Source: Crossiella sp. CA-258035 (GTDB taxonomy: Bacteria; Actinomycetota; Actinomycetes; Mycobacteriales; Pseudonocardiaceae). From it: a DNA stretch of 64,000 nt. Each line of letters opens with the position of its first letter. The stretch's first letter is position 1. The notes under the pieces are model-generated. The model made no database searches and was not told where the DNA came from. It was given only the letters and a program-made list of their open reading frames with translations. The stretch covers positions 8,275,501-8,339,500 of the forward strand of contig NZ_CP116413.1 of the NCBI RefSeq assembly GCF_030064675.1, given 5' to 3'. Positions 1-64,000 of the stretch are shown here, one piece after another. The position numbers were made by a program, and so were the translations under genes.

Positions 1-2
1 CG

Positions 3-497
3 GAGCCGATCGTGCGCGCGGCGACCAAGCGGCTGGCCGGACGGATGCAGGTGGTCTACGTGGTGGCCGACTACTACGAGGACTACCCGAAACCGTGCAT
101 GCACGGCTGGGGCGCGCGGCAGCTGACCGTGGCGCCCAACGGCGATGTGCTGCCCTGCCCCGCGGCCACCGCGATCAGCACGCTCGAGCTGGAGAACGTG
201 AAGGACCGGCCGCTGGCCGAGATCTGGTACCAGGGCGAGTCCTTCAACGCCTACCGCGGCACCGACTGGATGAGCGAGACCTGCCGGGCCTGCCCGCGCA
301 AGGAGACCGACTTCGGCGGCTGCCGCTGCCAGGCGTTCCTGCTCACCGGCGACGCCGCGGCCACCGACCCGGTGTGCTCCCGCTCGCCGGACCGGCCGAT
401 CATCGACACCATCCTGGCCCGCCACCACGAGGCCGCCGAGCCGCTGGACGCGCCGCTGGCGATGCGCTGGCTCGCCACCGAACGAGGAGCGCGATGA
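3..497 (+). CDS. pqqE: PQQ biosynthesis radical SAM protein PqqE, C-terminal part (5' end outside window)
   Basis: This is the C-terminal SPASM region of PqqE, the radical SAM enzyme that crosslinks Glu and Tyr of the PqqA peptide in pyrroloquinoline quinone synthesis. The frame is open to the left edge, so the gene starts outside the window. Visible family motifs are 'KPCMHGWG', 'LPCPAA', the 'CRACPRKETDFGGCRCQAF' cluster and 'DPVCS', which give the cysteines that bind the auxiliary Fe-S clusters. 'DWM' and 'LTGDA' are also typical of PqqE rather than of other SPASM maturases. The stop overlaps the start of pqqB by 4 nt (ATGA), so the two are translationally coupled. Confidence 0.93.
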   Translation, partial: EPIVRAATKRLAGRMQVVYVVADYYEDYPKPCMHGWGARQLTVAPNGDVLPCPAATAISTLELENVKDRPLAEIWYQGESFNAYRGTDWMSETCRACPRKETDFGGCRCQAFLLTGDAAATDPVCSRSPDRPIIDTILARHHEAAEPLDAPLAMRWLATERGAR

Positions 498-1390
498 GGG
501 TTCTGCTGCTGGGCACGGCGGCAGGCGGCGGTTTCCCGCAGTGGAACTGCGCCTGCCGGATGTGCGCCGCCGGCCGGGACGGCCAGCTGGCCCACCGCAG
601 CCAGGACGGCATCGCGGTCAGCGCCACCGGCGAGCGCTGGTTCCTGGTCAACGCCAGCCCGGACATCCGCGCACAACTGTTGGCGCACAACCAGTTCCGC
701 CCCAAGCCACCGAGGGACACCCCGCTGCGCGGCGTGCTGCTCACCGACGCGGAGCTGGACCACTCGCTTGGCCTGATGCTGCTGCGCGAGGGCGACGACC
801 TGGACGTCTGGGCCCCTGCGGCGGTGCTGCACGGGCTGACCGAGGACTTCGGGCTGCGCGGGGTGCTGGCGCACTACCGGAGCTGGTCCTGGCACACCGT
901 CGAGCCCGGCACCGCCTTCACCCTCGGCGGCGAGCTGGCGGTGACCGCGTTCCCGGTCAGTGGCAAGCGACCCCGGTACGCCACAGAGTCCACAATGGAC
1001 GGTCCGTGGGTGGTGGCCTACCGGATCACCGACCCGGCCACCGGCGGCGCGCTGGTCTACGCGCCCTGCCTGCGCGAGTGGCCCGAGGGCTTCGACGAGT
1101 TCGTCGGCGACGCCGACTGCGTGATCATCGACGGCACCTTCCACTCCGCCGCGGAGATGTCCGGGGCCACCGGGAAGAAGGCGGACGCGGACCAGAAGTC
1201 CATGGGGCACATCCCGATCGCCGGTCCGGGCGGCGGCCTGGACGTGTTGTCCCGCTTCCCCAGCAAGCGCCGGATCCTGACCCACCTGAACAACACCAAC
1301 CCGGTGCTGGACCCGGACTCACCGGAACACGCCGAGGTGCTGGCCGCCGGGGTGTCCGCACCACCGGACGGCACCGAGCTCGAGCTCTAG
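494..1390 (+). CDS. pqqB: PQQ biosynthesis protein PqqB
   Basis: A 298-residue protein of the metallo-beta-lactamase fold that belongs to the PQQ pathway; the family has been assigned hydroxylation of the crosslinked tyrosine or a carrier role. The N-terminus 'LLLGTAAGGGFPQWNCACRMC' is diagnostic of PqqB, including the Cys-x-Cys-x2-Cys zinc site. Further on are 'LVNASPDIRAQL', 'LLTDAELDHSLGL' in place of the canonical HxHxDH motif, 'CVIIDGTFHSAAEM' and a C-terminal 'THLNNTNPVL'. ATG at 494 overlaps the pqqE stop. The order pqqE-pqqB differs from the common pqqABCDE order. The stop is shared with the convergent regulator in a CTAG tetranucleotide. Confidence 0.95.
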   Translation: MRVLLLGTAAGGGFPQWNCACRMCAAGRDGQLAHRSQDGIAVSATGERWFLVNASPDIRAQLLAHNQFRPKPPRDTPLRGVLLTDAELDHSLGLMLLREGDDLDVWAPAAVLHGLTEDFGLRGVLAHYRSWSWHTVEPGTAFTLGGELAVTAFPVSGKRPRYATESTMDGPWVVAYRITDPATGGALVYAPCLREWPEGFDEFVGDADCVIIDGTFHSAAEMSGATGKKADADQKSMGHIPIAGPGGGLDVLSRFPSKRRILTHLNNTNPVLDPDSPEHAEVLAAGVSAPPDGTELEL

Positions 1391-2355
1391 GACGCGGCCA
1401 GCAGGGCATCAGCCTGCGCGCTGCGCTGGTAGAGCACGAACCGGCCGTCCCGGCGCGCGGTGACCAGGCCGGTCCGGCGCAGCGCGCCCAGGTGGTAGGA
1501 CACCGTGGCCGCGGCCAGCTCGTGCCGGTGGGCCAGCTCCGCGGTGGAGCGGGGCGCGTCCAGGTCGGCCAGCAGCGCGGCCCTGGTCGCGCCGACCACC
1601 CTGGCCAGCTCGGCCGGGTCCCGCCTGCCGCGCAGGCCGATCCTGGCGGCCGGGTAGTAGAGGGCGACCTGCCGCTTGTCGTCGCACTGGAGCATGAACT
1701 TCGGCCAGCTGAGCACCGAGGGGACCAGCACGATCGCCTGCCCGGACAGGTCGAGGTCCACCGAGTAGGGCTTGTCCACGGTCACCGCCGAGCCGGTCCA
1801 GTGGCACTTCGGGTCCAGCGTGCTCAGCAGGGTGCCGACCCCTCGGGTGGCCAGCGTCCTGGCCCGGTCGTTGAGATCGGCCTCGGCCAGCGCCTCGATC
1901 CGGTCCCAGCCCTCGGCCAGCGCCAGCCGCCAGAAGGTCTCGATCCCCTCGGCCAGCCGCCCGGCCAGCGTGCCAGCCTCGGCCAGCCGCCGCACCCTGG
2001 CCGAGACCGGCCGGCCCCAGTGGTCCTCGGCGTACCGCAGCTGGGTGTGCACCACTTCCGCCGAACTGCCCGCGAGGTCGGCCAGCTGGGCCTGGAACAC
2101 CTCGGCAGGCGCGCCCGGCCGGGGCTGCGGGGTGAGCAGGTCCGGCGTGTAGTGGTTGCCCTCCGGCGCGAGCAGGTCGGTGACCAGGTCGACCTCGGCC
2201 GCGCCGAGCGCGTCCCTGGCCAGCGCGCCGGTGTCGCCGAAGACCGGGTGCCTGCCACCGCGCGCGGCCAGGTTCAGCCACCAGACCGCTTCCATGATCG
2301 GTGAGTGCGACAGCCGGATGTTCGCCACCGTCACGGCGTCGCAGCGCAGCAGCAT
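1387..2355 (-). CDS. DUF5937/ArsR-type winged-helix transcriptional regulator
   Basis: A 322-residue protein with a C-terminal ArsR-like winged helix (about residues 250-315: 'TAELAHRHELAAATVSYHL', 'GLVTARRDGRFVLYQRS') and a long N-terminal region of the DUF5937 type that presumably senses a ligand. I chose ATG at 2355 (MLLRCDAV), where homology-like sequence begins; the open frame runs about 100 codons further upstream in low-quality, proline/arginine-rich sequence. It points away from the endonuclease-like gene and toward pqqB, with which it overlaps by 4 nt. Targets are unknown; a role in PQQ genes is possible only by position. Confidence 0.8.
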   Translation of the reverse strand: MLLRCDAVTVANIRLSHSPIMEAVWWLNLAARGGRHPVFGDTGALARDALGAAEVDLVTDLLAPEGNHYTPDLLTPQPRPGAPAEVFQAQLADLAGSSAEVVHTQLRYAEDHWGRPVSARVRRLAEAGTLAGRLAEGIETFWRLALAEGWDRIEALAEADLNDRARTLATRGVGTLLSTLDPKCHWTGSAVTVDKPYSVDLDLSGQAIVLVPSVLSWPKFMLQCDDKRQVALYYPAARIGLRGRRDPAELARVVGATRAALLADLDAPRSTAELAHRHELAAATVSYHLGALRRTGLVTARRDGRFVLYQRSAQADALLAAS

Positions 2356-2430
2356 CACCGGCCGAACATAGCGCGGATTCGAGCGGGTTCGAATGAGTTC
2401 CACTGGCGGCCGGGAGGCGCTTTGCTGGTC

Positions 2431-2474
2431 GTGGCCGGGGAATCCAGTTCTGGGGGACGGGATTCCCCGGCCAC
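2431..2474. promoter_or_regulatory. 15-bp perfect inverted repeat in divergent promoter region
   Basis: Arms 2431-2445 and 2460-2474 (GTGGCCGGGGAATCC and its exact complement) flank a 14-nt loop. It lies between the divergent regulator gene (start 2355) and the secreted endonuclease-like gene (start 2519), so it is not at the end of any gene. It could be an operator or an RNA hairpin in the leader of the gene at 2519. Confidence 0.55.
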
Positions 2475-2518
2475 TGCGCGCCATCTCCCGTTCACCGGCC
2501 ACCGCTAGCCTGCCCCGC

Positions 2519-3478
2519 ATGCGGTGGTCCCGACTGGTCATGTCCGTACTGGCCCTCACCATCGGCCTGACCGGCCCTGCCGAGGCCGCCCCAGCCGATG
2601 TCCGGGTGCTGACCTGGAACATCTGGCGCGGCGGCCTCGGCGCGGGCGCGGACAACCTGCCCCGGCTGCTGGACCAGGTCGTGGCGACCCGCCCGGACGT
2701 GCTGCTCGCGGTGGAGACCTACGGCTCGGGCGAGAAGATCCGCCAGGCGCTGACCGACCGGGCGGGCAAGGGCCGCTACTCCGGCACCCAGATCACGCCG
2801 AGCAGCACCGGCGGCGACAACCTGTGGATCTTCACCCGCTACCCGGTGACCAGGACCTATCCGGCCCCGGCCGGTGGCAAGGTCAGCGCGTTCAACTTCG
2901 GCGGCGTCCAGGTCCGGCTGCCCGGCGGCAGGCACCTCAACCTGTTCGACACCTGGCTGCCCTACACCGACCCGTGGAACGGCTACCTGATCGACGAGAA
3001 CGCCGCCGCCATCCGCGCGGGCCAGCCACCCCGGCACAGCCCGGCGGCGGTGGCCCAGGCGGAGACCGCGCAGACCACCTACCTGACCGAGATCATCACC
3101 CGCCACCTGCCCGATGGCCCCGCCGTCCTGGGCGGCGACTTCAACACCCCCGCGGCCAGTGACTGGACCGAGCGGTGGCAGGGCTGCCCGAACCACTTCG
3201 GCATGACCTACCCGCTGCGCACCACCGACCTGCTGGTCGAGGCGGGCTTCACCGACACCTTCCGCGCCGCCCACCCGGACGCCTGCGCCGCCGAGGGCCG
3301 CACCTGGAGCCCGCAGCCGACCGAGCGGATGATCACTCCACAGCGCATCGACCTGACCTTCGCCAGGGGCGCGACGGTGACCGGCAGCCAGGTGCTGGAC
3401 ACCCGGCTGCCCCGGCACGGGCCGGGGGTCTTCTACTCCGACCACGCGGCGCTGCTGAGCACGGTGCGGGTGCGCTGA
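2519..3478 (+). CDS. secreted endonuclease/exonuclease/phosphatase family protein
   Basis: A 319-residue protein with an N-terminal signal peptide (hydrophobic stretch 'LVMSVLALTIGLTG' and an Ala-x-Ala site near residue 22). The rest is an EEP-fold hydrolase: 'RVLTWNIWRGG' carries the metal-binding Asn, 'VLLAVETYG' the metal-binding Glu, 'VLGGDFNTP' the catalytic Asp/Asn, and 'SDHAALLS' the C-terminal Asp-His. The family includes DNase I, sphingomyelinases and phosphoinositide phosphatases, so the substrate cannot be fixed from sequence; nuclease or phosphodiesterase outside the cell is the likely role. ATG at 2519 is chosen because the signal peptide begins there. No partner gene is adjacent. 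Confidence 0.85.
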   Translation: MRWSRLVMSVLALTIGLTGPAEAAPADVRVLTWNIWRGGLGAGADNLPRLLDQVVATRPDVLLAVETYGSGEKIRQALTDRAGKGRYSGTQITPSSTGGDNLWIFTRYPVTRTYPAPAGGKVSAFNFGGVQVRLPGGRHLNLFDTWLPYTDPWNGYLIDENAAAIRAGQPPRHSPAAVAQAETAQTTYLTEIITRHLPDGPAVLGGDFNTPAASDWTERWQGCPNHFGMTYPLRTTDLLVEAGFTDTFRAAHPDACAAEGRTWSPQPTERMITPQRIDLTFARGATVTGSQVLDTRLPRHGPGVFYSDHAALLSTVRVR

Positions 3479-3590
3479 GCGCGCTCGGTGAACTCTCGTC
3501 TCGCTCAGTGATACCGTCCGCCCTACTTGATTAGTTAATTTAGGTCTGGCCGGGGTGTATCAACTTCGCTGGCCGGGAGAGCGAGTCGCG

Positions 3591-4619
3591 GTGGCGAGCA
3601 GGGGACGGCCGAGCAGGGCCAGCGTCTACCAGCGGCTCGACCATGCCCTCGTTGAGCTGAACACCCGGTTCGGCGGCCTGCCCAGCCCCAAGGAAGCCCA
3701 GTCGATCTGGGACGACATCTGGCACCTGGAGGCGCACCACTCCACCGCGCTGGAGGGCAACACGCTGGTGCTGCGTGAGGTGCAGGCGCTGCTGGCGCAG
3801 GGCCGCGCGGTCGGCGCCAAGCCGCTCGGGGAGTACAACGAGGTGCGCGGCTACGCCGACGCCGCGCGCTGGGTCTACGGCCAGGCGCTGGAACCCGACG
3901 ACTGGCACGACGGGCGGTTGCTGACCATCAGCGAGGTCCGCCGGGTGCACCACACCGCGATGACCCCAGTCTGGGACGTGGCCCCGCACCTGGAGGCGAC
4001 CGACCGGGAAGGGCCGGGCTGCTTCCGCGAACACGACATCCAGCCCTTCGCCGACGGCATGACGCCGCCTGCTTGGCCGCTGGTGCCGGTCCGGATGCAG
4101 GAGTGGGTGGACGAGGTCTGCCTGACTGGCGGGCGCCTGCGCGGTGGCGAACCATCTGAGCGGCCGCTGGCGGAGGAACTGGCCCGGCTGCACAACGAGT
4201 TCGAGCGGGTGCACCCGTTCCTGGACGGCAACGGTCGCACCGGACGGCTGGTGCTCAACCTCATCCTGGTCCGGCTCGGCTATCCGCCGGTGGTCATCTT
4301 CAAGCGCCAGCGGGAGGCCTACCTCACCGCGCTGCAGCGCGCCGACTCCGGCGACTGCGGCGCGTTGGGCGAGCTGATCGCCAGGGCCATGTACGACAAC
4401 CTCAACCGGTTCATCGTGCCCAACGTGGCCGGGCCCGCCCGGCTGGTGCCGCTGGCCGCGCTGGTGTCCGAGGAATTCACTCTGGCCGCGTTGCGGCAGG
4501 CGGCGCGGCGCGGGCGGCTGGACGCGGTGCAGGGACCCGACGGGGTCTGGCGCAGTTCGCGCAAGGCCGTGGCGGCGTATCAGGAAAACAAGCACCAGCA
4601 CCGCCGTCCGGCGGGTTGA
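3591..4619 (+). CDS. Fic family protein with N-terminal inhibitory motif
   Basis: A 342-residue Fic-domain protein, a family that transfers AMP or other phosphate groups to target proteins. The active-site motif 'HPFLDGNGRTGR' (about residues 208-219) has the catalytic His and the Asn/Arg residues. Near residues 51-56 is 'STALEG', matching the (S/T)xxxE(G/N) inhibitory helix, so the enzyme is probably self-inhibited (class II) and needs no separate antitoxin. The last about 60 residues look like a winged helix ('EEFTLAALRQAARRGRLDA'). GTG at 3591 is preceded by GGGAG; an in-frame GTG at 3555 is an alternative. It stands alone, after an AT-rich stretch at 3530-3542 that may hold its promoter. 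Confidence 0.88.
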   Translation: MASRGRPSRASVYQRLDHALVELNTRFGGLPSPKEAQSIWDDIWHLEAHHSTALEGNTLVLREVQALLAQGRAVGAKPLGEYNEVRGYADAARWVYGQALEPDDWHDGRLLTISEVRRVHHTAMTPVWDVAPHLEATDREGPGCFREHDIQPFADGMTPPAWPLVPVRMQEWVDEVCLTGGRLRGGEPSERPLAEELARLHNEFERVHPFLDGNGRTGRLVLNLILVRLGYPPVVIFKRQREAYLTALQRADSGDCGALGELIARAMYDNLNRFIVPNVAGPARLVPLAALVSEEFTLAALRQAARRGRLDAVQGPDGVWRSSRKAVAAYQENKHQHRRPAG

Positions 4620-5208
4620 CCGTCCACAACAGACAGCCGGGCGGCGCTGGTCAGTCCACAAAGGCCAGTTGACCGGACATCTCCGGGCCGTTCGGCGGCC
4701 ATGCGGCCTAGTCCCCAGGTCGGACCCCGTGCGGGCGCTACCTCCCCGGCGGGTGCCCAGATCGCCACCGGTAGCGGAGGTGCGCGGGCGGGGTCGGGGT
4801 GGACAGTGACGGGGCAGACCTGGCGCGTGCCTGGGAGGGCGGTCGCGGTGTCGCATCCGCCTGTGCCGGACTCCGGCGCCTACTCCGTGGAGCAGTACCG
4901 CGCGTTGCCGGCCGGCACCCCGACCTCGCGGTGAACTCCCAGGTCAGCCGGGCGGTGCTGATCGAGTTCGCCCAGCGGGCGGGAGGAGGACACGGGTGGA
5001 GGCGGCGAAGCAGGAGGGGCTGGTGCGACGGGTGCGGACGCCGGTTGTGCGGCCGCTGACCACCTCTTCGACCACCCCGCCGTGGCAGCTGGACCCCCGC
5101 GACCCACAGAACCGGCAGAACCGGACCCCGTCCGCACCTGACCCCAGCGCGCACACCGGCGGTAGGTTGGGGGGTACTGCCCTGGTCGCGCAGTGGTTCG
5201 GAGCGCGC
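4620..5208. other. 589-bp stretch without a recognisable gene
   Basis: Between the Fic gene and the histidine kinase. Several short open frames cross it on both strands, but none has a recognisable domain and their composition is Arg/Pro/Gly-rich. Plus-strand segments near 4850-4930, 4920-4990 and 4995-5060 read like pieces of ordinary protein in different frames, which could be a decayed gene. No repeat, RNA gene or strong terminator was seen. Confidence 0.4.
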
Positions 5209-6408
5209 ATGTCCACACCACTCGGCTGGCGTCCGCCGCGCCCGCTGCAAAACCTGAGTGCCCGCCAGGCGGACCTGCTGGTCGTCGTCCTCGTGCTGCT
5301 CGCAGTGGAACTGCCGCTGGCCTTCGGCATCAGCGGCGCCTCACCGTGGTGGGGCTACCTGGTCGCGGCGCTGACCGCGCTCCCGCTGCTGCTGCGCCGC
5401 CAGGCGCCGATGCTGACCATGCTCGCGGTCAGCGTGGCCGACCTGGTCTACATCGGGCTGGACCTGCCGGACGTGTGGAGCATCTACGGCCCGCTGGTCG
5501 GCGTCTACACCGTGGCCAGGCACAGCGAACCGCTGATCCGCCGGGTCACCCTGGCGCTGGCGCTGCTCGCGGTGGTGGTGCACAACATGCTCGACCCGAT
5601 GGAGTTCCAGGAGTTCACCTTCCTGATCACCTGCACGGTCACCGCGTACCTGCTGGGCTGGGCGGTGCGCACCAACGCCGCCTACACCCTCGCGCTGGAG
5701 GAGCGCACGCACCGGCTGGAGCAGGAGCAGCAGCTGGAGGCCGAGCGGGCCACCAGCGCCGAACGCGCCCGGATCGCCCGCGACATGCACGACATCCTCT
5801 CCCACGCGGTCGCGCTGATCGTGGTGCAGGCCGAGTCGGGGCCGCTGGTGGTGCGCAACGACCCGGCCCGCGCCGAGGCCAGCTTCGACGCCATCGCCAC
5901 CGCGGGGCGGGACGCGATGGCCCAGCTGCGCAGGCTGCTCGGCATGGTGCCCAGGGATCCGGCCGAGGTGGGCCGGGCCCCGCAGCCGACCATGGACGAC
6001 GTGCCGCGCATGATCGAGACGGTCCGGGCCACCGGGCTGCGGGTGGAGCACTCCGTGCAGGGCACGCCCAGCCCGCTGCCGCCGGACACCGAGCTGGCGG
6101 TCTACCGGCTGATCCAGGAGGCGCTGACCAACACCGTGCGGCACGCCCGCGCCGGCCGGGCCGAGGTGCGGCTGAGCTGGTCACGGGCCGAGCTGGCGGT
6201 GCGGGTGCACGACGACGGGATCGGCGCGGACCTCACCGAGCAGCAGGGCCGCGCCGGGCGCGGGCTGGTCGGCATCCGGGAACGGGTTGGCGCCTGTGGC
6301 GGGATGGTGCGGATCGGGCCGCGGGATGGCGGCGGGTTCGCAGTGACGGCGGAAATCCCGTTGGCGCACAAGGACTTCCCGGTGAACCGGGTGGAGAGGC
6401 GGAGTTGA
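5209..6408 (+). CDS. membrane sensor histidine kinase (HisKA_3 / NarL-type)
   Basis: A 399-residue kinase of the HPK7 type. The N-terminal about 150 residues contain several hydrophobic membrane segments ('LVVVLVLLAVELPLAFGI', 'LVAALTALPLLL', 'LALALLAVVV'). A coiled coil with 'EERTHRLEQEQQLEAERA' leads into the HisKA_3 helix 'ERARIARDMHDILSHAVALI'; the phosphorylated His is about residue 194. The ATPase domain has 'EALTNTVRHA', 'VHDDGIGAD' and 'GRGLVGIRERV'. ATG at 5209 is chosen as the start of the conserved region; the frame is open further upstream. The cognate regulator follows within 3 nt. The signal sensed is not apparent; this type of pair often responds to envelope stress or antibiotics. 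Confidence 0.9.
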   Translation: MSTPLGWRPPRPLQNLSARQADLLVVVLVLLAVELPLAFGISGASPWWGYLVAALTALPLLLRRQAPMLTMLAVSVADLVYIGLDLPDVWSIYGPLVGVYTVARHSEPLIRRVTLALALLAVVVHNMLDPMEFQEFTFLITCTVTAYLLGWAVRTNAAYTLALEERTHRLEQEQQLEAERATSAERARIARDMHDILSHAVALIVVQAESGPLVVRNDPARAEASFDAIATAGRDAMAQLRRLLGMVPRDPAEVGRAPQPTMDDVPRMIETVRATGLRVEHSVQGTPSPLPPDTELAVYRLIQEALTNTVRHARAGRAEVRLSWSRAELAVRVHDDGIGADLTEQQGRAGRGLVGIRERVGACGGMVRIGPRDGGGFAVTAEIPLAHKDFPVNRVERRS

Positions 6409-6410
6409 GC

Positions 6411-7097
6411 GTGGTGACCGAGCAGACCGTGGAGCCGATCCGCGTGGTGATCGCCGACGACCAGGAGCTGGTGCGCGCCGGGTTCCGGCTGATCCTGGAC
6501 AGCCAGCCCGACATCGAGGTGGTGGCCGAGGCCGAGGACGGCGCGAACGCGGTGTTCGCCACCCGCATGCTGCGGCCGGAGGTGGTGCTGCTGGACATCC
6601 GGATGCCCACCATGGACGGCATCGAGGCGGCCAGGGTGATCTGCGCGGAGACCGACGCCAAGGTCGTCATGCTGACCACCTACGACCTGGACGAGTACCT
6701 CTACGACGCGCTGCACGCCGGGGTCAGCGGCTTCCTGCTCAAGGACGTGCGCAGGGACGACCTGGTGCACGCGGTGCGCGTGGTGGTCACCGGCGAGGCG
6801 ATGCTGGCCCCGTCGATGACCCGCCGCCTGGTGCAGGACGTGGTCAGCCGCGCGCTGCGGCCCACCCCGGACAACCCGGACCCGCGCCTGGACACGCTGA
6901 CCGCGCGCGAGGCGCAGACCCTGGAGCTGGTGGCCCGCGGGCTGTCCAACGCGGAGATCGCCAAGGCCATGGTGCTCTCCGAGCACACGGTGAAGACGCA
7001 CGTCAGCAGCCTGCTGACCAAGCTGGACCTGCGGGACCGGGTGCAGGCGGTGGTCTTCGCCTACGAGTACGGCGTGGTGGGCGGCAGCCGGGCCTAG
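6411..7097 (+). CDS. NarL/LuxR-family response regulator
   Basis: A 228-residue response regulator paired with the kinase just upstream. The receiver domain has 'VVIADDQELVRAGF' with the acidic pocket, the phosphorylated Asp in 'LLDIRMPTMDG' (about residue 62), Thr in 'MLTTYD' and Lys in 'FLLKD'. The C-terminal LuxR helix-turn-helix is 'LTAREAQTLELVARGLSNAE' followed by 'SEHTVKTHVSSLL'. GTG at 6411 has a GGAG six bases upstream; TTG at 6405 overlapping the kinase stop (TTGA) is an alternative. Both genes form one operon. Confidence 0.92.
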   Translation: MVTEQTVEPIRVVIADDQELVRAGFRLILDSQPDIEVVAEAEDGANAVFATRMLRPEVVLLDIRMPTMDGIEAARVICAETDAKVVMLTTYDLDEYLYDALHAGVSGFLLKDVRRDDLVHAVRVVVTGEAMLAPSMTRRLVQDVVSRALRPTPDNPDPRLDTLTAREAQTLELVARGLSNAEIAKAMVLSEHTVKTHVSSLLTKLDLRDRVQAVVFAYEYGVVGGSRA

Positions 7098-7099
7098 CG

Positions 7100-7750
7100 C
7101 TACCGGGAGGGCAGCAGGCGTTCCCTGATCCGCATCCGCAGCGCCTGCCAGAGCTGTCCCGGCACCGACGGCCGCCGCGCGGTGCACCGGGCCCGCGCGG
7201 GCACGTGCTCGCCGCGCAGCTCCCCGGCCACCTCGGCGACCACCCTCGGGTGCCCCAGCGGCACCGGTTCGGCGCCCCGGTCCAGCACCTTCACCCGGAC
7301 GCCGTGCCCGGTGAGCACCTGCTCGATCGGCACGCTGCGCAGGTTGAGCAGCGCCTGGTCCAGCTGGGTCGCGCCGTGCTGGGCCGCTTCCTCGCCCGAG
7401 CACGGTTCCGGGTCGACCAGCAGCACCGAGCGGACCTGCTCGGGATGGTCGGTGGCCAGCAGCATGGCCGGTCCGGCGGCCTGCCCCTCGGCCAGCAGGT
7501 CGATGGTGCCGCCGCTGTCGGCCAGGCGCTCCAGCACGTCCCTGGCCCTGGGCATGGCGGCTTCGGCCGCGGGCAGGCGCAGCCAGGCGATGTGCGTGGA
7601 GCGGGCGAAGTCCCGCCAGGTCGCGGGCAGCTCCCCGTGCTTGCCCAGGCCTGCTGGATCAAGGACGAAGAGCACGTCGGCGCCTTCGGGTCCGTGTTCC
7701 ACCAGGTCCGGGCCCGCGGCTCGGGTGACCTGTGGTTTTGGTGCGCTCAT
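7100..7750 (-). CDS. hypothetical protein with degenerate alpha/beta-hydrolase character
   Basis: A 216-residue protein I cannot name. The order of strands resembles the first half of an alpha/beta hydrolase ('DVLFVLDPAGLGKHGELPATW', then 'IDLLAEGQAAGPAMLLA' where a nucleophile elbow would sit, then 'VRSVLLVDPEP'), but the elbow reads AEGQA, with Gly where the serine is expected, so catalysis is doubtful. ATG at 7750 is chosen; an upstream in-frame start lies in low-complexity sequence. It lies convergent with the response regulator, 2 nt from its stop. Confidence 0.6.
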   Translation of the reverse strand: MSAPKPQVTRAAGPDLVEHGPEGADVLFVLDPAGLGKHGELPATWRDFARSTHIAWLRLPAAEAAMPRARDVLERLADSGGTIDLLAEGQAAGPAMLLATDHPEQVRSVLLVDPEPCSGEEAAQHGATQLDQALLNLRSVPIEQVLTGHGVRVKVLDRGAEPVPLGHPRVVAEVAGELRGEHVPARARCTARRPSVPGQLWQALRMRIRERLLPSR

Positions 7751-7790
7751 GGCCTGCCTTTCCGGGTGACCCCCGCGCGGGGGATACCCA

Positions 7791-8627
7791 CTAGGCGGGC
7801 CGGTCACACACCGATGCGATCCGGGCCTGCGCCGCCCGGTAGTGCGGACCCTGTCGGAGTGAGCCGGGCAGTGCGAGCAGCACCAAGCGCAACGAGCGGG
7901 CCAGCGCGGTCGCGGTCAACTCGGTGCCGGGCAGGCCGGTGAGGCCGTAGGCGCGGCGGGCCCAGTCCGGCAGCAGCGAGTAGCTCAGCGCGGCCAGCGC
8001 GGCCCAGGCCGGACGGGCCGGGGTGAGCAGCCGCACCGGCGTCGGCATCGGCGGGAACAGCAGGAACCGGGCGGTGCGCCGGGCCGCCGCGGTGCTGCGG
8101 ACCACCGGGCGCAGCCGGGCGAAGTAGTCGGCCAGCGCGTCCACCGAGTCCGGCACCATCGCCTCGGGCACGCCGACCAGCCGGGCCGCGCGGACCTGTT
8201 CGGCCAGGTAGGCGTCGGCCTGCGCCGGGGTGAGCCGCAGGCCGCTGCGCCGGGCGGTGTCCAGGAAGGAGTCCACCTCGCAGTTGTGCACCCACAGCAG
8301 CAGCTCAGGATCGGTGACCCGGTAGGGCTGCCCGGTCTCCGGCTCCACGCCGGTGAGCCCCCGGTGCGCCCGCCGGACCACCGCGCCGGCCTGCTTGGCC
8401 TGGCTGAGCGAGCCGTAGGTGACCGTGCCGACGTACTCGGCGGTGCGCAGCAGCCTGCCCCACGGGTCGGACTCGAACTTGGAGTGCTGTGCCACGCCCG
8501 CCATCGCCAACGGGTGCAGGGCCTGCAGGAACAGCGCCCGCAGGCCGCCGAGGAACAGCACCGGATCCGAGTGCACCCGCCAGGTGACCGAGTCCGGCCC
8601 GAAAAGTCCCGTCTCTTCCGCGCCCAT
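7791..8627 (-). CDS. oxygenase MpaB family protein (DUF2236)
   Basis: A 278-residue member of the DUF2236 family, which contains MpaB-like and latex-clearing-protein-like haem oxygenases of actinomycetes. Features include 'PVLFLGGLRALFLQALHPLAMAGV' with the conserved Leu-His-Pro, 'DPWGRLLRTAEYVGTVTYG', a conserved His in 'VVRRAHRGLTG' and 'LLLWVHNCEVDSFL'. Length is normal for the family. No signal peptide is visible. The substrate of most members is unknown. The upstream 56 bp to the next gene gives room for its own promoter. Confidence 0.85.
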   Translation of the reverse strand: MGAEETGLFGPDSVTWRVHSDPVLFLGGLRALFLQALHPLAMAGVAQHSKFESDPWGRLLRTAEYVGTVTYGSLSQAKQAGAVVRRAHRGLTGVEPETGQPYRVTDPELLLWVHNCEVDSFLDTARRSGLRLTPAQADAYLAEQVRAARLVGVPEAMVPDSVDALADYFARLRPVVRSTAAARRTARFLLFPPMPTPVRLLTPARPAWAALAALSYSLLPDWARRAYGLTGLPGTELTATALARSLRLVLLALPGSLRQGPHYRAAQARIASVCDRPA

Positions 8628-8683
8628 CAGCTACCAGTGTCGCACCCCGATGACACGATCGAGTGAACCTGTTGGCCAGCCCT

Positions 8684-9694
8684 TCAGCGCGCCAGCGGCA
8701 GCAGGATCTCGAACCGGCAGCCCGGACCGTGGTTGCTGGCGCTGATCCGGCCGTGGTGGGCCTCAACCAGTCCCCGGGCTATGGCTAGGCCCAGACCGGC
8801 TCCGGCGGCCTGGCCGGGCTCAGGAGTCCGCGCCGCGCTGCCCCGGTAGGCCACGTCGAAAACCCGGGGCAGCTCGCCGTCCGGGATGCCGCCGCAGGCG
8901 TCGTCCACGGCCAGCCAGGCCTGCCCGTCCACCTCGCCCGCGGTCACCGCGACCACCCCGCCGCGGCCGGTGTGCCGGATGGCGTTGCTGAGCAGGTTGC
9001 GCAGCACCCGGCCCAGCTCCCGCGCGCTGCCGTGCACCACCGGCCAGTCGCTGGGCGCCTCCCGCAGGGTCACCCCTGCCCGCTGGGCCACCGCGGCCTG
9101 CGCCGCGACCTCCTCGCTGACCAGGTCGCGCAGCGGCAGCGCGGTCAGCTCCAGGTTCAGCGCGCCCGCGGTGATCCGGGACAGCTGGAACAGGTCCTCG
9201 ACCATGCCGGAGACCCGTTCGGTCTCCCGGCCGATGCCCAGCAGGTAGCCGCGCACCTCGGCCGGCTCGGTGACCACGCCGTCGGTGAGCGCCTCGGTCA
9301 TCGCGCGCATGCCGGCCAGCGGGGTGCGCAGGTCGTGGCTGATCCAGGCGACCAGCTCGCGCCGGGCCGCCTCGGCCGCGCGCTCCCTGGCCCGCGCCTC
9401 CCGTTCCCACACGCTGCGCCGGGCGATGGCCCGGCCGAAGAGCACCGCGGCCGGCACGGTGACCAGGCCGACCAGCACGCAGATCACCACGGTGGTGGTG
9501 AGCTGGCTGGTGAACATGAACCCGCTGACCGCGGTCACCCCGGCCAGGGTGGCCAGCAGCGGGGTGAGCACCGCGACCGTGATCGCCGCGGTGAGCGAGC
9601 GGTCCCGGCTCCAGTGCAGGAACACCGCGCCGAGCACGGCCACCGGCACGGAGAAGCTCAGCGCGTAGGTGCCGGCGTCGAGCAGCTCACTCAT
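8684..9694 (-). CDS. sensor histidine kinase (HisKA/HATPase_c)
   Basis: A 336-residue kinase with two or more N-terminal membrane segments ('[15 protein letters not shown]', '[20 protein letters not shown]', '[19 protein letters not shown]'). The dimerisation helix has '[20 protein letters not shown]' with the phosphorylated His; the ATPase domain has '[14 protein letters not shown]' (N box), 'DDACGGIPD' (G1) and '[18 protein letters not shown]' (G2). The ATG at 9694 overlaps the stop of the response regulator gene by 4 nt, so regulator and kinase are one operon in the order regulator-kinase. Confidence 0.9.
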
Positions 9695-10410
9695 GCCGGG
9701 CTCGGGTCGTAGCGGTAGCCGACGCCCCACACGGTGGCGATGCGCACCGGGTTGGCCGGGTCGGGTTCGATCTTCTCCCGCAGCCTGCGCACGTGCACGG
9801 TGACCGTGGCCGCGTCGCCGAAGTCCCAGCCCCACACCAGTTCCAGCAGCCTGGCCCTGGTGTAGACCTCGCCGGAATGACTGAGGAAGAAGGCCAGCAG
9901 GTCGAACTCGCGGGTGGTCAGCGCCAGCTCGGCGGTGCCCCTGGTGGCGCGGCGGGCCACCGGGTCCAGGCGCAGGTCGCCGTCGGCGAGCTGGTCCAGC
10001 CGGGGCGGCGGCGCGGGCAGCCGCAGCCGCCGCAGCACCGAGTTGACCCGCAGCACCAGCTCGCGCGGGCTGAACGGCTTGGTCACGTAGTCGTCCGCGC
10101 CGAGCTGGAGCCCGGCCACCCGGTCCTCCTCCTCGCCGAGCGCGGTGAGCATGACCACCGGCACCGCGCTGTGCCTGCGCAGCCTGCGGCAGACCTCGAG
10201 CCCGTCGATGCCGGGCAGCATCAGGTCCAGCACCACCAGGTCGGCCGCGGCCTGCTCGAACAGGGCCAGCGCCTGCTCGCCGTCCCCGGCCAGCCGGACC
10301 TGGTGCCCGGCGCCCTCCAGGTAGCGGCGGACCACGTCGCGCACGGTGAGGTCGTCGTCCACGACCAGCACCCGTCCGCGCACCTCGGCCTGCCCCGGCT
10401 TGGCTTCCAC
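9691..10410 (-). CDS. OmpR/PhoB-family response regulator
   Basis: A 239-residue response regulator. The receiver domain has '[14 protein letters not shown]', phosphorylated Asp in '[13 protein letters not shown]', Thr in '[11 protein letters not shown]' and Lys in '[12 protein letters not shown]'. The C-terminal winged helix contains '[20 protein letters not shown]' and '[16 protein letters not shown]' and ends with the usual '[11 protein letters not shown]'. It is the first gene of the pair with the kinase at 8684-9694. A possible metalloregulator-type palindrome lies about 100 nt upstream (10513-10527). Confidence 0.93.
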
Positions 10411-10512
10411 CCGGCCAGCGTAGGACGGCGGGAAGACCCCGATCCGGCGACAACCATGACGGTTCTCTTTCGGATGACCGGGTGACCACTCCGGCCGATG
10501 ATCGACTACTAA

Positions 10513-10527
10513 TGGTAATGGTTATCA
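10513..10527. promoter_or_regulatory. imperfect palindrome resembling a Fur/Zur-type box
   Basis: The 15-mer TGGTAATGGTTATCA is a near-palindrome (arms TG.TAA / TTA.CA) in a short AT-rich island upstream of the OmpR-type regulator gene. Such AT-rich 15-bp dyads are bound by Fur/Zur regulators in actinomycetes, but this is resemblance only. Confidence 0.2.
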
Positions 10528-10606
10528 GCAAAGTCGAAAGCGGCGCCGTTCGCCCGGGTGTCAGCCGAAGGGAATCCCGCTGACCTGGGCGGACGACGCC
10601 GCTGAT

Positions 10607-10683
10607 TGGTGCCCCCGGACGGATTCGAACCGTCACTCGGACCCTTTTAAGGGGCCTGCCTCTACCGATTGGGCTACGGGGGC
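10607..10683 (-). tRNA. tRNA with UAA anticodon (reads UUA, leucine) but class-I fold, CCA encoded
   Basis: The minus strand folds as a cloverleaf: acceptor GCCCCCG/CGGGGGC, discriminator A and encoded CCA; anticodon stem GGCCC/GGGTC with a G-U pair; loop CTTAAAA giving anticodon UAA; T arm GACGG-TTCGAAT-CCGTC. The variable region is only 5 nt (CGAGT). The D stem is weak (three solid pairs). UAA reads the leucine codon UUA and A73 fits leucine, but leucine tRNAs normally carry a long variable arm, so the amino acid identity is uncertain. It stands alone between the regulator gene and the ATP-grasp gene. Confidence 0.8.
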
Positions 10684-10805
10684 AGCGGGCAGCCTAAGCC
10701 GTGAAAGGTCGCTTTCGGGTCTCAATCACGACAACTCGCCCGTGCGGCCGAACACATCTGGACCGACCGGCCGCAGGAAAGCCCAGCTCGGGAGGCCCGT
10801 GCGGG

Positions 10806-11999
10806 CTACAGACCGGCACGGGCGTCGAGTAGCTCTGCGAAGCGGCCCGCCACCCAGTCGTGCACCGCGTCGGAGACCTCGGTGCTGCCGGCGCGGTGTT
10901 CGAACCAGCGCCAGTCGCAGCTCACGTTGATCTCCAGGAAGACGTGTTCGCCGTCGGCCATCAGCAGGTCGAACGCGGCGACCTGGACGTTCCAGTGCCT
11001 GGCCAGCGCGAGCAGCTTGGGGGCCAGCTCCTCGGGCATGTCGACCCTGGTCACCTTGACCGCGTCCGGGTCGACCCACAGCTGCGCCGGGTCCAGCTTC
11101 TCCACCCGGTAGCTGATCAGCTTGTCGTTGACCACGAAGACCCGCAGCTCACCCTCGGCGTTGAGGAACTGCTGCACGATCACCGGCGCGGACTCGGGGC
11201 TGTCACTGGCCCTGCTGGTGTCCAGCGGCCGGGGGAACAGCCCGTGCAGCGCGCCGGGGCGCGGCTCCAGCAGGTGCTGGCCGGCGGTCTTGACGATGCA
11301 GCGGCCGCCGCCGGGCCTGGTGCGGCCGGGCTGGGTGGTGACCGCGGTGCGCGGCACCCGCAGCCCGAAGGCGGTGGCGTCGGAGAGCTGGGTGAGCCGG
11401 TCCAGCTGACAGGTGGCCCGCGTCGGGTTGACGTGCTCCCAGTCGGTGCGCTGGGCCAGCCAGTTGATCACCGAGCGCCACTGGTCGGCGGCGTAGGCCC
11501 CGCTGATGGTGCGCTGGTCCACCGGCACCGCGGAGATGTCGAAGTGCCTGCGCCAGACCAGGATCGGCCGCAGCAGCCGCAGGTCCAGCTCGACCAGCGG
11601 GGCGTCGGTGTAGATGGTCAGCGGCAGGTTCAGGCAGCGGTCGGCGTCGATGCGCACCATCCGGATGCCGCGCTCGGCCAGCGCCAGGGAGAGCTCGTTC
11701 ATCTCCATGTCCGCGGCGCGGGCCAGCACCAGCACGCAGGGCAGCGGGTCGCCGCCGTCCTCTTCCACCAGGCCCATCTCGTGCACGCGTTCCTGGAAGT
11801 CCAGGCAGGTGCTGGGCGAGCGGTAGTAGTAGTCCTGCCCCTGCAACAGCAGCGGGGTCGTCCTGGACGGACTGGCCGGAGTCGGGACGGCGGCAGGCGC
11901 CACCTCGGTGGGCGTCGACTCGGGGTCGATCACCTCGGTGGCGGCAGGAGGACCCGGTGGCCTGGGTCCGGCTTCCTGCCCCCGTCCGGCGGCGGTCAC
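10806..11999 (-). CDS. MvdD-like ATP-grasp peptide ligase (candidate RiPP maturase)
   Basis: A 397-residue ATP-grasp protein resembling the MvdC/MvdD and actinobacterial ATP-grasp ribosomal-peptide maturases, which make ester or amide crosslinks in precursor peptides. The first about 50 residues are Pro/Thr-rich and probably disordered. A pre-ATP-grasp region follows ('VLVLARAADMEMNELSLAL', 'WRRHFDIS'), then 'NPTRATCQLDRLTQLSDA' and 'LRVPRTAVTT' as in the family, the ATP-binding lysine in 'RCIVKTAGQHL', 'VIVQQFLNAEGELRVFVVND', and metal/ATP ligands in 'VAAFDLLMADGEHVFLEINVS'. GTG at 11999 lies 3 nt after the stop of a 39-codon gene, so both are one transcript. No other tailoring gene is adjacent. 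Confidence 0.78.
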   Translation of the reverse strand: MTAAGRGQEAGPRPPGPPAATEVIDPESTPTEVAPAAVPTPASPSRTTPLLLQGQDYYYRSPSTCLDFQERVHEMGLVEEDGGDPLPCVLVLARAADMEMNELSLALAERGIRMVRIDADRCLNLPLTIYTDAPLVELDLRLLRPILVWRRHFDISAVPVDQRTISGAYAADQWRSVINWLAQRTDWEHVNPTRATCQLDRLTQLSDATAFGLRVPRTAVTTQPGRTRPGGGRCIVKTAGQHLLEPRPGALHGLFPRPLDTSRASDSPESAPVIVQQFLNAEGELRVFVVNDKLISYRVEKLDPAQLWVDPDAVKVTRVDMPEELAPKLLALARHWNVQVAAFDLLMADGEHVFLEINVSCDWRWFEHRAGSTEVSDAVHDWVAGRFAELLDARAGL

Positions 12000-12002
12000 G
12001 TG

Positions 12003-12122
12003 TCAGTCGTCCTTCTTGCGGAAGACCTTCCGCGCCTTGGCGTACTCCGCGGCGTAGTCGGCGAGCGCGCTGTCCTTGGCCTTCCCCTCGCGTACCAGGG
12101 CGGCCAGCTCCTCGATCGACAT
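12003..12122 (-). CDS. 39-residue peptide directly before the ATP-grasp gene (candidate RiPP precursor)
   Basis: Translation starts MSIEELAALVREGKAKDSAL and ends ...YAKARKVFRKKDD. It is Ala-, Lys- and acid-rich, predicted helical in the first 30 residues, with no Cys, Thr, His or Trp. An AGAGAGGTGA ribosome site sits 6 nt before ATG at 12122, and codons are G/C-ending as in real genes of this genome. The stop is 3 nt from the ATP-grasp start. By position it is the natural substrate candidate: a helical leader followed by a basic/acidic tail (Lys36, Lys37, Asp38, Asp39) that could form amide links. An accessory or leader-only role is also possible; no known precursor family is recognised. Confidence 0.65.
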   Translation of the reverse strand: MSIEELAALVREGKAKDSALADYAAEYAKARKVFRKKDD

Positions 12123-12140
12123 GGCGGTCACCTCTCTTCG

Positions 12141-12156
12141 GTGTGATGCTTCACAC
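12141..12156. promoter_or_regulatory. perfect inverted repeat GTGTGA-TGCT-TCACAC
   Basis: A 6-bp perfect dyad with 4-nt spacer, 19 nt upstream of the start codon of the 39-codon peptide gene and between its ribosome site and the predicted promoter. Its place in the early leader suits an operator for a repressor. Confidence 0.5.
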
Positions 12157-12182
12157 GTTCAGGTGCGGCACCGGGCGTAGTC

Positions 12183-12222
12183 TCAAGTTCCAACTCACAG
12201 AATGTCAAGACAACCTCAAGTT
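12183..12222 (-). promoter_or_regulatory. candidate promoter with phased CTTGA repeats
   Basis: On the minus strand a clear TTGACA (complement of 12203-12208) can serve as -35 for the peptide/ATP-grasp unit; the -10 is less clear (GAGACT region, about 12178-12183). The pentamer TCAAG (CTTGA on the coding strand) occurs at 12183, 12205 and 12216, that is 22 and 11 bp apart. Eleven-bp phased direct repeats overlapping the -35 are the pattern used by SARP/OmpR-type activators. Confidence 0.4.
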
Positions 12223-12266
12223 ACATTCCGTACGCCGTGGTGTCGAGGAACTCCAGATGGAGTAAC

Positions 12267-12285
12267 CCATACGCCCGAAGTATGG
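12267..12285. repeat. short inverted repeat CCATAC-N7-GTATGG
   Basis: A 6-bp perfect dyad with a 7-nt loop 20 nt past the stop of the NADH dehydrogenase gene. It has no T-run on the minus strand, so it is a poor terminator; it might be an operator for the downstream peptide unit. Confidence 0.35.
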
Positions 12286-12304
12286 AATTTTCACCCTAGG
12301 TAGC

Positions 12305-13630
12305 TCAACTCGCTGTGGCGCGGGCGAACTCGGCCTTGGGGTCGTTGATCTGACCGAGTGACACCACCTCGCGCCGGAAGAGTAGCGCAAGGGTCCAGTC
12401 GATCAGGACCCGGAACTTCCGGTTGAAGGTGGGCATCCGGCTCACGTGGTAGGTGCGGTGCATGAACCACGCCGGGAAGCCCTTGAGCTTGATCCCGTAG
12501 ACGTCCGCGACGCCCTTGTAGAGGCCCAGGCTGGCCACCGAACCGGCGTACTTGTGCCGGTAGGGCTTGAGCTGCTTGCCGCGCATCGAGGCCAGGATGT
12601 TGCCGGCCAGGTGCACGGCCTGCCGCACCGCGTGCTGCGCCGAGGGGCTGCAGGTGGCGGTGGGGTCCTCCTCGGTGCGGGACAGGTCGGGCACGGCCGC
12701 GTTGTCCCCGGCGGCCCAGGCGTCCGGCATGCCCTCGATCTGCAGGTTGGCCGTGCAGCGCACCCGGCCGCGGGCGTCCCGCGGCAGGTCGGTCTGCTCC
12801 AGCACCGGGTTGGCCTTGACGCCCGCGGTCCACACGATGGTCTCGGCGTCGAGCTCGGTGCCGTCGCTGAGCACCACGTGACCGTCCACCATGGACTCGA
12901 CCCTGGTGTCGAGGTAGCACTTGATGCCGCGCTCCTCCAGGGTCTCCACGGTGTAGACGCCCATCTTCGGGCTGACCTCGGGCATCACCCGCCCAGCCGC
13001 CTCGACCAGGACCCAGTTCATGTCCTCGGGCTTGACGTTCTTGTAGTAGCGGGTGGCGTAGCGGGCCATGTCCTCCAGCTCGGCCAGCGCCTCGATGCCC
13101 GCGTAGCCGCCGCCGATGACCACGAAGGTCAGCAGCTTGCGGCGCAGCTCGGGGTCGTCGCTGGTGGAGGCCAGGTCCATCCGGGAGAGCACGTGGTTGC
13201 GCAGGTAGATCGCCTCGCCCACGGTCTTGAACGCGATGCCGCGCTCAGCCAGACCGGGGATCGGGAGGGTGCGGGCGACCGAGCCGAGGGCGACCACGAG
13301 CACGTCGTAGTCCACGGACTCCAGGTCGCCGGTCGGCGAGGCGACGATGGCTCGCTTGTCGGCGTGGTTGATCTCGGTCACGCGCCCGGTGAGCACGTGA
13401 CAGCGTTTCAGGACCCGGCGCAGCGGCACGACGACGTGCCTGGGCTCGATGGAGCCCGCGGCGGCCTCGGGGAGGAAGGGCTGGTAGGTCATGTGCGGCT
13501 GCGGATCGACGACCGTCACGGACGCCTCGCTCGCGCGCAGCTTGGCCTGCAGCTTCAGTGCGGTGTACATACCGACATAGCCCCCACCGACGACCAGGAT
13601 CCGGGTCGGTTGCGACTTCACAGCAGCCAT
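12305..13630 (-). CDS. ndh: type II NADH dehydrogenase (NDH-2 family FAD oxidoreductase)
   Basis: A 441-residue flavoprotein that passes electrons from NADH to the quinone pool without pumping protons. The FAD-binding Rossmann motif is 'ILVVGGGYVGMYTAL' at the N-terminus and the NADH-binding one is 'FVVIGGGYAGIEALAELEDM' near residues 170-190. 'AGDNAAVPD' is the second FAD contact, and 'SAQHAVRQAVHLAGNI' and 'FPAWFMHRTYHVSRMPT' are typical of mycobacterial Ndh. The last about 50 residues form the amphipathic membrane anchor. It is a single gene with its own promoter region upstream (13631-13729). Confidence 0.92.
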   Translation of the reverse strand: MAAVKSQPTRILVVGGGYVGMYTALKLQAKLRASEASVTVVDPQPHMTYQPFLPEAAAGSIEPRHVVVPLRRVLKRCHVLTGRVTEINHADKRAIVASPTGDLESVDYDVLVVALGSVARTLPIPGLAERGIAFKTVGEAIYLRNHVLSRMDLASTSDDPELRRKLLTFVVIGGGYAGIEALAELEDMARYATRYYKNVKPEDMNWVLVEAAGRVMPEVSPKMGVYTVETLEERGIKCYLDTRVESMVDGHVVLSDGTELDAETIVWTAGVKANPVLEQTDLPRDARGRVRCTANLQIEGMPDAWAAGDNAAVPDLSRTEEDPTATCSPSAQHAVRQAVHLAGNILASMRGKQLKPYRHKYAGSVASLGLYKGVADVYGIKLKGFPAWFMHRTYHVSRMPTFNRKFRVLIDWTLALLFRREVVSLGQINDPKAEFARATAS

Positions 13631-13729
13631 ACCTGAATCGTCGCACCCACGGGGTATGGCCGCTTACCAGAACCAGCGCGTTCTGCGCCACAGTGCGGCG
13701 TTTCGCGCCGTGTTCTCCGCCACGCGCGG

Positions 13730-13906
13730 TCACTCCCGCGCCCCGGCGCTCGCGGTCACCTCGATCTCGATGCGCGGCGCGGGGAAGGAGTGCACCCGCA
13801 CCCTGACGTCCTTCTCGGCCGCCACCGCCCGCGCCAGCAACACCGGCACGAACACGGTCAACCAGCCCAGCAGGAGGAACGCGAACAACAGCACGGTCCA
13901 CGACAT
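13730..13906 (-). CDS. small single-span membrane protein, unknown function
   Basis: A 58-residue protein starting MSWTVLLFAFLLLGWLTVFV, one strongly hydrophobic helix followed by a charged tail of about 35 residues. ATG at 13906 is chosen over an upstream in-frame GTG because the hydrophobic segment begins right after it. G/C-ending codons support coding. No family is recognised. Confidence 0.5.
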   Translation of the reverse strand: MSWTVLLFAFLLLGWLTVFVPVLLARAVAAEKDVRVRVHSFPAPRIEIEVTASAGARE

Positions 13907-13985
13907 GAGACGTCCTCGGCCCGCCTGGGTCACCAACGCCCCCTGCGCGTGCCACCCACGTTACCGAGCGCGCCGGCCGCGCGCA

Positions 13986-14441
13986 TCACCCGCGCGGCCG
14001 CAGTTCTGCCAGCACCGCCTCGACCTCCGCCGGAACCACGCGTCCAAGTCGGCCAGCCCCGCCGCGAGGTCCACCGGCGGCAGCCGCACCGCGTGCCCGA
14101 CCCAGCCCCGCAGCTCGGCCAGGCCGCGGTAGGCCCAGCGCACCTCCCAGCCCGGCCAGGTGCGCGCCGGCACCGCGAACACAGCCGCCCGCACCGGCAG
14201 CTCGCGCAGGTGCCAGAAGAAGAACAGGACCACCCGCCGCCGGAGGTCCAGCAGCAGCCCGCCCTCACCCCAGCGCTGGTCCAGCCACTCCTGCGCCGGC
14301 CGCTGGGCGCGGACCAGGCGCACCGCGTGCCCGGGGCCGGGCAGCAGGTCGGTCTCCAGGGTGTTCGCCGCCCAGTGCGAGTGAGCGCAGGCTCCGGCTG
14401 CCGTCGGCCTCGACCAGCACGAGGTTGGCGCGGTGTCCCAT
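13986..14441 (-). pseudogene. hypothetical protein gene broken by two compensating frameshifts
   Basis: ATG at 14441 gives 'MGHRANLVLVEADGSRSLR' and then loses homology-like sequence; the next frame takes over with 'HSHWAANTLETDLLPGPGHA', 'LVRAQRPAQEWLDQRWGEGG', 'LLLDLRRRVVLFFFWHL' and so on to 'LADLDAWFRR'; the first frame then resumes with 'AEVEAVLAELRPRG' and a stop at 13986. The whole fits one about 150-residue protein of a conserved actinobacterial family. The shifts lie near 14384-14400 and near 14025-14040, and cancel each other. Either the gene is decayed or the sequence has two single-base errors. Function of the family is unknown to me. Confidence 0.6.
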
Positions 14442-14594
14442 GGCGGGCAGCCTGCCACGCGCCGGTGCGCGGGGAGGGTGCCCGGCTTGGCGGCGGAGGC
14501 ATACCGATCAGCCTGGCAGGTGGGTAGGCTGGTGGCGTTCCAGTCGTTCATTCGGCCGCGCGGAGGGGGTACGGCCGAACGAGAGGACGGGAAC

Positions 14595-14771
14595 ATGCTC
14601 AGTTCGTTAGAGGTGGTCCCGGTCCTGGTGATCGTGACCGCGGTGGTGACCGGCCTGTGCCGGTTGATCGCACTCGGCATCGCCCTGCGTGGCGCGGACC
14701 CGGCCGACCGGCCCGCGATCATCCGGGCGCTGGCCGACTTCTTCCGCGCGCTGCCCCGGCGGCGGCGGTGA
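14595..14771 (+). CDS. small membrane protein, unknown function
   Basis: A 58-residue protein with one long hydrophobic segment ('VVPVLVIVTAVVTGLCRLIA', 'LGIAL') and a basic C-terminus ending in Arg-Arg-Arg-Arg. ATG at 14595 is preceded by GGACGGG. Its stop touches the stop of the uracil-DNA glycosylase gene on the other strand. It is divergent from the frameshifted gene. No family is recognised. Confidence 0.5.
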   Translation: MLSSLEVVPVLVIVTAVVTGLCRLIALGIALRGADPADRPAIIRALADFFRALPRRRR

Positions 14772-15494
14772 TCATCCCAGGCCGGCCAGCGCTTTCGCCC
14801 GGTTCAGCACCTCCTGGAGCATCGCCGGGGTCAGCCTGCCGGTGTAGGTGTTGTGCGGGGACACGTGGTAGCAGCCCAGCAGGTGCAGCACCCGGCCGTC
14901 CGCCGCCGTCAGGTCCACCCGCGTGCCGTGGCCGAACTTCGGGCGTGGCCTGGGAACCTGCCAGCCCGCCGCGGCCAGCACCGGCAGCAGGGCCTGCCAT
15001 CCGAAGCCGCCCAGGACCACCACGGCGCGCAGACTCGGGTGCAGCAGGCGCAGCTCCTGGGCGAGCCAGGGGCGGCAGTTGTCGCGTTCGGCCGGGGTCG
15101 GCTTGTTGTCCGGGGGCGCGCAGCGGACCGGGGCCATCATCCGGACGCCGTGCAGGCGCAGGCCGTCCTCGCGGGAGACCGAGGTCGGCTGGGAGGCCAG
15201 GCCGACGGCGTGCAGGGCGGCGTAGAGGAAGTCGCCGGAGGGGTCGCCGGTGAACATCCGGCCGGTGCGGTTGCCGCCGTGCGCGGCGGGGGCCAGGCCG
15301 ACCAGGCCGATGGCGGCATCCGGCGGGCCGAAGCCGGGGACCGGGCGGGCCCAGTAGGTCTCGGCGCGGAAGGCGGCGCGTTTGACCGTGGCCACCTCCT
15401 CCCGCCAGGCGACCAGGCGGGGACAGCGGCGGCAGTGGGTGACGGCCTCGTCCAGGGCGGTCAGCGGGTGCACCGGGGCTCCTGAGGGTTTCAT
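14772..15494 (-). CDS. family 5 uracil-DNA glycosylase (UdgB type)
   Basis: A 240-residue base-excision repair enzyme. The N-terminal 'HCRRCPRLVAWREEV' and later Cys residues ('APVRCAPPDNKP', 'LLGCYHVSPHNTYTG') form the 4Fe-4S cluster of UDG families 4/5. Motif 1 'VGLAPAAHGGNRTGRMFTGD' with GLAPA-G-N-TGR-F-GD is typical of family 5 (UdgB), which removes uracil and deaminated purines. The HVSPHN motif near the C-terminus is also characteristic. ATG at 15494. The gene is divergent from the S10 peptidase, with only 27 nt between the starts. Confidence 0.9.
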   Translation of the reverse strand: MKPSGAPVHPLTALDEAVTHCRRCPRLVAWREEVATVKRAAFRAETYWARPVPGFGPPDAAIGLVGLAPAAHGGNRTGRMFTGDPSGDFLYAALHAVGLASQPTSVSREDGLRLHGVRMMAPVRCAPPDNKPTPAERDNCRPWLAQELRLLHPSLRAVVVLGGFGWQALLPVLAAAGWQVPRPRPKFGHGTRVDLTAADGRVLHLLGCYHVSPHNTYTGRLTPAMLQEVLNRAKALAGLG

Positions 15495-15521
15495 CTGGGG
15501 CTGGCCGTCTAGTGTGCGCAC

Positions 15522-17000
15522 ATGGCAGTCACGGACACGCCGTCGGACGGCGAGTCGGCACGGGAGACCGCGGAGCCGGTCGACGATCTGGTCACCACCC
15601 GCCACGAGCTCCTCGCCGACGGGCGGACCCTCTCCTACACGGCCACCGCCGGCCGGATCGTGCTCCGCGAGGAGGTGCACACCGACGGGAAGTTCACCGG
15701 GCACACGGCCAAGGCCGAGGTGTTCGTGATCGCCTACACCCTCGACGGCGCGGATCCGGCGACCCGGCCGGTCACCTTCGCCTTCAACGGCGGGCCCGGC
15801 TCCTCCAGCGTCTGGCTGCACCTGGGACTGCTGGGGCCCAGGCGGGTGCTCACCGGCGACGCGGGCGCGCTGCTGCCGCCGCCCTACCGGCTGGCCGACA
15901 ACGCGGAAACCCTGCTGGCGCACAGCGACCTGGTCTTCATCGACCCGGTGTCCACCGGCTACTCGCGGGCCGCGCGCGGGGAGAAGCCCGGCGACTACCA
16001 CGGCTACACCGGCGACCTGGAGTCCGTCGGCGAGCTGATCCGGCTGTGGACCTCGCGCAACGGCCGCTGGGGCTCGCCGAAGTTCCTGGCCGGGGAGTCC
16101 TACGGCACGCTGCGCGCGGCAGGCCTGGCCCAGCACCTGCAGGCCAGGCACGGCATGTACCTCAACGGGCTGATGCTGATCTCCGCGGTGCTGGACATGG
16201 GCACCATCCGGTTCACCGAGGACAACGACGTCCCGTACCCGTTGTTCCTGCCCACCTACGCGGCCATCGCGCACCACCACGGCAAGCACGGCGACCGCCC
16301 GCTGGCCGAGGTGCTCGCCGAGGCCGAGGCCTACGCCGCCCGCGACTACCCGTGGGCGCTGGCCCGCGGCAACCGGCTCACCGCGCAGGAGCGAGCCGAG
16401 GCGGTGGCCACGCTGGCCCGGCTGACCGGGCTGAGCGAGGACTACGTGGACCGGGTGCGGCTGCGGATCGAGCACCTGCGCTTCTTCGCCGAGCTGCTGC
16501 GGAGCGAGCGCAAGGTGACCGGGCGGCTGGACGGCCGCTTCACCGGGCACGACCCGGACGCCGGTGGCGAGCACTTCGCCGAGGACCCGTCCTACTCGGC
16601 CATCCTCGGCCCGTACGCCGCCGCGCTCAACCAGTACGTGCGCGCCGAGCTGGGCTACGCCAACGACCTGCCGTACGAGATCCTCACCGGCAACGTGCAT
16701 CCCTGGTCCTACAAGGAGTTCGAGGGCGCGCACGTGAACGTGGCCGGGCGGCTGGCCGAGGCCATGCGGGCCAACGGGCACCTCAAGGTGCACGTGGCCT
16801 GCGGCTACCACGACGGGGCCACGCCCTACTTCGCCTCCGAGCACGTGCTGGCGCACCTGGCCATCCCGGCCGAGCTGACCGCCAACATCGAGCTCCGCTA
16901 CTACCCGGCGGGCCACATGATGTACGTGCACGAGCCGAGCAGGCTCCAGCAGTCGGCCGACCTGGCCCGGTTCATCCGCGAGTCGGCGGCGCAGAGCTGA
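15522..17000 (+). CDS. S10 family serine carboxypeptidase-like peptidase
   Basis: A 492-residue serine peptidase of the S10 (carboxypeptidase Y) clan. 'FAFNGGPGSSSVWLHLGLLG' forms the oxyanion-hole region, the nucleophile is in 'FLAGESYGTLRAAGL' (Ser near residue 193), the Asp is probably in the 'ACGYHDGATPYF' region and the His in 'YYPAGHMMYVH'. No signal peptide is visible, unlike many eukaryotic members, so it is probably cytoplasmic and acts on peptides. It is followed by a strong hairpin at 17005-17040. Confidence 0.9.
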   Translation: MAVTDTPSDGESARETAEPVDDLVTTRHELLADGRTLSYTATAGRIVLREEVHTDGKFTGHTAKAEVFVIAYTLDGADPATRPVTFAFNGGPGSSSVWLHLGLLGPRRVLTGDAGALLPPPYRLADNAETLLAHSDLVFIDPVSTGYSRAARGEKPGDYHGYTGDLESVGELIRLWTSRNGRWGSPKFLAGESYGTLRAAGLAQHLQARHGMYLNGLMLISAVLDMGTIRFTEDNDVPYPLFLPTYAAIAHHHGKHGDRPLAEVLAEAEAYAARDYPWALARGNRLTAQERAEAVATLARLTGLSEDYVDRVRLRIEHLRFFAELLRSERKVTGRLDGRFTGHDPDAGGEHFAEDPSYSAILGPYAAALNQYVRAELGYANDLPYEILTGNVHPWSYKEFEGAHVNVAGRLAEAMRANGHLKVHVACGYHDGATPYFASEHVLAHLAIPAELTANIELRYYPAGHMMYVHEPSRLQQSADLARFIRESAAQS

Positions 17001-17004
17001 AGAA

Positions 17005-17040
17005 CAGTGGCGGGGCCCGGAAAACCGAGCCCCGCCACTG
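17005..17040. terminator. 12-bp stem hairpin between convergent genes
   Basis: CAGTGGCGGGGC (17005-17016) and its exact complement (17029-17040) flank a 12-nt loop. It lies 4 nt after the S10 peptidase stop and 15 nt from the end of the converging ABC transporter operon, so it probably stops transcription from both sides. Confidence 0.8.
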
Positions 17041-17055
17041 TCTACAACGGACGAA

Positions 17056-18075
17056 TCACACCACCACGTGCGGCTTCTCCTCCGCGAAGTGGCAGGCGCT
17101 CGGGTGCGCCGCGCCCGGCTCGGGCAGCCGGATCTCCAGCAGCGGCGTCTCCTCGGCGCAGATGTCCTGCGCCTTCCAGCAGCGGGTGCGGAACCGGCAG
17201 CCCGAAGGCGGGTTCACCGGGCTGGGCACGTCGCCGGTGAGGCGGATGACCTCACGGCGGCCGCGCAGCGACGGGTCCGGCACCGGCACCGCGGACAGCA
17301 GCGCCTGGGTGTACGGGTGCGTCGGGTGCTCGTAGATCTGCTCCTCGGTGCCCAGCTCGACCATCTTGCCCAGGTACATCACGCCGACCCGGTCGGAGAG
17401 GTGCCGCACCACGGACAGGTCGTGCGCGATGAACACGTAGGAGAGCCCGAACTCCGTCTGCAGGTCACCCAGCAGGTTCATCACCTGCGCCTGGATGGAG
17501 ACGTCCAGCGCGGACACCGGCTCGTCGCAGATGATCACCTCGGGGCGCAGGGCGAGCGCGCGGGCGATGCCGATGCGCTGCCGCTGGCCGCCGGAGAACT
17601 GGTGCGGGTACCGGTGGATGTGCTCGGGGTTGAGCCCGACCACGTCCAGCAGGTCCTGCACCTTCTTCCGGCGATCGCCCTTGGGGGCGACCTCGGGGTG
17701 GATCTCGAACGGCTCGCCGACGATGTCGCCGACCGTCATCCTCGGGTTCAGCGAGGTGTACGGGTCCTGCAGCACGATCTGGATGTTCCGCCGCAGCTTG
17801 CGCAGCTCGGAGCCCTGCATCTTGAAGATGTCCCGGCCGTTGAACAGCGCGCTGCCACCGGTCGGCTTCTCCAGCCGCATCAGCACCTGGGCCAGCGTGG
17901 ACTTGCCGCAGCCCGACTCACCCACGATGCCCAGCGTCTCGCCGCGCTTGAGCTGGAAGGAGACCCCGTCCACCGCCTTGACGTGGCCGATGGTCTTCTT
18001 GAACAGGATGCCCTGGGTGACCGGGAAGTGCTTGACCAGCTCCTTGACCTCAAGGACGTAGTCCGTCTCAGCCAC
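17056..18075 (-). CDS. peptide ABC transporter ATP-binding protein (OppF/DppF-like)
   Basis: A 339-residue ATPase, the second ATP-binding subunit of a peptide importer. Walker A '[16 protein letters not shown]', signature '[17 protein letters not shown]', Walker B '[14 protein letters not shown]', and the C-terminal oligopeptide/dipeptide extension with the cysteine cluster '[15 protein letters not shown]' that may hold an Fe-S cluster in this family. Its start overlaps the end of the companion ATPase by 8 nt. Last gene of the five-gene transporter operon. Confidence 0.92.
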
Positions 18076-19102
18076 CGCTGACCACCTCCTCCGCGAAGTG
18101 GCAGGCGCTGACCCGGCCGAGGCCGAGCGGCACCTGCGCGGGGACCGACTGCGAACAGATGTCCTGCGCCCGCGGGCAGCGCGGGTGGAACGGGCAGCCA
18201 GGCGGCACCCGCATCAGGTTCGGCGGCAGTCCCTTGATGGTGTTGAGCGCGGTGCCCTTCTGGTCCAGCCTGGGCAGCGAGTTCAGCAGGGCCAGCGTGT
18301 ACGGGTGCCCCGGCTGCTTGTACAGCGCGGAGGCGTCCGCCTTCTCCACGATCCGGCCCGCGTACATGACCGCGATCCGGTCCGCGACCTCGGCGACCAC
18401 GCCCAGGTCGTGGGTGATCAGGATCATGCCCATGTTCCGCTCGCGCTGGATCTCGTGCAGCAGGTCCATGATCTGGGCCTGCACGGTGACGTCCAGCGCG
18501 GTGGTCGGCTCGTCCGCGATCAGCACCTCGGGGTCCAGCGCCAGCGACATCGCGATCATCGCGCGCTGCCGCATACCGCCGGAGAACTCGTGCGGGTACT
18601 GCTTGACCCGGCCCTGGGGGTTGGGGATCTTGACCAGGTCGAGCAGCTCGATCGCGCGCTTGCGCGCGTCCTTCTTGCTCATCCCGTTGCGGACCCGGAG
18701 CTGCTCCTCGATCTGGAACCCGACGGTGAACACCGGGTTCAGCGCGGAGAGCGCGTCCTGGAAGATCATCGCGATCCCGCTGCCCCTGACCTCGCGACGG
18801 CGTTCGTCGCTGGCCGTGAGCAGGTCCTCGCCGTGGAAGCGGATGGAGCCCTGGGAGATGTGGCCGGGCGGGATGTCCAGGATGCCCATGATGGTCTGGG
18901 CGGTGACGGACTTGCCGGAACCGGACTCACCGAGCACCGCGAGGGTCTCACCGGCGTGCAGCTGGTAGCTGACGCCGTTGAGGACCTTGGCGACGCCGTC
19001 CCTGGTGCGGAACTCCACGTGCAGGTCCTCGACCACCAGCAGGGGTTCGCCGTCGGCGCTGCCGCCGGCGATCGGGTCCACAGTGGACTCGTTCTGCGAC
19101 AC
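18068..19102 (-). CDS. peptide ABC transporter ATP-binding protein (OppD/DppD-like)
   Basis: A 344-residue ATPase, first ATP-binding subunit of the importer. Walker A '[16 protein letters not shown]', signature '[17 protein letters not shown]', Walker B '[14 protein letters not shown]', C-terminal '[17 protein letters not shown]'. It overlaps the next ATPase gene and is 13 nt downstream of the permease gene. Confidence 0.92.
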
Positions 19103-19115
19103 TGTGAACTGCCTC

Positions 19116-20072
19116 CTAACGAAGCTTGGGGTCGAGTGCTTCCCGGACCGCGTCGCCGAGCATGACGAACGCGAGCACGGTGATCACCAGGAATCCGGCG
19201 GGGAAGTACAGCAGGTGCGGCGCGATGCGGATGTAGTCGCGCGCGTCCGCGATCATCACGCCCCAGGACACCGCGGGCGCCCGCAGGCCGAGGCCGAGGA
19301 ACGACAGGGTCGCCTCGGCGCCGATGAACGCGCCCAGCGCGATCGTCCCGTAGACCAGGACGGGCGCCAGGCAGTTCGGCAGCAGGTGCTTGATGATGAT
19401 CCGGCTGTTGCTCGCGCCGAGGGCGCGCGCGGCCTTCACGAAGTCCTGCTGCTTCACCGTGATCGCGGCCGATCGCATGATCCGCATGGCCACCGGCCAG
19501 GACAGCAGCGCGATGGAGAACACCACCAGGCTGACGATGGTGAACGCGTCGGCCGAGACGCCGGAGAGGAACGCGGACAGGATCACGATCGCGCCCAGCA
19601 CGAACGGCAGGCCGAAGAAGATGTCCGCGATCCGGGACAGGATCGCGTCCACCCAGCCGCCGAAGAAGCCGCTGAGCAGGCCCATGGTGCCACCGATGAG
19701 CACGGTGGCCAGGGTGGACATCACGCCGACCAGGATCGACCACCTGGTGCCGTAGACCACCCGGGCGAAGATGTCCTTGCCCTGGGTGTCGTAGCCGAAC
19801 CAGGCTTCGGCCGACGGCGCGACGCGGGAGCGCTGCAGGTCGCCGACGTCCGGGTCCACCGAGGTGAACAGCCAGGGGAAGGCGGCGACGATCAGCAGGA
19901 ACAGGATCACCGCGCCCGAGATGACGAACATGGGCCTGCGGCGCAGGTCCTGCCACGCGTCGGACCAGAGACTGCGGGGCTTGTCCTGTGTGGTGGAAGC
20001 GTGCTCGGCGTCCGAGACCATCTGGTGGGCCTCGATGGTGGAGCCGGCAGCGGCAGCAGACGGGTCAGTCAT
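19116..20072 (-). CDS. peptide ABC transporter permease (OppC/DppC-like)
   Basis: A 318-residue membrane permease. The N-terminal segment 'PMFVISGAVILFLLIVAAFPWLF' and the later hydrophobic segments give the six-helix pattern, and the coupling (EAA) loop reads 'FVKAARALGASNSRIIIKHLLPN'. An N-terminal cytoplasmic tail of about 50 residues precedes helix 1. It overlaps the other permease gene by 8 nt. Confidence 0.92.
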   Translation of the reverse strand: MTDPSAAAAGSTIEAHQMVSDAEHASTTQDKPRSLWSDAWQDLRRRPMFVISGAVILFLLIVAAFPWLFTSVDPDVGDLQRSRVAPSAEAWFGYDTQGKDIFARVVYGTRWSILVGVMSTLATVLIGGTMGLLSGFFGGWVDAILSRIADIFFGLPFVLGAIVILSAFLSGVSADAFTIVSLVVFSIALLSWPVAMRIMRSAAITVKQQDFVKAARALGASNSRIIIKHLLPNCLAPVLVYGTIALGAFIGAEATLSFLGLGLRAPAVSWGVMIADARDYIRIAPHLLYFPAGFLVITVLAFVMLGDAVREALDPKLR

Positions 20073-20991
20073 AACGGATCCTCGGGTCGAGCACGGCGTA
20101 GAGCAGGTCGACGAACAGGTTCACGATCAAGAAGACGATCACCAGCAGGACGACCACACCGGTCACGGTGATGCCTTCCTTCTGGAGAATCGACTCGTAG
20201 ACCAGACCGCCGATCCCGCGGATGCCGAAGATGCCTTCGGTGACAATGGCCCCGCCCATCAGCGAGCCGAGGTCGGTGCCGAGGAAGGTGATCACCGGAA
20301 TCACCGAGTTGCGGAGCAGGTGCACCCCGACCACCCGGCTCTGCGGCAGGCCCTTGGCCACCGCGGTCCGGACGTAGTCGGCGCGCTTGTTCTCCGCGAT
20401 CGAGGTGCGGGTCAACCGGGTCACGTACGCCATCGACAAGCTGCCGAGCACGAAGCCCGGCACCAGTAGTTCGGCGAAGGTCGGATCCTCTGACACCACG
20501 GTCGGGATGATCTCCAGCTGGAAGCCCAGCACCTGCTGCAGCACGAAGCCGGTGACGAAGGTGGGCAGGGAGATCAGGAACAGGGTGGAGACCAGGACCA
20601 GGTTGTCCAGGAAACCGCGGCCGCGCAGGCCGGTCAGCACACCGGCGATGACGCCGATGACGGCCTCGATCAGCACCGCGACCAGCGCGAGCTTGACCGA
20701 GACGGGGTAGCGCAGCGCGATCAGCTCACCGACCGAGGTGCCGGAGAAGGTCTCCCCGAAGTCACCCTGGAACAGGCCGCCGAGGTACTTGAAGTACTGG
20801 ACGACGATGTTGTCGTTGAGGTTGAACTTCTCCGTCATCTGCGCGATGAAGGCATCCGGACAACGGCGATCGCCGCACATGGCGGCGAACGGGTCACCGG
20901 GCAGGGCCCAGACCAACGCGTAGATGAGGAAGGTCGTCCCGAGGAAGACCGGGATCAGTTGAAGCAGGCGCCGAATCACATAGCGGCCCAT
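20065..20991 (-). CDS. peptide ABC transporter permease (OppB/DppB-like)
   Basis: A 308-residue permease beginning with the family hallmark 'GRYVIRRLLQLIPVFLGTTFLIYAL', with a periplasmic-side loop containing 'CGDRRCPDAFIAQMTEKFNL' and the EAA loop 'YVRTAVAKGLPQSRVVGVHLLRN'. It is the second gene of the operon, after the substrate-binding protein, from which it is separated by a hairpin. Confidence 0.92.
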   Translation of the reverse strand: MGRYVIRRLLQLIPVFLGTTFLIYALVWALPGDPFAAMCGDRRCPDAFIAQMTEKFNLNDNIVVQYFKYLGGLFQGDFGETFSGTSVGELIALRYPVSVKLALVAVLIEAVIGVIAGVLTGLRGRGFLDNLVLVSTLFLISLPTFVTGFVLQQVLGFQLEIIPTVVSEDPTFAELLVPGFVLGSLSMAYVTRLTRTSIAENKRADYVRTAVAKGLPQSRVVGVHLLRNSVIPVITFLGTDLGSLMGGAIVTEGIFGIRGIGGLVYESILQKEGITVTGVVVLLVIVFLIVNLFVDLLYAVLDPRIRYD

Positions 20992-21015
20992 GAACGAGAA
21001 CTCCTCTACCGCGAT

Positions 21016-21049
21016 CGGGGCTGGCCCACGACATTGTGGACCAGCCCCG
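21016..21049 (-). terminator. hairpin between substrate-binding protein and permease genes
   Basis: CGGGGCTGG / CCAGCCCCG arms (21016-21024 and 21041-21049) extended after one mismatch by CCAC/GTGG. It sits 14 nt after the stop of the substrate-binding gene. A leaky terminator here would let the binding protein be made in excess over the permease, as in many such operons. Confidence 0.6.
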
Positions 21050-21062
21050 TTCTAGCTAGTGA

Positions 21063-22694
21063 TCAGGCAACCTCGACGGACGAGAGGTCGAGTTCGCGGT
21101 AGGCGTTCATCTGCACGTTCTTCAGCTTGGTGGACCAGCCGAACTGCGAGGTGGTGTTCCACAGCGGGATGGCCGGCATGTCCTGGGCGATCAGCTTCTC
21201 CGCCTCGTGGTAGAGCTTGTAGCTCTCCGCCTCGGTCGGCGCGCGGTCGGCCTCGGCCAGCTTGGCGTCCACCGCCGGGCTGGAGTAGCCACCGTCGTTG
21301 GAGGAGCCACCGGTGCGGTACAGCGGGTTCAGGAAGCTCTCCACCGACGGGTAGTCGGCGATCCAGCCACCGCGGTAGACCTGGGTCATCTCGTGCGCGT
21401 TGATCTTCTTCCGGATCTCACCGAAGGTGGCGACCGGGGCGAAGGTGCACTCCAGGTTCAGCGCGGACTTGATCTGGCCACAGGCCGCCTCGATCCACTC
21501 CTTGTGCCCGCCGTCGGCGTTGGAGGTGATCTCCAGCTTGCCCTTGAAGCCGCTCTTGTCGAACAGCTCCTTGGCCTTGGCCGGGTTGTGCTCGCACAGC
21601 TCGCCGCAGGCGCCCGGCTGCCAGCCGGTGGTGCCGTCGACCGCGTAGCCGCTGGTGGGCTTCCGGTTGCCCTCGAAGATCTTCTCGGTGATCTCCTTGC
21701 GGTTGATCGCCATGGAGATCGCCTGGCGGAAGTCCTTGTTCTGGTACTTCGGGTCGTACAGCGGGAAGTTCAGGATCTGGATGATCAGACCCGCCTGGGA
21801 CTTGGACCGGTCCTTCAGGTCCGTCTTCCACAGGTTCCCGGCCAGGCCCGAGGGCGGGATGGTGTCGAGGAAGTCGAGCTGGTTGCCCTTGACCGCCGCG
21901 TAGGCCGCCTCGGTGCCGGTGTAGATGGCGACCTTGACCTTCTTGATCTTCGGCTTGTCGTCGCCCTTGTAGTCCTCGAAGCGCTCAAGCTTGATGTCCT
22001 GCTTGGGCGTGCGGGAGATGAACTTCCAGGGGCCGTTGCCGATCGGGGCGGCCTCGTAGCCCTTCTGGTCGGTGAAGAACTTGTCCGGCAGCGGCATGTA
22101 GGCCGAGTAGCCGAGCTTGACCTTGAAGATCACGTGCGGCTCGGTGAAGTCCACGGTGAAGGTGGTGTCGTCGACGACCTTGAGGCCGGACATCTCCTTG
22201 GCCTTGGGCTCAGGAGCCTTCTGCGGACCGTCGGCGCCGTCCGGGTCCACGGTGTTGACGTCGCGGAAGCCCTTGATCTGCTCGAAGAAGCTGGCCGACT
22301 GCTGCCCGTTGGGCGAGTAGGCGGTGTAGTTCCAGGCCTTGACGAAGTTCTCGGCCTTGACGGGGGTGCCGTCGTGGAACTTCCAGCCCTGCTTGAGCTT
22401 GATCGTGTACTGGTCGGGCTTGGTCAGCTCGATGGACTCCGCCATCGCGTTCTTGACCTCGAAGGTGTTGGTGTACGTCACCAAGCCGGTGAAGATCGAC
22501 TGAACCACCTTGCCACCACCGGTCTCGGTGGTGTTGCCCGGCACGAGCGGGTTCTCCGGCTCCGTGCCGAAGATGCTGACCTCAGTGGTCTCGTTGCTGT
22601 TGCCCGACGAGCTGCCGCCGCCGCCACAAGCCGTCAAGACCAACGACGCCGCGACCGGCACCGCGATCAAGGACAGCGCGCGTCCCTTCCGCAT
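21063..22694 (-). CDS. peptide ABC transporter substrate-binding lipoprotein (SBP_bac_5)
   Basis: A 543-residue extracellular binding protein. The signal peptide ends in lipobox '[10 protein letters not shown]' (lipidated Cys23). The body is the family 5 solute-binding fold, with 'QSIFTGLVTY', 'WKFHDGTPVKAENFVKAWNY', 'FRQAISMAINRKEI' and 'YRGGWIADYPSVESFLNPL'. It captures oligopeptides for the permease/ATPase genes downstream. It is the first gene of the operon; about 90 nt of AT-rich sequence at 22830-22920 probably holds the promoter. Confidence 0.93.
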   Translation of the reverse strand: MRKGRALSLIAVPVAASLVLTACGGGGSSSGNSNETTEVSIFGTEPENPLVPGNTTETGGGKVVQSIFTGLVTYTNTFEVKNAMAESIELTKPDQYTIKLKQGWKFHDGTPVKAENFVKAWNYTAYSPNGQQSASFFEQIKGFRDVNTVDPDGADGPQKAPEPKAKEMSGLKVVDDTTFTVDFTEPHVIFKVKLGYSAYMPLPDKFFTDQKGYEAAPIGNGPWKFISRTPKQDIKLERFEDYKGDDKPKIKKVKVAIYTGTEAAYAAVKGNQLDFLDTIPPSGLAGNLWKTDLKDRSKSQAGLIIQILNFPLYDPKYQNKDFRQAISMAINRKEITEKIFEGNRKPTSGYAVDGTTGWQPGACGELCEHNPAKAKELFDKSGFKGKLEITSNADGGHKEWIEAACGQIKSALNLECTFAPVATFGEIRKKINAHEMTQVYRGGWIADYPSVESFLNPLYRTGGSSNDGGYSSPAVDAKLAEADRAPTEAESYKLYHEAEKLIAQDMPAIPLWNTTSQFGWSTKLKNVQMNAYRELDLSSVEVA

Positions 22695-22912
22695 GAACGT
22701 CCTCCCACCTACACGGCGCGCCGCACGAGAACGTTCGTGAGCGCCACCCGAACGGCCGCGGGAACCCTTCCCGAACCGTGAGAGGGACCGTAATCGGCTC
22801 AGCCCAACGAACTACACCTGGGGGCGGTCACAAAGCGGTCACGATCGTCAATTTTGTCAACTGAATAACAAGTTACAACTACGGAAAGTAACCGGAATCT
22901 TCACGGAAAGAT

Positions 22913-22934
22913 GTCCGTCAATCGATTGACGGAC
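22913..22934. repeat. 22-nt perfect palindrome between ppx and the transporter operon
   Basis: GTCCGTCAATC followed directly by its exact complement. It starts 7 nt past the ppx/gppA stop (minus strand) and continues on that strand with ATCTTTCC. It may terminate ppx transcripts, but with no loop a protein-binding operator for the downstream peptide-transport operon is also possible. Confidence 0.6.
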
Positions 22935-22940
22935 TGTCCC

Positions 22941-23894
22941 TCAAACGACCGACAACGCGATGCCGTCGAGAATGTCGTGCTCACTGACGACCAGCTCGGT
23001 GATTCCAGCCCGTTCGCGCAGTTCTTCGGCGATCTTGGCGACCACTAACGCACCGCCACCGATGACGTCCACCCGGCCCGGGTGCATCACCGGGAGGGCG
23101 GCCCGCTCCTCCCGCGAAAGGGTGAGCAGGAGTTCGATGGTCTCGTGCAGCTCGCCCATCTGGAGTCTTGACAGGTGGATGGCCTCCGAGTCGTAGCTCG
23201 GCAGGCCCTTGGCGATGCCGGAGAGGGTGGTCACCGTGCCCGCCAGACCGATCCAGGTGCGGGCGGAGCTGACGTCCACCGCGGCGAAGGCCTCGGCCAG
23301 CGCGGCGCCGATCACCCGCTCGGCCTCGGCGCGCTGGTCAGGGGTGGGCGGGTCGTCCGGCAGGCAGCGCTCGGTCAGCCGCACGCAGCCGATGTCCACC
23401 GAACGGGCCGAGGTGACCTTGGCCCGGACGCCGTCCCACTCGCCCAGCACGATCTCGGTGGAGCCGCCGCCGAGGTCGACCACCACGAAGGGGCCTTCCT
23501 CGGGCTCCAGATCGCCCACAGCGCCGGTGAAGGACAGGGCCGCCTCTTCATCCCCGGTGATGACCTCGGCGTCCACACCGAGCGTCTCACGGACCATCGC
23601 GAAGAAGTCCTCGCGGTTCGCCGCGTCCCGGGTCGCGGAAGTGGCCACCATGCGCACCCGCTCCACGCCCTTGCGGCGCAGGACGGCGGTGTAGTCGGCG
23701 AGCGCGATCCTGGTCCGCTCCAGGGCTTCCGGCGCGAGCACACCGGTGGCGTCCACGCCCTGGCCGAGCCGCACGATGCGCATCTCCCGGTGCACGTCGC
23801 GCAGCCAGCGGCTGCCGTCCTCGCGCTCGGAGACGTCGGCCACCAGCAGCCGGATCGAGTTCGTCCCGCAGTCGATCGCACCAACCCGCGGCAT
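22941..23894 (-). CDS. Ppx/GppA exopolyphosphatase/pppGpp phosphatase family protein
   Basis: A 317-residue member of the ASKHA superfamily that hydrolyses polyphosphate or pppGpp. The two phosphate-binding loops are 'GAIDCGTNSIRLLVAD' at the N-terminus and 'VVVDLGGGSTEIVLG' near residue 145; 'ATSATRDAANREDF' and 'VITGDEEAALSF' are conserved family motifs. Length matches the short actinobacterial Ppx proteins without the C-terminal HD domain. Neighbours (transglycosylase, DUF501, ftsB, eno) match the usual actinobacterial order DUF501-ppx. Confidence 0.93.
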   Translation of the reverse strand: MPRVGAIDCGTNSIRLLVADVSEREDGSRWLRDVHREMRIVRLGQGVDATGVLAPEALERTRIALADYTAVLRRKGVERVRMVATSATRDAANREDFFAMVRETLGVDAEVITGDEEAALSFTGAVGDLEPEEGPFVVVDLGGGSTEIVLGEWDGVRAKVTSARSVDIGCVRLTERCLPDDPPTPDQRAEAERVIGAALAEAFAAVDVSSARTWIGLAGTVTTLSGIAKGLPSYDSEAIHLSRLQMGELHETIELLLTLSREERAALPVMHPGRVDVIGGGALVVAKIAEELRERAGITELVVSEHDILDGIALSVV

Positions 23895-23930
23895 AGCCCA
23901 CCCCTGTTTCGCGAACCTTCCGCGGCAACC

Positions 23931-25205
23931 CTACTTCGGCGGCGCGACCGCGTCCGTCTTGGCCACCGCCGGCGCCTTCTCCGGCTCGCCGGAGGCGACC
24001 GGGGTCGGCGAGACGCACGCGCCGGGCGTGGTCGTGGTGGCGCTCGAGATGGGGGTGCCGGTCGGCGTGGTCGTGGTGGTGGTCGTGGTGCAGGTCGGCG
24101 TCTTCGACGTGGTGGTGGTCGTGGTCGTCGTCGTGGTGGTGGTCGTCGTGGTCGTCGTCGTGGTGGTCGTGGTGGTGGTCGTCGTCGTGGTGGTGCCGGA
24201 GGAGGACGAGCTGGTCGTCGTCGTGGTGGTCGTGGTGCCCGGGTCCGGCGGCGGGTTGTTCGGCGGCGGGTTCACCCCGGCCTGCGGCGGCGGCTGGGTC
24301 AGGCTGGGATCGGTGGGCACCACCGGGTCGTCCGAGGTCACGTCCACGCCGCTGGCGTAGCGCTCCATCCAGGACAGCACCTTGGTCACGTAGGCGTTGG
24401 AGTGGTTGTAGCGGAAGACCGCGGCGGCCAGCTGGGCGGGCACGGCCAGGTCGAGGCCGCCGGAGCACAGGTAGTTGCCCGCGCCAAGGGCGGCGTCGTA
24501 GACGTTGTTCGGGTCGAACCTGCCGTCGCCGTTGCCGTCCGCGGCGTACCCCCGCCAGGTGCCCGGGATGAACTGCATCGGGCCGACCGCGCGGTCCCAG
24601 GCGGTGTCGCCGTCCAGCGCGCCGCCATCGGTGTCCCTGATCGCGGCGAAGCCGGGGCCGCCGGAGAGCTGCGGGCCCAGGATGCGCGGGATCGCGTTGC
24701 CGCTGGCGTCCAGGTGCGCGCCGAAGATCCGGGCGTGGTTGGTCTCGATCTTGCCGATGCCGGCCAGCAGCGACCAGTGCAGGTGGCAGCCGGACTTGGT
24801 GACCGCCAGGGTCTGCGCGGCCCGCTGGTATGCCTGCAGCACGGTGCCGGGGATGTCGTTGCCGGTGGTGGGGCTGGTGCCGGGGTCGGAGAGGTCCGAG
24901 GGCAGTGGCGCGGCCGGGTCGCGCAGGGCCGCGATCAGCTCGGGGCTGACCGAGTCCGCGCTGGGCAGCGCGCCGTTGACCGCGATGTTGTCGTTGTTCT
25001 GCAGCAGCGCCAGGATGTTGCTCGCGCCGGGCGCCTGGATGCCGCTGACGTCGGCGACCGGGAGGAAGCCGAGGCCGCCGCCACCGGCCAGCAGCCCTGG
25101 GGTGACCATGGCCGCGCCGACGGTCGCCGCGGCGAGCAGTCTCCGACCCTTGCGCCGTTTCCGTGTCGTCGCCGCCACGAAGCCAGGCCCGTTCGGAGCA
25201 CCCAC
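23931..25205 (-). CDS. secreted lytic transglycosylase with poly-threonine tail
   Basis: A 424-residue protein. A basic N-terminus and hydrophobic segment ('LLAAATVGAAMVTPGLLAGG') form a signal peptide or anchor. The catalytic SLT_2-type domain (about residues 140-300) has 'LLAGIGKIETNHARIFGAH' with the catalytic Glu, 'DRAVGPMQFIPGTWRGY', 'DGNGDGRFDPNNVYDAALGAGNYLC' and 'FRYNHSNAYV'. A Pro-rich linker then leads to a nearly pure Thr/Ser tract of about 75 residues and an Ala/Pro/Lys end. GTG at 25205 has GAGGAGAGG six bases upstream, better than TTG at 25211. It cleaves cell-wall glycan strands outside the cell. Confidence 0.88.
   Translation of the reverse strand: MGAPNGPGFVAATTRKRRKGRRLLAAATVGAAMVTPGLLAGGGGLGFLPVADVSGIQAPGASNILALLQNNDNIAVNGALPSADSVSPELIAALRDPAAPLPSDLSDPGTSPTTGNDIPGTVLQAYQRAAQTLAVTKSGCHLHWSLLAGIGKIETNHARIFGAHLDASGNAIPRILGPQLSGGPGFAAIRDTDGGALDGDTAWDRAVGPMQFIPGTWRGYAADGNGDGRFDPNNVYDAALGAGNYLCSGGLDLAVPAQLAAAVFRYNHSNAYVTKVLSWMERYASGVDVTSDDPVVPTDPSLTQPPPQAGVNPPPNNPPPDPGTTTTTTTTSSSSSGTTTTTTTTTTTTTTTTTTTTTTTTTTTTTSKTPTCTTTTTTTTPTGTPISSATTTTPGACVSPTPVASGEPEKAPAVAKTDAVAPPK
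24030..24240 (-). repeat. ACC/ACG triplet repeat tract coding for poly-Thr
   Basis: About 210 bp made almost wholly of ACC and ACG codons (seen as GGT/CGT on the plus strand) inside the transglycosylase gene, interrupted by a Ser5 run and a 'SKTPTC' segment. Mixed use of the two Thr codons argues against simple recent slippage, but the tract should vary in length between strains. Confidence 0.85.
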
Positions 25206-25394
25206 GTACAACCTCTCCTCACATCCGCGGCCGGACGACGGCCGTGCCCCCCAGTGTTACCGCCGCCAGCCTGCCTGATCAGCGAAGCCGTGTCACCGGC
25301 TCTCACCGTACTGAGCACAACGACGCGGTACCAGGAATGTCACGTAACACGACCGGAACCGTCCAACTGAATACAACCGGGTCATCACCCGCGC

Positions 25395-25955
25395 TTATCG
25401 GCGGCGGAGCGAGACGAGATCCGCGGGCGACAGGGTGACGGTGAAGGGCTCGCGCAGGGTGACCGTCTCCTCGCCGCGGGCGAATGCGACCTCCGCATAG
25501 CGCCCATCACGCAAATGCCAGCAACGCAAGGCCGGTTCGTCCGGATCGACCACCCAATAGTTCGGACATCCGGCCGCCTGCATACGCGCTCGTTTCAGCT
25601 CGAGGTCGAATCGCCTGGTGCTGGGCGAGAAAACCTCGACCGCGAGCACCGGCGGGCCGAACAGCCCGCGCTCGGTCCAGTCCTGGACCCGGGCGATCAC
25701 CACGTCCGGGATGAGCACGGTGTCCTCGGCCAGCACCACGTCCACCGGCGCGGGCAGGACCTCCAGCTCCTCCGGGCAGTGCGGCTCCAGCGCCATGATC
25801 AACCGCAGGATGGCGCGCTGATGGAGTGGGCGGGGTGACGGGCTCACGGTGAGCACCCCGTCCACCAACTCGTAGCGATGACCGTCATGAGGCATCGCCT
25901 CCAGGTCCAGCCGCGTCAAGGGCCTGCTGTGCGGAAGCGCGGGGACACTACCCAT
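25395..25955 (-). CDS. Uma2 family endonuclease-like protein (DUF820)
   Basis: A 186-residue protein of the Uma2/DUF820 restriction-like PD-(D/E)xK fold. Typical parts are 'HRYELVDGVLTVSPSPRPLHQRA', 'LIPDVVIAR' with the Asp, 'PPVLAVEVFSPSTRRFDLELKRA' with Glu and Lys of the active site, and 'CPNYWVVDPDEPALRCWHL'. These genes are common and often multicopy in actinomycetes; the biological role is not settled. Codon use is a little less G/C-ending than that of its neighbours, in line with horizontal spread. Confidence 0.88.
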   Translation of the reverse strand: MGSVPALPHSRPLTRLDLEAMPHDGHRYELVDGVLTVSPSPRPLHQRAILRLIMALEPHCPEELEVLPAPVDVVLAEDTVLIPDVVIARVQDWTERGLFGPPVLAVEVFSPSTRRFDLELKRARMQAAGCPNYWVVDPDEPALRCWHLRDGRYAEVAFARGEETVTLREPFTVTLSPADLVSLRRR

Positions 25956-26099
25956 GGTGGCTGCCCTCCCGCTCGCGATCCACCCTCGTTGCAGGGCGGT
26001 GACCTGGTCAGACCCACGTGCCGGGCACGGGAGATGCGAGTGTATCGACTCGACCGGGGTAGCCGCGGGCGGGAAGTTCCCCAGAGAGCCGAGCGTGGG

Positions 26100-26624
26100 C
26101 TACACGCAGCTACCGGAGCGCCACCAGTCGCCCAGCCGATCGGCCGATTCATCACCGAACGGGTTCACTCCCCGCCCACAGGCAAGTGCATGTGCAACTT
26201 GTACGTGCAAGCACTTGACCCGGTCCGGCATGCCGCCCGCGGTGACCTTCGTGCCCAGCGACTCGATCGAGTCACGCTCGGCGAGATAGCTCTCGTGCGC
26301 CTTCAGGTACTGGTCAGCAAGGCCCTGGTCGGCTTCCAGGCGGTCGGTCATCTCCTTCATCAGACCGGAGGCCTCCTGGGTGCCCAACATCGAGTTCACC
26401 CTGGGGCAGGTCGAGTAGTACATGGTGGGGAACGGGGTGCCGTCGTCCAACCGGGGGTTCGTCTGGAGCACCGCCGGGTTACCACACGGACAGCGGTACG
26501 CCACCGCCCGCACACCTCGCGGCGACCGGCCCAGCTGCGCGGTCACCGCCGCGCGGTCGGCCTCGGTCAGCTCCTCCCGCACCGGCGGGACGTCCAGCCC
26601 CAGGCGCGGTTCCTGCTCACTCAC
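26100..26624 (-). CDS. DUF501 domain-containing protein
   Basis: A 174-residue protein of the DUF501 family, found in actinobacteria between ftsB and ppx. It contains 'EADRAAVTAQLGRSPRGV', 'VAYRCPCGNPAVLQTNPRLD', 'PFPTMYYSTCPRVNSMLG' and 'VKCLHVQVAHALACGRGVNP', with conserved Cys/His that may bind a metal. GTG at 26624 overlaps the ftsB stop (GTGA), so the two genes are coupled. The molecular function is unknown. Confidence 0.9.
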   Translation of the reverse strand: MSEQEPRLGLDVPPVREELTEADRAAVTAQLGRSPRGVRAVAYRCPCGNPAVLQTNPRLDDGTPFPTMYYSTCPRVNSMLGTQEASGLMKEMTDRLEADQGLADQYLKAHESYLAERDSIESLGTKVTAGGMPDRVKCLHVQVAHALACGRGVNPFGDESADRLGDWWRSGSCV

Positions 26625-27244
26625 GAACCACTCCCGGTGATCGATTCCCACAGTTGGTCGTACCACGGTTTGTCGCTCTTGCGCTGCTCCGACTCCTCGG
26701 GCGCGGCCGGGGTGGCCGGCTGCGGCAGCTGCACGACATAAGGCGTCTCGCCGGGCCGCACGTAGCGCAGCCTGCGCCTGGCCTCGGCTTCGATCTGGGT
26801 CGGGTCGGAGAGCTGGGTCTTGCGCTCCTCGAGCTGTTTGGCCTGCTCGTTGAGCTGCTTGACCTTCTCGATCTCGGCCTGCATCTCCGACTTCTGGCTC
26901 CAGTAGTTGCGCAGCGGCACCGCGATGGACAGCGTCAGCGCACACGCGATGATCGCCAGCAGCGCCGCCCGCCGGGTGGAGGACAGCTTGAACGCGCCGC
27001 CCGGCCCCGCGGTCGGCCTGCGCGACCGGCCGCCGGGAGAGCCCCGGCGGGTGGTCTCGCTGCGCTCCCTGGCCGTCCGGTCCCGGGCCGGGCGGACCTC
27101 CTCGGTGGAGGAGGCCGCCGCGGCGCCGGTCCGGTCCTGCCGTTGCCACTTGCGGCGGGCGCGCTCCGGCCGTCGCGCCGAGGAGGCGGAGGAGTTCTCC
27201 GTCCGCCTGCGCCGCCGCTCCCTGTCGTGCTCGCGCCCCGCCAC
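26621..27244 (-). CDS. septum formation initiator, FtsB/DivIC family
   Basis: A 207-residue bitopic division protein. The N-terminal about 85 residues are very basic and disordered, followed by one membrane helix ('AALLAIIACALTLSIAVPL'), a coiled coil ('KSEMQAEIEKVKQLNEQAKQ') and the conserved 'RLRYVRPGETPYVV' motif. FtsB-like proteins bridge FtsL and FtsQ in the divisome. It lies 5 nt after enolase and overlaps DUF501, the standard eno-ftsB-DUF501-ppx order of actinobacteria. Confidence 0.9.
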   Translation of the reverse strand: MAGREHDRERRRRRTENSSASSARRPERARRKWQRQDRTGAAAASSTEEVRPARDRTARERSETTRRGSPGGRSRRPTAGPGGAFKLSSTRRAALLAIIACALTLSIAVPLRNYWSQKSEMQAEIEKVKQLNEQAKQLEERKTQLSDPTQIEAEARRRLRYVRPGETPYVVQLPQPATPAAPEESEQRKSDKPWYDQLWESITGSGS

Positions 27245-27249
27245 CGGGC

Positions 27250-28557
<1,308 letters not shown>

Positions 28558-28623
28558 TCACCCAGCCTGGGACTTGACCACCGCCGAGCCTAGCCGGAGC
28601 CCGGCACCGCCCCTTCGGCCAGG

Positions 28624-29223
28624 ATGACGGTTGTGAGGACAAAAATCGGGATTTTGCTCTTCGACGGCGTGGAGGAGCTGGACGCGGTCGGTCCGTGGGA
28701 GGTGCTGGCCTCCTGGGCGGAGCGGCATCCGGAGGACCAGGTGGAGGTCTTCACCATGTCGCCGGGCGGCGCGGGAGTGCGCTGCGCCAAGGGTTTGCGG
28801 GTGCTGGCCGACCGGGACTCGCTGGCCGGTCCCGAGCTGGACGTGCTGCTCTACCCCGGTGGTCGCGGCGCGCGGGCGCTGCGCACCGACCCTGAGCACC
28901 TGGACTGGCTGCGCGCGCTGCGGGCCAGGGTGCCGCTGCTGACCAGCGTGTGCAGCGGCTCGCTGAGCTTCGCCGCGGCGGGGCTGCTCACCGGGCGGCC
29001 CGCGACCAGCCACTGGAGCTGCGTCGGGCAGCTGACCGAGCTGGACCCGACCATCGAACCGCGCCCGGAGGAGCGGTTCGTGGACACCGGCGACGTGATC
29101 ACCTCGGCCGGGGTGTCGGCCGGGATCGACCTGGCGTTGCACCTGGTGGCGCGGCTGTCCGGGGTGGAGGTGGCCCGGGAGGTGCGGCGCTACATCCAGT
29201 ACGACCCGATGCCCCCGGTGTGA
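28624..29223 (+). CDS. DJ-1/PfpI family protein (GATase1-like)
   Basis: A 199-residue protein of the class I glutamine amidotransferase-like fold. 'IGILLFDGVEELDAVGPWEVL' is the typical N-terminus and the nucleophile elbow is 'LTSVCSGSLSFAAAGLL' with Cys near residue 110, followed by 'TGRPATSHWS'. This sequence type includes isonitrile hydratase-like and regulator-type members without the AraC domain. It is divergent from enolase and may share the 80-bp intergenic region. Confidence 0.88.
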   Translation: MTVVRTKIGILLFDGVEELDAVGPWEVLASWAERHPEDQVEVFTMSPGGAGVRCAKGLRVLADRDSLAGPELDVLLYPGGRGARALRTDPEHLDWLRALRARVPLLTSVCSGSLSFAAAGLLTGRPATSHWSCVGQLTELDPTIEPRPEERFVDTGDVITSAGVSAGIDLALHLVARLSGVEVAREVRRYIQYDPMPPV

Positions 29224-29306
29224 CCAGCGCGGTCGCCTGACTCCTGTGGATCATGGCCCGGATGGCGGGCGCGCGATCGGGCGAGAAGACGTACCGTGGG
29301 GTGACT

Positions 29307-29693
29307 ATGACCGAGGGCACCTTCGAGGCTTATCGCAGGGCGGAGTCGCTCCTGGCCGCGAACCGGCCGCTGGACGCGCTGCGCCAGCTGGAGCCCGTCC
29401 TGGAGTCCGATCCGGAGCTGCCAAGTGTTCATCTGCTGGCCGCCAGGTGTTACCTGCACTCCGCCCAGCTGACCAGGGCCGAGCGGGGTTTCCGCCGGGT
29501 GCTGGAGCTGGACCCCACCGACCACTACGCCCGGTTCGCGCTGGGCCGGACCCTGCAACGGCAGAGCAGGCTGTCCGAGGCGATCACCCAGCTGCGGATG
29601 GCCGCGGCCATGCACCCGACACCGGACTACCTGGAGGCGGTCAACGAGGTGCGGGCCCGGATCATGCTGCGGGAGAAGGACACCGGCACCTGA
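29307..29693 (+). CDS. tetratricopeptide repeat protein
   Basis: A 128-residue protein of two to three TPR units ('AYRRAESLLAANRPLDALRQ', 'HLLAARCYLHSAQLTRAERG', 'YARFALGRTLQRQSRLSEAI'), expected to be an all-helical protein-binding scaffold in the cytoplasm. ATG at 29307 is chosen over an upstream in-frame ATG at 29253 because the repeats begin there. Partner unknown; convergent with the transglycosylase gene next door. Confidence 0.85.
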   Translation: MTEGTFEAYRRAESLLAANRPLDALRQLEPVLESDPELPSVHLLAARCYLHSAQLTRAERGFRRVLELDPTDHYARFALGRTLQRQSRLSEAITQLRMAAAMHPTPDYLEAVNEVRARIMLREKDTGT

Positions 29694-29708
29694 GGCACCG
29701 GTTCGGGG

Positions 29709-30554
29709 TCAGCGCTGGCCGAGGCTGCCGCGGGCGTACCGGTCGGCCAGGCCGAAGACCTTCTGGCCGTACTCCACCGAGTTGTTGTAGGTGAAGGTGG
29801 CCGCCCACCAGTCCTTGCCGGTGCCCAGGTCCCGGTTGCTCGCGCACAGGTAGCGCCCCGCGGCCACCGCGGCGTCGTCGATGTCCTGCGGATCGGCCTT
29901 GCCGTCCCCGTCCGCGTCAGCGGCGAAGCGCTTCCAGGTGGCCGGGATGAACTGCATCGGCCCGACCGCCCGGTCCCACTGGGTGTCGCCGTCGAGCTGG
30001 CCCTTGTCGGTGTCCGGGATGGCCTTGAAGCCCGGTGAGCCGTCCAGCGGCACGCCGATGATCGGCTTGGACGGACGGCCGTCGTCCTGCAGCGTGGCGC
30101 CGCCGTAGCGGTTGTGGTTGGACTCGATCCGGCCGATCGCGGCGATGGTGGCCCAGGTGATCCGGCAGCGCGGCTTCTCCTTGCGCAGGGTCAGGTCGGC
30201 CACCGCGTAGGCCCGCAACGCGCGGGCCGGCACCTCGATGGCCTCGCCGACCTTGCCCGCCCAGTCCCCGATCGGGTCCGGGGCCTGACCGCCCTGGGCG
30301 GCCGGTGGCGGCTGGCGCTCCGGCAGCACCTCGCCGGGCACCGCGGAACCGGGTTCCACCGGCACCGCGACGATCGGCGGCTCCACCCGGCGCGGGGTCC
30401 GGTCCGGCTCCAGGAACTGGGTCAGCGACCACACGCCCGCGCCCGCGACCCCGATCACCACACCGGCGATGACCAGCCGGATCGCGACCCCACCACGGCG
30501 CGATGGCGGCTCGGGAGTGGGCGTCGGCGCGGACGGCGGAGCGGGGGTGACCAC
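29709..30554 (-). CDS. membrane-anchored lytic transglycosylase (SLT_2-like)
   Basis: A 281-residue protein: Pro-rich cytoplasmic start, one membrane helix ('LVIAGVVIGVAGAGVWSL'), a Pro-rich linker, then the catalytic domain with 'IAAIGRIESNHNRYGGATL' (catalytic Glu), 'DTQWDRAVGPMQFIPATW', 'DADGDGKADPQDIDDAAVAA' (calcium-loop-like) and 'FTYNNSVEYGQKVF'. Paralogue of the genes at 30624 and 23931. Confidence 0.9.
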   Translation of the reverse strand: MVTPAPPSAPTPTPEPPSRRGGVAIRLVIAGVVIGVAGAGVWSLTQFLEPDRTPRRVEPPIVAVPVEPGSAVPGEVLPERQPPPAAQGGQAPDPIGDWAGKVGEAIEVPARALRAYAVADLTLRKEKPRCRITWATIAAIGRIESNHNRYGGATLQDDGRPSKPIIGVPLDGSPGFKAIPDTDKGQLDGDTQWDRAVGPMQFIPATWKRFAADADGDGKADPQDIDDAAVAAGRYLCASNRDLGTGKDWWAATFTYNNSVEYGQKVFGLADRYARGSLGQR

Positions 30555-30623
30555 CAGACCAGGCTACGCACACTCCGCACCGGCCCGGTAAGACCGATGT
30601 CTCCGCAGGTCAGCGGGCCGCGA

Positions 30624-31430
30624 TCAGGCCTTGCGGCTGTTGCGGCCGTAGTGGTCGGCCCGGTCCAGCACGTCCTGGCCGTAGCGGCGGCTCTCGTTGT
30701 AGGTGGTCACCGCGCGCCACCAGCCCTCCGGCGTGCCCAGGTCGCCGCCGCTGGCGCACAGGTAGCGGGCGGCGGAGAGGGCGGCGTCGTCCAGGTCGTC
30801 GGGGTCGGTGCGGCCGTCGGTGTCCGCGTCGATCCCCCAGTCCTTCCAGGTGGTGGGGATGAACTGGAGCGGGCCCATGGCGCGGTCCCACACGGTGTCG
30901 CCGTCCAGCTGTCCGCCGTCGGTGTCCTTGATCGCCTTCACCCCTGGCCGCCCGTCCAGCGGGATGCCGCGGATGTCGGTGGTGGGGCGGGCGGAGGCGT
31001 CCAGTTTGGCGCCGTTGAACCGGCCGTGGTTGGACTCCACCTGCCCGATGCCGGCCAGCGCGGTCCAGGTGATCCGGCAGGCGGGCTGCTCAGCGGCGGT
31101 GACCGCGGCGGCGTAGCCGTAGGCCTCCAGCGCGGCCTTGGGCACGTTGAGCTTCATCGAGTGCGCGGCGGCCCACTCGGCCAGCTGCGCCTGCGGCCGC
31201 ACCCCGGGCGCGGACGCGGCCAGCGCGGGCAGCTGCACGCCGCCGTCGGGCGGGGCCAGCGCGGACGGCAGCTTGAGCTCGGCCACCGGCGGCTGCTTCG
31301 CCACCGGCGCGGCCAGCTCGCCGCGCACCGCGAGCGCGCCGAGCACGGCGAGGGCGGTGCCCGTGGCGCCGAGCAACAGGAAGGCCCAGCGTCGCTCGTT
31401 ACGGGTGTGGCCGTCGGGGTTCATCGCCAC
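30624..31430 (-). CDS. membrane-anchored lytic transglycosylase (SLT_2-like)
   Basis: A 268-residue paralogue of the preceding gene, 69 nt upstream of it. N-terminal membrane helix 'WAFLLLGATGTALAVLGALA'; catalytic domain with 'LAGIGQVESNHGRFNGAKL', 'DTVWDRAMGPLQFIPTTW' and 'DADTDGRTDPDDLDDAALSA'. The two adjacent genes probably arose by duplication and both act on cell-wall glycan strands. Confidence 0.9.
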   Translation of the reverse strand: MAMNPDGHTRNERRWAFLLLGATGTALAVLGALAVRGELAAPVAKQPPVAELKLPSALAPPDGGVQLPALAASAPGVRPQAQLAEWAAAHSMKLNVPKAALEAYGYAAAVTAAEQPACRITWTALAGIGQVESNHGRFNGAKLDASARPTTDIRGIPLDGRPGVKAIKDTDGGQLDGDTVWDRAMGPLQFIPTTWKDWGIDADTDGRTDPDDLDDAALSAARYLCASGGDLGTPEGWWRAVTTYNESRRYGQDVLDRADHYGRNSRKA

Positions 31431-31530
31431 CCAGTGTGCCTGGGAACGCGCGCAAGGTCAGCAGCAGCCCCCACGGCGGGTCACGAATTAGGTTTGATTA
31501 ACCCGATCAGGGGTAGTCCTTGTCGCCCGT

Positions 31531-32538
31531 TCAGTCGGGTGCGTTGTCTGCGTGTGCTGTGCCGCTGGGCTGTTCGGTGGGCCAGAACTGGTGCCAGCCC
31601 GCCGCGTCCAGGGTCGCCGGGTCCACCCCGGCGGCGCGGGCGGCGGCCTCGGCGGCGCGCAGGGTGACCGCGAAGCCGCGGGCCACCGCGCGCAGCTCGG
31701 ACTCCGGGTCGGCCCCGGCCAGCTTGGCCTTGGCGGCCAGCGCGAACAGCCCGGAACCGGTGTCCGCGCCGGAGGGCAGCAGGTCGACGGGCACTCTCGC
31801 CCGACCCGCGCGCTGAGCGAGCTTGGCGGCCAGGGACACCGCGGGCTGGCCGAGGGCGACCCCGTCCACCGCGGACTGCCTGCGCTTCTCGGCCTGCTTG
31901 AGCTCCTCCCAGCGCTGCTGCTGGGTGTGGCTGTCCCGCACCGCGGGGTCGCCGTCCTCGGCGAAGACGTGCGGGTGGCGGCCGATGAGCTTGGTCACCA
32001 GCTCGGTGGCCACCTCGTCGATGGTGAACGGGTCCGCCGCGTCCTCCTCGGCCACCCTGGCGTGGAAGAGCACCTGGAGCAGCACATCGCCCAGCTCCTC
32101 GCGCAGCGCCGCCCGGTCGCCGTCCTCGATCGCCTCCAGCAGCTCGTAGGTCTCCTCGACCAGGTACTGCCGCAGCGAGTCGTGGGTCTGCTCGGCGTCC
32201 CACGGGCAGCCGCCGGGCGAGCGCAGCCGGTGCATCACCTGGGCCGCCTCGACCAGTCCGGCGCCGCGCGGCTCCGGGGTGCCGATCAGCTTGGCCCCGG
32301 CCCGCACCAGCGCGGCCGCGGCCGGGCCCTCGGCGTCCAGGGTCAGCAGCACCACCGGCCCGCGCTCGGCCGCCGACAACAAGTCCGCCACCGGCGGCGG
32401 GGCCGGGAAGCCCAGCTCGGCCGGGTCGGCGTAGACCTCGGCCGCGGTGCGCAGCGCGGGCACCGCGGCCAGCGGTAAGACCGCGCCGAGCCGCTCGCTG
32501 AGCAGGACGACGGCGCAGTCCTGGGCAACGGGGGTCAC
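31531..32538 (-). CDS. mazG: MazG family nucleoside triphosphate pyrophosphohydrolase
   Basis: A 335-residue protein that hydrolyses nucleoside triphosphates to monophosphates, a housecleaning role. The MazG domain follows an N-terminal about 110-residue region usual in actinobacteria: 'RLRSPGGCPWDAEQTHDSL', 'YLVEETYELLEAIEDGD' and 'REELGDVLLQVLFHARVAEE' carry the metal-binding Glu/Asp. GTG at 32538 overlaps the stop of the SurA-like gene by 4 nt, so mfd, the SurA-like gene and mazG are one transcript. Confidence 0.93.
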   Translation of the reverse strand: MTPVAQDCAVVLLSERLGAVLPLAAVPALRTAAEVYADPAELGFPAPPPVADLLSAAERGPVVLLTLDAEGPAAAALVRAGAKLIGTPEPRGAGLVEAAQVMHRLRSPGGCPWDAEQTHDSLRQYLVEETYELLEAIEDGDRAALREELGDVLLQVLFHARVAEEDAADPFTIDEVATELVTKLIGRHPHVFAEDGDPAVRDSHTQQQRWEELKQAEKRRQSAVDGVALGQPAVSLAAKLAQRAGRARVPVDLLPSGADTGSGLFALAAKAKLAGADPESELRAVARGFAVTLRAAEAAARAAGVDPATLDAAGWHQFWPTEQPSGTAHADNAPD

Positions 32539-33542
32539 TGCTGCGAGTCGCCCCTGCGCACGCTGAAGCTGCTGCCGGGGATGCGCGGGTCGCGGACCCG
32601 CTTGTCCACCGCGGTCTCGGTGGCCGCCCACTCGCCGTAGCGCGGGTTGACCTGCACGCCCAGCTCGTTGGCGTAGTGCGAGACGACGATCTGGCCGACC
32701 GCCTCCAGACCGGTCAGGTTGAGCTGCTCGGCCAGGCCGCCCTGGCTGGGCGCGCCCGCGACCGGGCGGTCCGTCCTGGACTTGACCCTGGCCACCAGCC
32801 ACTGGCCGTTGCCGGTCTGCTCACCGGAGTTCAGCGACAGCGCCACCGCGTCACCGGGCTTGGCCGTGAACAGCGGCAGCAGCACCGCCGGGTTCTGCTG
32901 CTCGAGAATGGTCTGGAAGGTGAACCGCTTGTTCAGCCGGGCCGCCTCCGCGCTCTGCCCGGTCTGCGGGTTCGGCGGCTGGCCCGCGGTGTCCTTGCGC
33001 ACCAGCGCGGCCGCGGCCTCGTCGCTGCGCGCCATCTCCTTGGCCTTGGCCTGCGCCTCGGTGTAGGTGGCGGCGTTGGTGAAGTCCAGCACCACCGCGA
33101 GGTGGTCGGCGAACTTGCGCCCGATGCCCACGGCGAGCAGCTGGGCGCGCACGGCCTGGTCGATGTTGTCCATCGTGTCCAGGCTCTTGGCCACCACCTG
33201 CTCGCGGCCGCCTGCCAGCTCGATCGCCTGTTCCTTCTGGTCCTCGGCGTAGGTCACGCCCTCCTTGGCGGCGACCTGCCGGATCAGCTCACGGGTGATC
33301 GCGATGCTGGCCTGGCGCCTGCCCAGGGTGGCCATCTGGTTGCCCTCGCGCTGCTGCTTGGCCGCGGCGGGGTTGGCCTTGAGCCAGGCGTCGAACCGCT
33401 GCTGGACCGCCTCGACCGGGATGGTGGTGTCCCCGATGATGGCCGCGGCGCCGGCCTTCGCGGGACCGCCGCAGCCGGTCAGGATCAGGCCCGCGGTGAT
33501 CGACACGGCGACCAGGCGGGTGCGAGTCATGGCCTTCGTCAC
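32535..33542 (-). CDS. SurA-like lipoprotein (SurA N-terminal domain)
   Basis: A 335-residue secreted lipoprotein with lipobox 'LILTGCGG' (lipidated Cys near residue 24). It carries a SurA/PrsA-like helical domain ('VEAVQQRFDAWLKANPAAAK', 'ITRELIRQVAAKEGVTYAED') and a C-terminal region typical of the actinobacterial protein found between mfd and mazG; a full parvulin isomerase domain is not obvious. It is probably an extracytoplasmic chaperone. GTG at 33542 is preceded by AAGG and GGAG; ATG at 33530 and an upstream ATG at 33596 are alternatives. Confidence 0.82.
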   Translation of the reverse strand: MTKAMTRTRLVAVSITAGLILTGCGGPAKAGAAAIIGDTTIPVEAVQQRFDAWLKANPAAAKQQREGNQMATLGRRQASIAITRELIRQVAAKEGVTYAEDQKEQAIELAGGREQVVAKSLDTMDNIDQAVRAQLLAVGIGRKFADHLAVVLDFTNAATYTEAQAKAKEMARSDEAAAALVRKDTAGQPPNPQTGQSAEAARLNKRFTFQTILEQQNPAVLLPLFTAKPGDAVALSLNSGEQTGNGQWLVARVKSRTDRPVAGAPSQGGLAEQLNLTGLEAVGQIVVSHYANELGVQVNPRYGEWAATETAVDKRVRDPRIPGSSFSVRRGDSQQ

Positions 33543-33595
33543 AGCTCCGTACCTTCTCACGATCGGGTGGCGCAGGTGCGTACGAGTCTTGCCCA

Positions 33596-37210
<3,615 letters not shown>

Positions 37211-37292
37211 GGCGGAGTGCGGTCCCCTCGGTGTTCGAACGCGAGACAGACCTCTGCCCGGGATCAGCGCCCCCGGGGAGGGGTCTCGTTGG

Positions 37293-37502
37293 TCAGCCTA
37301 CGTCGGCCGCGCGCTCGTCGCCCGCGACCCACCACTCGGCCAGGCCGGGCGCGATCCCGGCGGAGATGAACAAGCCCAGGTTGAAGCTGACCGGGATGAG
37401 CAGGTAGCCGATCACGACCACGCCTGCCAGCACCGGGATCCGCCACCACCGCCGGATGAGCGCCCGCCCCAGCCGCCGCAGGTGCTGCCCGATGGCCTTC
37501 AC
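37293..37502 (-). CDS. small membrane protein downstream of alpha/beta hydrolase
   Basis: A 69-residue protein with a basic N-terminus ('[16 protein letters not shown]') and one or two hydrophobic segments ('[20 protein letters not shown]', '[15 protein letters not shown]'). GTG at 37502 overlaps the hydrolase stop (GTGA), so it is translated with that gene. No family is recognised. Confidence 0.55.
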
Positions 37503-38347
37503 CGCCGGACCAGCGAGTCGAGGATGCCCACCACCTCGTCCGGGCGGGACAGGAAGCCGATGTGGCTGCCGCTCGCGGTGTGCACGTCGAAGGGGTGCGC
37601 CGGGTTGGCCGCGTCCGCGTCGGCGATGAACAGGTCCTGCCAGGCGGGCGGGTGCAGCCGGTCCTCGGCCAGCCGGAGGTAGCTGCGCGGCACCCGGCCC
37701 CAGGTCGCCGGGTCCAGGCTGGTGTCGCCCTGGGTGATGTGCGGGGACTCGTCCGGGTCCAGGGTGTTCAGCGCGGCCAGGAACTCGGCCTGGGTGCCCT
37801 CGGCGAACATGGCCTCCTGCACCGCGGCCAGCGCCTCGGGGTCGGCGGTGCGCCAGTTCATCCGGATCACCCCGGCCGTCATCGGGTCGGCCGCGAGCAC
37901 GTTCTCCCCGACCGCGGCGGCCAGGCTGTCGGCGTACTCCGGGGCGCTCAGGTAGTCGGCCACCGGCCGGGTGCAGCACCAGGCGGAGATGTAGACGATC
38001 CGGTCCAGCAGCTCGGGCACCGCGTTGCCCACGCCGCCCAGGGTGAACCCGCCGAGGCTGTGCCCGACCAGGACCACCGGCCCGTGCTCGGCGGCCCTGC
38101 GCACCACCGCGACGGTGTGCTCGACGTAGTCCGCCAGCGTCACCGAGGTCATCGGCGAGGGCGCGGCCGCGAAGCCGACGAGGTCCTGCGGGGCCTGGTA
38201 CGCGGGGAGGAACCCGGCCTGGAAGCCGTGTCCCGGCAGGTCGACGGCGAGCGAACGGTGCCCGCGCAGCGCGAGTTCCCGTTGCACGGCCGACCAGCTG
38301 AAGGAGTTGGCGTTGGAGCCGTGCACGAGCACGAACGTGGGTGTCAC
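37499..38347 (-). CDS. alpha/beta fold hydrolase
   Basis: A 282-residue hydrolase with 'FVLVHGSNANSFSW' (oxyanion-hole region), 'VDLPGHGF', the nucleophile elbow 'VVLVGHSLGGFTLGGV' (Ser97) and the catalytic His in 'ASGSHIGFLSRPDEVV' near the C-terminus. The sequence is nearest to the salicylate/pyrethroid-esterase-like group (EstC/PnbA-type hydrolases), which act on small esters. Substrate unknown. Coupled to the small membrane protein gene downstream. Confidence 0.88.
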   Translation of the reverse strand: MTPTFVLVHGSNANSFSWSAVQRELALRGHRSLAVDLPGHGFQAGFLPAYQAPQDLVGFAAAPSPMTSVTLADYVEHTVAVVRRAAEHGPVVLVGHSLGGFTLGGVGNAVPELLDRIVYISAWCCTRPVADYLSAPEYADSLAAAVGENVLAADPMTAGVIRMNWRTADPEALAAVQEAMFAEGTQAEFLAALNTLDPDESPHITQGDTSLDPATWGRVPRSYLRLAEDRLHPPAWQDLFIADADAANPAHPFDVHTASGSHIGFLSRPDEVVGILDSLVRR

Positions 38348-38458
38348 CGGAGCAGCCTGCCACGCGCCATCCGTTGTGCCCTACCGGTTTGTCAGACTCC
38401 GTCGCTAATTTCGGACGGTCCGGCAGAAGCCGGGGGGAACACTGGGGAAAGGGCACAC

Positions 38459-39427
38459 ATGTCTGCCACACCATGGGGCCGGGTCGTGCTGCGCGGAGTC
38501 GGGGTGACCGTCGCGGTGGCCGCCGCGGGTCTGCTGACCGCCACCGCCGCGCTCGCCGCCCCGACGAAGGCCGCCGAGCGCACGGCGGTCACCTCCTACG
38601 AGTTCGTCAGCCAGTCCGGCGACTGGGTCGGCGGCGGCCAGACCCGCTCCTACCAGGCGCCGACCGACAAGTTCCGGTTCACCGGCAACGCCGAGTACCT
38701 GACGCTGTCGGTGGACTCCGCCGACGGCCGCGAGTGGTGGTCGGTCACGCTGGCCGCGCCCAAGGGCGAACGGCTGCGGCCGGGGATCTACCGCGACGCC
38801 GAACGCGCCCCGTTCCGCACCGGGCGCGCGCCCGGCCTGGACGTGGGTGGCACCGGCCGCGGCTGCAACCAGGTCTGGGGCCAGTTCGCCATCGACCAGA
38901 TCGAGACCGACAGCAGCGGCGCGGTCAGCGTGCTGGAGGCCGGCTTCACCCAGAACTGCGAGGGCCCGGACGCACCGGCGCTCAAGGGCAAGGTGAAGTA
39001 CCAGGCGTTCCCGCTGGGCTACAAGTTCGCCAGCGACCCCGGTGACTACATCGGCGGCGGCGTGACCAAGGCCTACTCCGGTTCCACCACGGTGTTCACC
39101 ATGGGCGGCACCGTGGCCAACGGCCTGAGCCTGGGCGTCTCCGGGCAGCGCGACGGCTGGCACGTGGAGCTGGCGGCCCCGCGCGGTGAGTCGCTGAAGG
39201 TGGGCAAGTACCTGGACGCGCAGCGGTCGGCCTTCCGCGAGGACGGCCACCCCGGCATCGACATCGGCGGCAACGGGCGCGGCTGCAACAAGATCAGCGG
39301 CTCGTTCGAGATCACCGAACTGGTGACCAACCCGGACGGCACGGTCAAGGCGCTGGCCGCGACCGTGGAGCAGCACTGCGAGGGTGGCACCCCCGCGCTG
39401 CGCGCCACCATCAACTACTACGCCTGA
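38459..39427 (+). CDS. secreted protein with two tandem about 140-residue repeats
   Basis: A 322-residue protein with a signal peptide (hydrophobic 'GVTVAVAAAGLLTATAALAA', cleavage near residue 34). The mature part is two copies of one domain: 'SGDWVGGGQTRSYQAP' matches 'PGDYIGGGVTKAYSGS', 'VTLAAPKGERLRPGIYRDAE' matches 'VELAAPRGESLKVGKYLDAQ', and 'GGTGRGCNQVWGQFAI' matches 'GGNGRGCNKISGSFEI'. Each copy has two Cys 31 residues apart (136/167 and 276/307), so one disulfide per domain is likely. A GGGAAAGGG ribosome site precedes ATG at 38459. Looks like a beta-rich extracellular domain; function unknown. Confidence 0.8.
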   Translation: MSATPWGRVVLRGVGVTVAVAAAGLLTATAALAAPTKAAERTAVTSYEFVSQSGDWVGGGQTRSYQAPTDKFRFTGNAEYLTLSVDSADGREWWSVTLAAPKGERLRPGIYRDAERAPFRTGRAPGLDVGGTGRGCNQVWGQFAIDQIETDSSGAVSVLEAGFTQNCEGPDAPALKGKVKYQAFPLGYKFASDPGDYIGGGVTKAYSGSTTVFTMGGTVANGLSLGVSGQRDGWHVELAAPRGESLKVGKYLDAQRSAFREDGHPGIDIGGNGRGCNKISGSFEITELVTNPDGTVKALAATVEQHCEGGTPALRATINYYA

Positions 39428-39480
39428 GCCGATCCGGACGTTCACGTCGAGACCACAGCCGATGCCCCACCCTGGGGCGC

Positions 39481-40656
39481 ATGAACTCGCGGCTCGCGGT
39501 CATCGGTGTGGCGGTCCTGCTCACGGCGGGCTGCGCGGGCGGGGTGGGCGGCACGGCGCCGTCCACCTCGCCCGCGCCGGGCCTGGCGGTGGAGGTGGTC
39601 ACCGACAAGCTCACACACGGCTGGGAGATCGGCTTCCTGCCCGGTGGCCAGGTGCTGGTCAGCCAGCGGCCAGGACGGCTCACCCTGCTGTCCGGGTCCA
39701 AGCCGGGGGCCACCGCCACCGAGGTCAGCGCCGACTTCGCCGACGTGCTGGTGCGCGGCGAGGGCGGGCTGATGGGCCTGGTGGTGCACCCGGACTTCGC
39801 CACCTCGCGGAAGTTCACCACCTGCCAGACCCACCAGCAGGGCGACCGGGCGGTGGACGTCCGCCTGGTCACCTGGACGCTGGCCGCGGACGGCCGCAGC
39901 GCTGCCAGGAACCCCGAGCCGCTGCTCACCGGGCTGCCGGTGATCAGCAGCGGGCGGCACTCCGGCTGCCGCCTCCAGCTGGCCCCCGACGGCGCGCTGC
40001 TGGTCGGCACCGGCGACGCGGCGCAGCCCGCGGCCGCGCAGGACCGGCAGGGGCTGGGCGGCAAGGTGCTGCGGATCGACCTGAACAACGGCGCGCCCGC
40101 GCCGGGCAACCCGTTCGCCGCCGCGGGCAACGCCAGGGAGCGGCTGATCTACAGCTTCGGGCACCGCAACGTGCAGGGCCTGGCGGTGCGGCCGGGCGGG
40201 GACCAGGTCTTCGCCGCCGAGCACGGGCCGACCCGCGACGACGAGGTCAACCTGGTCAAGGCGGGCGCGAACTACGGCTGGGACCCGTCCCAGGGCGGCA
40301 CGGTGACCAGCTACGACGAGAGCGTGCCGATGACCGACACGGAGCGGTTCCCGGACGCGGCGCCCGCGGTGTGGAGCTCGGGCGCGAGCACCGTGGCGGT
40401 GTGCGCGGCGGACTTCCTCAGCGGCGCGGACTGGGGCGAGCTGGACGGCGTGCTGGCCATGACCACGCTCAAGGGCAGCAAGCTGCTGCTGCTCAGCCTG
40501 GACGAGGCGGGCGCGGTCAAGTCGGTGGCCGCGCCCAAGGAGCTGGACGACACGCACGGCCGGCTGCGCGCGGCCCGGCGCGGCCCCGACGGCGCGCTGT
40601 ACGTGACCACCAGCAACGGCACCGGGGACAAGCTGCTGCGGATCACCCGGCGCTGA
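39481..40656 (+). CDS. PQQ-dependent sugar dehydrogenase-type lipoprotein
   Basis: A 391-residue member of the soluble glucose dehydrogenase (GDH-B)/aldose sugar dehydrogenase beta-propeller family. A lipobox 'LLTAGCAGG' (Cys18) anchors it outside the membrane. Conserved parts are 'GWEIGFLPGGQVLVSQRPGR', 'GEGGLMGLVVHPDF', 'RHSGCRLQLAPDGALLVGTG', 'YSFGHRNVQGLAVRP' and 'FAAEHGPTRDDEVNLVKAGA', which include the cofactor- and calcium-contacting residues of the family. With pqqE-pqqB at the left edge, this organism probably makes the cofactor. The 3' end overlaps the convergent MFS gene by 14 nt. Confidence 0.88.
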   Translation: MNSRLAVIGVAVLLTAGCAGGVGGTAPSTSPAPGLAVEVVTDKLTHGWEIGFLPGGQVLVSQRPGRLTLLSGSKPGATATEVSADFADVLVRGEGGLMGLVVHPDFATSRKFTTCQTHQQGDRAVDVRLVTWTLAADGRSAARNPEPLLTGLPVISSGRHSGCRLQLAPDGALLVGTGDAAQPAAAQDRQGLGGKVLRIDLNNGAPAPGNPFAAAGNARERLIYSFGHRNVQGLAVRPGGDQVFAAEHGPTRDDEVNLVKAGANYGWDPSQGGTVTSYDESVPMTDTERFPDAAPAVWSSGASTVAVCAADFLSGADWGELDGVLAMTTLKGSKLLLLSLDEAGAVKSVAAPKELDDTHGRLRAARRGPDGALYVTTSNGTGDKLLRITRR

Positions 40657-41860
40657 GCGCGGGCGAGGTGTTGCGCAGCCCGCGCACACTGCGGCTGGCC
40701 AGCATGAACAGCGTGGCCAGCGCGATCACCCCGGCCGCGGCGAACAGCGTCTCGGTGACCCCGAAGGCGTGTGCGGCCGGTCCGATCGCGATCTCGCCGA
40801 TGGGCACCGCGAGGAAGGAGCCGATCGCGTCGTAGGAGTACACCCTGGCCAGCCGGTCGGCCGGGATGTGCTGCTGCATGGAGGTCTCCCAGGCCACCCC
40901 GAACTGCTCCAGCCCGACCCCGGCCAGGAAGGCCATGATCACCAGCGTCCAGGTCTGCGGGCTGATCGCCAGGGTCAGCGGCAGCACCACGTCCAGCAGC
41001 ATGCAGGCGCAGCCGACGAACAGCAGCCTGCGCACCCGCAACCGCATCGCGACCACCGCGCCCACCGCCATGCCCGCGGTCTGCGCGGCCAGCACCAGCC
41101 CCCAGGCCGAGCGGCCGATGGTCGCGTCGGCCACCGCCGGGCCGAGCACCTGGAGCACGCCGACCACGGCCGCGTTGAGGAACATGAACCCGACCACGAC
41201 CACCCACACCCAGCGCCGGGAGACGAACTCCCGCCAGCCCTCGGCCAGCTCCCGGACCATGCTGGTGCGCTCGGTGGCGGGCGCGGCGCTGGGCACCCGG
41301 ATCAGCAGGAAGCACAGCCCGGCCAGCGCGAAGGTCAGCGCGTCCAGCGCCAGCCCCCAGCCCGGCCCGACCACCGCGACCAGCAGCCCGCCAGCCGAAG
41401 CGCCGACGATCTTGCTGCTGCTGACGCCGAGCCGGACCAGCGCGTTGGCCTGCTGCCAGGACTTCGCCGGCGCGGTCTGCGGGGTGATCGCGGCCGAGGC
41501 CGGCCAGGAGAAGGCCACCGCCACGCCGTTGACCGCGGCCAGCACCGCCACCATCGGCACCGTGGCCGAGGCGGTGATCACCAGGAAGGCCAGCGCGCCC
41601 TGGCTGAGCGCGCTCACCGCGCTGCTGCCCACCAGCACCAGGTGCCGGGGCAGCCGGTCGGCGACCACGCCGCCGAAGAGCAGGGAGAGCACGGACATGA
41701 ACGAGCGCAGGCCCACGACCAGCCCCAGGGAGACGACCGAGCCGGTGAGGTCGAGCACGGCGAAGGCCAGCGCGATGGTGGCCACCGAGTCACCCAGCTG
41801 AGTGATCACCCGTCCTGCGGTCAGCAGCCGGAACGCGGGGTACCGCAGGGGCGCGAACAC
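40643..41860 (-). CDS. MFS transporter (MFS_3/enterobactin-exporter-like)
   Basis: A 405-residue integral membrane protein with about 12 hydrophobic segments. 'FAPLRYPAFRLLTAGRVITQLGDSV' at the start and 'VADRLPRHLVLVGSS' (motif A region) place it in the MFS_3 group of drug or siderophore exporters. It lies upstream-to-downstream with the TetR gene (9 nt after its stop), so the two are co-transcribed. Confidence 0.9.
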   Translation of the reverse strand: MFAPLRYPAFRLLTAGRVITQLGDSVATIALAFAVLDLTGSVVSLGLVVGLRSFMSVLSLLFGGVVADRLPRHLVLVGSSAVSALSQGALAFLVITASATVPMVAVLAAVNGVAVAFSWPASAAITPQTAPAKSWQQANALVRLGVSSSKIVGASAGGLLVAVVGPGWGLALDALTFALAGLCFLLIRVPSAAPATERTSMVRELAEGWREFVSRRWVWVVVVGFMFLNAAVVGVLQVLGPAVADATIGRSAWGLVLAAQTAGMAVGAVVAMRLRVRRLLFVGCACMLLDVVLPLTLAISPQTWTLVIMAFLAGVGLEQFGVAWETSMQQHIPADRLARVYSYDAIGSFLAVPIGEIAIGPAAHAFGVTETLFAAAGVIALATLFMLASRSVRGLRNTSPALSAG

Positions 41861-41869
41861 CCGGTCAAG

Positions 41870-42538
41870 TTACCGAGAGATGGTCAGCTTCGGCGCCGGA
41901 TCCAGGTGTGACAAACCCTTCCAGGACAGGTTGACCAGGTGCGCGGCCACCTCTTCCTTCTTGGGCTTGCGCACCTCCAGCCACCACTGCCCGGTGAGCG
42001 CGACCATGCCGACCAGCGCCTGGGCGTAGAGCCCGGCCAGCTTGGGGTCGTAGCCGCGCGCGGAGAAGTGCAGGCCGAGGATGTGCTCGACCTGGCTGGC
42101 GATGTCGTTGAGCAGGCTGGAGAAGCTGCCGGTCGCACTGGCCACCGGCGAGTCCCGGACCAGGATGCGGAACCCGTCGGTGGACTCCTCGATGTAGTCC
42201 AGCAACGCCGTTGCGGCGTGTTCCAGCAGCTCACGGGGGTGCGTGGCCTGGGAAAGCGCGCCGATGACACCTTCCAGCAGCAGGTCCATCTCGCGGTCCA
42301 CCACCACCGCGTAGAGCCCTTCCTTGCCACCGAAGTGCTCGTACACCACCGGCTTGGACACCCCGGCCCGGTGCGCGATCTCCTCGATGCTGGCCGCGTC
42401 ATAGCCCTTTTCGGCGAACAACGCCCTACCGACCTCGAGCAGCTGTTGCCGCCGCTCCTTGCCGGTCATGCGCACACGCGCTGGCGGGCGCGCTGCGGCG
42501 ACATCCGTCTGCGCCCGCTCGCGTCGTCGTGCTGCCAT
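41870..42538 (-). CDS. TetR/AcrR family transcriptional regulator
   Basis: A 222-residue repressor with a basic N-terminal extension, then the TetR helix-turn-helix ('LLEVGRALFAEKGYDAASIE', 'EIAHRAGVSKPVVYEHFGG') near residues 35-75, and a TetR C-terminal ligand domain ending 'HLVNLSWKGLSHLDPAP'. It is the gene between the desaturase and the MFS pump, all on the minus strand. It may bind the tandem palindromes upstream of the desaturase gene (43851-43881), a fatty-acid-responsive arrangement known for desaturase regulators; this link is inferred. Confidence 0.9.
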   Translation of the reverse strand: MAARRRERAQTDVAAARPPARVRMTGKERRQQLLEVGRALFAEKGYDAASIEEIAHRAGVSKPVVYEHFGGKEGLYAVVVDREMDLLLEGVIGALSQATHPRELLEHAATALLDYIEESTDGFRILVRDSPVASATGSFSSLLNDIASQVEHILGLHFSARGYDPKLAGLYAQALVGMVALTGQWWLEVRKPKKEEVAAHLVNLSWKGLSHLDPAPKLTISR

Positions 42539-42574
42539 CACTCCCACCCTAGATGCTTTCCCGCCCACAAGACG

Positions 42575-42615
42575 TCGGCGGCCCAGTTCACGCCACTGGT
42601 GAACTGGGCCGCCGA
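42575..42615. terminator. 17-bp stem hairpin upstream of the TetR gene
   Basis: Arms 42575-42591 and 42599-42615 are perfectly complementary (17 bp) with a 7-nt loop. On the minus strand it lies between the desaturase gene and the TetR gene and would stop desaturase transcripts before they enter the regulator gene; it has no T-run. Confidence 0.65.
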
Positions 42616-42721
42616 CCCAAAACTGCCGGTACGCCCGCCCCCGAACGGCCCCGGCCAACCTGTTGCGCAAGAGGCGTGGCGCGCCAGCGACACGCCGGGC
42701 TCTTGGCATCGCGGTGGGTTT

Positions 42722-42815
42722 GATTTTTCGCGTCGCCTTGTCGTGCGTCCGACGCATCCGAAGCTTGCTTCGCGTGCGGCGGATGCACGACGAGGCGACT
42801 CAAGAGCGAAAAATC
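42722..42815. repeat. 94-nt near-perfect palindromic element (long hairpin)
   Basis: The outer arms GATTTTTCGC / GCGAAAAATC are exact; the next 15 bp pair with one wobble; a 6-nt bulge (42800-42805) sits on the right side; the inner about 17 bp pair with a few mismatches; the tip is AAGC-TT-GCTT. It contains no gene and lies 23 nt past the desaturase stop. It is far longer than a terminator needs and resembles REP/MITE-type mobile palindromes. I see no second copy in this window. Confidence 0.75.
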
Positions 42816-42837
42816 CCGCGCGCGGAGCGCGCCAATG

Positions 42838-43797
42838 TCACTGCTCCGTCACGGTGATCCGCGCCAGCCGCTGCTCGGTGGGCCACCGCACCGAGTAGGC
42901 CCACCCGAACTTCTCGAAGATCCAGATGATCCGCGCCGACGTGTCCAGCTGCCACTTCCGCACCCCGTGCCGGGCGCAGGTCGGGTCAGCGTGGTGCAGG
43001 TTGTGCCAGGACTCGCCGAAGCTCAGGATGGCCAACGGCCAGAAGTTCGCCGCCTTGTCCTTGGACTTGAACGGCCGATCCCCGATCAGGTGGCAGATCG
43101 AGTTGGTCGACCAGGTCACGTGGTGCAGGAAGCCCACCCGGACGATGCCCGCCCAGAAGAACGCGGTCAGCGCGCCCCACCAGGACCAGGTGATCAAGCC
43201 ACCCAGCACGCCCGGCAGCACGAAGGTGAGCAGGGTGAACAGCCCGAAGAACCGGTCGACCGCGCGGATGTCCTTGTCCGCGAGCAGATCGGGCGCGAAC
43301 CGCTCGGCGTTGGTCTTGTCCCGGTTGAGCGTCCAGCCCATGTGCGCGTGCCAGAAGCCCTTGGTCAGGCCCCAGGGCGTGGTGCCGTGCAGCCACGGCG
43401 AGTGCGGGTCGCCCTCCTTGTCGGAGAAGGCGTGGTGCCGCCGGTGGTCGGCCACCCAGTGCAGGATCGAGCCCTGCACCGCCATCATCCCGGCGACGGC
43501 CAGGCCGATCCGCAACGGGCGTTTGGCCTTGAACGAGCCGTGCGTGAAGTGCCGGTGGAAACCGATCGTCACGCCGAGCCCGGAGAGGTAGTAGAAGAAC
43601 ACGGCGAGGCCGATGTCCACCCAGCCCAGTCCCCACCCCCAGGCCAGCGGCACGGCCGCGATCAGCACCAGGGTCGGCAGGATCACGAAGGCACAGATGG
43701 TGATGTGCGCGGTGGTGGAGCGCGGTGCGCCCAGCATCGGCTTGGGGCCGCGCGCGGCGTCCTCGGTGGTGGTGGGAGTCTCGACGGTGGTCGTCAT
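42838..43797 (-). CDS. acyl-CoA desaturase (stearoyl-CoA 9-desaturase type)
   Basis: A 319-residue membrane di-iron desaturase that puts a double bond into fatty acyl-CoA. The histidine boxes are all present: 'HRHFTH' (residues 81-86), 'HRRHH' (118-122) and 'HNLHH' in 'GESWHNLHHADPTCARHG' near residue 255. Four membrane helices are visible. Family members need an electron donor (ferredoxin or oxidoreductase), which is not next to it. Two adjacent palindromes 54-84 nt upstream are probable operators. Confidence 0.94.
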   Translation of the reverse strand: MTTTVETPTTTEDAARGPKPMLGAPRSTTAHITICAFVILPTLVLIAAVPLAWGWGLGWVDIGLAVFFYYLSGLGVTIGFHRHFTHGSFKAKRPLRIGLAVAGMMAVQGSILHWVADHRRHHAFSDKEGDPHSPWLHGTTPWGLTKGFWHAHMGWTLNRDKTNAERFAPDLLADKDIRAVDRFFGLFTLLTFVLPGVLGGLITWSWWGALTAFFWAGIVRVGFLHHVTWSTNSICHLIGDRPFKSKDKAANFWPLAILSFGESWHNLHHADPTCARHGVRKWQLDTSARIIWIFEKFGWAYSVRWPTEQRLARITVTEQ

Positions 43798-43850
43798 TCG
43801 ATAGCTACCTCAGCGATGTGGGGGAAGGTCGAGGCGGTTCGGCACCCAAC

Positions 43851-43881
43851 TTACGGGACCGTAACTTACGCCAGCGTAAGT
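43851..43881. promoter_or_regulatory. two overlapping palindromic operators before the desaturase gene
   Basis: TTACGG-GA-CCGTAA (43851-43864) and ACTTACGC-CA-GCGTAAGT (43864-43881) are both perfect dyads with a 2-nt centre and the shared core TTACG/CGTAA. They meet at 43864, so their centres are about 15 bp apart. The spacing fits two TetR-type dimers on one promoter. Confidence 0.75.
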
Positions 43882-44016
43882 AAGGCCAACCAAACTCGCC
43901 AGACCTGGTGGCACAGGTCTCGGTGTGTCTGGTTCCCCGGGCGTGTCGGTTCACTCCGATGTGACCCCAAGCTCACCTGAACGGCGCTTGCTCGACATGA
44001 TCAGGACAATGCGCTG

Positions 44017-45204
44017 GTGGAGAACACCTCGGTCCGCCTGGACCCACCAGCCGCGCCGCCCCGCCGCACCGGACGGCGGATCGTGGCGGCGGTGCTGGCC
44101 GCCCTGCTGACGCTCACCCTGGGCGCGGGCGCGGTCGGCTGGTACTACAGCGGGGAGCTGCTCGTCCCCTACTCGGGTGAACCGCAGTTCCGGGACACCG
44201 TGCTGGCCAGCACCACCGCGACGGTGACCCTGGAGGACACCGAGAACTCCCGGCAGCCGGGCACGTTCACGCTGGTCTGGCCGGGTGGCGCGGCCAGGGT
44301 CGGGGAGATCACCCGGCGCTCCGGCGAGCAGGTGGAGCGGCAGCTCGTCGACGGCGTGCCGGTGCCGGTCGGGACCAGGGTGCGCTTCGACAACGACGTG
44401 TTCAACGGCGACCCCAAGCAGGCCCTCGGGCTGGACTTCAGCACCGTGTCCGTGGCCTCCGAGCTGGGCCCGATGCCGGCCTGGCTGGTGCGGCCGGAAC
44501 CCGCCAGGGACACCGGGCTCTGGGTGGTGCAGGTGCACGGGCGGGGCGCCAGCAGGGACGAGACGCTGCGTGTGGTGCCGGCACTCCGGAAACTCGGATT
44601 GGCCAGTCTTTCGGTTACTTACCGCAATGACAAAGGCGCGCCAATTTCACCCGATGGGCTGTATCACCTGGGCGACTCAGAATGGCGGGACGCGGAAGAG
44701 GCGGTGCGGTTCGCGCTGGGGAACGGCGCCCGCCGGGTGGTGCTGTTCGGTTACTCGATGGGCGGGGCGATCATCGGCCAGCTGCTGGCCCGCTCCCCGC
44801 TGGCCGGGCAGGTGGCCGCGGTCGTGCTGGACGCACCCGTGCTGAGCTGGCGGAAGACCCTGGACTGGCAGGCCAGCGAGCGCGGCCTGCCGCAGTTCCT
44901 GACCCCGATCGCGGAGGTGGTCTCCCGCTGGCGCTCCGGCATCGACTTCGACCGGCTGGAGCTCATCGAGCGCCCGCCCGCGACCAAGCCGCCCACCCTG
45001 CTCATCCACGGCGCGGCCGACGGCACGGTGCCCGTGCAGGCCAGCCGCGACCTGGCCGAACAGGCCAGGCGGCTGGGCTGGCCGCTGGAGTACCAGGAGG
45101 TCCCCGGCGCCGACCACGTGGCCGCGTGGAACCTGAATCCCGCCGCGTACGAGCAGCGGATCAGCGGCTTCCTCAGCCGGACGCTCGCCCTGCCCCCGTC
45201 CTGA
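44017..45204 (+). CDS. membrane-anchored alpha/beta hydrolase
   Basis: A 395-residue protein with an N-terminal membrane anchor ('IVAAVLAALLTLTLGAGAVG') and an extracytoplasmic alpha/beta hydrolase domain: 'VVQVHGRGASRDETLRV', nucleophile elbow 'VVLFGYSMGGAIIGQLL', 'PTLLIHGAADGTVPVQASRD' with the catalytic Asp, and 'EVPGADHVAAWNLNP' with the His. GTG at 44017 has AGGA about 10 nt upstream. Codons 189-228 (44581-44700) use many A/T-ending codons, unlike the rest of the gene. Substrate unknown. Confidence 0.88.
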   Translation: MENTSVRLDPPAAPPRRTGRRIVAAVLAALLTLTLGAGAVGWYYSGELLVPYSGEPQFRDTVLASTTATVTLEDTENSRQPGTFTLVWPGGAARVGEITRRSGEQVERQLVDGVPVPVGTRVRFDNDVFNGDPKQALGLDFSTVSVASELGPMPAWLVRPEPARDTGLWVVQVHGRGASRDETLRVVPALRKLGLASLSVTYRNDKGAPISPDGLYHLGDSEWRDAEEAVRFALGNGARRVVLFGYSMGGAIIGQLLARSPLAGQVAAVVLDAPVLSWRKTLDWQASERGLPQFLTPIAEVVSRWRSGIDFDRLELIERPPATKPPTLLIHGAADGTVPVQASRDLAEQARRLGWPLEYQEVPGADHVAAWNLNPAAYEQRISGFLSRTLALPPS

Positions 45205-45343
45205 CCTGCGCGGCGACCGCCCAGGGCCACGGTCCGCCCAGTCGCCGACCTGATGTTCATTTGTGGCAAACCCAGCCGGATGTCACAGCGCGCGGGCTGG
45301 ATATGTAACGATGTCCGGGCGGACGCGCAGCCGGTGTCCGTGA

Positions 45344-45414
45344 TCCGCCGTGGTGTAACGGCAGCACCTCGGATTTTGGTTCCGATGGTCCAGGTTCGAA
45401 TCCTGGCGGCGGAG
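45344..45414 (+). tRNA. tRNA-Gln (anticodon UUG)
   Basis: Acceptor TCCGCCG/CGGCGGA, discriminator G, D arm with GGTGTAACGGCAGCACC, anticodon stem TCGGA/TCCGA with loop TTTTGGT giving UUG, and T arm with CAGG-TTCGAAT-CCTG. CCA is not encoded. The GGDEF gene starts 35 nt downstream on the same strand. Confidence 0.95.
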
Positions 45415-45448
45415 CGGTGCGGACTCGGGGGAGGGTCCAACCCGAACG

Positions 45449-47215
45449 GTGGACAACCGGCGGCTATGCGACACGTCAGTAAGGGGGTGTGCGCCACTGT
45501 CCTCGGAAACGGTCGACAGGCGGGACGGCCCCTTGCCCACGCGTTCTGAGCTCTCCGAAGCGTGGTTGGTGGGGCGTGCCCGCGAACTGTCCGCCGTCGC
45601 GCAGAACAGCGAGCTGGGCACCCAGCTCAACGCCGCCCAGGAGACCGACGAGCTGCTCACCGAGGCCCAGCGGCGCGGTGAGCCCTGGATGGTCGGCGAG
45701 ATCCTGCGCTGCGCCGCCGTGGTCCGCCTGGTCACCCCCAGCATCGCCGACGACGCGGAGCCGTTGCTGGAGGAGATGATCGCGCACACCCGCAGGCACG
45801 GGCTGCTCGTGCTGGAGGCCGACGCGCACGCGCTGTCCGGCCGCCGCGCGCTGATGGCCGACCGCGAGGACGCCGCGCTCTCCTCCATCGCCAAGGCGCT
45901 GGCCATGCTCGACGACGAACCCGCGCCGGACGCGCTGCTGCCGCGCCGCCAGTGGGACCGGCTGCTGGTCTCCGCGCTGGTCGACATCGGCCTGGTGCTC
46001 ACCCAGCTCGGCGTCTACGACATGGCCGACCGGGAGCTGGCCAAGGCCAACCAGCACATCCGGCACTCCGGCGGCCCGCACGACATCGCGGTGCACCTGA
46101 TCAACCGGGTCCGCCTGCAGCTGGGCTGGGGCCTGCGGCTGGAGCGGGTGGACAAGGACGAGGACGCGGTGGACCGCTTCGCCACCGCCTCGGCCATCGC
46201 GGTCGCGGTGGAGGGGCCGTGGCGGGAGTCGCTGTTCCCGCGCCGCACCGACCTGCCCGCGGCCGCCCAGGTGCCGGTGCTCGGCGCCGCGCACGCGCTG
46301 GCCCGGCCAGGGCTGGAGCACGTGGACCGGCTCAAGGAGCTGCTCGACGTGTCCATGTACCCGCCCGAGCTGATCATGACCTCGATCGCGCTGGCCCGCT
46401 CCCTGGCCGAGGGTGACCGGCACGAGGAGGCGCTGTTCGCGCTGACCAAGGTGCGCATGCAGCTGGAGCACGACACCTCCGAGCCCTCGCTGCGGCTGTG
46501 CCTGGTGCGCGAGTTCGCCCGGTTGTCCGGGCCGGACTCCAGGGCCACCAACACCGCGCTCTCGGAGTACGCCAACGAGCTGGAGAACGAGCTGTGGGGG
46601 CTGGCCCGCACCCGTGAGTCCACCCTGCGCACCCGGCTGGACCACGAGCGGCTGACCCGCAAGCACGGCGCGATGGCCCAGCAGGCGCTGCAGGACCCGC
46701 TCACCGGCCTGCCCAACCGGCGCGCGCTGGACGAGCGGATGGACACCCTGTTCAACGCGCCGGGCGCCTACCCGCTGTCCATCGCGCTGATCGACCTGGA
46801 CGGGTTCAAGGGCGTCAACGACCGGTACTCCCACGCCGAGGGCGACGACGTGCTGCGCGCGGTGGCCAGCACGATCAGGGACGCGCTGCGCGGGGACGAC
46901 CTGGTGGCCCGCTACGGCGGCGACGAGTTCGTGGTGCTGCTGCCGGGCGCGCCCATCTCGGCCGCCGAGGCCGCGCTGAACCGCGCGGTGGACGCGGTGG
47001 ACCGGCTGCCGGCGCACCTGTCGAGGGGGGTCACCCTCTCCATCGGCGTCGTCGCCGTGTTCCCGCAGGAAAGCCCAGGTCAGGCCCTGTCCAGGGCGGA
47101 CTCGGCGATGTACTGCGCCAAGCGCGAGGGCGGCAACCGGGTCTCCGGCGGCCCGGCCGAGGGCCCGCTGGAGAGCTACAGCCACCCCGGACTGCTCCCG
47201 CCCGTCGCCCCGTAG
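45449..47215 (+). CDS. soluble GGDEF diguanylate cyclase with helical-repeat N-terminus
   Basis: A 588-residue protein with no membrane segment. Residues 1-400 are helical and TPR-like, as in other actinobacterial GGDEF proteins that sense through protein contacts. The C-terminal GGDEF domain starts with 'QDPLTGLPNRRALDERM', has 'LIDLDGFKGVNDRYSHAEGD', and keeps an intact active site 'RYGGDEFVVLLPG' (GGDEF at residues 490-494). RGDD five residues before it is a full RxxD inhibitory site, so product inhibition by c-di-GMP is expected. GTG at 45449 is taken; TTG at 45533 is an alternative. Confidence 0.9.
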   Translation: MDNRRLCDTSVRGCAPLSSETVDRRDGPLPTRSELSEAWLVGRARELSAVAQNSELGTQLNAAQETDELLTEAQRRGEPWMVGEILRCAAVVRLVTPSIADDAEPLLEEMIAHTRRHGLLVLEADAHALSGRRALMADREDAALSSIAKALAMLDDEPAPDALLPRRQWDRLLVSALVDIGLVLTQLGVYDMADRELAKANQHIRHSGGPHDIAVHLINRVRLQLGWGLRLERVDKDEDAVDRFATASAIAVAVEGPWRESLFPRRTDLPAAAQVPVLGAAHALARPGLEHVDRLKELLDVSMYPPELIMTSIALARSLAEGDRHEEALFALTKVRMQLEHDTSEPSLRLCLVREFARLSGPDSRATNTALSEYANELENELWGLARTRESTLRTRLDHERLTRKHGAMAQQALQDPLTGLPNRRALDERMDTLFNAPGAYPLSIALIDLDGFKGVNDRYSHAEGDDVLRAVASTIRDALRGDDLVARYGGDEFVVLLPGAPISAAEAALNRAVDAVDRLPAHLSRGVTLSIGVVAVFPQESPGQALSRADSAMYCAKREGGNRVSGGPAEGPLESYSHPGLLPPVAP

Positions 47216-47295
47216 GATCGTCGGGGCGCGGCCCCCCGTCGCGGGGTGGTCCGCACCTCGACCTCCACACGACGGCAGGCAGGGAGATCCACCCC

Positions 47296-48783
47296 ATGCT
47301 CCAGGGCGACGTCGGCCCCATCACCGCGATCGTGCTCGCCGCAGGCGAAGGCACCCGCATGCGCTCGGCCACCCCGAAGGTGCTGCACCGGCTGGCCGGT
47401 CGCACCCTCGTCGAACACGCGGTGCGCGCCGCGGCCGAGCTGGGCCCGGACCACCTCGCGGTGGTGGTCGGGCACGGCAGGGAGGCGGTGCGGGACCACC
47501 TCGACACCGTCGGCAAGGCGCTGGACCGGGAGATCCGGACCGCGGTGCAGGAACAGCAGAATGGCACCGGGCACGCGGTCAGCTGCGCGCTGGAGGCGCT
47601 GCCGGCCGACCTGGCCGGGGTGGTCGTGGTGACCTACGGCGACGTGCCGCTGCTGGACGCGGAGACCCTGCGCGGCCTGCTCGCCGAGCACCGGCACGCG
47701 GGCAACGCGGTCACCGTGCTCACCGCGAAGGTGGCCGACCCGACCGGCTACGGCCGGATCGTGCGGGACACCACCGGGGTGGTGACCGCGATCGTGGAGC
47801 AGAAGGACGCCGACGAGGCGCAGCGGGCCATCCAGGAGATCAACTCCGGCGTGTACGCCTTCGACGCGGACGTGCTGCGCGGCGCGATCGGCAGGCTGTC
47901 CACCGACAACGCCCAGGGCGAGCTGTACCTGACCGACGTGCTCTCCATCGCCCGCGGCGACGGGCTACGGGTGGGCGCGCTGGTCAGCGGGGACGCCTGG
48001 CTGGTGGAGGGCGTCAACGACCGGGTGCAGCTGGCCAGGCTGGGCGCGGAGCTGAACCGGCGGCTGCTGGAGCGCTGGATGCGCGAGGGCGTCACCGTGA
48101 TCGACCCGGCCTCGGTGTGGCTGGACGCGGACGTGGTGCTGGCCCGCGATGTCACCCTGCATCCCGGCGTGCAGCTGCGCGAGGGCGTGCGGGTCGGCGA
48201 GGGCGCGGAGATCGGCCCGGACACCACGCTGGCCGACTCGGTGGTGGAGGCGGGGGCCAAGGTCATCCGCACGCACGGGTCCGGCGCGGTGATCGGGGAG
48301 AACGCCGTGGTCGGGCCGTTCGCCTACCTGCGGCCGGGCAGCAGGCTCGGGGTCAAGGGCAAGATCGGCGCGTTCGTGGAGACCAAGAACGCGACCATCG
48401 GCGAGGGCTCCAAGGTGCCGCATCTCACGTACGTGGGGGACGCCACGATCGGTGAGTTCTCCAACATCGGCGCCGCTTCAGTTTTCGTGAACTACGACGG
48501 CGTCAGCAAGCACCACACGACGATCGGCTCGCACTGCCGCACGGGCTCGGACACCATGTTCATCGCGCCTGTGACCATTGGCGATGGGGCCTACACGGCG
48601 GCCGGGTCGGTGATCACCAACGACGTGCCGCCGGGGGCCATGGCGGTGGCAAGGGCCAAGCAGCGGAACATCACCGGATGGGTGGAGCGCAAGCGCCCCG
48701 GCACCGCCGCGGCTGATGCTGCCGCGCGAGCACTCGCTGTCACCAGCGATGATGGGGGCAAACACCAGCCAAACGGGGAGTGA
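47296..48783 (+). CDS. glmU: bifunctional GlmU (GlcNAc-1-P uridyltransferase / GlcN-1-P acetyltransferase)
   Basis: A 495-residue enzyme for the last two steps to UDP-GlcNAc, the cell-wall precursor. The N-terminal pyrophosphorylase has 'AIVLAAGEGTRMRSATPKVL', 'QEQQNGTGHAV' and 'VVVTYGDVPLL'; the C-terminal left-handed beta-helix acetyltransferase has 'VGPFAYLRPGSRLG', 'GAFVETKNATIGEGSKVPHL', 'TYVGDATIGEFSNIGAASVF' and 'NYDGVSKHHTTIG', with the catalytic His. The C-terminal tail extends beyond the E. coli protein, as in mycobacteria. Upstream of prs by 1 nt. Confidence 0.97.
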   Translation: MLQGDVGPITAIVLAAGEGTRMRSATPKVLHRLAGRTLVEHAVRAAAELGPDHLAVVVGHGREAVRDHLDTVGKALDREIRTAVQEQQNGTGHAVSCALEALPADLAGVVVVTYGDVPLLDAETLRGLLAEHRHAGNAVTVLTAKVADPTGYGRIVRDTTGVVTAIVEQKDADEAQRAIQEINSGVYAFDADVLRGAIGRLSTDNAQGELYLTDVLSIARGDGLRVGALVSGDAWLVEGVNDRVQLARLGAELNRRLLERWMREGVTVIDPASVWLDADVVLARDVTLHPGVQLREGVRVGEGAEIGPDTTLADSVVEAGAKVIRTHGSGAVIGENAVVGPFAYLRPGSRLGVKGKIGAFVETKNATIGEGSKVPHLTYVGDATIGEFSNIGAASVFVNYDGVSKHHTTIGSHCRTGSDTMFIAPVTIGDGAYTAAGSVITNDVPPGAMAVARAKQRNITGWVERKRPGTAAADAAARALAVTSDDGGKHQPNGE

Positions 48784-48784
48784 A

Positions 48785-49771
48785 ATGACCGTGAGCGCGA
48801 TGTCGGCGACCCCCAAGAAGAGCTTGATGCTCTTCTCCGGGCGCAGCCACCCCGAGTTGGCCGACGAGGTGGCCAAGCACCTGGACGTGACGGTGACCCC
48901 GCAGGCGGCCTACGAGTTCGCCAACGGAGAGATCTTCGTCCGGTTCGAGGAGTCGGTGCGCGGGTGCGACGCGTTCGTCATCCAGAGCCACTGCGAGCCG
49001 ATCAACACCTGGGTGATGGAACAGCTGATCATGGTGGACGCGCTCAAGCGCGCCAGCGCCAAGCGGATCACCGTGATCATGCCGTTCTACCCGTACGCCA
49101 GGCAGGACAAGAAGCACCGCGGCCGGGAGCCGATCTCGGCCCGGCTGATCGCCGACCTGTTCAAGGTGGCCGGGGCTGACCGGATCATGACCGTGGACCT
49201 GCACACCGCGCAGATCCAGGGCTTCTTCGACGGTCCGGTGGACCACCTGCTGGCGATGCGGCTGCTCGCCGACTACGTGGGCGAGAAGTACTCGGGACGG
49301 GACATCACGGTCGTCTCCCCCGACTCCGGCCGCACCAAGCTCGCGGAGAAGTGGGCGGACACCCTCGGCGGCTGCCCGATCGCGTTCATCCACAAGACCC
49401 GCGACCCGCTCAAGCCGAACGAGGTGGTGGCCAACCGGGTGGTCGGCGAGGTGCGCGGGCGGCTGTGCGTGGTGATCGACGACATGGTCGACACCGGCGG
49501 CACCATCGCCAAGGCAGCCGACCAGCTGCGGGCCGAGGGCGCGGCGGACGTGATCATCGCGGCCACCCACGGCATCCTCAGCAACAACGCGCCGAAGAAG
49601 CTCACCGAGTGCGGCGCCAGCGAGGTCATCTTCACCAACACGCTGCCCATCCCGCCGGAGAAGCAGTTCCCCGGCCTGAAGGTGCTCAGCATCGCCCCGC
49701 TGCTGGCCAAGGCCATCCACGCGGTGTTCGAGGACGGCTCGGTGACCAGCCTGTTCGACGGTCACGCCTGA
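48785..49771 (+). CDS. prs: ribose-phosphate pyrophosphokinase
   Basis: A 328-residue enzyme that makes PRPP from ribose-5-phosphate and ATP for nucleotide, His and Trp synthesis. Motifs: 'LMLFSGRSHPELADEVA', 'FANGEIFVRFEESVRGCD', 'PFYPYARQDKKHRGREPISA' (ATP flap), 'VDLHTAQIQGFF' (metal site), 'VVSPDSGRTKLAEKWAD' and the PRPP loop 'CVVIDDMVDTGGTIAKAADQ'. ATG at 48785 follows glmU by 1 nt, the standard actinobacterial glmU-prs operon. A hairpin follows at 49793. Confidence 0.97.
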   Translation: MTVSAMSATPKKSLMLFSGRSHPELADEVAKHLDVTVTPQAAYEFANGEIFVRFEESVRGCDAFVIQSHCEPINTWVMEQLIMVDALKRASAKRITVIMPFYPYARQDKKHRGREPISARLIADLFKVAGADRIMTVDLHTAQIQGFFDGPVDHLLAMRLLADYVGEKYSGRDITVVSPDSGRTKLAEKWADTLGGCPIAFIHKTRDPLKPNEVVANRVVGEVRGRLCVVIDDMVDTGGTIAKAADQLRAEGAADVIIAATHGILSNNAPKKLTECGASEVIFTNTLPIPPEKQFPGLKVLSIAPLLAKAIHAVFEDGSVTSLFDGHA

Positions 49772-49792
49772 GCCTTCCCGGCTCGTTCCGTC

Positions 49793-49830
49793 ACGCGCCG
49801 GGCGCCCCCTCGCAGGGGTGCCCGGCGCGT
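49793..49830 (+). terminator. hairpin after prs
   Basis: ACGCGCCGGGC-G-CCCC (49793-49808) pairs with GGGG-T-GCCCGGCGCGT (49815-49830) around a 6-nt loop with one mismatch, then GTTTCG. It starts 22 nt past the prs stop. Confidence 0.75.
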
Positions 49831-49879
49831 GTTTCGTAAGGGGCGTCTGGCCGGAGGACCCGGATGGCGGTACCCCCGA

Positions 49880-50077
49880 TTGGGACCTGCGGCCCGTACA
49901 GGCATACACTGGTTGGGTTGCCTCGGCGAGGGTGTTCTTCTCGCGGCTCCGTGATCGACGCGGCGGCGTTCAATCGCCGCGCGTTGTCATTTCTTTGCCG
50001 CGCTGGGTACGCCGCCGCAGGTCACCACACACGACTGAGATTTATTCTGCCCGACGTCATGCAAGGAGAGCATCGCC
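49880..50077 (+). promoter_or_regulatory. promoter and leader of the ribosomal protein L25 gene
   Basis: TTGGGA (49880-49885) and TACACT (49905-49910) with a 19-nt spacer are a plausible sigma70-type promoter. The leader then holds a 7-bp hairpin (CGCGGCG 49959-49965 / CGCCGCG 49975-49981) followed by a T-rich stretch (GTTGTCATTTCTTT), which looks like an attenuator, and AAGGAGAG just before the start at 50078. No other gene lies between prs and L25. Confidence 0.45.
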
Positions 50078-50686
50078 GTGTCCGAGGTCCGTCTCGCAGC
50101 TGAGCCGCGCACCGAGTTCGGCAAGGGCGCCGCTCGCCGTACCCGCCGCGCTGGAAAAATTCCCGCGGTGCTTTACGGCCACGGCTCCGATCCGAAGCAC
50201 GTAGCCCTTCCGGCCCTGGAGTTCGCCCGCGTCGTGCGTGAGCACGGCACCAACGCGGTGCTGACCCTGGACCTGGGCGGTGCCGCCAACGAACTGGCGC
50301 TCACCAAGACCGTCACCACCCACCCGCTGAAGAACTACATCGAGCACGTCGACCTGCTGCTGGTCAAGCGGGGCGAGAAGGTCACCGTCGAGGTGCTGCT
50401 GGTCATCACCGGCGACGCCGTGCCCGGTGCCCTGGTCACCCAGGAGATCTCCCAGCTCCTGGTCGAGGCCGACGCGCTGAACATCCCCGAGCAGGTCGAG
50501 GTCTCGATCGCGGGCGTCCAGCCGGGCACCCAGATCCACGCCTCGGACGTGGTCCTGCCCGAGGGCGTGACCCTGGGCATCGACCCGGAGGCCCTCGTGG
50601 TCAACGTGGTCGCCGCGCCGACCGCCGAGCAGATGGAGGGTGGCGCCGAGGAAACGGCCGCCGCCGCCGAAACCACCGAGAGCTGA
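50078..50686 (+). CDS. rplY: 50S ribosomal protein L25/general stress protein Ctc
   Basis: A 202-residue 5S rRNA-binding protein with the N-terminal L25 domain ('[20 protein letters not shown]', '[11 protein letters not shown]') and the C-terminal TL5/CTC beta domain ('[20 protein letters not shown]', '[19 protein letters not shown]'). The tail is Ala/Glu-rich, as in other actinobacteria. GTG at 50078 has AAGGAGAG upstream. It precedes pth, the common rplY-pth pair. Confidence 0.96.
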
Positions 50687-50769
50687 GCCCTCGACGTCGG
50701 GCATCATGCTGGACGGCGCGCTGCCCCACCGGGGCGGCGCGCCGTTGGCATCTTCCAGGAGGGACACCG

Positions 50770-51348
50770 GTGAGCGAGGACGACCTGTTGCTGGTGGTGG
50801 GTCTGGGCAACCCCGGCCCGCAGTACGAGGGCAACCGGCACAACATCGGCTTCCTGGTGCTGGACGAGCTGGCCGGCCGGACCGGCGGCAAGTTCAAGTC
50901 GCACAAGGGCGGCGCATCCGTGCTGGAGGGCAGGCTGGGCGGCGCCAGGGTGGTGCTGGCCAAGCCGCGCTCCTACATGAACCTCTCCGGCGGCGCGGTC
51001 GCGGGCACCGCGCGCTTCTACAAGGTCGACCCGGCCCGGATCGTGGTCGTGCACGACGAGCTGGACCTGCCCTTCGGCACCATCCGGCTCAAGCTCGGCG
51101 GTGGCGAGAACGGCCACAACGGACTCCGGTCCATCTCCAAGTCGCTGGCCACCAAGGACTACCTGCGGGCCCGCTTCGGCATCGGCCGCCCGCCCGGCCG
51201 CCAGGACCCGGCCGACTTCGTGCTGAAGGACTTCTCCAGCGTGGAGCGCAAGGAGCTGGCGTTCCTGATCGACCAGTGCGCGGACGCGGTCGAGTCACTG
51301 GCCGCCGAGGGTCTGGAAGCCGCGCAGAACCGCTTCCACGCGCTCTAG
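50770..51348 (+). CDS. pth: peptidyl-tRNA hydrolase
   Basis: A 192-residue enzyme that frees tRNA from dropped-off peptidyl-tRNA. '[20 protein letters not shown]' holds the Asn and catalytic His, '[15 protein letters not shown]' and '[18 protein letters not shown]' (Asp) are conserved, and '[20 protein letters not shown]' contacts tRNA. GTG at 50770 has AGGAGGG upstream. The stop is shared with the convergent acyl-AMP ligase gene in a CTAG tetranucleotide. Confidence 0.97.
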
Positions 51349-52931
51349 GCCAGCCACTCCGCCAGTCGCTCGCGGACCTCGCTGCGGCGCAGCTTGCCCG
51401 AGGGCGTCTTGGGCAGCTCGCCCGGCGGCAGCACCACCACCGCGTTCGGCCGCACGCCCAGGGCGTGCACGACCTCGGCGGCCACGTCCTTGCGGATCCG
51501 CCGCTCCACCTCGGCCTCGCCCGCCCTGCGTGACTCGACCACCACGGCCAGCCGTTCCCGTCCGTTGCCCGCCCAGCGCACCGCGACCGCGTTGCCGGCG
51601 CGCACGTCCTTGGCGGCGCAGGCGGCCCGTTCCACGTCGGTGGGGTAGATGTTGCGGCCGCCCAGGATGATCACGTCCTTGCGCCGGCCGCAGACCACCA
51701 CCTGGCCGCCTGCCAGGTAGCCCTCGTCGCCGGTGGCCAGCCAGCCCTCGGCGTCCTGGGTGGCCAGCGGGCCGTGCACGGTCAGGTAGCCCGCGGTCAC
51801 CGCGTCGCCGCGGACCTGGAGCTCGCCGATCTCGTGCTCGGGCAGCACCCGGCCGTCCTCGCCCACCGCGCGCACTTGAAGTCCGGGCAGCGGCGGGCCG
51901 AGCAGCGGGAAGCCGCGCACCTCGTCCACGGCCACGCCGGTCTCCAGTGGCGCGAAGGACACCGCGAGGGTGGCCTCGGCCATGCCGTAGGCGCACAGCA
52001 CGCACTCCGGGCGCATGCCGAAACGGCCGCCCTGCTTGGTGAACTCCTGCATCACGTCCGGGTCGATGGGTTCGGCCCCGCTGAGCGCGATCCGCAGCCG
52101 GGACAGGTCGAACCGGTCCTGGTCGTCCACTTTGGACAGTTGCCGGGCGAAGACCGCGTAGCCGAAGTTGGGCGCGGCGGTGATGGTGCCGCGGTAGGTG
52201 GTGATCAGCTCGGGCCAGACCAGCGGCGAGCGCAGGAAGTCCACCGGGGTGATCTTGACCAGCTCCATGCCCACGGTCATCGGCACGGTGAGGAAGCCGA
52301 CCATGCCCATGTCGTGGAACAGCGGCAGCCAGGACACCATCACGTCGGTCTCCGGCGCCAGCCCGGCCGCGGTGTGCATGGCCCGGATGTTGGCGATCAG
52401 GTTGGCGTGGCTGATCACCACCGCCTTGGGCTCGGCGGTGGAGCCGCTGGTGAGCTGGAGCAGCGCCGCGTCCTCCTCGTCGACGAGCACCGGCTCAGCG
52501 GGCGCACCAAGAGCGAGCTCCACCACCGGCAGCACCCGGATGCCGTTGTCCCGCAAGGGTTCGGCCAGTGCGGCGAAGGTCTCGTCCAGCACCACCGTGC
52601 GGGCGCTGATCATGCCGAGGGTGCGCACGGTGTCCGCGGCCCAGGCCACCAGGTCGGTGCGCGGGGTCGGCTGGTGCAGCATGGTCACGCTGGCCCCGCT
52701 CAGCCAGATGCCCTGCACCGCCTGGGCGATCAGCGCGGGATCGGCGGCCAGCACACCCACCGCGTCCCGAGGCGCGACCCCGGCGGCCAGCAGCGCGCCG
52801 GCGATCCGGCGGGCTTGCTGGTGGACCTCCGACCAGGTGCGGCGGATCGGCGCCTGCGGGGCGCCCGTGGTGATCCCGCGCTGGGTCTCCGCCGCCGCGG
52901 TCGCGACCATCGTCTCAACGAACCGGCTCAC
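51345..52931 (-). CDS. fatty acyl-AMP ligase/acyl-CoA synthetase family protein
   Basis: A 528-residue adenylating enzyme. '[19 protein letters not shown]' is the P-loop-like motif A3, '[15 protein letters not shown]' is typical of fatty acyl-AMP ligases, and '[14 protein letters not shown]', '[20 protein letters not shown]' and the C-terminal catalytic Lys in '[16 protein letters not shown]' follow. It activates a fatty acid as acyl-AMP; FAAL members pass it to a carrier protein rather than CoA. No carrier protein or polyketide synthase gene is nearby, so the acceptor is unknown. GTG at 52931. Confidence 0.9.
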
Positions 52932-52964
52932 AGCATCGAAAGTAGCGCGAGTTAGGGTCCTCCG

Positions 52965-53381
52965 GTGGTGCTGAACCGATCTTCCGCCGATACGGCCGAA
53001 CTCCTCGTCGGCACGGCCAAGAAGGTGATCGCGGACCTGAGCGAGCTCGACGCGGACGGCACGCCGAACCTCAAGGTCTACGCGGAGATGATGGCCGACC
53101 ACCCTGACCTGGCGCTCTACGAGGTCACCTTCTACCCGGAGCGCTGGGAGTCGGTGGTCGGGCGGGACGGTCCGGGCGCGGCCGAGTCGGACGTGGAGTT
53201 CGCCGCCAGGGCTGCCGAGGAGTTGCAGCAGCTGGTCCGCGAGCACCGCGGCTTCGACGCGCCGCGCTGCCCCGGCCACGAGCACGCGGTGACGCCGGTG
53301 GCCGCGGAGACCGCGCGCTGGACCTGCCCGGCGGACCCGGACCACTTCAGCGCGGCGATCGGCGAGTACCACCGGCGCTGA
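52965..53381 (+). CDS. hypothetical protein with Cys/His-rich C-terminus
   Basis: A 138-residue acidic protein that I do not recognise. It is mostly helical; the end has 'CPGHEHAV' and 'WTCPADPDHF', a Cys-x2-His ... Cys pattern that could hold a metal. It is divergent from the acyl-AMP ligase gene (33 nt) and its last 35 nt overlap the convergent regulator gene. G/C-ending codons support coding. Confidence 0.6.
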   Translation: MVLNRSSADTAELLVGTAKKVIADLSELDADGTPNLKVYAEMMADHPDLALYEVTFYPERWESVVGRDGPGAAESDVEFAARAAEELQQLVREHRGFDAPRCPGHEHAVTPVAAETARWTCPADPDHFSAAIGEYHRR

Positions 53382-56238
53382 GCTCGGCCTCGAACCGGGA
53401 GCCCAGCGCCGCCCGCAGCCGCCGCTCGATCCGGTCCACGTCCTGGCGCTCGGCAGGCGGCAGCGGCGCGCTCGCGCGCAGGGCGGTGGCCTCGCCGAGC
53501 AGCCTGGCCCCCTCCGCCGGGTCCTCGGCCACGCCGGCCAGTCCTTCCAGGGCCAGTGCGATCGCGCGCGGCTCGCCGATGTCCTCGGCGAGGGCCAGCC
53601 CTTCCCGGTGCAGCGCGCGGGCGGTCTGGGCCTGGCCCCGGCATTCGGCGATGAAGCCCAGCTCGGCCAGCAGCAGCGGGGTGCCGTAGTAGGGCTGGGC
53701 CAGGCCGCGGTGCCAGGCCAGCGCCGCGCCGAGCAGTTCGGCCGCGGTGTCCAGGTCGCCCTGACGGCGGGCGCCGAGGCCGAGGCCGACCCTGGCGAAG
53801 GCCTCGGCGAACGGGTTGGCCTGCGCGAGGGCCAGCTCCAGCGCGTGCTGGTGGCACTCGGCGGCGCGGGCGTGCTCGCCGGTGAGCAGCGCGATCCGGC
53901 CGAGACCGGAGTGCCGGTAGGACACCACGGTCCACAGCCGCAGGTCCTCGGCCAGGCGCAGGCCGCTGGCGTGCAGGTCGGCGGCCGCCGGGTAGTCACC
54001 GGCGATCTCGGCGGCGTAGGCCAGCACGTCCATCGCCTGCAACCGGCCCCAGTCGTCGCCGAGCTCGGTGAACAGCGCCAGGCCGCGCCGCCCTGCCGTC
54101 TCGGTGGCGGCCAGGTCGCCGTCGAAGAGGGCCAGCTTGGCCCTGGCCACCAGGGTGGCCGCGGTCAGCCAGGGGTCGCCGGAGGTGTCGGCGAGCAGCC
54201 GCCGGGCCGCGGCGGTCTGGCCGAGGTGCAGGTGCGCCCAGGCCAGGAACCAGGTCGCCAGTGGACTGTCCACTGTGGACTGTTCAGGAGTGGTTGTGCC
54301 GATGAGCAGGGCGAAACCGGCCCGCCAGGCGCCGGTGGTGGCCGCCTGTGCCTGGTGGCACTGGCCGCGCAGGAACCAGTGCCAGGCCAGTGCGTCGCTC
54401 AGCCGCTGGGCGGTCGGCGGGTCGGCCAGGTCCAGCGCGGCGCGCAGGTTGGCGGACTCGGTGTCCAGCCTGCGCAGCCAGTCCCGCTGGGCCGGGCCGC
54501 GCAGGTCGGCCTGTTCGGCGAGCGCGGTGTAGTGGGCCAGGAACCGGCGCTGGACCTCGGGCTGTTCGCCGGAGTCGGCCAGCCGGGTGCGGGCGTAGGC
54601 GGCGATGGACTCCAGCAGCCGGTAGCGCGGGCCAGGCAGGGCGAGGAGCAGCGAGCGGTCCACCAGACTGGCGAGCGCGTCCAGCAGGTCCAGGCCGGGT
54701 TCGGCGCAGACCGCCTCGGCCGCGGCCAGGTCGGCGCCGTCGGCGTGCACGGACAGGCGGCGCAGCACCGTGCGCTCCGGCTCGGTGAGCAGCTCCCAGC
54801 TCCAGTCGATCACCGCCCAGAGCGTGCGCTGGCGGGCCGGTGCGGCCCTGGATCCGTTGGCCAGCAGGCGGAACCGGTCGTCGAGGCGCTCGGCGAGCAG
54901 CCGGACGCCGAGTGCGCGCACCCTGGTCGCGGCCAGTTCCAGGGCCAGCGGCAGGCCGTCCAGCCGGGTGCAGACCGCGGTGACCGCGGCCGGATCGTCC
55001 AGCACCCCACCGGTGGCGGCCACCCTGGCGGTGAACAGGCTGACCGCGTCGGCCAGGGCCAGCGGCTCGACCTCGTGCCGGGTCTCCCCCGGCAGCCGCA
55101 GCGGTTCCCGGCTGGTGGCCAGCACCCGCAGGCCCGGCGCGGCGCGCAGCAGCTCGGCCGCCTGCTCGATGAGGTGCTCGCAGTTGTCCAGCAGCAGCAC
55201 CAGGTTCCGGCCGCGCAGCGCCTCGGCCAGCCGGTGCGCCGGGTCGCCGGACTCCGTCCTGATGCCCAGCACCCCGGCGATGGTGGCCGCGATCGAGCCG
55301 GTGTGCCCGGCCAGCTCGACCAGCCAGACCCCGTCCGGCGCGGTCAGCTCGCGGGCCACGGCCAGCGCCAGGCTGGTCTTGCCGACCCCGCCGGGCCCGG
55401 TGAGGGTGAGCAGCCGGGTGCCGCCGAGCAGCTCCCGCACCGCGCGCACGGCCTCGTCGCGACCGATCAGACCGGTGAGCGGCGCGGGCAGGTTGCCGTT
55501 GCGGGACTGGGGAATCAGCGCTGGGTCCTGGCTGAGCATCGCCTGGTGCAACGCGGCCAGCTCGGGACCGGGGTCGGCCCCCAGGTCCTCGGCGAGGTGG
55601 CGGCGCAGCTCCGCGTACCCGGCCAGCGCCTCGTGCTGGCGACCGGCGCGGTAGAGCGCGCGCAGGTGCGCGGCCCGCAGCCGTTCGCGCAGCGGGTGCG
55701 CGCGGACCTGGGCGCTCAGCTCGTCGGCGAGCCGGTCGTGTTCGCCGAGGGCCAGCCGGGCCTCGGCCAGCTCCTCCAGCGCGGTCAGCCGGAGCTCCGC
55801 CAGCCGCGCGCGGGCGGCGCGGGTGAACTCCGCGTCGGCGAACTCGGCGAAGGCCGGTCCGCGCCACAGCTCCAGCGCCTCGGCCAGCAGCCCGGCCCGG
55901 ACGCCGGGGTCGGTGCTCCCGGCGGCCTGGCGGGTCAGATCGGTGAAGCGGTCGGCGTCCACCTCCGCCGCCTGGAGCCGGTATCCGGCGGGTCCGTGGG
56001 CGACCGCGTCCCTGCCGAGCACCCGGCGCAGCTGGGAGACCTTGGTCTGCAAGGTGTTCAGCGGATTGTTCGGCGGCTGCCCGGCCCAGATGTCGTCGAT
56101 GAGCCGGTCCGCGGTCACCGGGCCGCCGTCGTGGGCCAGCAGGGCGGCCAACAGGGCACGGACCTTCGCCTCCGGCACCCGCACCGGATCGCCGGCCGGG
56201 GTCCGGACCAGCAGTTGTCCCAGCACGGCGAAACGCAT
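53347..56238 (-). CDS. AfsR/SARP-type regulator with BTAD, NB-ARC ATPase and TPR domains
   Basis: A 963-residue regulator. Residues 1-90 are an OmpR-like DNA-binding domain ('MRFAVLGQLLVRTPAGDPV', 'NNPLNTLQTKVSQLRRVLG'), 90-240 the BTAD helical domain, about 255-560 an NB-ARC-like ATPase with P-loop 'LTGPGGVGKTSLALAVA' and 'LVLLLDNCEHLIEQAAELL', and the rest TPR repeats. This is the AfsR/LuxR-hybrid type that activates pathway genes in actinomycetes. No secondary-metabolite cluster lies next to it, so it may be global or act elsewhere. Its C-terminus overlaps the convergent hypothetical gene by 35 nt. Confidence 0.93.
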   Translation of the reverse strand: MRFAVLGQLLVRTPAGDPVRVPEAKVRALLAALLAHDGGPVTADRLIDDIWAGQPPNNPLNTLQTKVSQLRRVLGRDAVAHGPAGYRLQAAEVDADRFTDLTRQAAGSTDPGVRAGLLAEALELWRGPAFAEFADAEFTRAARARLAELRLTALEELAEARLALGEHDRLADELSAQVRAHPLRERLRAAHLRALYRAGRQHEALAGYAELRRHLAEDLGADPGPELAALHQAMLSQDPALIPQSRNGNLPAPLTGLIGRDEAVRAVRELLGGTRLLTLTGPGGVGKTSLALAVARELTAPDGVWLVELAGHTGSIAATIAGVLGIRTESGDPAHRLAEALRGRNLVLLLDNCEHLIEQAAELLRAAPGLRVLATSREPLRLPGETRHEVEPLALADAVSLFTARVAATGGVLDDPAAVTAVCTRLDGLPLALELAATRVRALGVRLLAERLDDRFRLLANGSRAAPARQRTLWAVIDWSWELLTEPERTVLRRLSVHADGADLAAAEAVCAEPGLDLLDALASLVDRSLLLALPGPRYRLLESIAAYARTRLADSGEQPEVQRRFLAHYTALAEQADLRGPAQRDWLRRLDTESANLRAALDLADPPTAQRLSDALAWHWFLRGQCHQAQAATTGAWRAGFALLIGTTTPEQSTVDSPLATWFLAWAHLHLGQTAAARRLLADTSGDPWLTAATLVARAKLALFDGDLAATETAGRRGLALFTELGDDWGRLQAMDVLAYAAEIAGDYPAAADLHASGLRLAEDLRLWTVVSYRHSGLGRIALLTGEHARAAECHQHALELALAQANPFAEAFARVGLGLGARRQGDLDTAAELLGAALAWHRGLAQPYYGTPLLLAELGFIAECRGQAQTARALHREGLALAEDIGEPRAIALALEGLAGVAEDPAEGARLLGEATALRASAPLPPAERQDVDRIERRLRAALGSRFEAELSAGGTRRSPR

Positions 56239-56294
56239 GCGCTCACGCTAGCCGTGCGAGAACCACCAGCGGACCGTGCGCGCCACCCGGAACA

Positions 56295-57311
56295 GTGACC
56301 GCCATGACGATCAGCTCCCGCGAGTTCCACCTCACCGCCCGCCCCACCGGCGAACCCGGCCTCGAACACTTCGCCCTGGCCGAGGTCGAGCTGCCCGACC
56401 CCGGCCCCGGCCAACTGCTGGTGCGCAACACCTGGCTGTCGGTCGACCCGTACATGCGCGGCCGGATGAACGCGGGCGAGAGCTACATCGGGGCGTTCCC
56501 GGTGGGCGGCCCGCTGGAGGGCCACGGCATCGGCGAGGTGGTGGCCAGCGGCGCGCCGGAGTTCCCGGTCGGCGCGACCGTGGTGCACTTCGCGGGCTGG
56601 CGCGAGCACTCGCTGCTGGACGCGGCCGACCCGACGGTCAGCCTGATCGACCCGGCGCTGGCCCCGCCACAGGCCTGGCTCAGCGCACTGGGCACCACCG
56701 GCCTGTCCGCCTACGCCGCGGTCAAGGAGGTCGCCCCGGTCCGCGAGGGCGACGTGGTGTGGGTGTCCGCGGCCGCGGGCGCGGTGGGCAGCCTGGCCGG
56801 TCAGCTCGCCCGCAAACTGGGCGCGGCCAGGGTGATCGGCTCAGCCGGCGGCCCGGAAAAGGCGGCGAAGCTGGTGCGGGACTTCGGTTTCGACGCCGCG
56901 CTCGACTACCGGGCCGGCGACCTGCCCGGCCAGCTCGCCGCGGCCGCCCCGGACGGCATCGACGTCTACATCGACAACGTCGGCGGCGACCACCTGCAGG
57001 CCGCCATCGGCGCGATCCGCCAGCACGGCCGGATCGCCATGGTCGGCATGATCAGCGGCTACAACCGCCCGGCGCCCGGCCCGGACAACCTGTTCACCGC
57101 GGCCAGCCGCGAGGCCACCCTGCGCGGCATGCTGGTGACCAGCCACTTCCACCTGTTCCCGGAATGGGTCGAGCAGGCGGCCGGGTGGCTGGCGGAGGGC
57201 TCGCTGCACGCGGCGGAGACCGTGGTCGAGGGACTGGAGAACACCCCGGCGGCGTTCCTGGGCGTGCTGCGCGGGGAGAACACCGGGAAGATGCTGGTCC
57301 GGCTCGGCTGA
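56295..57311 (+). CDS. NADP-dependent oxidoreductase (leukotriene B4 dehydrogenase/curcumin reductase-like MDR)
   Basis: A 338-residue medium-chain reductase without structural zinc. 'WLSVDPYMRGRMNAGESYIG' and 'GTTGLSAYAAVKEVAPVREG' are typical, and the nucleotide-binding loop is 'VWVSAAAGAVGSLAGQLARK' with 'IGSAGGPEKAAKL'. Such enzymes reduce enone double bonds with NADPH. GTG at 56295 or ATG at 56304 could be the start. It is divergent from the AfsR-type gene (56 nt between starts). Confidence 0.92.
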   Translation: MTAMTISSREFHLTARPTGEPGLEHFALAEVELPDPGPGQLLVRNTWLSVDPYMRGRMNAGESYIGAFPVGGPLEGHGIGEVVASGAPEFPVGATVVHFAGWREHSLLDAADPTVSLIDPALAPPQAWLSALGTTGLSAYAAVKEVAPVREGDVVWVSAAAGAVGSLAGQLARKLGAARVIGSAGGPEKAAKLVRDFGFDAALDYRAGDLPGQLAAAAPDGIDVYIDNVGGDHLQAAIGAIRQHGRIAMVGMISGYNRPAPGPDNLFTAASREATLRGMLVTSHFHLFPEWVEQAAGWLAEGSLHAAETVVEGLENTPAAFLGVLRGENTGKMLVRLG

Positions 57312-57345
57312 GATCACCAGGGCGGCCCTCGGCGTTGCACTGGTC

Positions 57346-57741
57346 ATGACGCACCGGATCATCAACCCCGAGGGCCTGCACGACCCGCTGCCGTTCGGCT
57401 ACAGCCACGTCGCCGTGACCTCCGGCGAGCTCGTCTTCATCGCGGGCCAGTACGCCAGCGACGCCACCGGCCAGGTCAGCACGCCCGGCTTCGCCGACCA
57501 GGTGGACGCCGCCTTCGCCAACCTGCGCACCGCACTGGCCGCCGCCGGGCTGGAGCTGACCCACGTGGTCCAGCTCCGCACCCACATCGTCGACCACGAC
57601 CTGGAAAAGCTGGCGGTCCTCGGCAAGGCGATCAGCGCGATCTGGGGCGACCGGCCGCCGGTGCAGACCCTGACCGGGGTGGCCTCGCTGGCACTGCCCG
57701 GGATGCTGTTCGAGGTCGACGCGGTGGCCGCCCGGCCATGA
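57346..57741 (+). CDS. RidA family protein
   Basis: A 131-residue member of the YjgF/YER057c/UK114 family, trimeric enamine/imine deaminases. 'LPFGYSHVAVTSGELVFIAG' and 'FANLRTALAAAGLELTHVVQ' are typical; the usual catalytic Arg is in 'VQLRTHIVDH', and 'RPPVQTLTGVASLALPGMLF' replaces the common RPARS...VA.LP motif. It follows the oxidoreductase by 34 nt and may be co-transcribed. Its stop is 13 nt from the first copy of the 37-bp repeat. Confidence 0.9.
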   Translation: MTHRIINPEGLHDPLPFGYSHVAVTSGELVFIAGQYASDATGQVSTPGFADQVDAAFANLRTALAAAGLELTHVVQLRTHIVDHDLEKLAVLGKAISAIWGDRPPVQTLTGVASLALPGMLFEVDAVAARP

Positions 57742-57754
57742 GAGGAGGCGGTGG

Positions 57755-57791
57755 CTACTCGGCGGTGTCGGCCGCCAGCAGCCACTGCTCC
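57755..57791. repeat. 37-bp direct repeat, copy 1 (matches the 3' end of the ABC-F gene)
   Basis: Identical over 37 bp to 58571-58607. It codes the last 12 residues (QWLLAADTAE and the preceding two codons) and stop of the truncated AbiEii reading frame here, and the same residues of the ABC-F protein at copy 2. Identity ends sharply on both sides. Confidence 0.9.
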
Positions 57792-57898
57792 CAGAACCCG
57801 CGCACCAGGGCGTGGTTGATGTCGATCTTCCGGCTGGCTGACTCGGCGCGCAGCCGGTTGTCCAGCTTCGCACGCAAGGCTGCCGGGCCGGTGCTCAT
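57755..57898 (-). pseudogene. truncated AbiEii-like toxin gene fused in frame to the ABC-F gene end
   Basis: A 47-residue frame: the start 'MSTGPAALRAKLDNRLRAES' and 'DINHALVR' resemble the N-terminus of AbiEii nucleotidyltransferase toxins, then the frame runs into 'EQWLLAADTAE' and stop, copied from the ABC-F gene. The whole catalytic part of the toxin is missing. ATG at 57898 overlaps the AbiEi stop (ATGA), the coupling expected for a toxin after its antitoxin. Identification rests on this short N-terminus and on position. Confidence 0.6.
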
Positions 57899-58488
57899 CG
57901 GTTCGCCGCTCCCAGTGCTCGCTCGATGCGCAGGGCCGCGCGTTCGCCGTGCCGGTCCGCGCGGGTGCGCAGCTGGCGGGGGGTGACCAGGCCGCGGTCG
58001 AGTGCGTCGGAGACCGCGGTGTCCAGTTGTTCCTGGCTGAGGGTGCCCGCCGCGGTGTCGAGCAAGGTGCGCTGCACGGTGGTGACGCGAAACTCCGCGC
58101 GCTCTTCCACATCGGACTGCGGCAGGGATTCCTTGTGCAGCACCGCATTCGGTGCTGTCGCGCGGAATCCGGGCGGGACGGTCAGGTGCACCGCGCTCGG
58201 GTTGACGTCGCTCAGCTCGTGCAGCAGCAGGGCCGACTCGTGCGAGACGACCGCGCGGTCACCGCTCCACAGCCGCCACCGCACGTACTCCTCGTGCTCG
58301 GTCTCCGGCCAGTCCGGCAGGCGGAACAGGCCGCGGCCGACGCGGGTCCAGTTGCCGCGTTTCACGTGGTAGTTCTGAGCCTGGTGGGAGTAGCCCGCCG
58401 CGCGCGCCTGCTGCGCGGTGAAGTACCCGGCCTGGCGTAGCGCCGTCGCGTTCAGCGCCCGGCGCAGTTCGGCTGGATCGGCCACCAC
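57895..58488 (-). CDS. type IV toxin-antitoxin system AbiEi family antitoxin
   Basis: A 197-residue protein with an N-terminal winged helix ('ATALRQAGYFTAQQARAAGY', 'YHVKRGNWTRVGRGLFRLPD') and the AbiEi C-terminal domain ('WSGDRAVVSHESALLLHEL', 'VHLTVPPGFRATAP', 'VTTVQRTLLDTAAG'). AbiEi represses its own operon and neutralises the AbiEii nucleotidyltransferase. Here the toxin gene downstream is reduced to a stub, so the antitoxin is an orphan. The locus sits between two copies of a 37-bp repeat and has slightly lower G/C use at third positions, signs of acquisition. Confidence 0.88.
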   Translation of the reverse strand: MVADPAELRRALNATALRQAGYFTAQQARAAGYSHQAQNYHVKRGNWTRVGRGLFRLPDWPETEHEEYVRWRLWSGDRAVVSHESALLLHELSDVNPSAVHLTVPPGFRATAPNAVLHKESLPQSDVEERAEFRVTTVQRTLLDTAAGTLSQEQLDTAVSDALDRGLVTPRQLRTRADRHGERAALRIERALGAANR

Positions 58489-58496
58489 TACGCCAT

Positions 58497-58557
58497 ACTA
58501 CATCTCCCATGTAGTTTGACGCCTTCACGAGACGTAAAACTACACGGGAGAGGTAGG
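58497..58557 (-). promoter_or_regulatory. paired AbiEi-type operator sites
   Basis: Two similar 25-bp sites in opposite orientation lie before the antitoxin gene: 58497-58521 (which also holds the dyad ACTACAT-N5-ATGTAGT at 58497-58515) and 58533-58557. Read in the same direction they share the pattern CGT-AAACTACA-GGGAGA-GTAG. AbiEi proteins are known to bind a pair of inverted repeats in their own promoter. Confidence 0.65.
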
Positions 58558-58570
58558 TTCACGTCGAGGA

Positions 58571-58607
58571 CTACTCGGCGGTGTCGGCCGCCAGCAGCCA
58601 CTGCTCC
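58571..58607. repeat. 37-bp direct repeat, copy 2 (native 3' end of the ABC-F gene)
   Basis: The original copy: it codes the last 12 residues and stop of the ABC-F ATPase. Copy 1 is at 57755-57791, 816 bp away in the same orientation. Confidence 0.9.
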
Positions 58608-60364
58608 TCGACCTCCGCCTTCTCCGCCAGCACCGCGCGCAGCTCCGCGTCCAGCTTCAGCAGCCGGGCCGGGTCGGTGGCCGCCTCGGCCAGTGCCGCG
58701 TGCAGCTCGGTCTCCCGCTTGGTCAGCTTCTCCAGCTGGCGTTCCAGGCGGGCCAGCTCCTTGCGGGCGGCGCGCTGGTCCGCGGCGCTGGGGCCGGTGG
58801 CGGCCGGGGTGGGGGCGGTGGGTTCCTGGGGCAGGGTGGCGCGGGCGATCAGGCCGGACTGGCCGCTTTCCTCGCGGCGGCGCAGGTACTCCTCGATGCC
58901 GCCGATCAGGTGGGTGATCTTGCCGTCGCCGAAGAGGGCCACCACCTGGTCGCAGACGCGTTCCACCAGGTAGCGGTCGTGGCTGACCACCACCAGGGTG
59001 CCCGGCCAGGAGTCGAGCAGGTCCTCCAGCTGCTGGAGGGTGTCGATGTCCAGGTCGTTGGTGGGCTCGTCCAGCAGCAGCACGTTCGGCTCGGCCATCA
59101 GCAGGCGGCACAGCTGGAGCCTGCGCCGTTCGCCACCGGAGAGGTCGCCGACCGGGGTCCACTGGCGCTGCGCCGGGAACCCGAAGAGCTCGGCCAGCTG
59201 GGAGGCGGACATCTCGCGCTTGCCCAGCACCACCCGCCGGGCGATCTCCTCCACCGCCTCCAGCACGCGCAGGGCCGGCGGCAGGTCGGCCAGCTCCTGG
59301 GACAGGTGCGCCAGCCGGACGGTCTGGCCCTGGATCCGTTTGCCCGCTTCGGGTTCGCGTTCGCCCGCGAGCAGCTTGAGCAGGGTGGTCTTGCCGGAGC
59401 CGTTCACCCCGACCAGGCCGATCCGGTCGCCCGGCCCGATCCGCCAGGTGACGTCGGTGAGCAGCGGGCGGTCCGGGATGGTCAGGTCGACGTTCTCGAC
59501 CTCCAGCACGGTCTTGCCCAGGCGGCGCTTGGCGAAGCTGACCAGCTCCACGGTGTCCCGCGGCGGGGGCACGTCGGCGATCAGGGTCTCCGCGGCCTCG
59601 ATCCGGTACCGGGGCTTGGAGGTGCGGGCCGGCGCGCCGCGGCGCAGCCAGGCCAGCTCCTTGCGGGCCAGGTTCCGCCGCTTCTCCTCCAGGGTGTCGG
59701 CCACCCTGGCGCGCTCGGCGCGGGCGAAGATCCAGTCCGCGTAGCCGCCCTCGTACTGCTCCACCCTGCCCCCGACGACCTCCCAGGTCTTGGTGCACAC
59801 GGTGTCCAGGAACCACCGGTCGTGGGTGACCACCACCAGCGCGCCGCGCCGGGTGAGCAGGTGCTCAGCCAGCCAGCGCACGCCTTCCACGTCCAGGTGG
59901 TTGGTCGGCTCGTCCAGCACCACCAGGTCCAGTTCCTGGACCAGCGCGGCGGCCAGCGCGACCCGGCGGCGCTCGCCACCGGACATCTCGGCCAGCGGGC
60001 TGTCCAGGCCGAGCGCGGTCACGCCGAGCCCGTCGAGCACGTTGCGCGCCTTGGGATCGGCCGCCCACTCGTGCTCGGCGGCGAAGCCAAGCGGGTCCAG
60101 CACCAGGGACCGCACGGTGGCGCCCTCTGGCAGCTCGCTGCGCTGGGTGACCACGGCCATCCGCAGGTCCCGGCTCCGGCTGACCCGGCCCTCGTCGGGC
60201 GGTTCGACCCCGGCGAGCACCTCCAGCAGGGTGGTCTTGCCACCGCCGTTGAGCCCGACCACGCCGATGCGGTCGCCTTGGGACACGCCGAGGGACACCG
60301 CGTCCAGCAACGGCCGCACGCCGTAGGACTTGGACACGGACTCCAGGTTGACCAGGTTGACCAT
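58571..60364 (-). CDS. ABC-F family ATPase (ribosome-acting)
   Basis: A 597-residue soluble protein with two ABC domains and no membrane part. Walker A motifs 'GVVGLNGGGKTTLLEVL' (near residue 40) and 'GLVGVNGSGKTTLLKLL' (near 340), signatures 'EMSGGERRRVALAAALV' and 'DLSGGERRRLQLCRLL', Walker B 'LVVLDEPTNHLDVEG' and 'VLLLDEPTNDLDIDT'. The linker between them is the about 80-residue P-site tRNA interaction motif region. A C-terminal coiled coil ('AARKELARLERQLEKLTKRE') is of the Uup type. Its relatives protect or rescue ribosomes. Its last 37 bp are duplicated downstream. Confidence 0.93.
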   Translation of the reverse strand: MVNLVNLESVSKSYGVRPLLDAVSLGVSQGDRIGVVGLNGGGKTTLLEVLAGVEPPDEGRVSRSRDLRMAVVTQRSELPEGATVRSLVLDPLGFAAEHEWAADPKARNVLDGLGVTALGLDSPLAEMSGGERRRVALAAALVQELDLVVLDEPTNHLDVEGVRWLAEHLLTRRGALVVVTHDRWFLDTVCTKTWEVVGGRVEQYEGGYADWIFARAERARVADTLEEKRRNLARKELAWLRRGAPARTSKPRYRIEAAETLIADVPPPRDTVELVSFAKRRLGKTVLEVENVDLTIPDRPLLTDVTWRIGPGDRIGLVGVNGSGKTTLLKLLAGEREPEAGKRIQGQTVRLAHLSQELADLPPALRVLEAVEEIARRVVLGKREMSASQLAELFGFPAQRQWTPVGDLSGGERRRLQLCRLLMAEPNVLLLDEPTNDLDIDTLQQLEDLLDSWPGTLVVVSHDRYLVERVCDQVVALFGDGKITHLIGGIEEYLRRREESGQSGLIARATLPQEPTAPTPAATGPSAADQRAARKELARLERQLEKLTKRETELHAALAEAATDPARLLKLDAELRAVLAEKAEVEEQWLLAADTAE

Positions 60365-60411
60365 CAGAAGTTCGCGTTCTCCACTATGAGTTGCCGTCCG
60401 CGCAGCAGGAA

Positions 60412-61377
60412 CTACGCGTGCACCTCGGGCGGAGCGGGGCGAGGGGACTCCTCGACGCTCATCACCCTGGCGCCGTGCACCGGCCCCTGTGCCACTCGCA
60501 CGGTACGGCACACGCCGACCCCGGCCAGCTCCGCGGCGACCCGGACCGCCGACTCGGCGTCCTGGCAGAGGAACGCGCAGGTCGGTCCGGAGCCGGAGAC
60601 GATCCCGGCCAGCGCGCCCGCGTCCACGCCCGCGCGCAGCGTGCGGCGCAGGGCCGGGCGCAGCGAGACCGCGGCGGCCTGCAGGTCGTTGCCCAGCAGC
60701 AGGGCCAGCTGCCGGGGGTCGCCGGTGGCCAGCGCCTCCACCACGGGTTCGACCGCGCCGACCCTGGGCGGCTCGCCCTCGGCGCGCAGCCGGTCCAGCT
60801 CGTGGAAGACCGACGGCGTGGACAGGCCCTCGTGGTCCAGCGCGAGCACCCAGTGGAACTGGTGCCTGGCCAGCACCGGGACCAGCCGGTCGCCCCGGCC
60901 GGAGCCGAGCGCGGTGCCGCCGTGCAGGCAGAACGGCACGTCCGCGCCGAGTGCGGCGGCCACGTCGGCCAGCTCGTCCTTGCCGATCTCCAGCTTCCAC
61001 AGCGAGGCCAGGCCGACCAGGGTGGCGGCGGCGTCCGCGCTGCCACCGGCCATGCCGCCGGCCACCGGGATGCCCTTGCGGATGTGCACCCTGACCCTGG
61101 GGTCCTTCGGGTCCCGGCCCACGTACTCGGCCAGCGCCGTCACGGCCTTCCAGGCCAGGTTGGAGAAGTCGGCGGGCACCATGTCCGCGCTGTCGCCGAC
61201 CACCTCGATCCCTGGCTCCTCGGCCACCGAGACCGTGACCTCGTCGTTCAGGGACAACGCCTGGAAGACGGTCATGAGGTCGTGGTAGCCGTCCTTGCGC
61301 ACATCACCGACGGCAAGGTGCACATTGACCTTGGCCGGGGCACGGACGATGACCGGGGGCGGAACGACTGCCAGCAC
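60412..61377 (-). CDS. ispE: 4-(cytidine 5'-diphospho)-2-C-methyl-D-erythritol kinase
   Basis: A 321-residue GHMP kinase of the MEP isoprenoid pathway. '[20 protein letters not shown]' and '[14 protein letters not shown]' at the N-terminus bind substrate; '[20 protein letters not shown]' (residues 101-120) is the ATP-binding loop; '[20 protein letters not shown]' carries the catalytic Asp; '[14 protein letters not shown]' is the third motif. GTG at 61377 is chosen. It lies 47 nt upstream of the ABC-F gene, a common actinobacterial ispE-abcF pair. Confidence 0.95.
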
Positions 61378-61457
61378 CCTGTCAGCGTACGTGCTCGACC
61401 CGGAAAACACGCCCGGCTCCTGATCCGTGGACCACTTTCTGCCGGTTGCCGGAAACG

Positions 61458-62270
61458 TCAGGCCGGGATGACCGCGCCGCCGAACTCCTTCTGGATGTAG
61501 TCCCTGGTCTGCTGCGAGGTGAGCAGCTCGGCCAGTGCCTTGATCCGCTTGTCCTCGGCCAGCTCGGGCCGGGTGACCAGCCCGTTCGCGTAGGGGTTCT
61601 GCTCGGCCTTCTCCACCGCCAGGGAGCCCTTGATCGGGTCCAGCCCGGCGTCGATGGCGTAGTTGCCGTTGACGATCGAGGCGTCGGTGTCGTCCAGGCT
61701 GCGGGCCAGCTGCGCGGGCTCCAGCTCGACGAACTTGATGTTCTTCGGGTTCTCCGCGACGTCCTTGAGCGCGGCGCCCTGCTCGCTGCCCGGCTTGAGC
61801 TTGAGCACGTTGTTGGCCTGCAGCAGGCGCAGCGCGCGGGTCTGGTTGGCCGCGTCCTGGGACAGCGCCACCTTCGCGTTGTTCGGCAGGTCGGCGATGT
61901 TCTTGACCTTCTTGGAGAACACCGCGAGCGGTTCGATGTGCACCGGCGCGACGAACTTCAGGTCCCCGCCGCGCTCCTTGAGGAACTCGGTCAGGTAGGG
62001 CACGTGCTGGAAGTAGTTGGCCTCCAGCTGCTTGTCCACCAGCGAGGTGTTGGGCAGCACGTAGTCCTGGAACTCCACCACCTCGATCTTGATGTTCTTG
62101 CTCGCGGCCAGGTTGTCCTTGACCCAGTTGAGGATCTTGGCGTGCGGCACCGGGCTGACCGCGACCCGCAGCGCGGAGTCCTGGTTGGCGGCGTTGTCCC
62201 CACCGCCACCGCAGGCGGTGAGGACGAGGGCGGCGGTGACGACGGTCGCGATGAGGGCGGGAACCCGCAT
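61458..62270 (-). CDS. metQ: MetQ/NlpA family substrate-binding lipoprotein
   Basis: A 270-residue lipoprotein (lipobox '[10 protein letters not shown]', Cys20) that binds methionine for the MetNI importer. Family parts: '[19 protein letters not shown]', '[20 protein letters not shown]', '[18 protein letters not shown]', '[17 protein letters not shown]'-like sequence and '[20 protein letters not shown]'. Third gene of the metN-metI-metQ operon, 14 nt after metI. Confidence 0.93.
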
Positions 62271-62284
62271 GGGAGCGGTCCTTT

Positions 62285-62968
62285 CTAGACGGTGATCTGG
62301 CGGCGACGGTCGACCGTGCGCGAAACAAGATCAAAGAGAATCTGCACGAGGAAGGTGAGCGCGGCCAGCACGATCACCGAGCTGTACAGCAGACGGGAGT
62401 CGAAGCGCTGGTAGCCGTAGGTGATGGCCAGGTTGCCCAGGCCACCGCCGCCGACCGCGCCGGCCATGGCGGAGTAGCCGACCAGCGCCACCGCGGTGAC
62501 CCCGACCGCCGCGATCAGCGAGGGACCGGCCTCCTTGACCAGCACGCTGCGGACGATCTTCGGCTTGCTCGCCCCGGTGGTCAGCGCGGCTTCCACCACG
62601 CCGGCCGGCACCTCCCGCAGCGCGGACTGCACCAGCCTGGCCAGGAACGGGATCGCGCCGATGGCCAGCGGCACCACCGCGGGGCCGCTGCCGATGTAGC
62701 TGCCGGCCAGCGCGCGGGTCACCGGGATCAGCGCGACCAGCAGGATGATGAACGGCAGCGAGCGGGTCAGGTCGACCACGAAGCCCAGCGCCCGGTAGAC
62801 CAAGGGTTGCGGCCGCAGCCCACCCGGCGCGCTGGCGTGCAGCAGGACGCCGAGCGGGAGACCGCCGAGCACCGCGAACAGGGTGCCGAGTCCGACCATC
62901 AGGCCGGTCTCGGCCCCCGCCTGGGCGAGCTTGTCGAACACTTCCGCCCAGGGTGTTGCCTCTTTCAC
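62285..62968 (-). CDS. metI: methionine ABC transporter permease
   Basis: A 227-residue permease with five membrane segments, starting with a short amphipathic helix and '[20 protein letters not shown]'. The coupling loop is '[20 protein letters not shown]', and '[20 protein letters not shown]' near the C-terminus is a strong MetI signature. ATG at 62968 overlaps the metN stop by 4 nt. Confidence 0.94.
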
Positions 62969-63987
62969 GCGGCTGCTCCTCCAGCGAGCACAGTCGGCCG
63001 GCGGCGGACGACGGCGCCGCGGTCGGCGATCCAGTCGAAGGCGGCGTCGGCGTTGGCTCCGGTCAACGCGACCCGGAACCGGGCCACGGGGGTGTCGGCC
63101 AGGCGGGTCATGCCGCCGCCCAGCAGGTTCAGGTCCACCTCGAAGCGGCTGGCCGCCTCGGGCAGCAGGGCGCCGACGGCGGCGAAGCCGACCAGCACCA
63201 CATCGGCCACCCGGTCGAAGCGGGCGTCGGTGTCCCCGGCGCGCACGATGTCCTCCACGCCGGGCAGCAGCGCGCCCGAGGTGCGCGAACCGGCCTGGGT
63301 GACCAGGTCGAGCACCTTGCCGTGCTCGACCACCTGGCCGCGGTCCAGCACCGCGACGTCATCGCAGATCCGGCGGACCACGCCCATGTCGTGGGTGACC
63401 ACCAGCACGGTCACGCCCAGTTCGGCGCGGGCCCGGTCCAGCACGGTGAGCACCGAGGCGGTGGTGTCCGGGTCCAGCGCGGAGGTGGGCTCGTCGGCCA
63501 GCAGCACCGAGGGGTTGGCGGCCAGCGCGCGGGCGATGGCCACCCGCTGCCGCTGCCCGCCGGAGAGCTGGTCGGGGTAGCTGCCCGCCTTGTCCGCCAG
63601 GCCGACCAGGTCCAGCAGCTCGACCACCCGCTTGCGCCTGGACTCCACCGGCGCGCCCGCGGCCTCCAGCGGCAGCGCGATGTTGCCCGCCGCGGTGCGC
63701 TGGCGCAGCAGCGAGTCGTTCTGCGGCACCACGCCGATCTGGCGGCGGGCGGCGCGCAGCGCGGAGCCGCGCAGGGTCACCAGGTCGGTGCCGTCGACCA
63801 GGATGCCGCCCGAGTCGGGCTGCTCCAGCAGGGCGATGCAGCGGGCCAGCGTGGACTTGCCCGCGCCGCTCTCCCCGACGACGCCGCACACCGTTCCAGC
63901 GGGGACCTGGAGCGAGACGCCGTCGAGCGCGACGGTCGTGCCACTGCGGCCCCGGTAGGCCTTGGTCAGGTTCTCAACTGTGATCAC
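62965..63987 (-). CDS. metN: methionine ABC transporter ATP-binding protein
   Basis: A 340-residue ATPase: Walker A 'GVVGESGAGKSTLARCIALL', signature 'DQLSGGQRQRVAIARAL', Walker B 'SVLLADEPTSALDPDT', H-loop in 'VLVVTHDMGVVRRI'. The last about 80 residues are the NIL regulatory domain ('NLLGGGMTRLADTPVARFRV') that binds methionine and shuts the transporter when the cell is full. ATG at 63987; only 13 nt of upstream sequence are in the window, so its promoter or any riboswitch cannot be judged. Confidence 0.95.
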   Translation of the reverse strand: MITVENLTKAYRGRSGTTVALDGVSLQVPAGTVCGVVGESGAGKSTLARCIALLEQPDSGGILVDGTDLVTLRGSALRAARRQIGVVPQNDSLLRQRTAAGNIALPLEAAGAPVESRRKRVVELLDLVGLADKAGSYPDQLSGGQRQRVAIARALAANPSVLLADEPTSALDPDTTASVLTVLDRARAELGVTVLVVTHDMGVVRRICDDVAVLDRGQVVEHGKVLDLVTQAGSRTSGALLPGVEDIVRAGDTDARFDRVADVVLVGFAAVGALLPEAASRFEVDLNLLGGGMTRLADTPVARFRVALTGANADAAFDWIADRGAVVRRRPTVLAGGAAA

Positions 63988-64000
63988 GATGTCTCCATGG

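Follow-up and report, generated by a model that had tools for sequence, protein, structure and literature searches.

A conserved peptide with a constant C-terminal tail and an adjacent graspetide-type ATP-grasp ligase: a candidate two-gene RiPP system in Crossiella and related genera

Results

Organization of the locus

The window, the whole stretch of DNA analysed here (64,000 nucleotides), comes from the 9.17-Mb genome of Crossiella sp. CA-258035. It carries, on the minus strand, a precursor-like peptide gene (12003..12122) followed by an ATP-grasp ligase gene (10806..11999). The peptide ORF (12122-12003) extends from an ATG start to a TGA stop and encodes the 39 amino acids MSIEELAALVREGKAKDSALADYAAEYAKARKVFRKKDD, with a leader-like first part and a K36-K37-D38-D39 tail immediately before the stop codon. 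The translation contains no threonine, proline or cysteine and only two serines, confirming the absence of Thr and the two Ser reported in the sequence-only reading from which this work started (hereafter referred to as the original prediction). The gene arrangement was also as predicted: the ligase ORF (11999-10806; 397 aa, GTG start) begins 3 nt past the peptide stop, on the same strand. Searches with the peptide against the Pfam, NCBIfam and PHROGs family models yielded no match. In Lentzea, the peptide stop and a candidate ligase start share 4 nt in most loci, a gene layout suggestive of coupled translation of peptide and ligase.

An NDH-2-type NADH dehydrogenase gene (12305..13630, minus strand) lies upstream of the peptide gene and matches Pfam Pyr_redox_2 and NDH2_C (28.1 bits, cutoff 27.7). 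Just downstream of the ligase, and outside the system, is a tRNA-Leu (taa) gene (10607..10683, minus strand), the sole Rfam match over positions 9500-14200.

The original prediction gave the pair a structured promoter of its own. The promoter itself is borne out by a conserved promoter-like element (12177..12208, minus strand), consisting of TTGACA at 12208-12203 and GAGACTAC 18 nt downstream of it. In an alignment of 35 of the 70 available upstream regions, TTGAC[A/T] was present in 34 (all but L090), about 83-98 nt ahead of the peptide start, and a second element, GA(G/A)AC-TAC, was partly conserved ~18 nt past it, more weakly in Saccharopolyspora. A plain sigma-70 consensus scan flagged nothing at the TTGACA element. 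Near the expected transcript start, an inverted repeat, GGTGCCGCACC (GGTGnnnCACC; 12162..12172, minus strand), appeared by eye to be partly conserved and may be an operator. The structured part of the claim, taken as an RNA fold, was not upheld: no structure was supported over the peptide gene, 161 of 200 shuffled sequences folding equally well or better (z = +0.89).

Co-occurrence of peptide and ligase

Co-occurrence was assessed in 297 genomes of the window's family, including its own, representing 46 genera. Ligase matches were obtained in 165 genomes (E 1e-3), 109 of which had a strong orthologue (E <= 9.3e-60); the remainder were weaker, the best being that of genome G191 (39% identity). 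A search with the peptide gave a single match each (E 0.01) in 108 genomes from 18 genera. All 108 peptides share contig and strand with a strong ligase and lie directly before it, and 108 of the 109 strong ligases have a peptide; the exception, in G011, starts at the third base of its contig. There was no case of a peptide without the ligase among the 297 genomes. Conserved co-occurrence, set beforehand as the test that could overturn the prediction, was therefore observed in both directions. In the named collection, 70 loci were recovered; the peptide was present in 69, the one locus without it, L100, being an end fragment of 4.2 kb.

The NDH-2 gene lies upstream of the peptide, on the same strand, in all 69 named peptide loci, with 154-410 nt between the end of its match and the peptide. 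It was also present in all nine tested genomes without the pair, indicating that the pair adjoins a core gene. Other than the ligase and NDH-2, no gene family was found in more than 37 of the 69 neighbourhoods (~9 kb), in a rough clustering based on a crude gene finder, with part of the families identified. A protein search of a plasmid collection with the ligase gave no match. In our main reading, set out below, the pair is a two-gene RiPP-type modification system, inherited vertically at a fixed genomic place.

Conservation of the peptide

The original prediction proposed to examine whether the C-terminal Lys and Asp residues were conserved. In the alignment, the peptide ends in [K/R]KDD-stop in 69 of the 69 named loci (hereafter referred to as KKDD loci), which we count in favour of an amide in the tail. 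L075 alone has RKDD, the other 68 having KKDD; the first Lys being an Arg in L075, just one tail Lys is invariant, and we count this against a lactam. The residues L6, A7, R11, G13, L20, A21 and Y27 are also invariant across these loci, and positions 5, 17 and 26 are mostly acidic, with Lys residues also on hand. The leader is less fixed than the tail, 19 relatives being 46-87% identical overall to the window peptide. Helices were predicted at residues 3-11 and 17-31 (pLDDT about 50-67; tail <50) in a model of peptide plus ligase. The ribosome site is conserved, and the aligned start codon is TTG in 13 of the 69 loci. Pairwise pN/pS, calculated after the exclusion of pairs with identical DNA, was 0.24 for 50 forty-residue forms and 0.41 for 19 thirty-nine-residue forms. 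Spurious ORFs are numerous in this region of the window, and the peptide might accordingly be taken for a chance ORF in GC-rich DNA; this possibility, to which we attach almost no weight, is ruled out by the pairing with the ligase in 108 of 109 genomes, the pN/pS values of both length forms and the conservation of the ribosome site and promoter.

Five genomes of the window's genus have identical DNA over the peptide ORF and the 60 nt upstream of it, with no differences at 26.7 synonymous sites of the ORF. In comparison with L005, the most distant of the five, 67 synonymous differences were counted over 260.8 sites in the ligase core and 63 over 223.3 sites in part of NDH-2. Positions 12003-12182 of the window and the equivalent positions in L002-L005 are 100% identical, identity in the flanking 60-nt segments dropping to 0.72 in the most distant. 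Synonymous third-position change was also lowest in the peptide in Lentzea (0.047, 0.274 and 0.103 for peptide, ligase and NDH-2, respectively), Saccharothrix (0.109, 0.193 and 0.150), Umezawaea (0.140, 0.241 and 0.209) and the two Allokutzneria loci (0.026, 0.153 and 0.144). This slow-down is nevertheless not general, because two genera depart from the pattern: in Kutzneria, the peptide value (0.211) was below that for the ligase (0.292) but not below that for NDH-2 (0.195), and in Saccharopolyspora it exceeded both (0.315, versus 0.274 and 0.175). High expression is one possible explanation of the slow-down; RNA structure is unsupported as its cause, given the shuffle test (z = +0.89).

The ATP-grasp ligase

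The fold of the ligase was searched from an AlphaFold model of peptide and ligase as one chain (mean pLDDT 68.8). Values of pLDDT <50 were obtained for ligase residues 1-68 and fused residues ~280-310, most of the remaining ligase lying at 65-96. The low confidence at the peptide and its tail makes the docking of the tail unreadable, and the ligase fold alone was therefore used. Foldseek ranks 1-31 were all occupied by graspetide ligases (PsnB, MdnC, MdnB, AMdnB, PruB and CdnC; best E 1.4e-17), followed by ArgX (E 6.9e-13 and weaker) and then RimK and LysX (1.4e-11). The profile search agreed, grouping the ligase with the graspetide macrocyclases, although the scores for the curated families TIGR04187 (GRASP_SAV_5884; 83.6 bits, cutoff 350), TIGR04185 (52.5 bits, cutoff 425) and TIGR04184 (MvdD; 44.9 bits, cutoff 475) were all below cutoff. 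The ligase had been described as MvdD-like: it is of the graspetide type, but closer to TIGR04187 than to MvdD, each comparison falling short of its cutoff. Residues K237, D344, E356 and N358, to which we assign a presumed role in ATP/Mg binding from the superfamily, are invariant in a 32-row alignment of the ligase family. The N-terminal extension (11784..11999, minus strand), previously described as Pro/Thr-rich, does comprise a variable Pro-rich stretch (~residues 1-45), but its distal part contains the conserved motifs PLLLQGxDY (49-57; within the low-confidence part of the model) and DFQERV (67-72) in the alignment. The nearest named ligases are those of other Crossiella, with 98 and 95% identity.

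A SagB-like dehydrogenase in related loci

The original prediction envisaged a minimal system with no other tailoring enzyme. This holds for the window and its genome, which gave no match to a SagB query at E 1e-3, but a SagB-like dehydrogenase is the next gene in 23 of the 69 named KKDD loci, in Saccharothrix, Umezawaea, Actinosynnema, Streptoalloteichus, Solihabitans, Goodfellowiella, Actinoalloteichus and Longimycelium. It is likewise adjacent in all five of the more distant loci (L101, L119, L156, L157 and L158). This partner scored above the cutoff for the SagB family TIGR03605 (109.9 versus 78.4 bits) and under that for TIGR04511. Its best fold matches were ThcOx, BmdC and McbC, with large rmsd values over the whole chain (15.5 over 377 columns for ThcOx; mean pLDDT of the model 69.5). 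The beta-beta-beta/alpha-alpha-alpha N-terminus of the model is one that we take to resemble a RiPP recognition element.

Among 18 genomes searched with the SagB query (E 1e-3), 11 had a match. The ancestral operon was probably peptide/ATP-grasp/SagB-like FMN dehydrogenase, the two-gene form of the window appearing to be a reduced version of it. From the ligase tree, as read by eye, SagB is probably ancestral to both subclades described below and was lost more than once while the pair stayed. Simple loss is called into question by G125 (assigned to the Kutzneria group through matching coordinates), which has a 45% relative elsewhere in its genome, and by G043, with a 36% relative.

Sister peptides and the ligase phylogeny

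The ATP-grasp tree comprised 33 rows, including 14 of the 70 KKDD ligases. The SagB-linked group formed a single clade (support 99/95), splitting into a KKD(D/N) subclade (98/96) and a subclade with Cys-containing tails (99/96). L158, in the former, encodes MEEIAKLVLAGSAEGGALGEYAREYAGVSPNHDKKDN, the last residue of which is Asn rather than Asp (KKDN); it was recovered by a KKDD profile built without it (E 3.3e-6). In the Cys-tail subclade, the peptides end in CKSCHGG (L101), CKGCHGG (L119), CAKTHC (L156) and CNKTHC (L157). These two tail types, CKxCHGG and CxKTHC, contain Lys but no Asp or Glu within the last ten residues. Across the two subclades, the leaders are weakly similar (hhalign probability 47.6, E 1.9e-4); the KKDD profile matched L101 at E 0.071 and L156 at E 7.9, and L119 was absent up to E 10.

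The CHGG-ending peptides (L101 4326-4484 and L119 2902-3072) contain a CXXCH motif. In L101 and L134, the peptide gene follows a hemH-like gene, itself preceded by inhA- and fabG-like genes (names assigned by eye).

In the order to which L158 belongs, 10 of 345 genomes had a ligase match at E 1e-55; on this count, the system is sporadic in that order, outside the window's family. Another ATP-grasp group is accompanied by similar ORFs of 30-32 aa ending in PC-stop and overlapping the ligase start (L122 1295-1387, L123 1313-1405, L125 1259-1357 and L126 2523-2615), possibly a precursor or a frame artefact. In L133 (7017-12739), an ATP-grasp gene of the wider branch lies near genes resembling, by eye, a second ATP-grasp, an amidinotransferase and a ketosynthase III, an arrangement reminiscent of a pheganomycin-type cluster. 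In L118 (308-3852), the ATP-grasp gene lies between TauD-type oxygenase-like and cupin-like genes (by eye), an arrangement that may represent a further modified-peptide cluster in the same order.

Discussion

Proposed mode of action

Our main reading, to which we assign a probability of about 0.5, is that the ligase forms an amide at the extreme C-terminus of the peptide, most likely a Lys lactam within it. The first two-thirds of the peptide would act as a helical leader recognised by the ligase, which would phosphorylate a carboxylate of the invariant [K/R]KDD tail for amide formation there. The likeliest bond would be a lactam in which the conserved Lys is joined to the side chain of an Asp or to the carboxylate of the C-terminus. 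In lineages with SagB, the product would then be oxidised; that of the window would stop before oxidation. The original prediction, a precursor and a graspetide-like ligase with Lys-Asp/Glu amides favoured over esters, fits these findings in general, but a Lys-Asp/Glu link inside the tail is not a clade-wide reaction, because the sister tails lack Asp and Glu; acids further upstream would be possible partners. As the last ten residues of these tails include Lys but no acid, the carboxylate common to all tails is the C-terminal one, making a Lys-to-tail lactam and the ligation of an outside amine both live options. We count against an intrapeptide amide the lack of a Pro or GG leader motif, the acid-free sister tails, the Asn end in L158, the weak leader similarity between subclades and the low confidence of the peptide in the model.

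Alternative explanations

The option of an outside amine leads to the main rival reading, which we consider possible, if doubtful, and in which the peptide is a carrier or scaffold: the ligase would couple the C-terminal carboxylate to an external amine or amino acid, or else the conserved Lys to an external acid, and the group would be processed, by SagB where present, and released, as with LysW and ArgX/LysX or the pearlins. The constancy of the C-terminus in all 69 loci, right up to the stop, speaks for such a peptide, as do wholly different sister tails that share Lys and a free C-terminal carboxylate, and a small-molecule product could account for the absence of a third gene family from more than 37 of the 69 neighbourhoods. 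ArgX, RimK and LysX are, moreover, the next fold matches after the graspetide enzymes; the latter are nevertheless clearly closer than ArgX, by both fold and profile. LysW-type carriers have an EDWGE C-terminus and zinc-binding cysteines, whereas the window peptide ends in KKDD and contains no Cys. The LysW systems resemble ours in that an ATP-grasp ligase of related fold works on the C-terminal end of a small carrier, but the peptide sequences are unrelated. Pearlins (TglA, AmmA) provide the scaffold precedent, with modification at the C-terminus, but by tRNA-dependent ligases (PEARLs) rather than an ATP-grasp enzyme.

That the peptide is a small partner or activator, with the ligase modifying another protein or metabolite, appears rather unlikely. 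A single copy always adjoining the ligase and the helices predicted, at low confidence, at 3-11 and 17-31 would suit such a role, and graspetide ligases requiring partner proteins are on record (PMC13097080); different tails behind at least weakly similar leaders form, however, the pattern of a precursor, and a RiPP-type oxidase is also encoded in all five sister loci and in 23 of 69 KKDD loci. We regard as improbable an ordinary exported graspetide, a protease inhibitor or antibiotic with Lys-Asp/Glu lactams: the ligase fold and the mostly acidic positions 5, 17 and 26, together with the Lys residues, agree with it, but the invariant tail, single copy and fixed place contrast with the core diversity described in PMC8939145, and no exporter or protease family is common to the ~9-kb neighbourhoods, insofar as their families were identified. 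Finally, a peptide put as a tag on other proteins, as Pup is by PafA, would have a fixed C-terminal end, and two sister peptides end in GG. This is very improbable, given that the ligase resembles peptide macrocyclases, the fold of PafA-type ligases being different from that of the ATP-grasp ligase here, and that there is no evidence of conjugates.

Relation to known graspetides

Among known systems, the graspetides (microviridin, plesiocin and others), made by ligases such as MdnB/MdnC, PsnB and PruB, are among the closest. Like these, the present system has a small precursor gene directly before that of an ATP-grasp ligase of the same, macrocyclase-type fold (Foldseek ranks 1-31; pairing in 108 of 109) and a candidate nucleophile with acids at the peptide C-terminus. 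A conserved core pattern of donor (Ser/Thr/Lys) and acceptor (Asp/Glu) residues is suggested by K-D-D being final in 69 of 69 loci, but not by the acid-free sister tails. Unlike the graspetides, it has no Thr, no tail Ser and no Pro or GG motif, its few candidate residues are invariant up to the stop codon, and the ligase lies below all the curated cutoffs. The window peptide, having no Pro, lacks the leader motif PFFARFL or Phhx(1,2)h; in PMC8939145, however, the Phhx(1,2)h and GG motifs are each attributed to about half of the precursors, and graspetide cores are described as diverse.

Of the papers listed in a literature search, two were judged to bear closely on the system: Makarova et al. 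2022 and Carter et al. 2026. According to the former (PMC8939145), branch 6 combines an ATP-grasp with a SagB-like nitroreductase and precursor clusters 367 and 1115, which are distantly related to each other and have a SagB neighbour in most of their loci. Cluster 1115 is one of two without a GG-like motif (section 5), and in section 6 neither a GG nor a Phhx(1,2)h motif is obvious in either 367 or 1115. The SagB gene beside the ATP-grasp in 23 of 69 KKDD and five of five sister loci is similar to this arrangement; the window's genome differs in having no SagB match. The system may already be counted in branch 6, and the KKDD and CHGG peptides could be clusters 367 and 1115, a guess based on comparison by description; the text consulted mentions neither NDH-2 nor the genera found here. 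Carter et al. 2026 (PMC13097080) describe 19 new graspetide groups, which may include the KKDD and CHGG peptides. In the same paper, some graspetide ligases need partner proteins, and corallotide contains Lys-Asp isopeptides, the Lys being hydroxylated afterwards. Such oxidation of the Lys once the isopeptide has formed parallels the possible SagB step here, but corallotide, as described there, differs in its five repeated motifs, its 2OG-iron oxygenase in place of SagB and its different precursor.

Biological significance

Studies of graspetides have dealt mostly with variable cores, whereas here a graspetide-type ligase accompanies a constant-tail peptide, which spans 18 of the 46 genera sampled, the tail itself having been read in 69 named loci. 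The tails KKDD, KKDN, CKxCHGG and CxKTHC constitute a natural substrate set for the study of ATP-grasp action on an acid-free tail. Given the invariant tail, the fixed genomic place and the absence of a third shared gene family, a constant cellular role of the product seems probable. More speculatively, this might be a housekeeping system apart from the antibiotic graspetides, in which the ATP-grasp acts on the free C-terminus of a constant-tail peptide, through a Lys-to-tail lactam or as an outside-amine carrier, to yield a small molecule that is conserved and might be a redox cofactor, a possibility raised by the linkage to NDH-2 and by SagB, a flavin enzyme, in relatives. The constant tail, the fixed place beside a respiratory gene and the retention of the pair where the oxidase is missing point to a function that serves the producing cell, and the system, confined here to one branch of soil actinomycetes, looks like one kept for an everyday cell job rather than as a fast-changing antibiotic.
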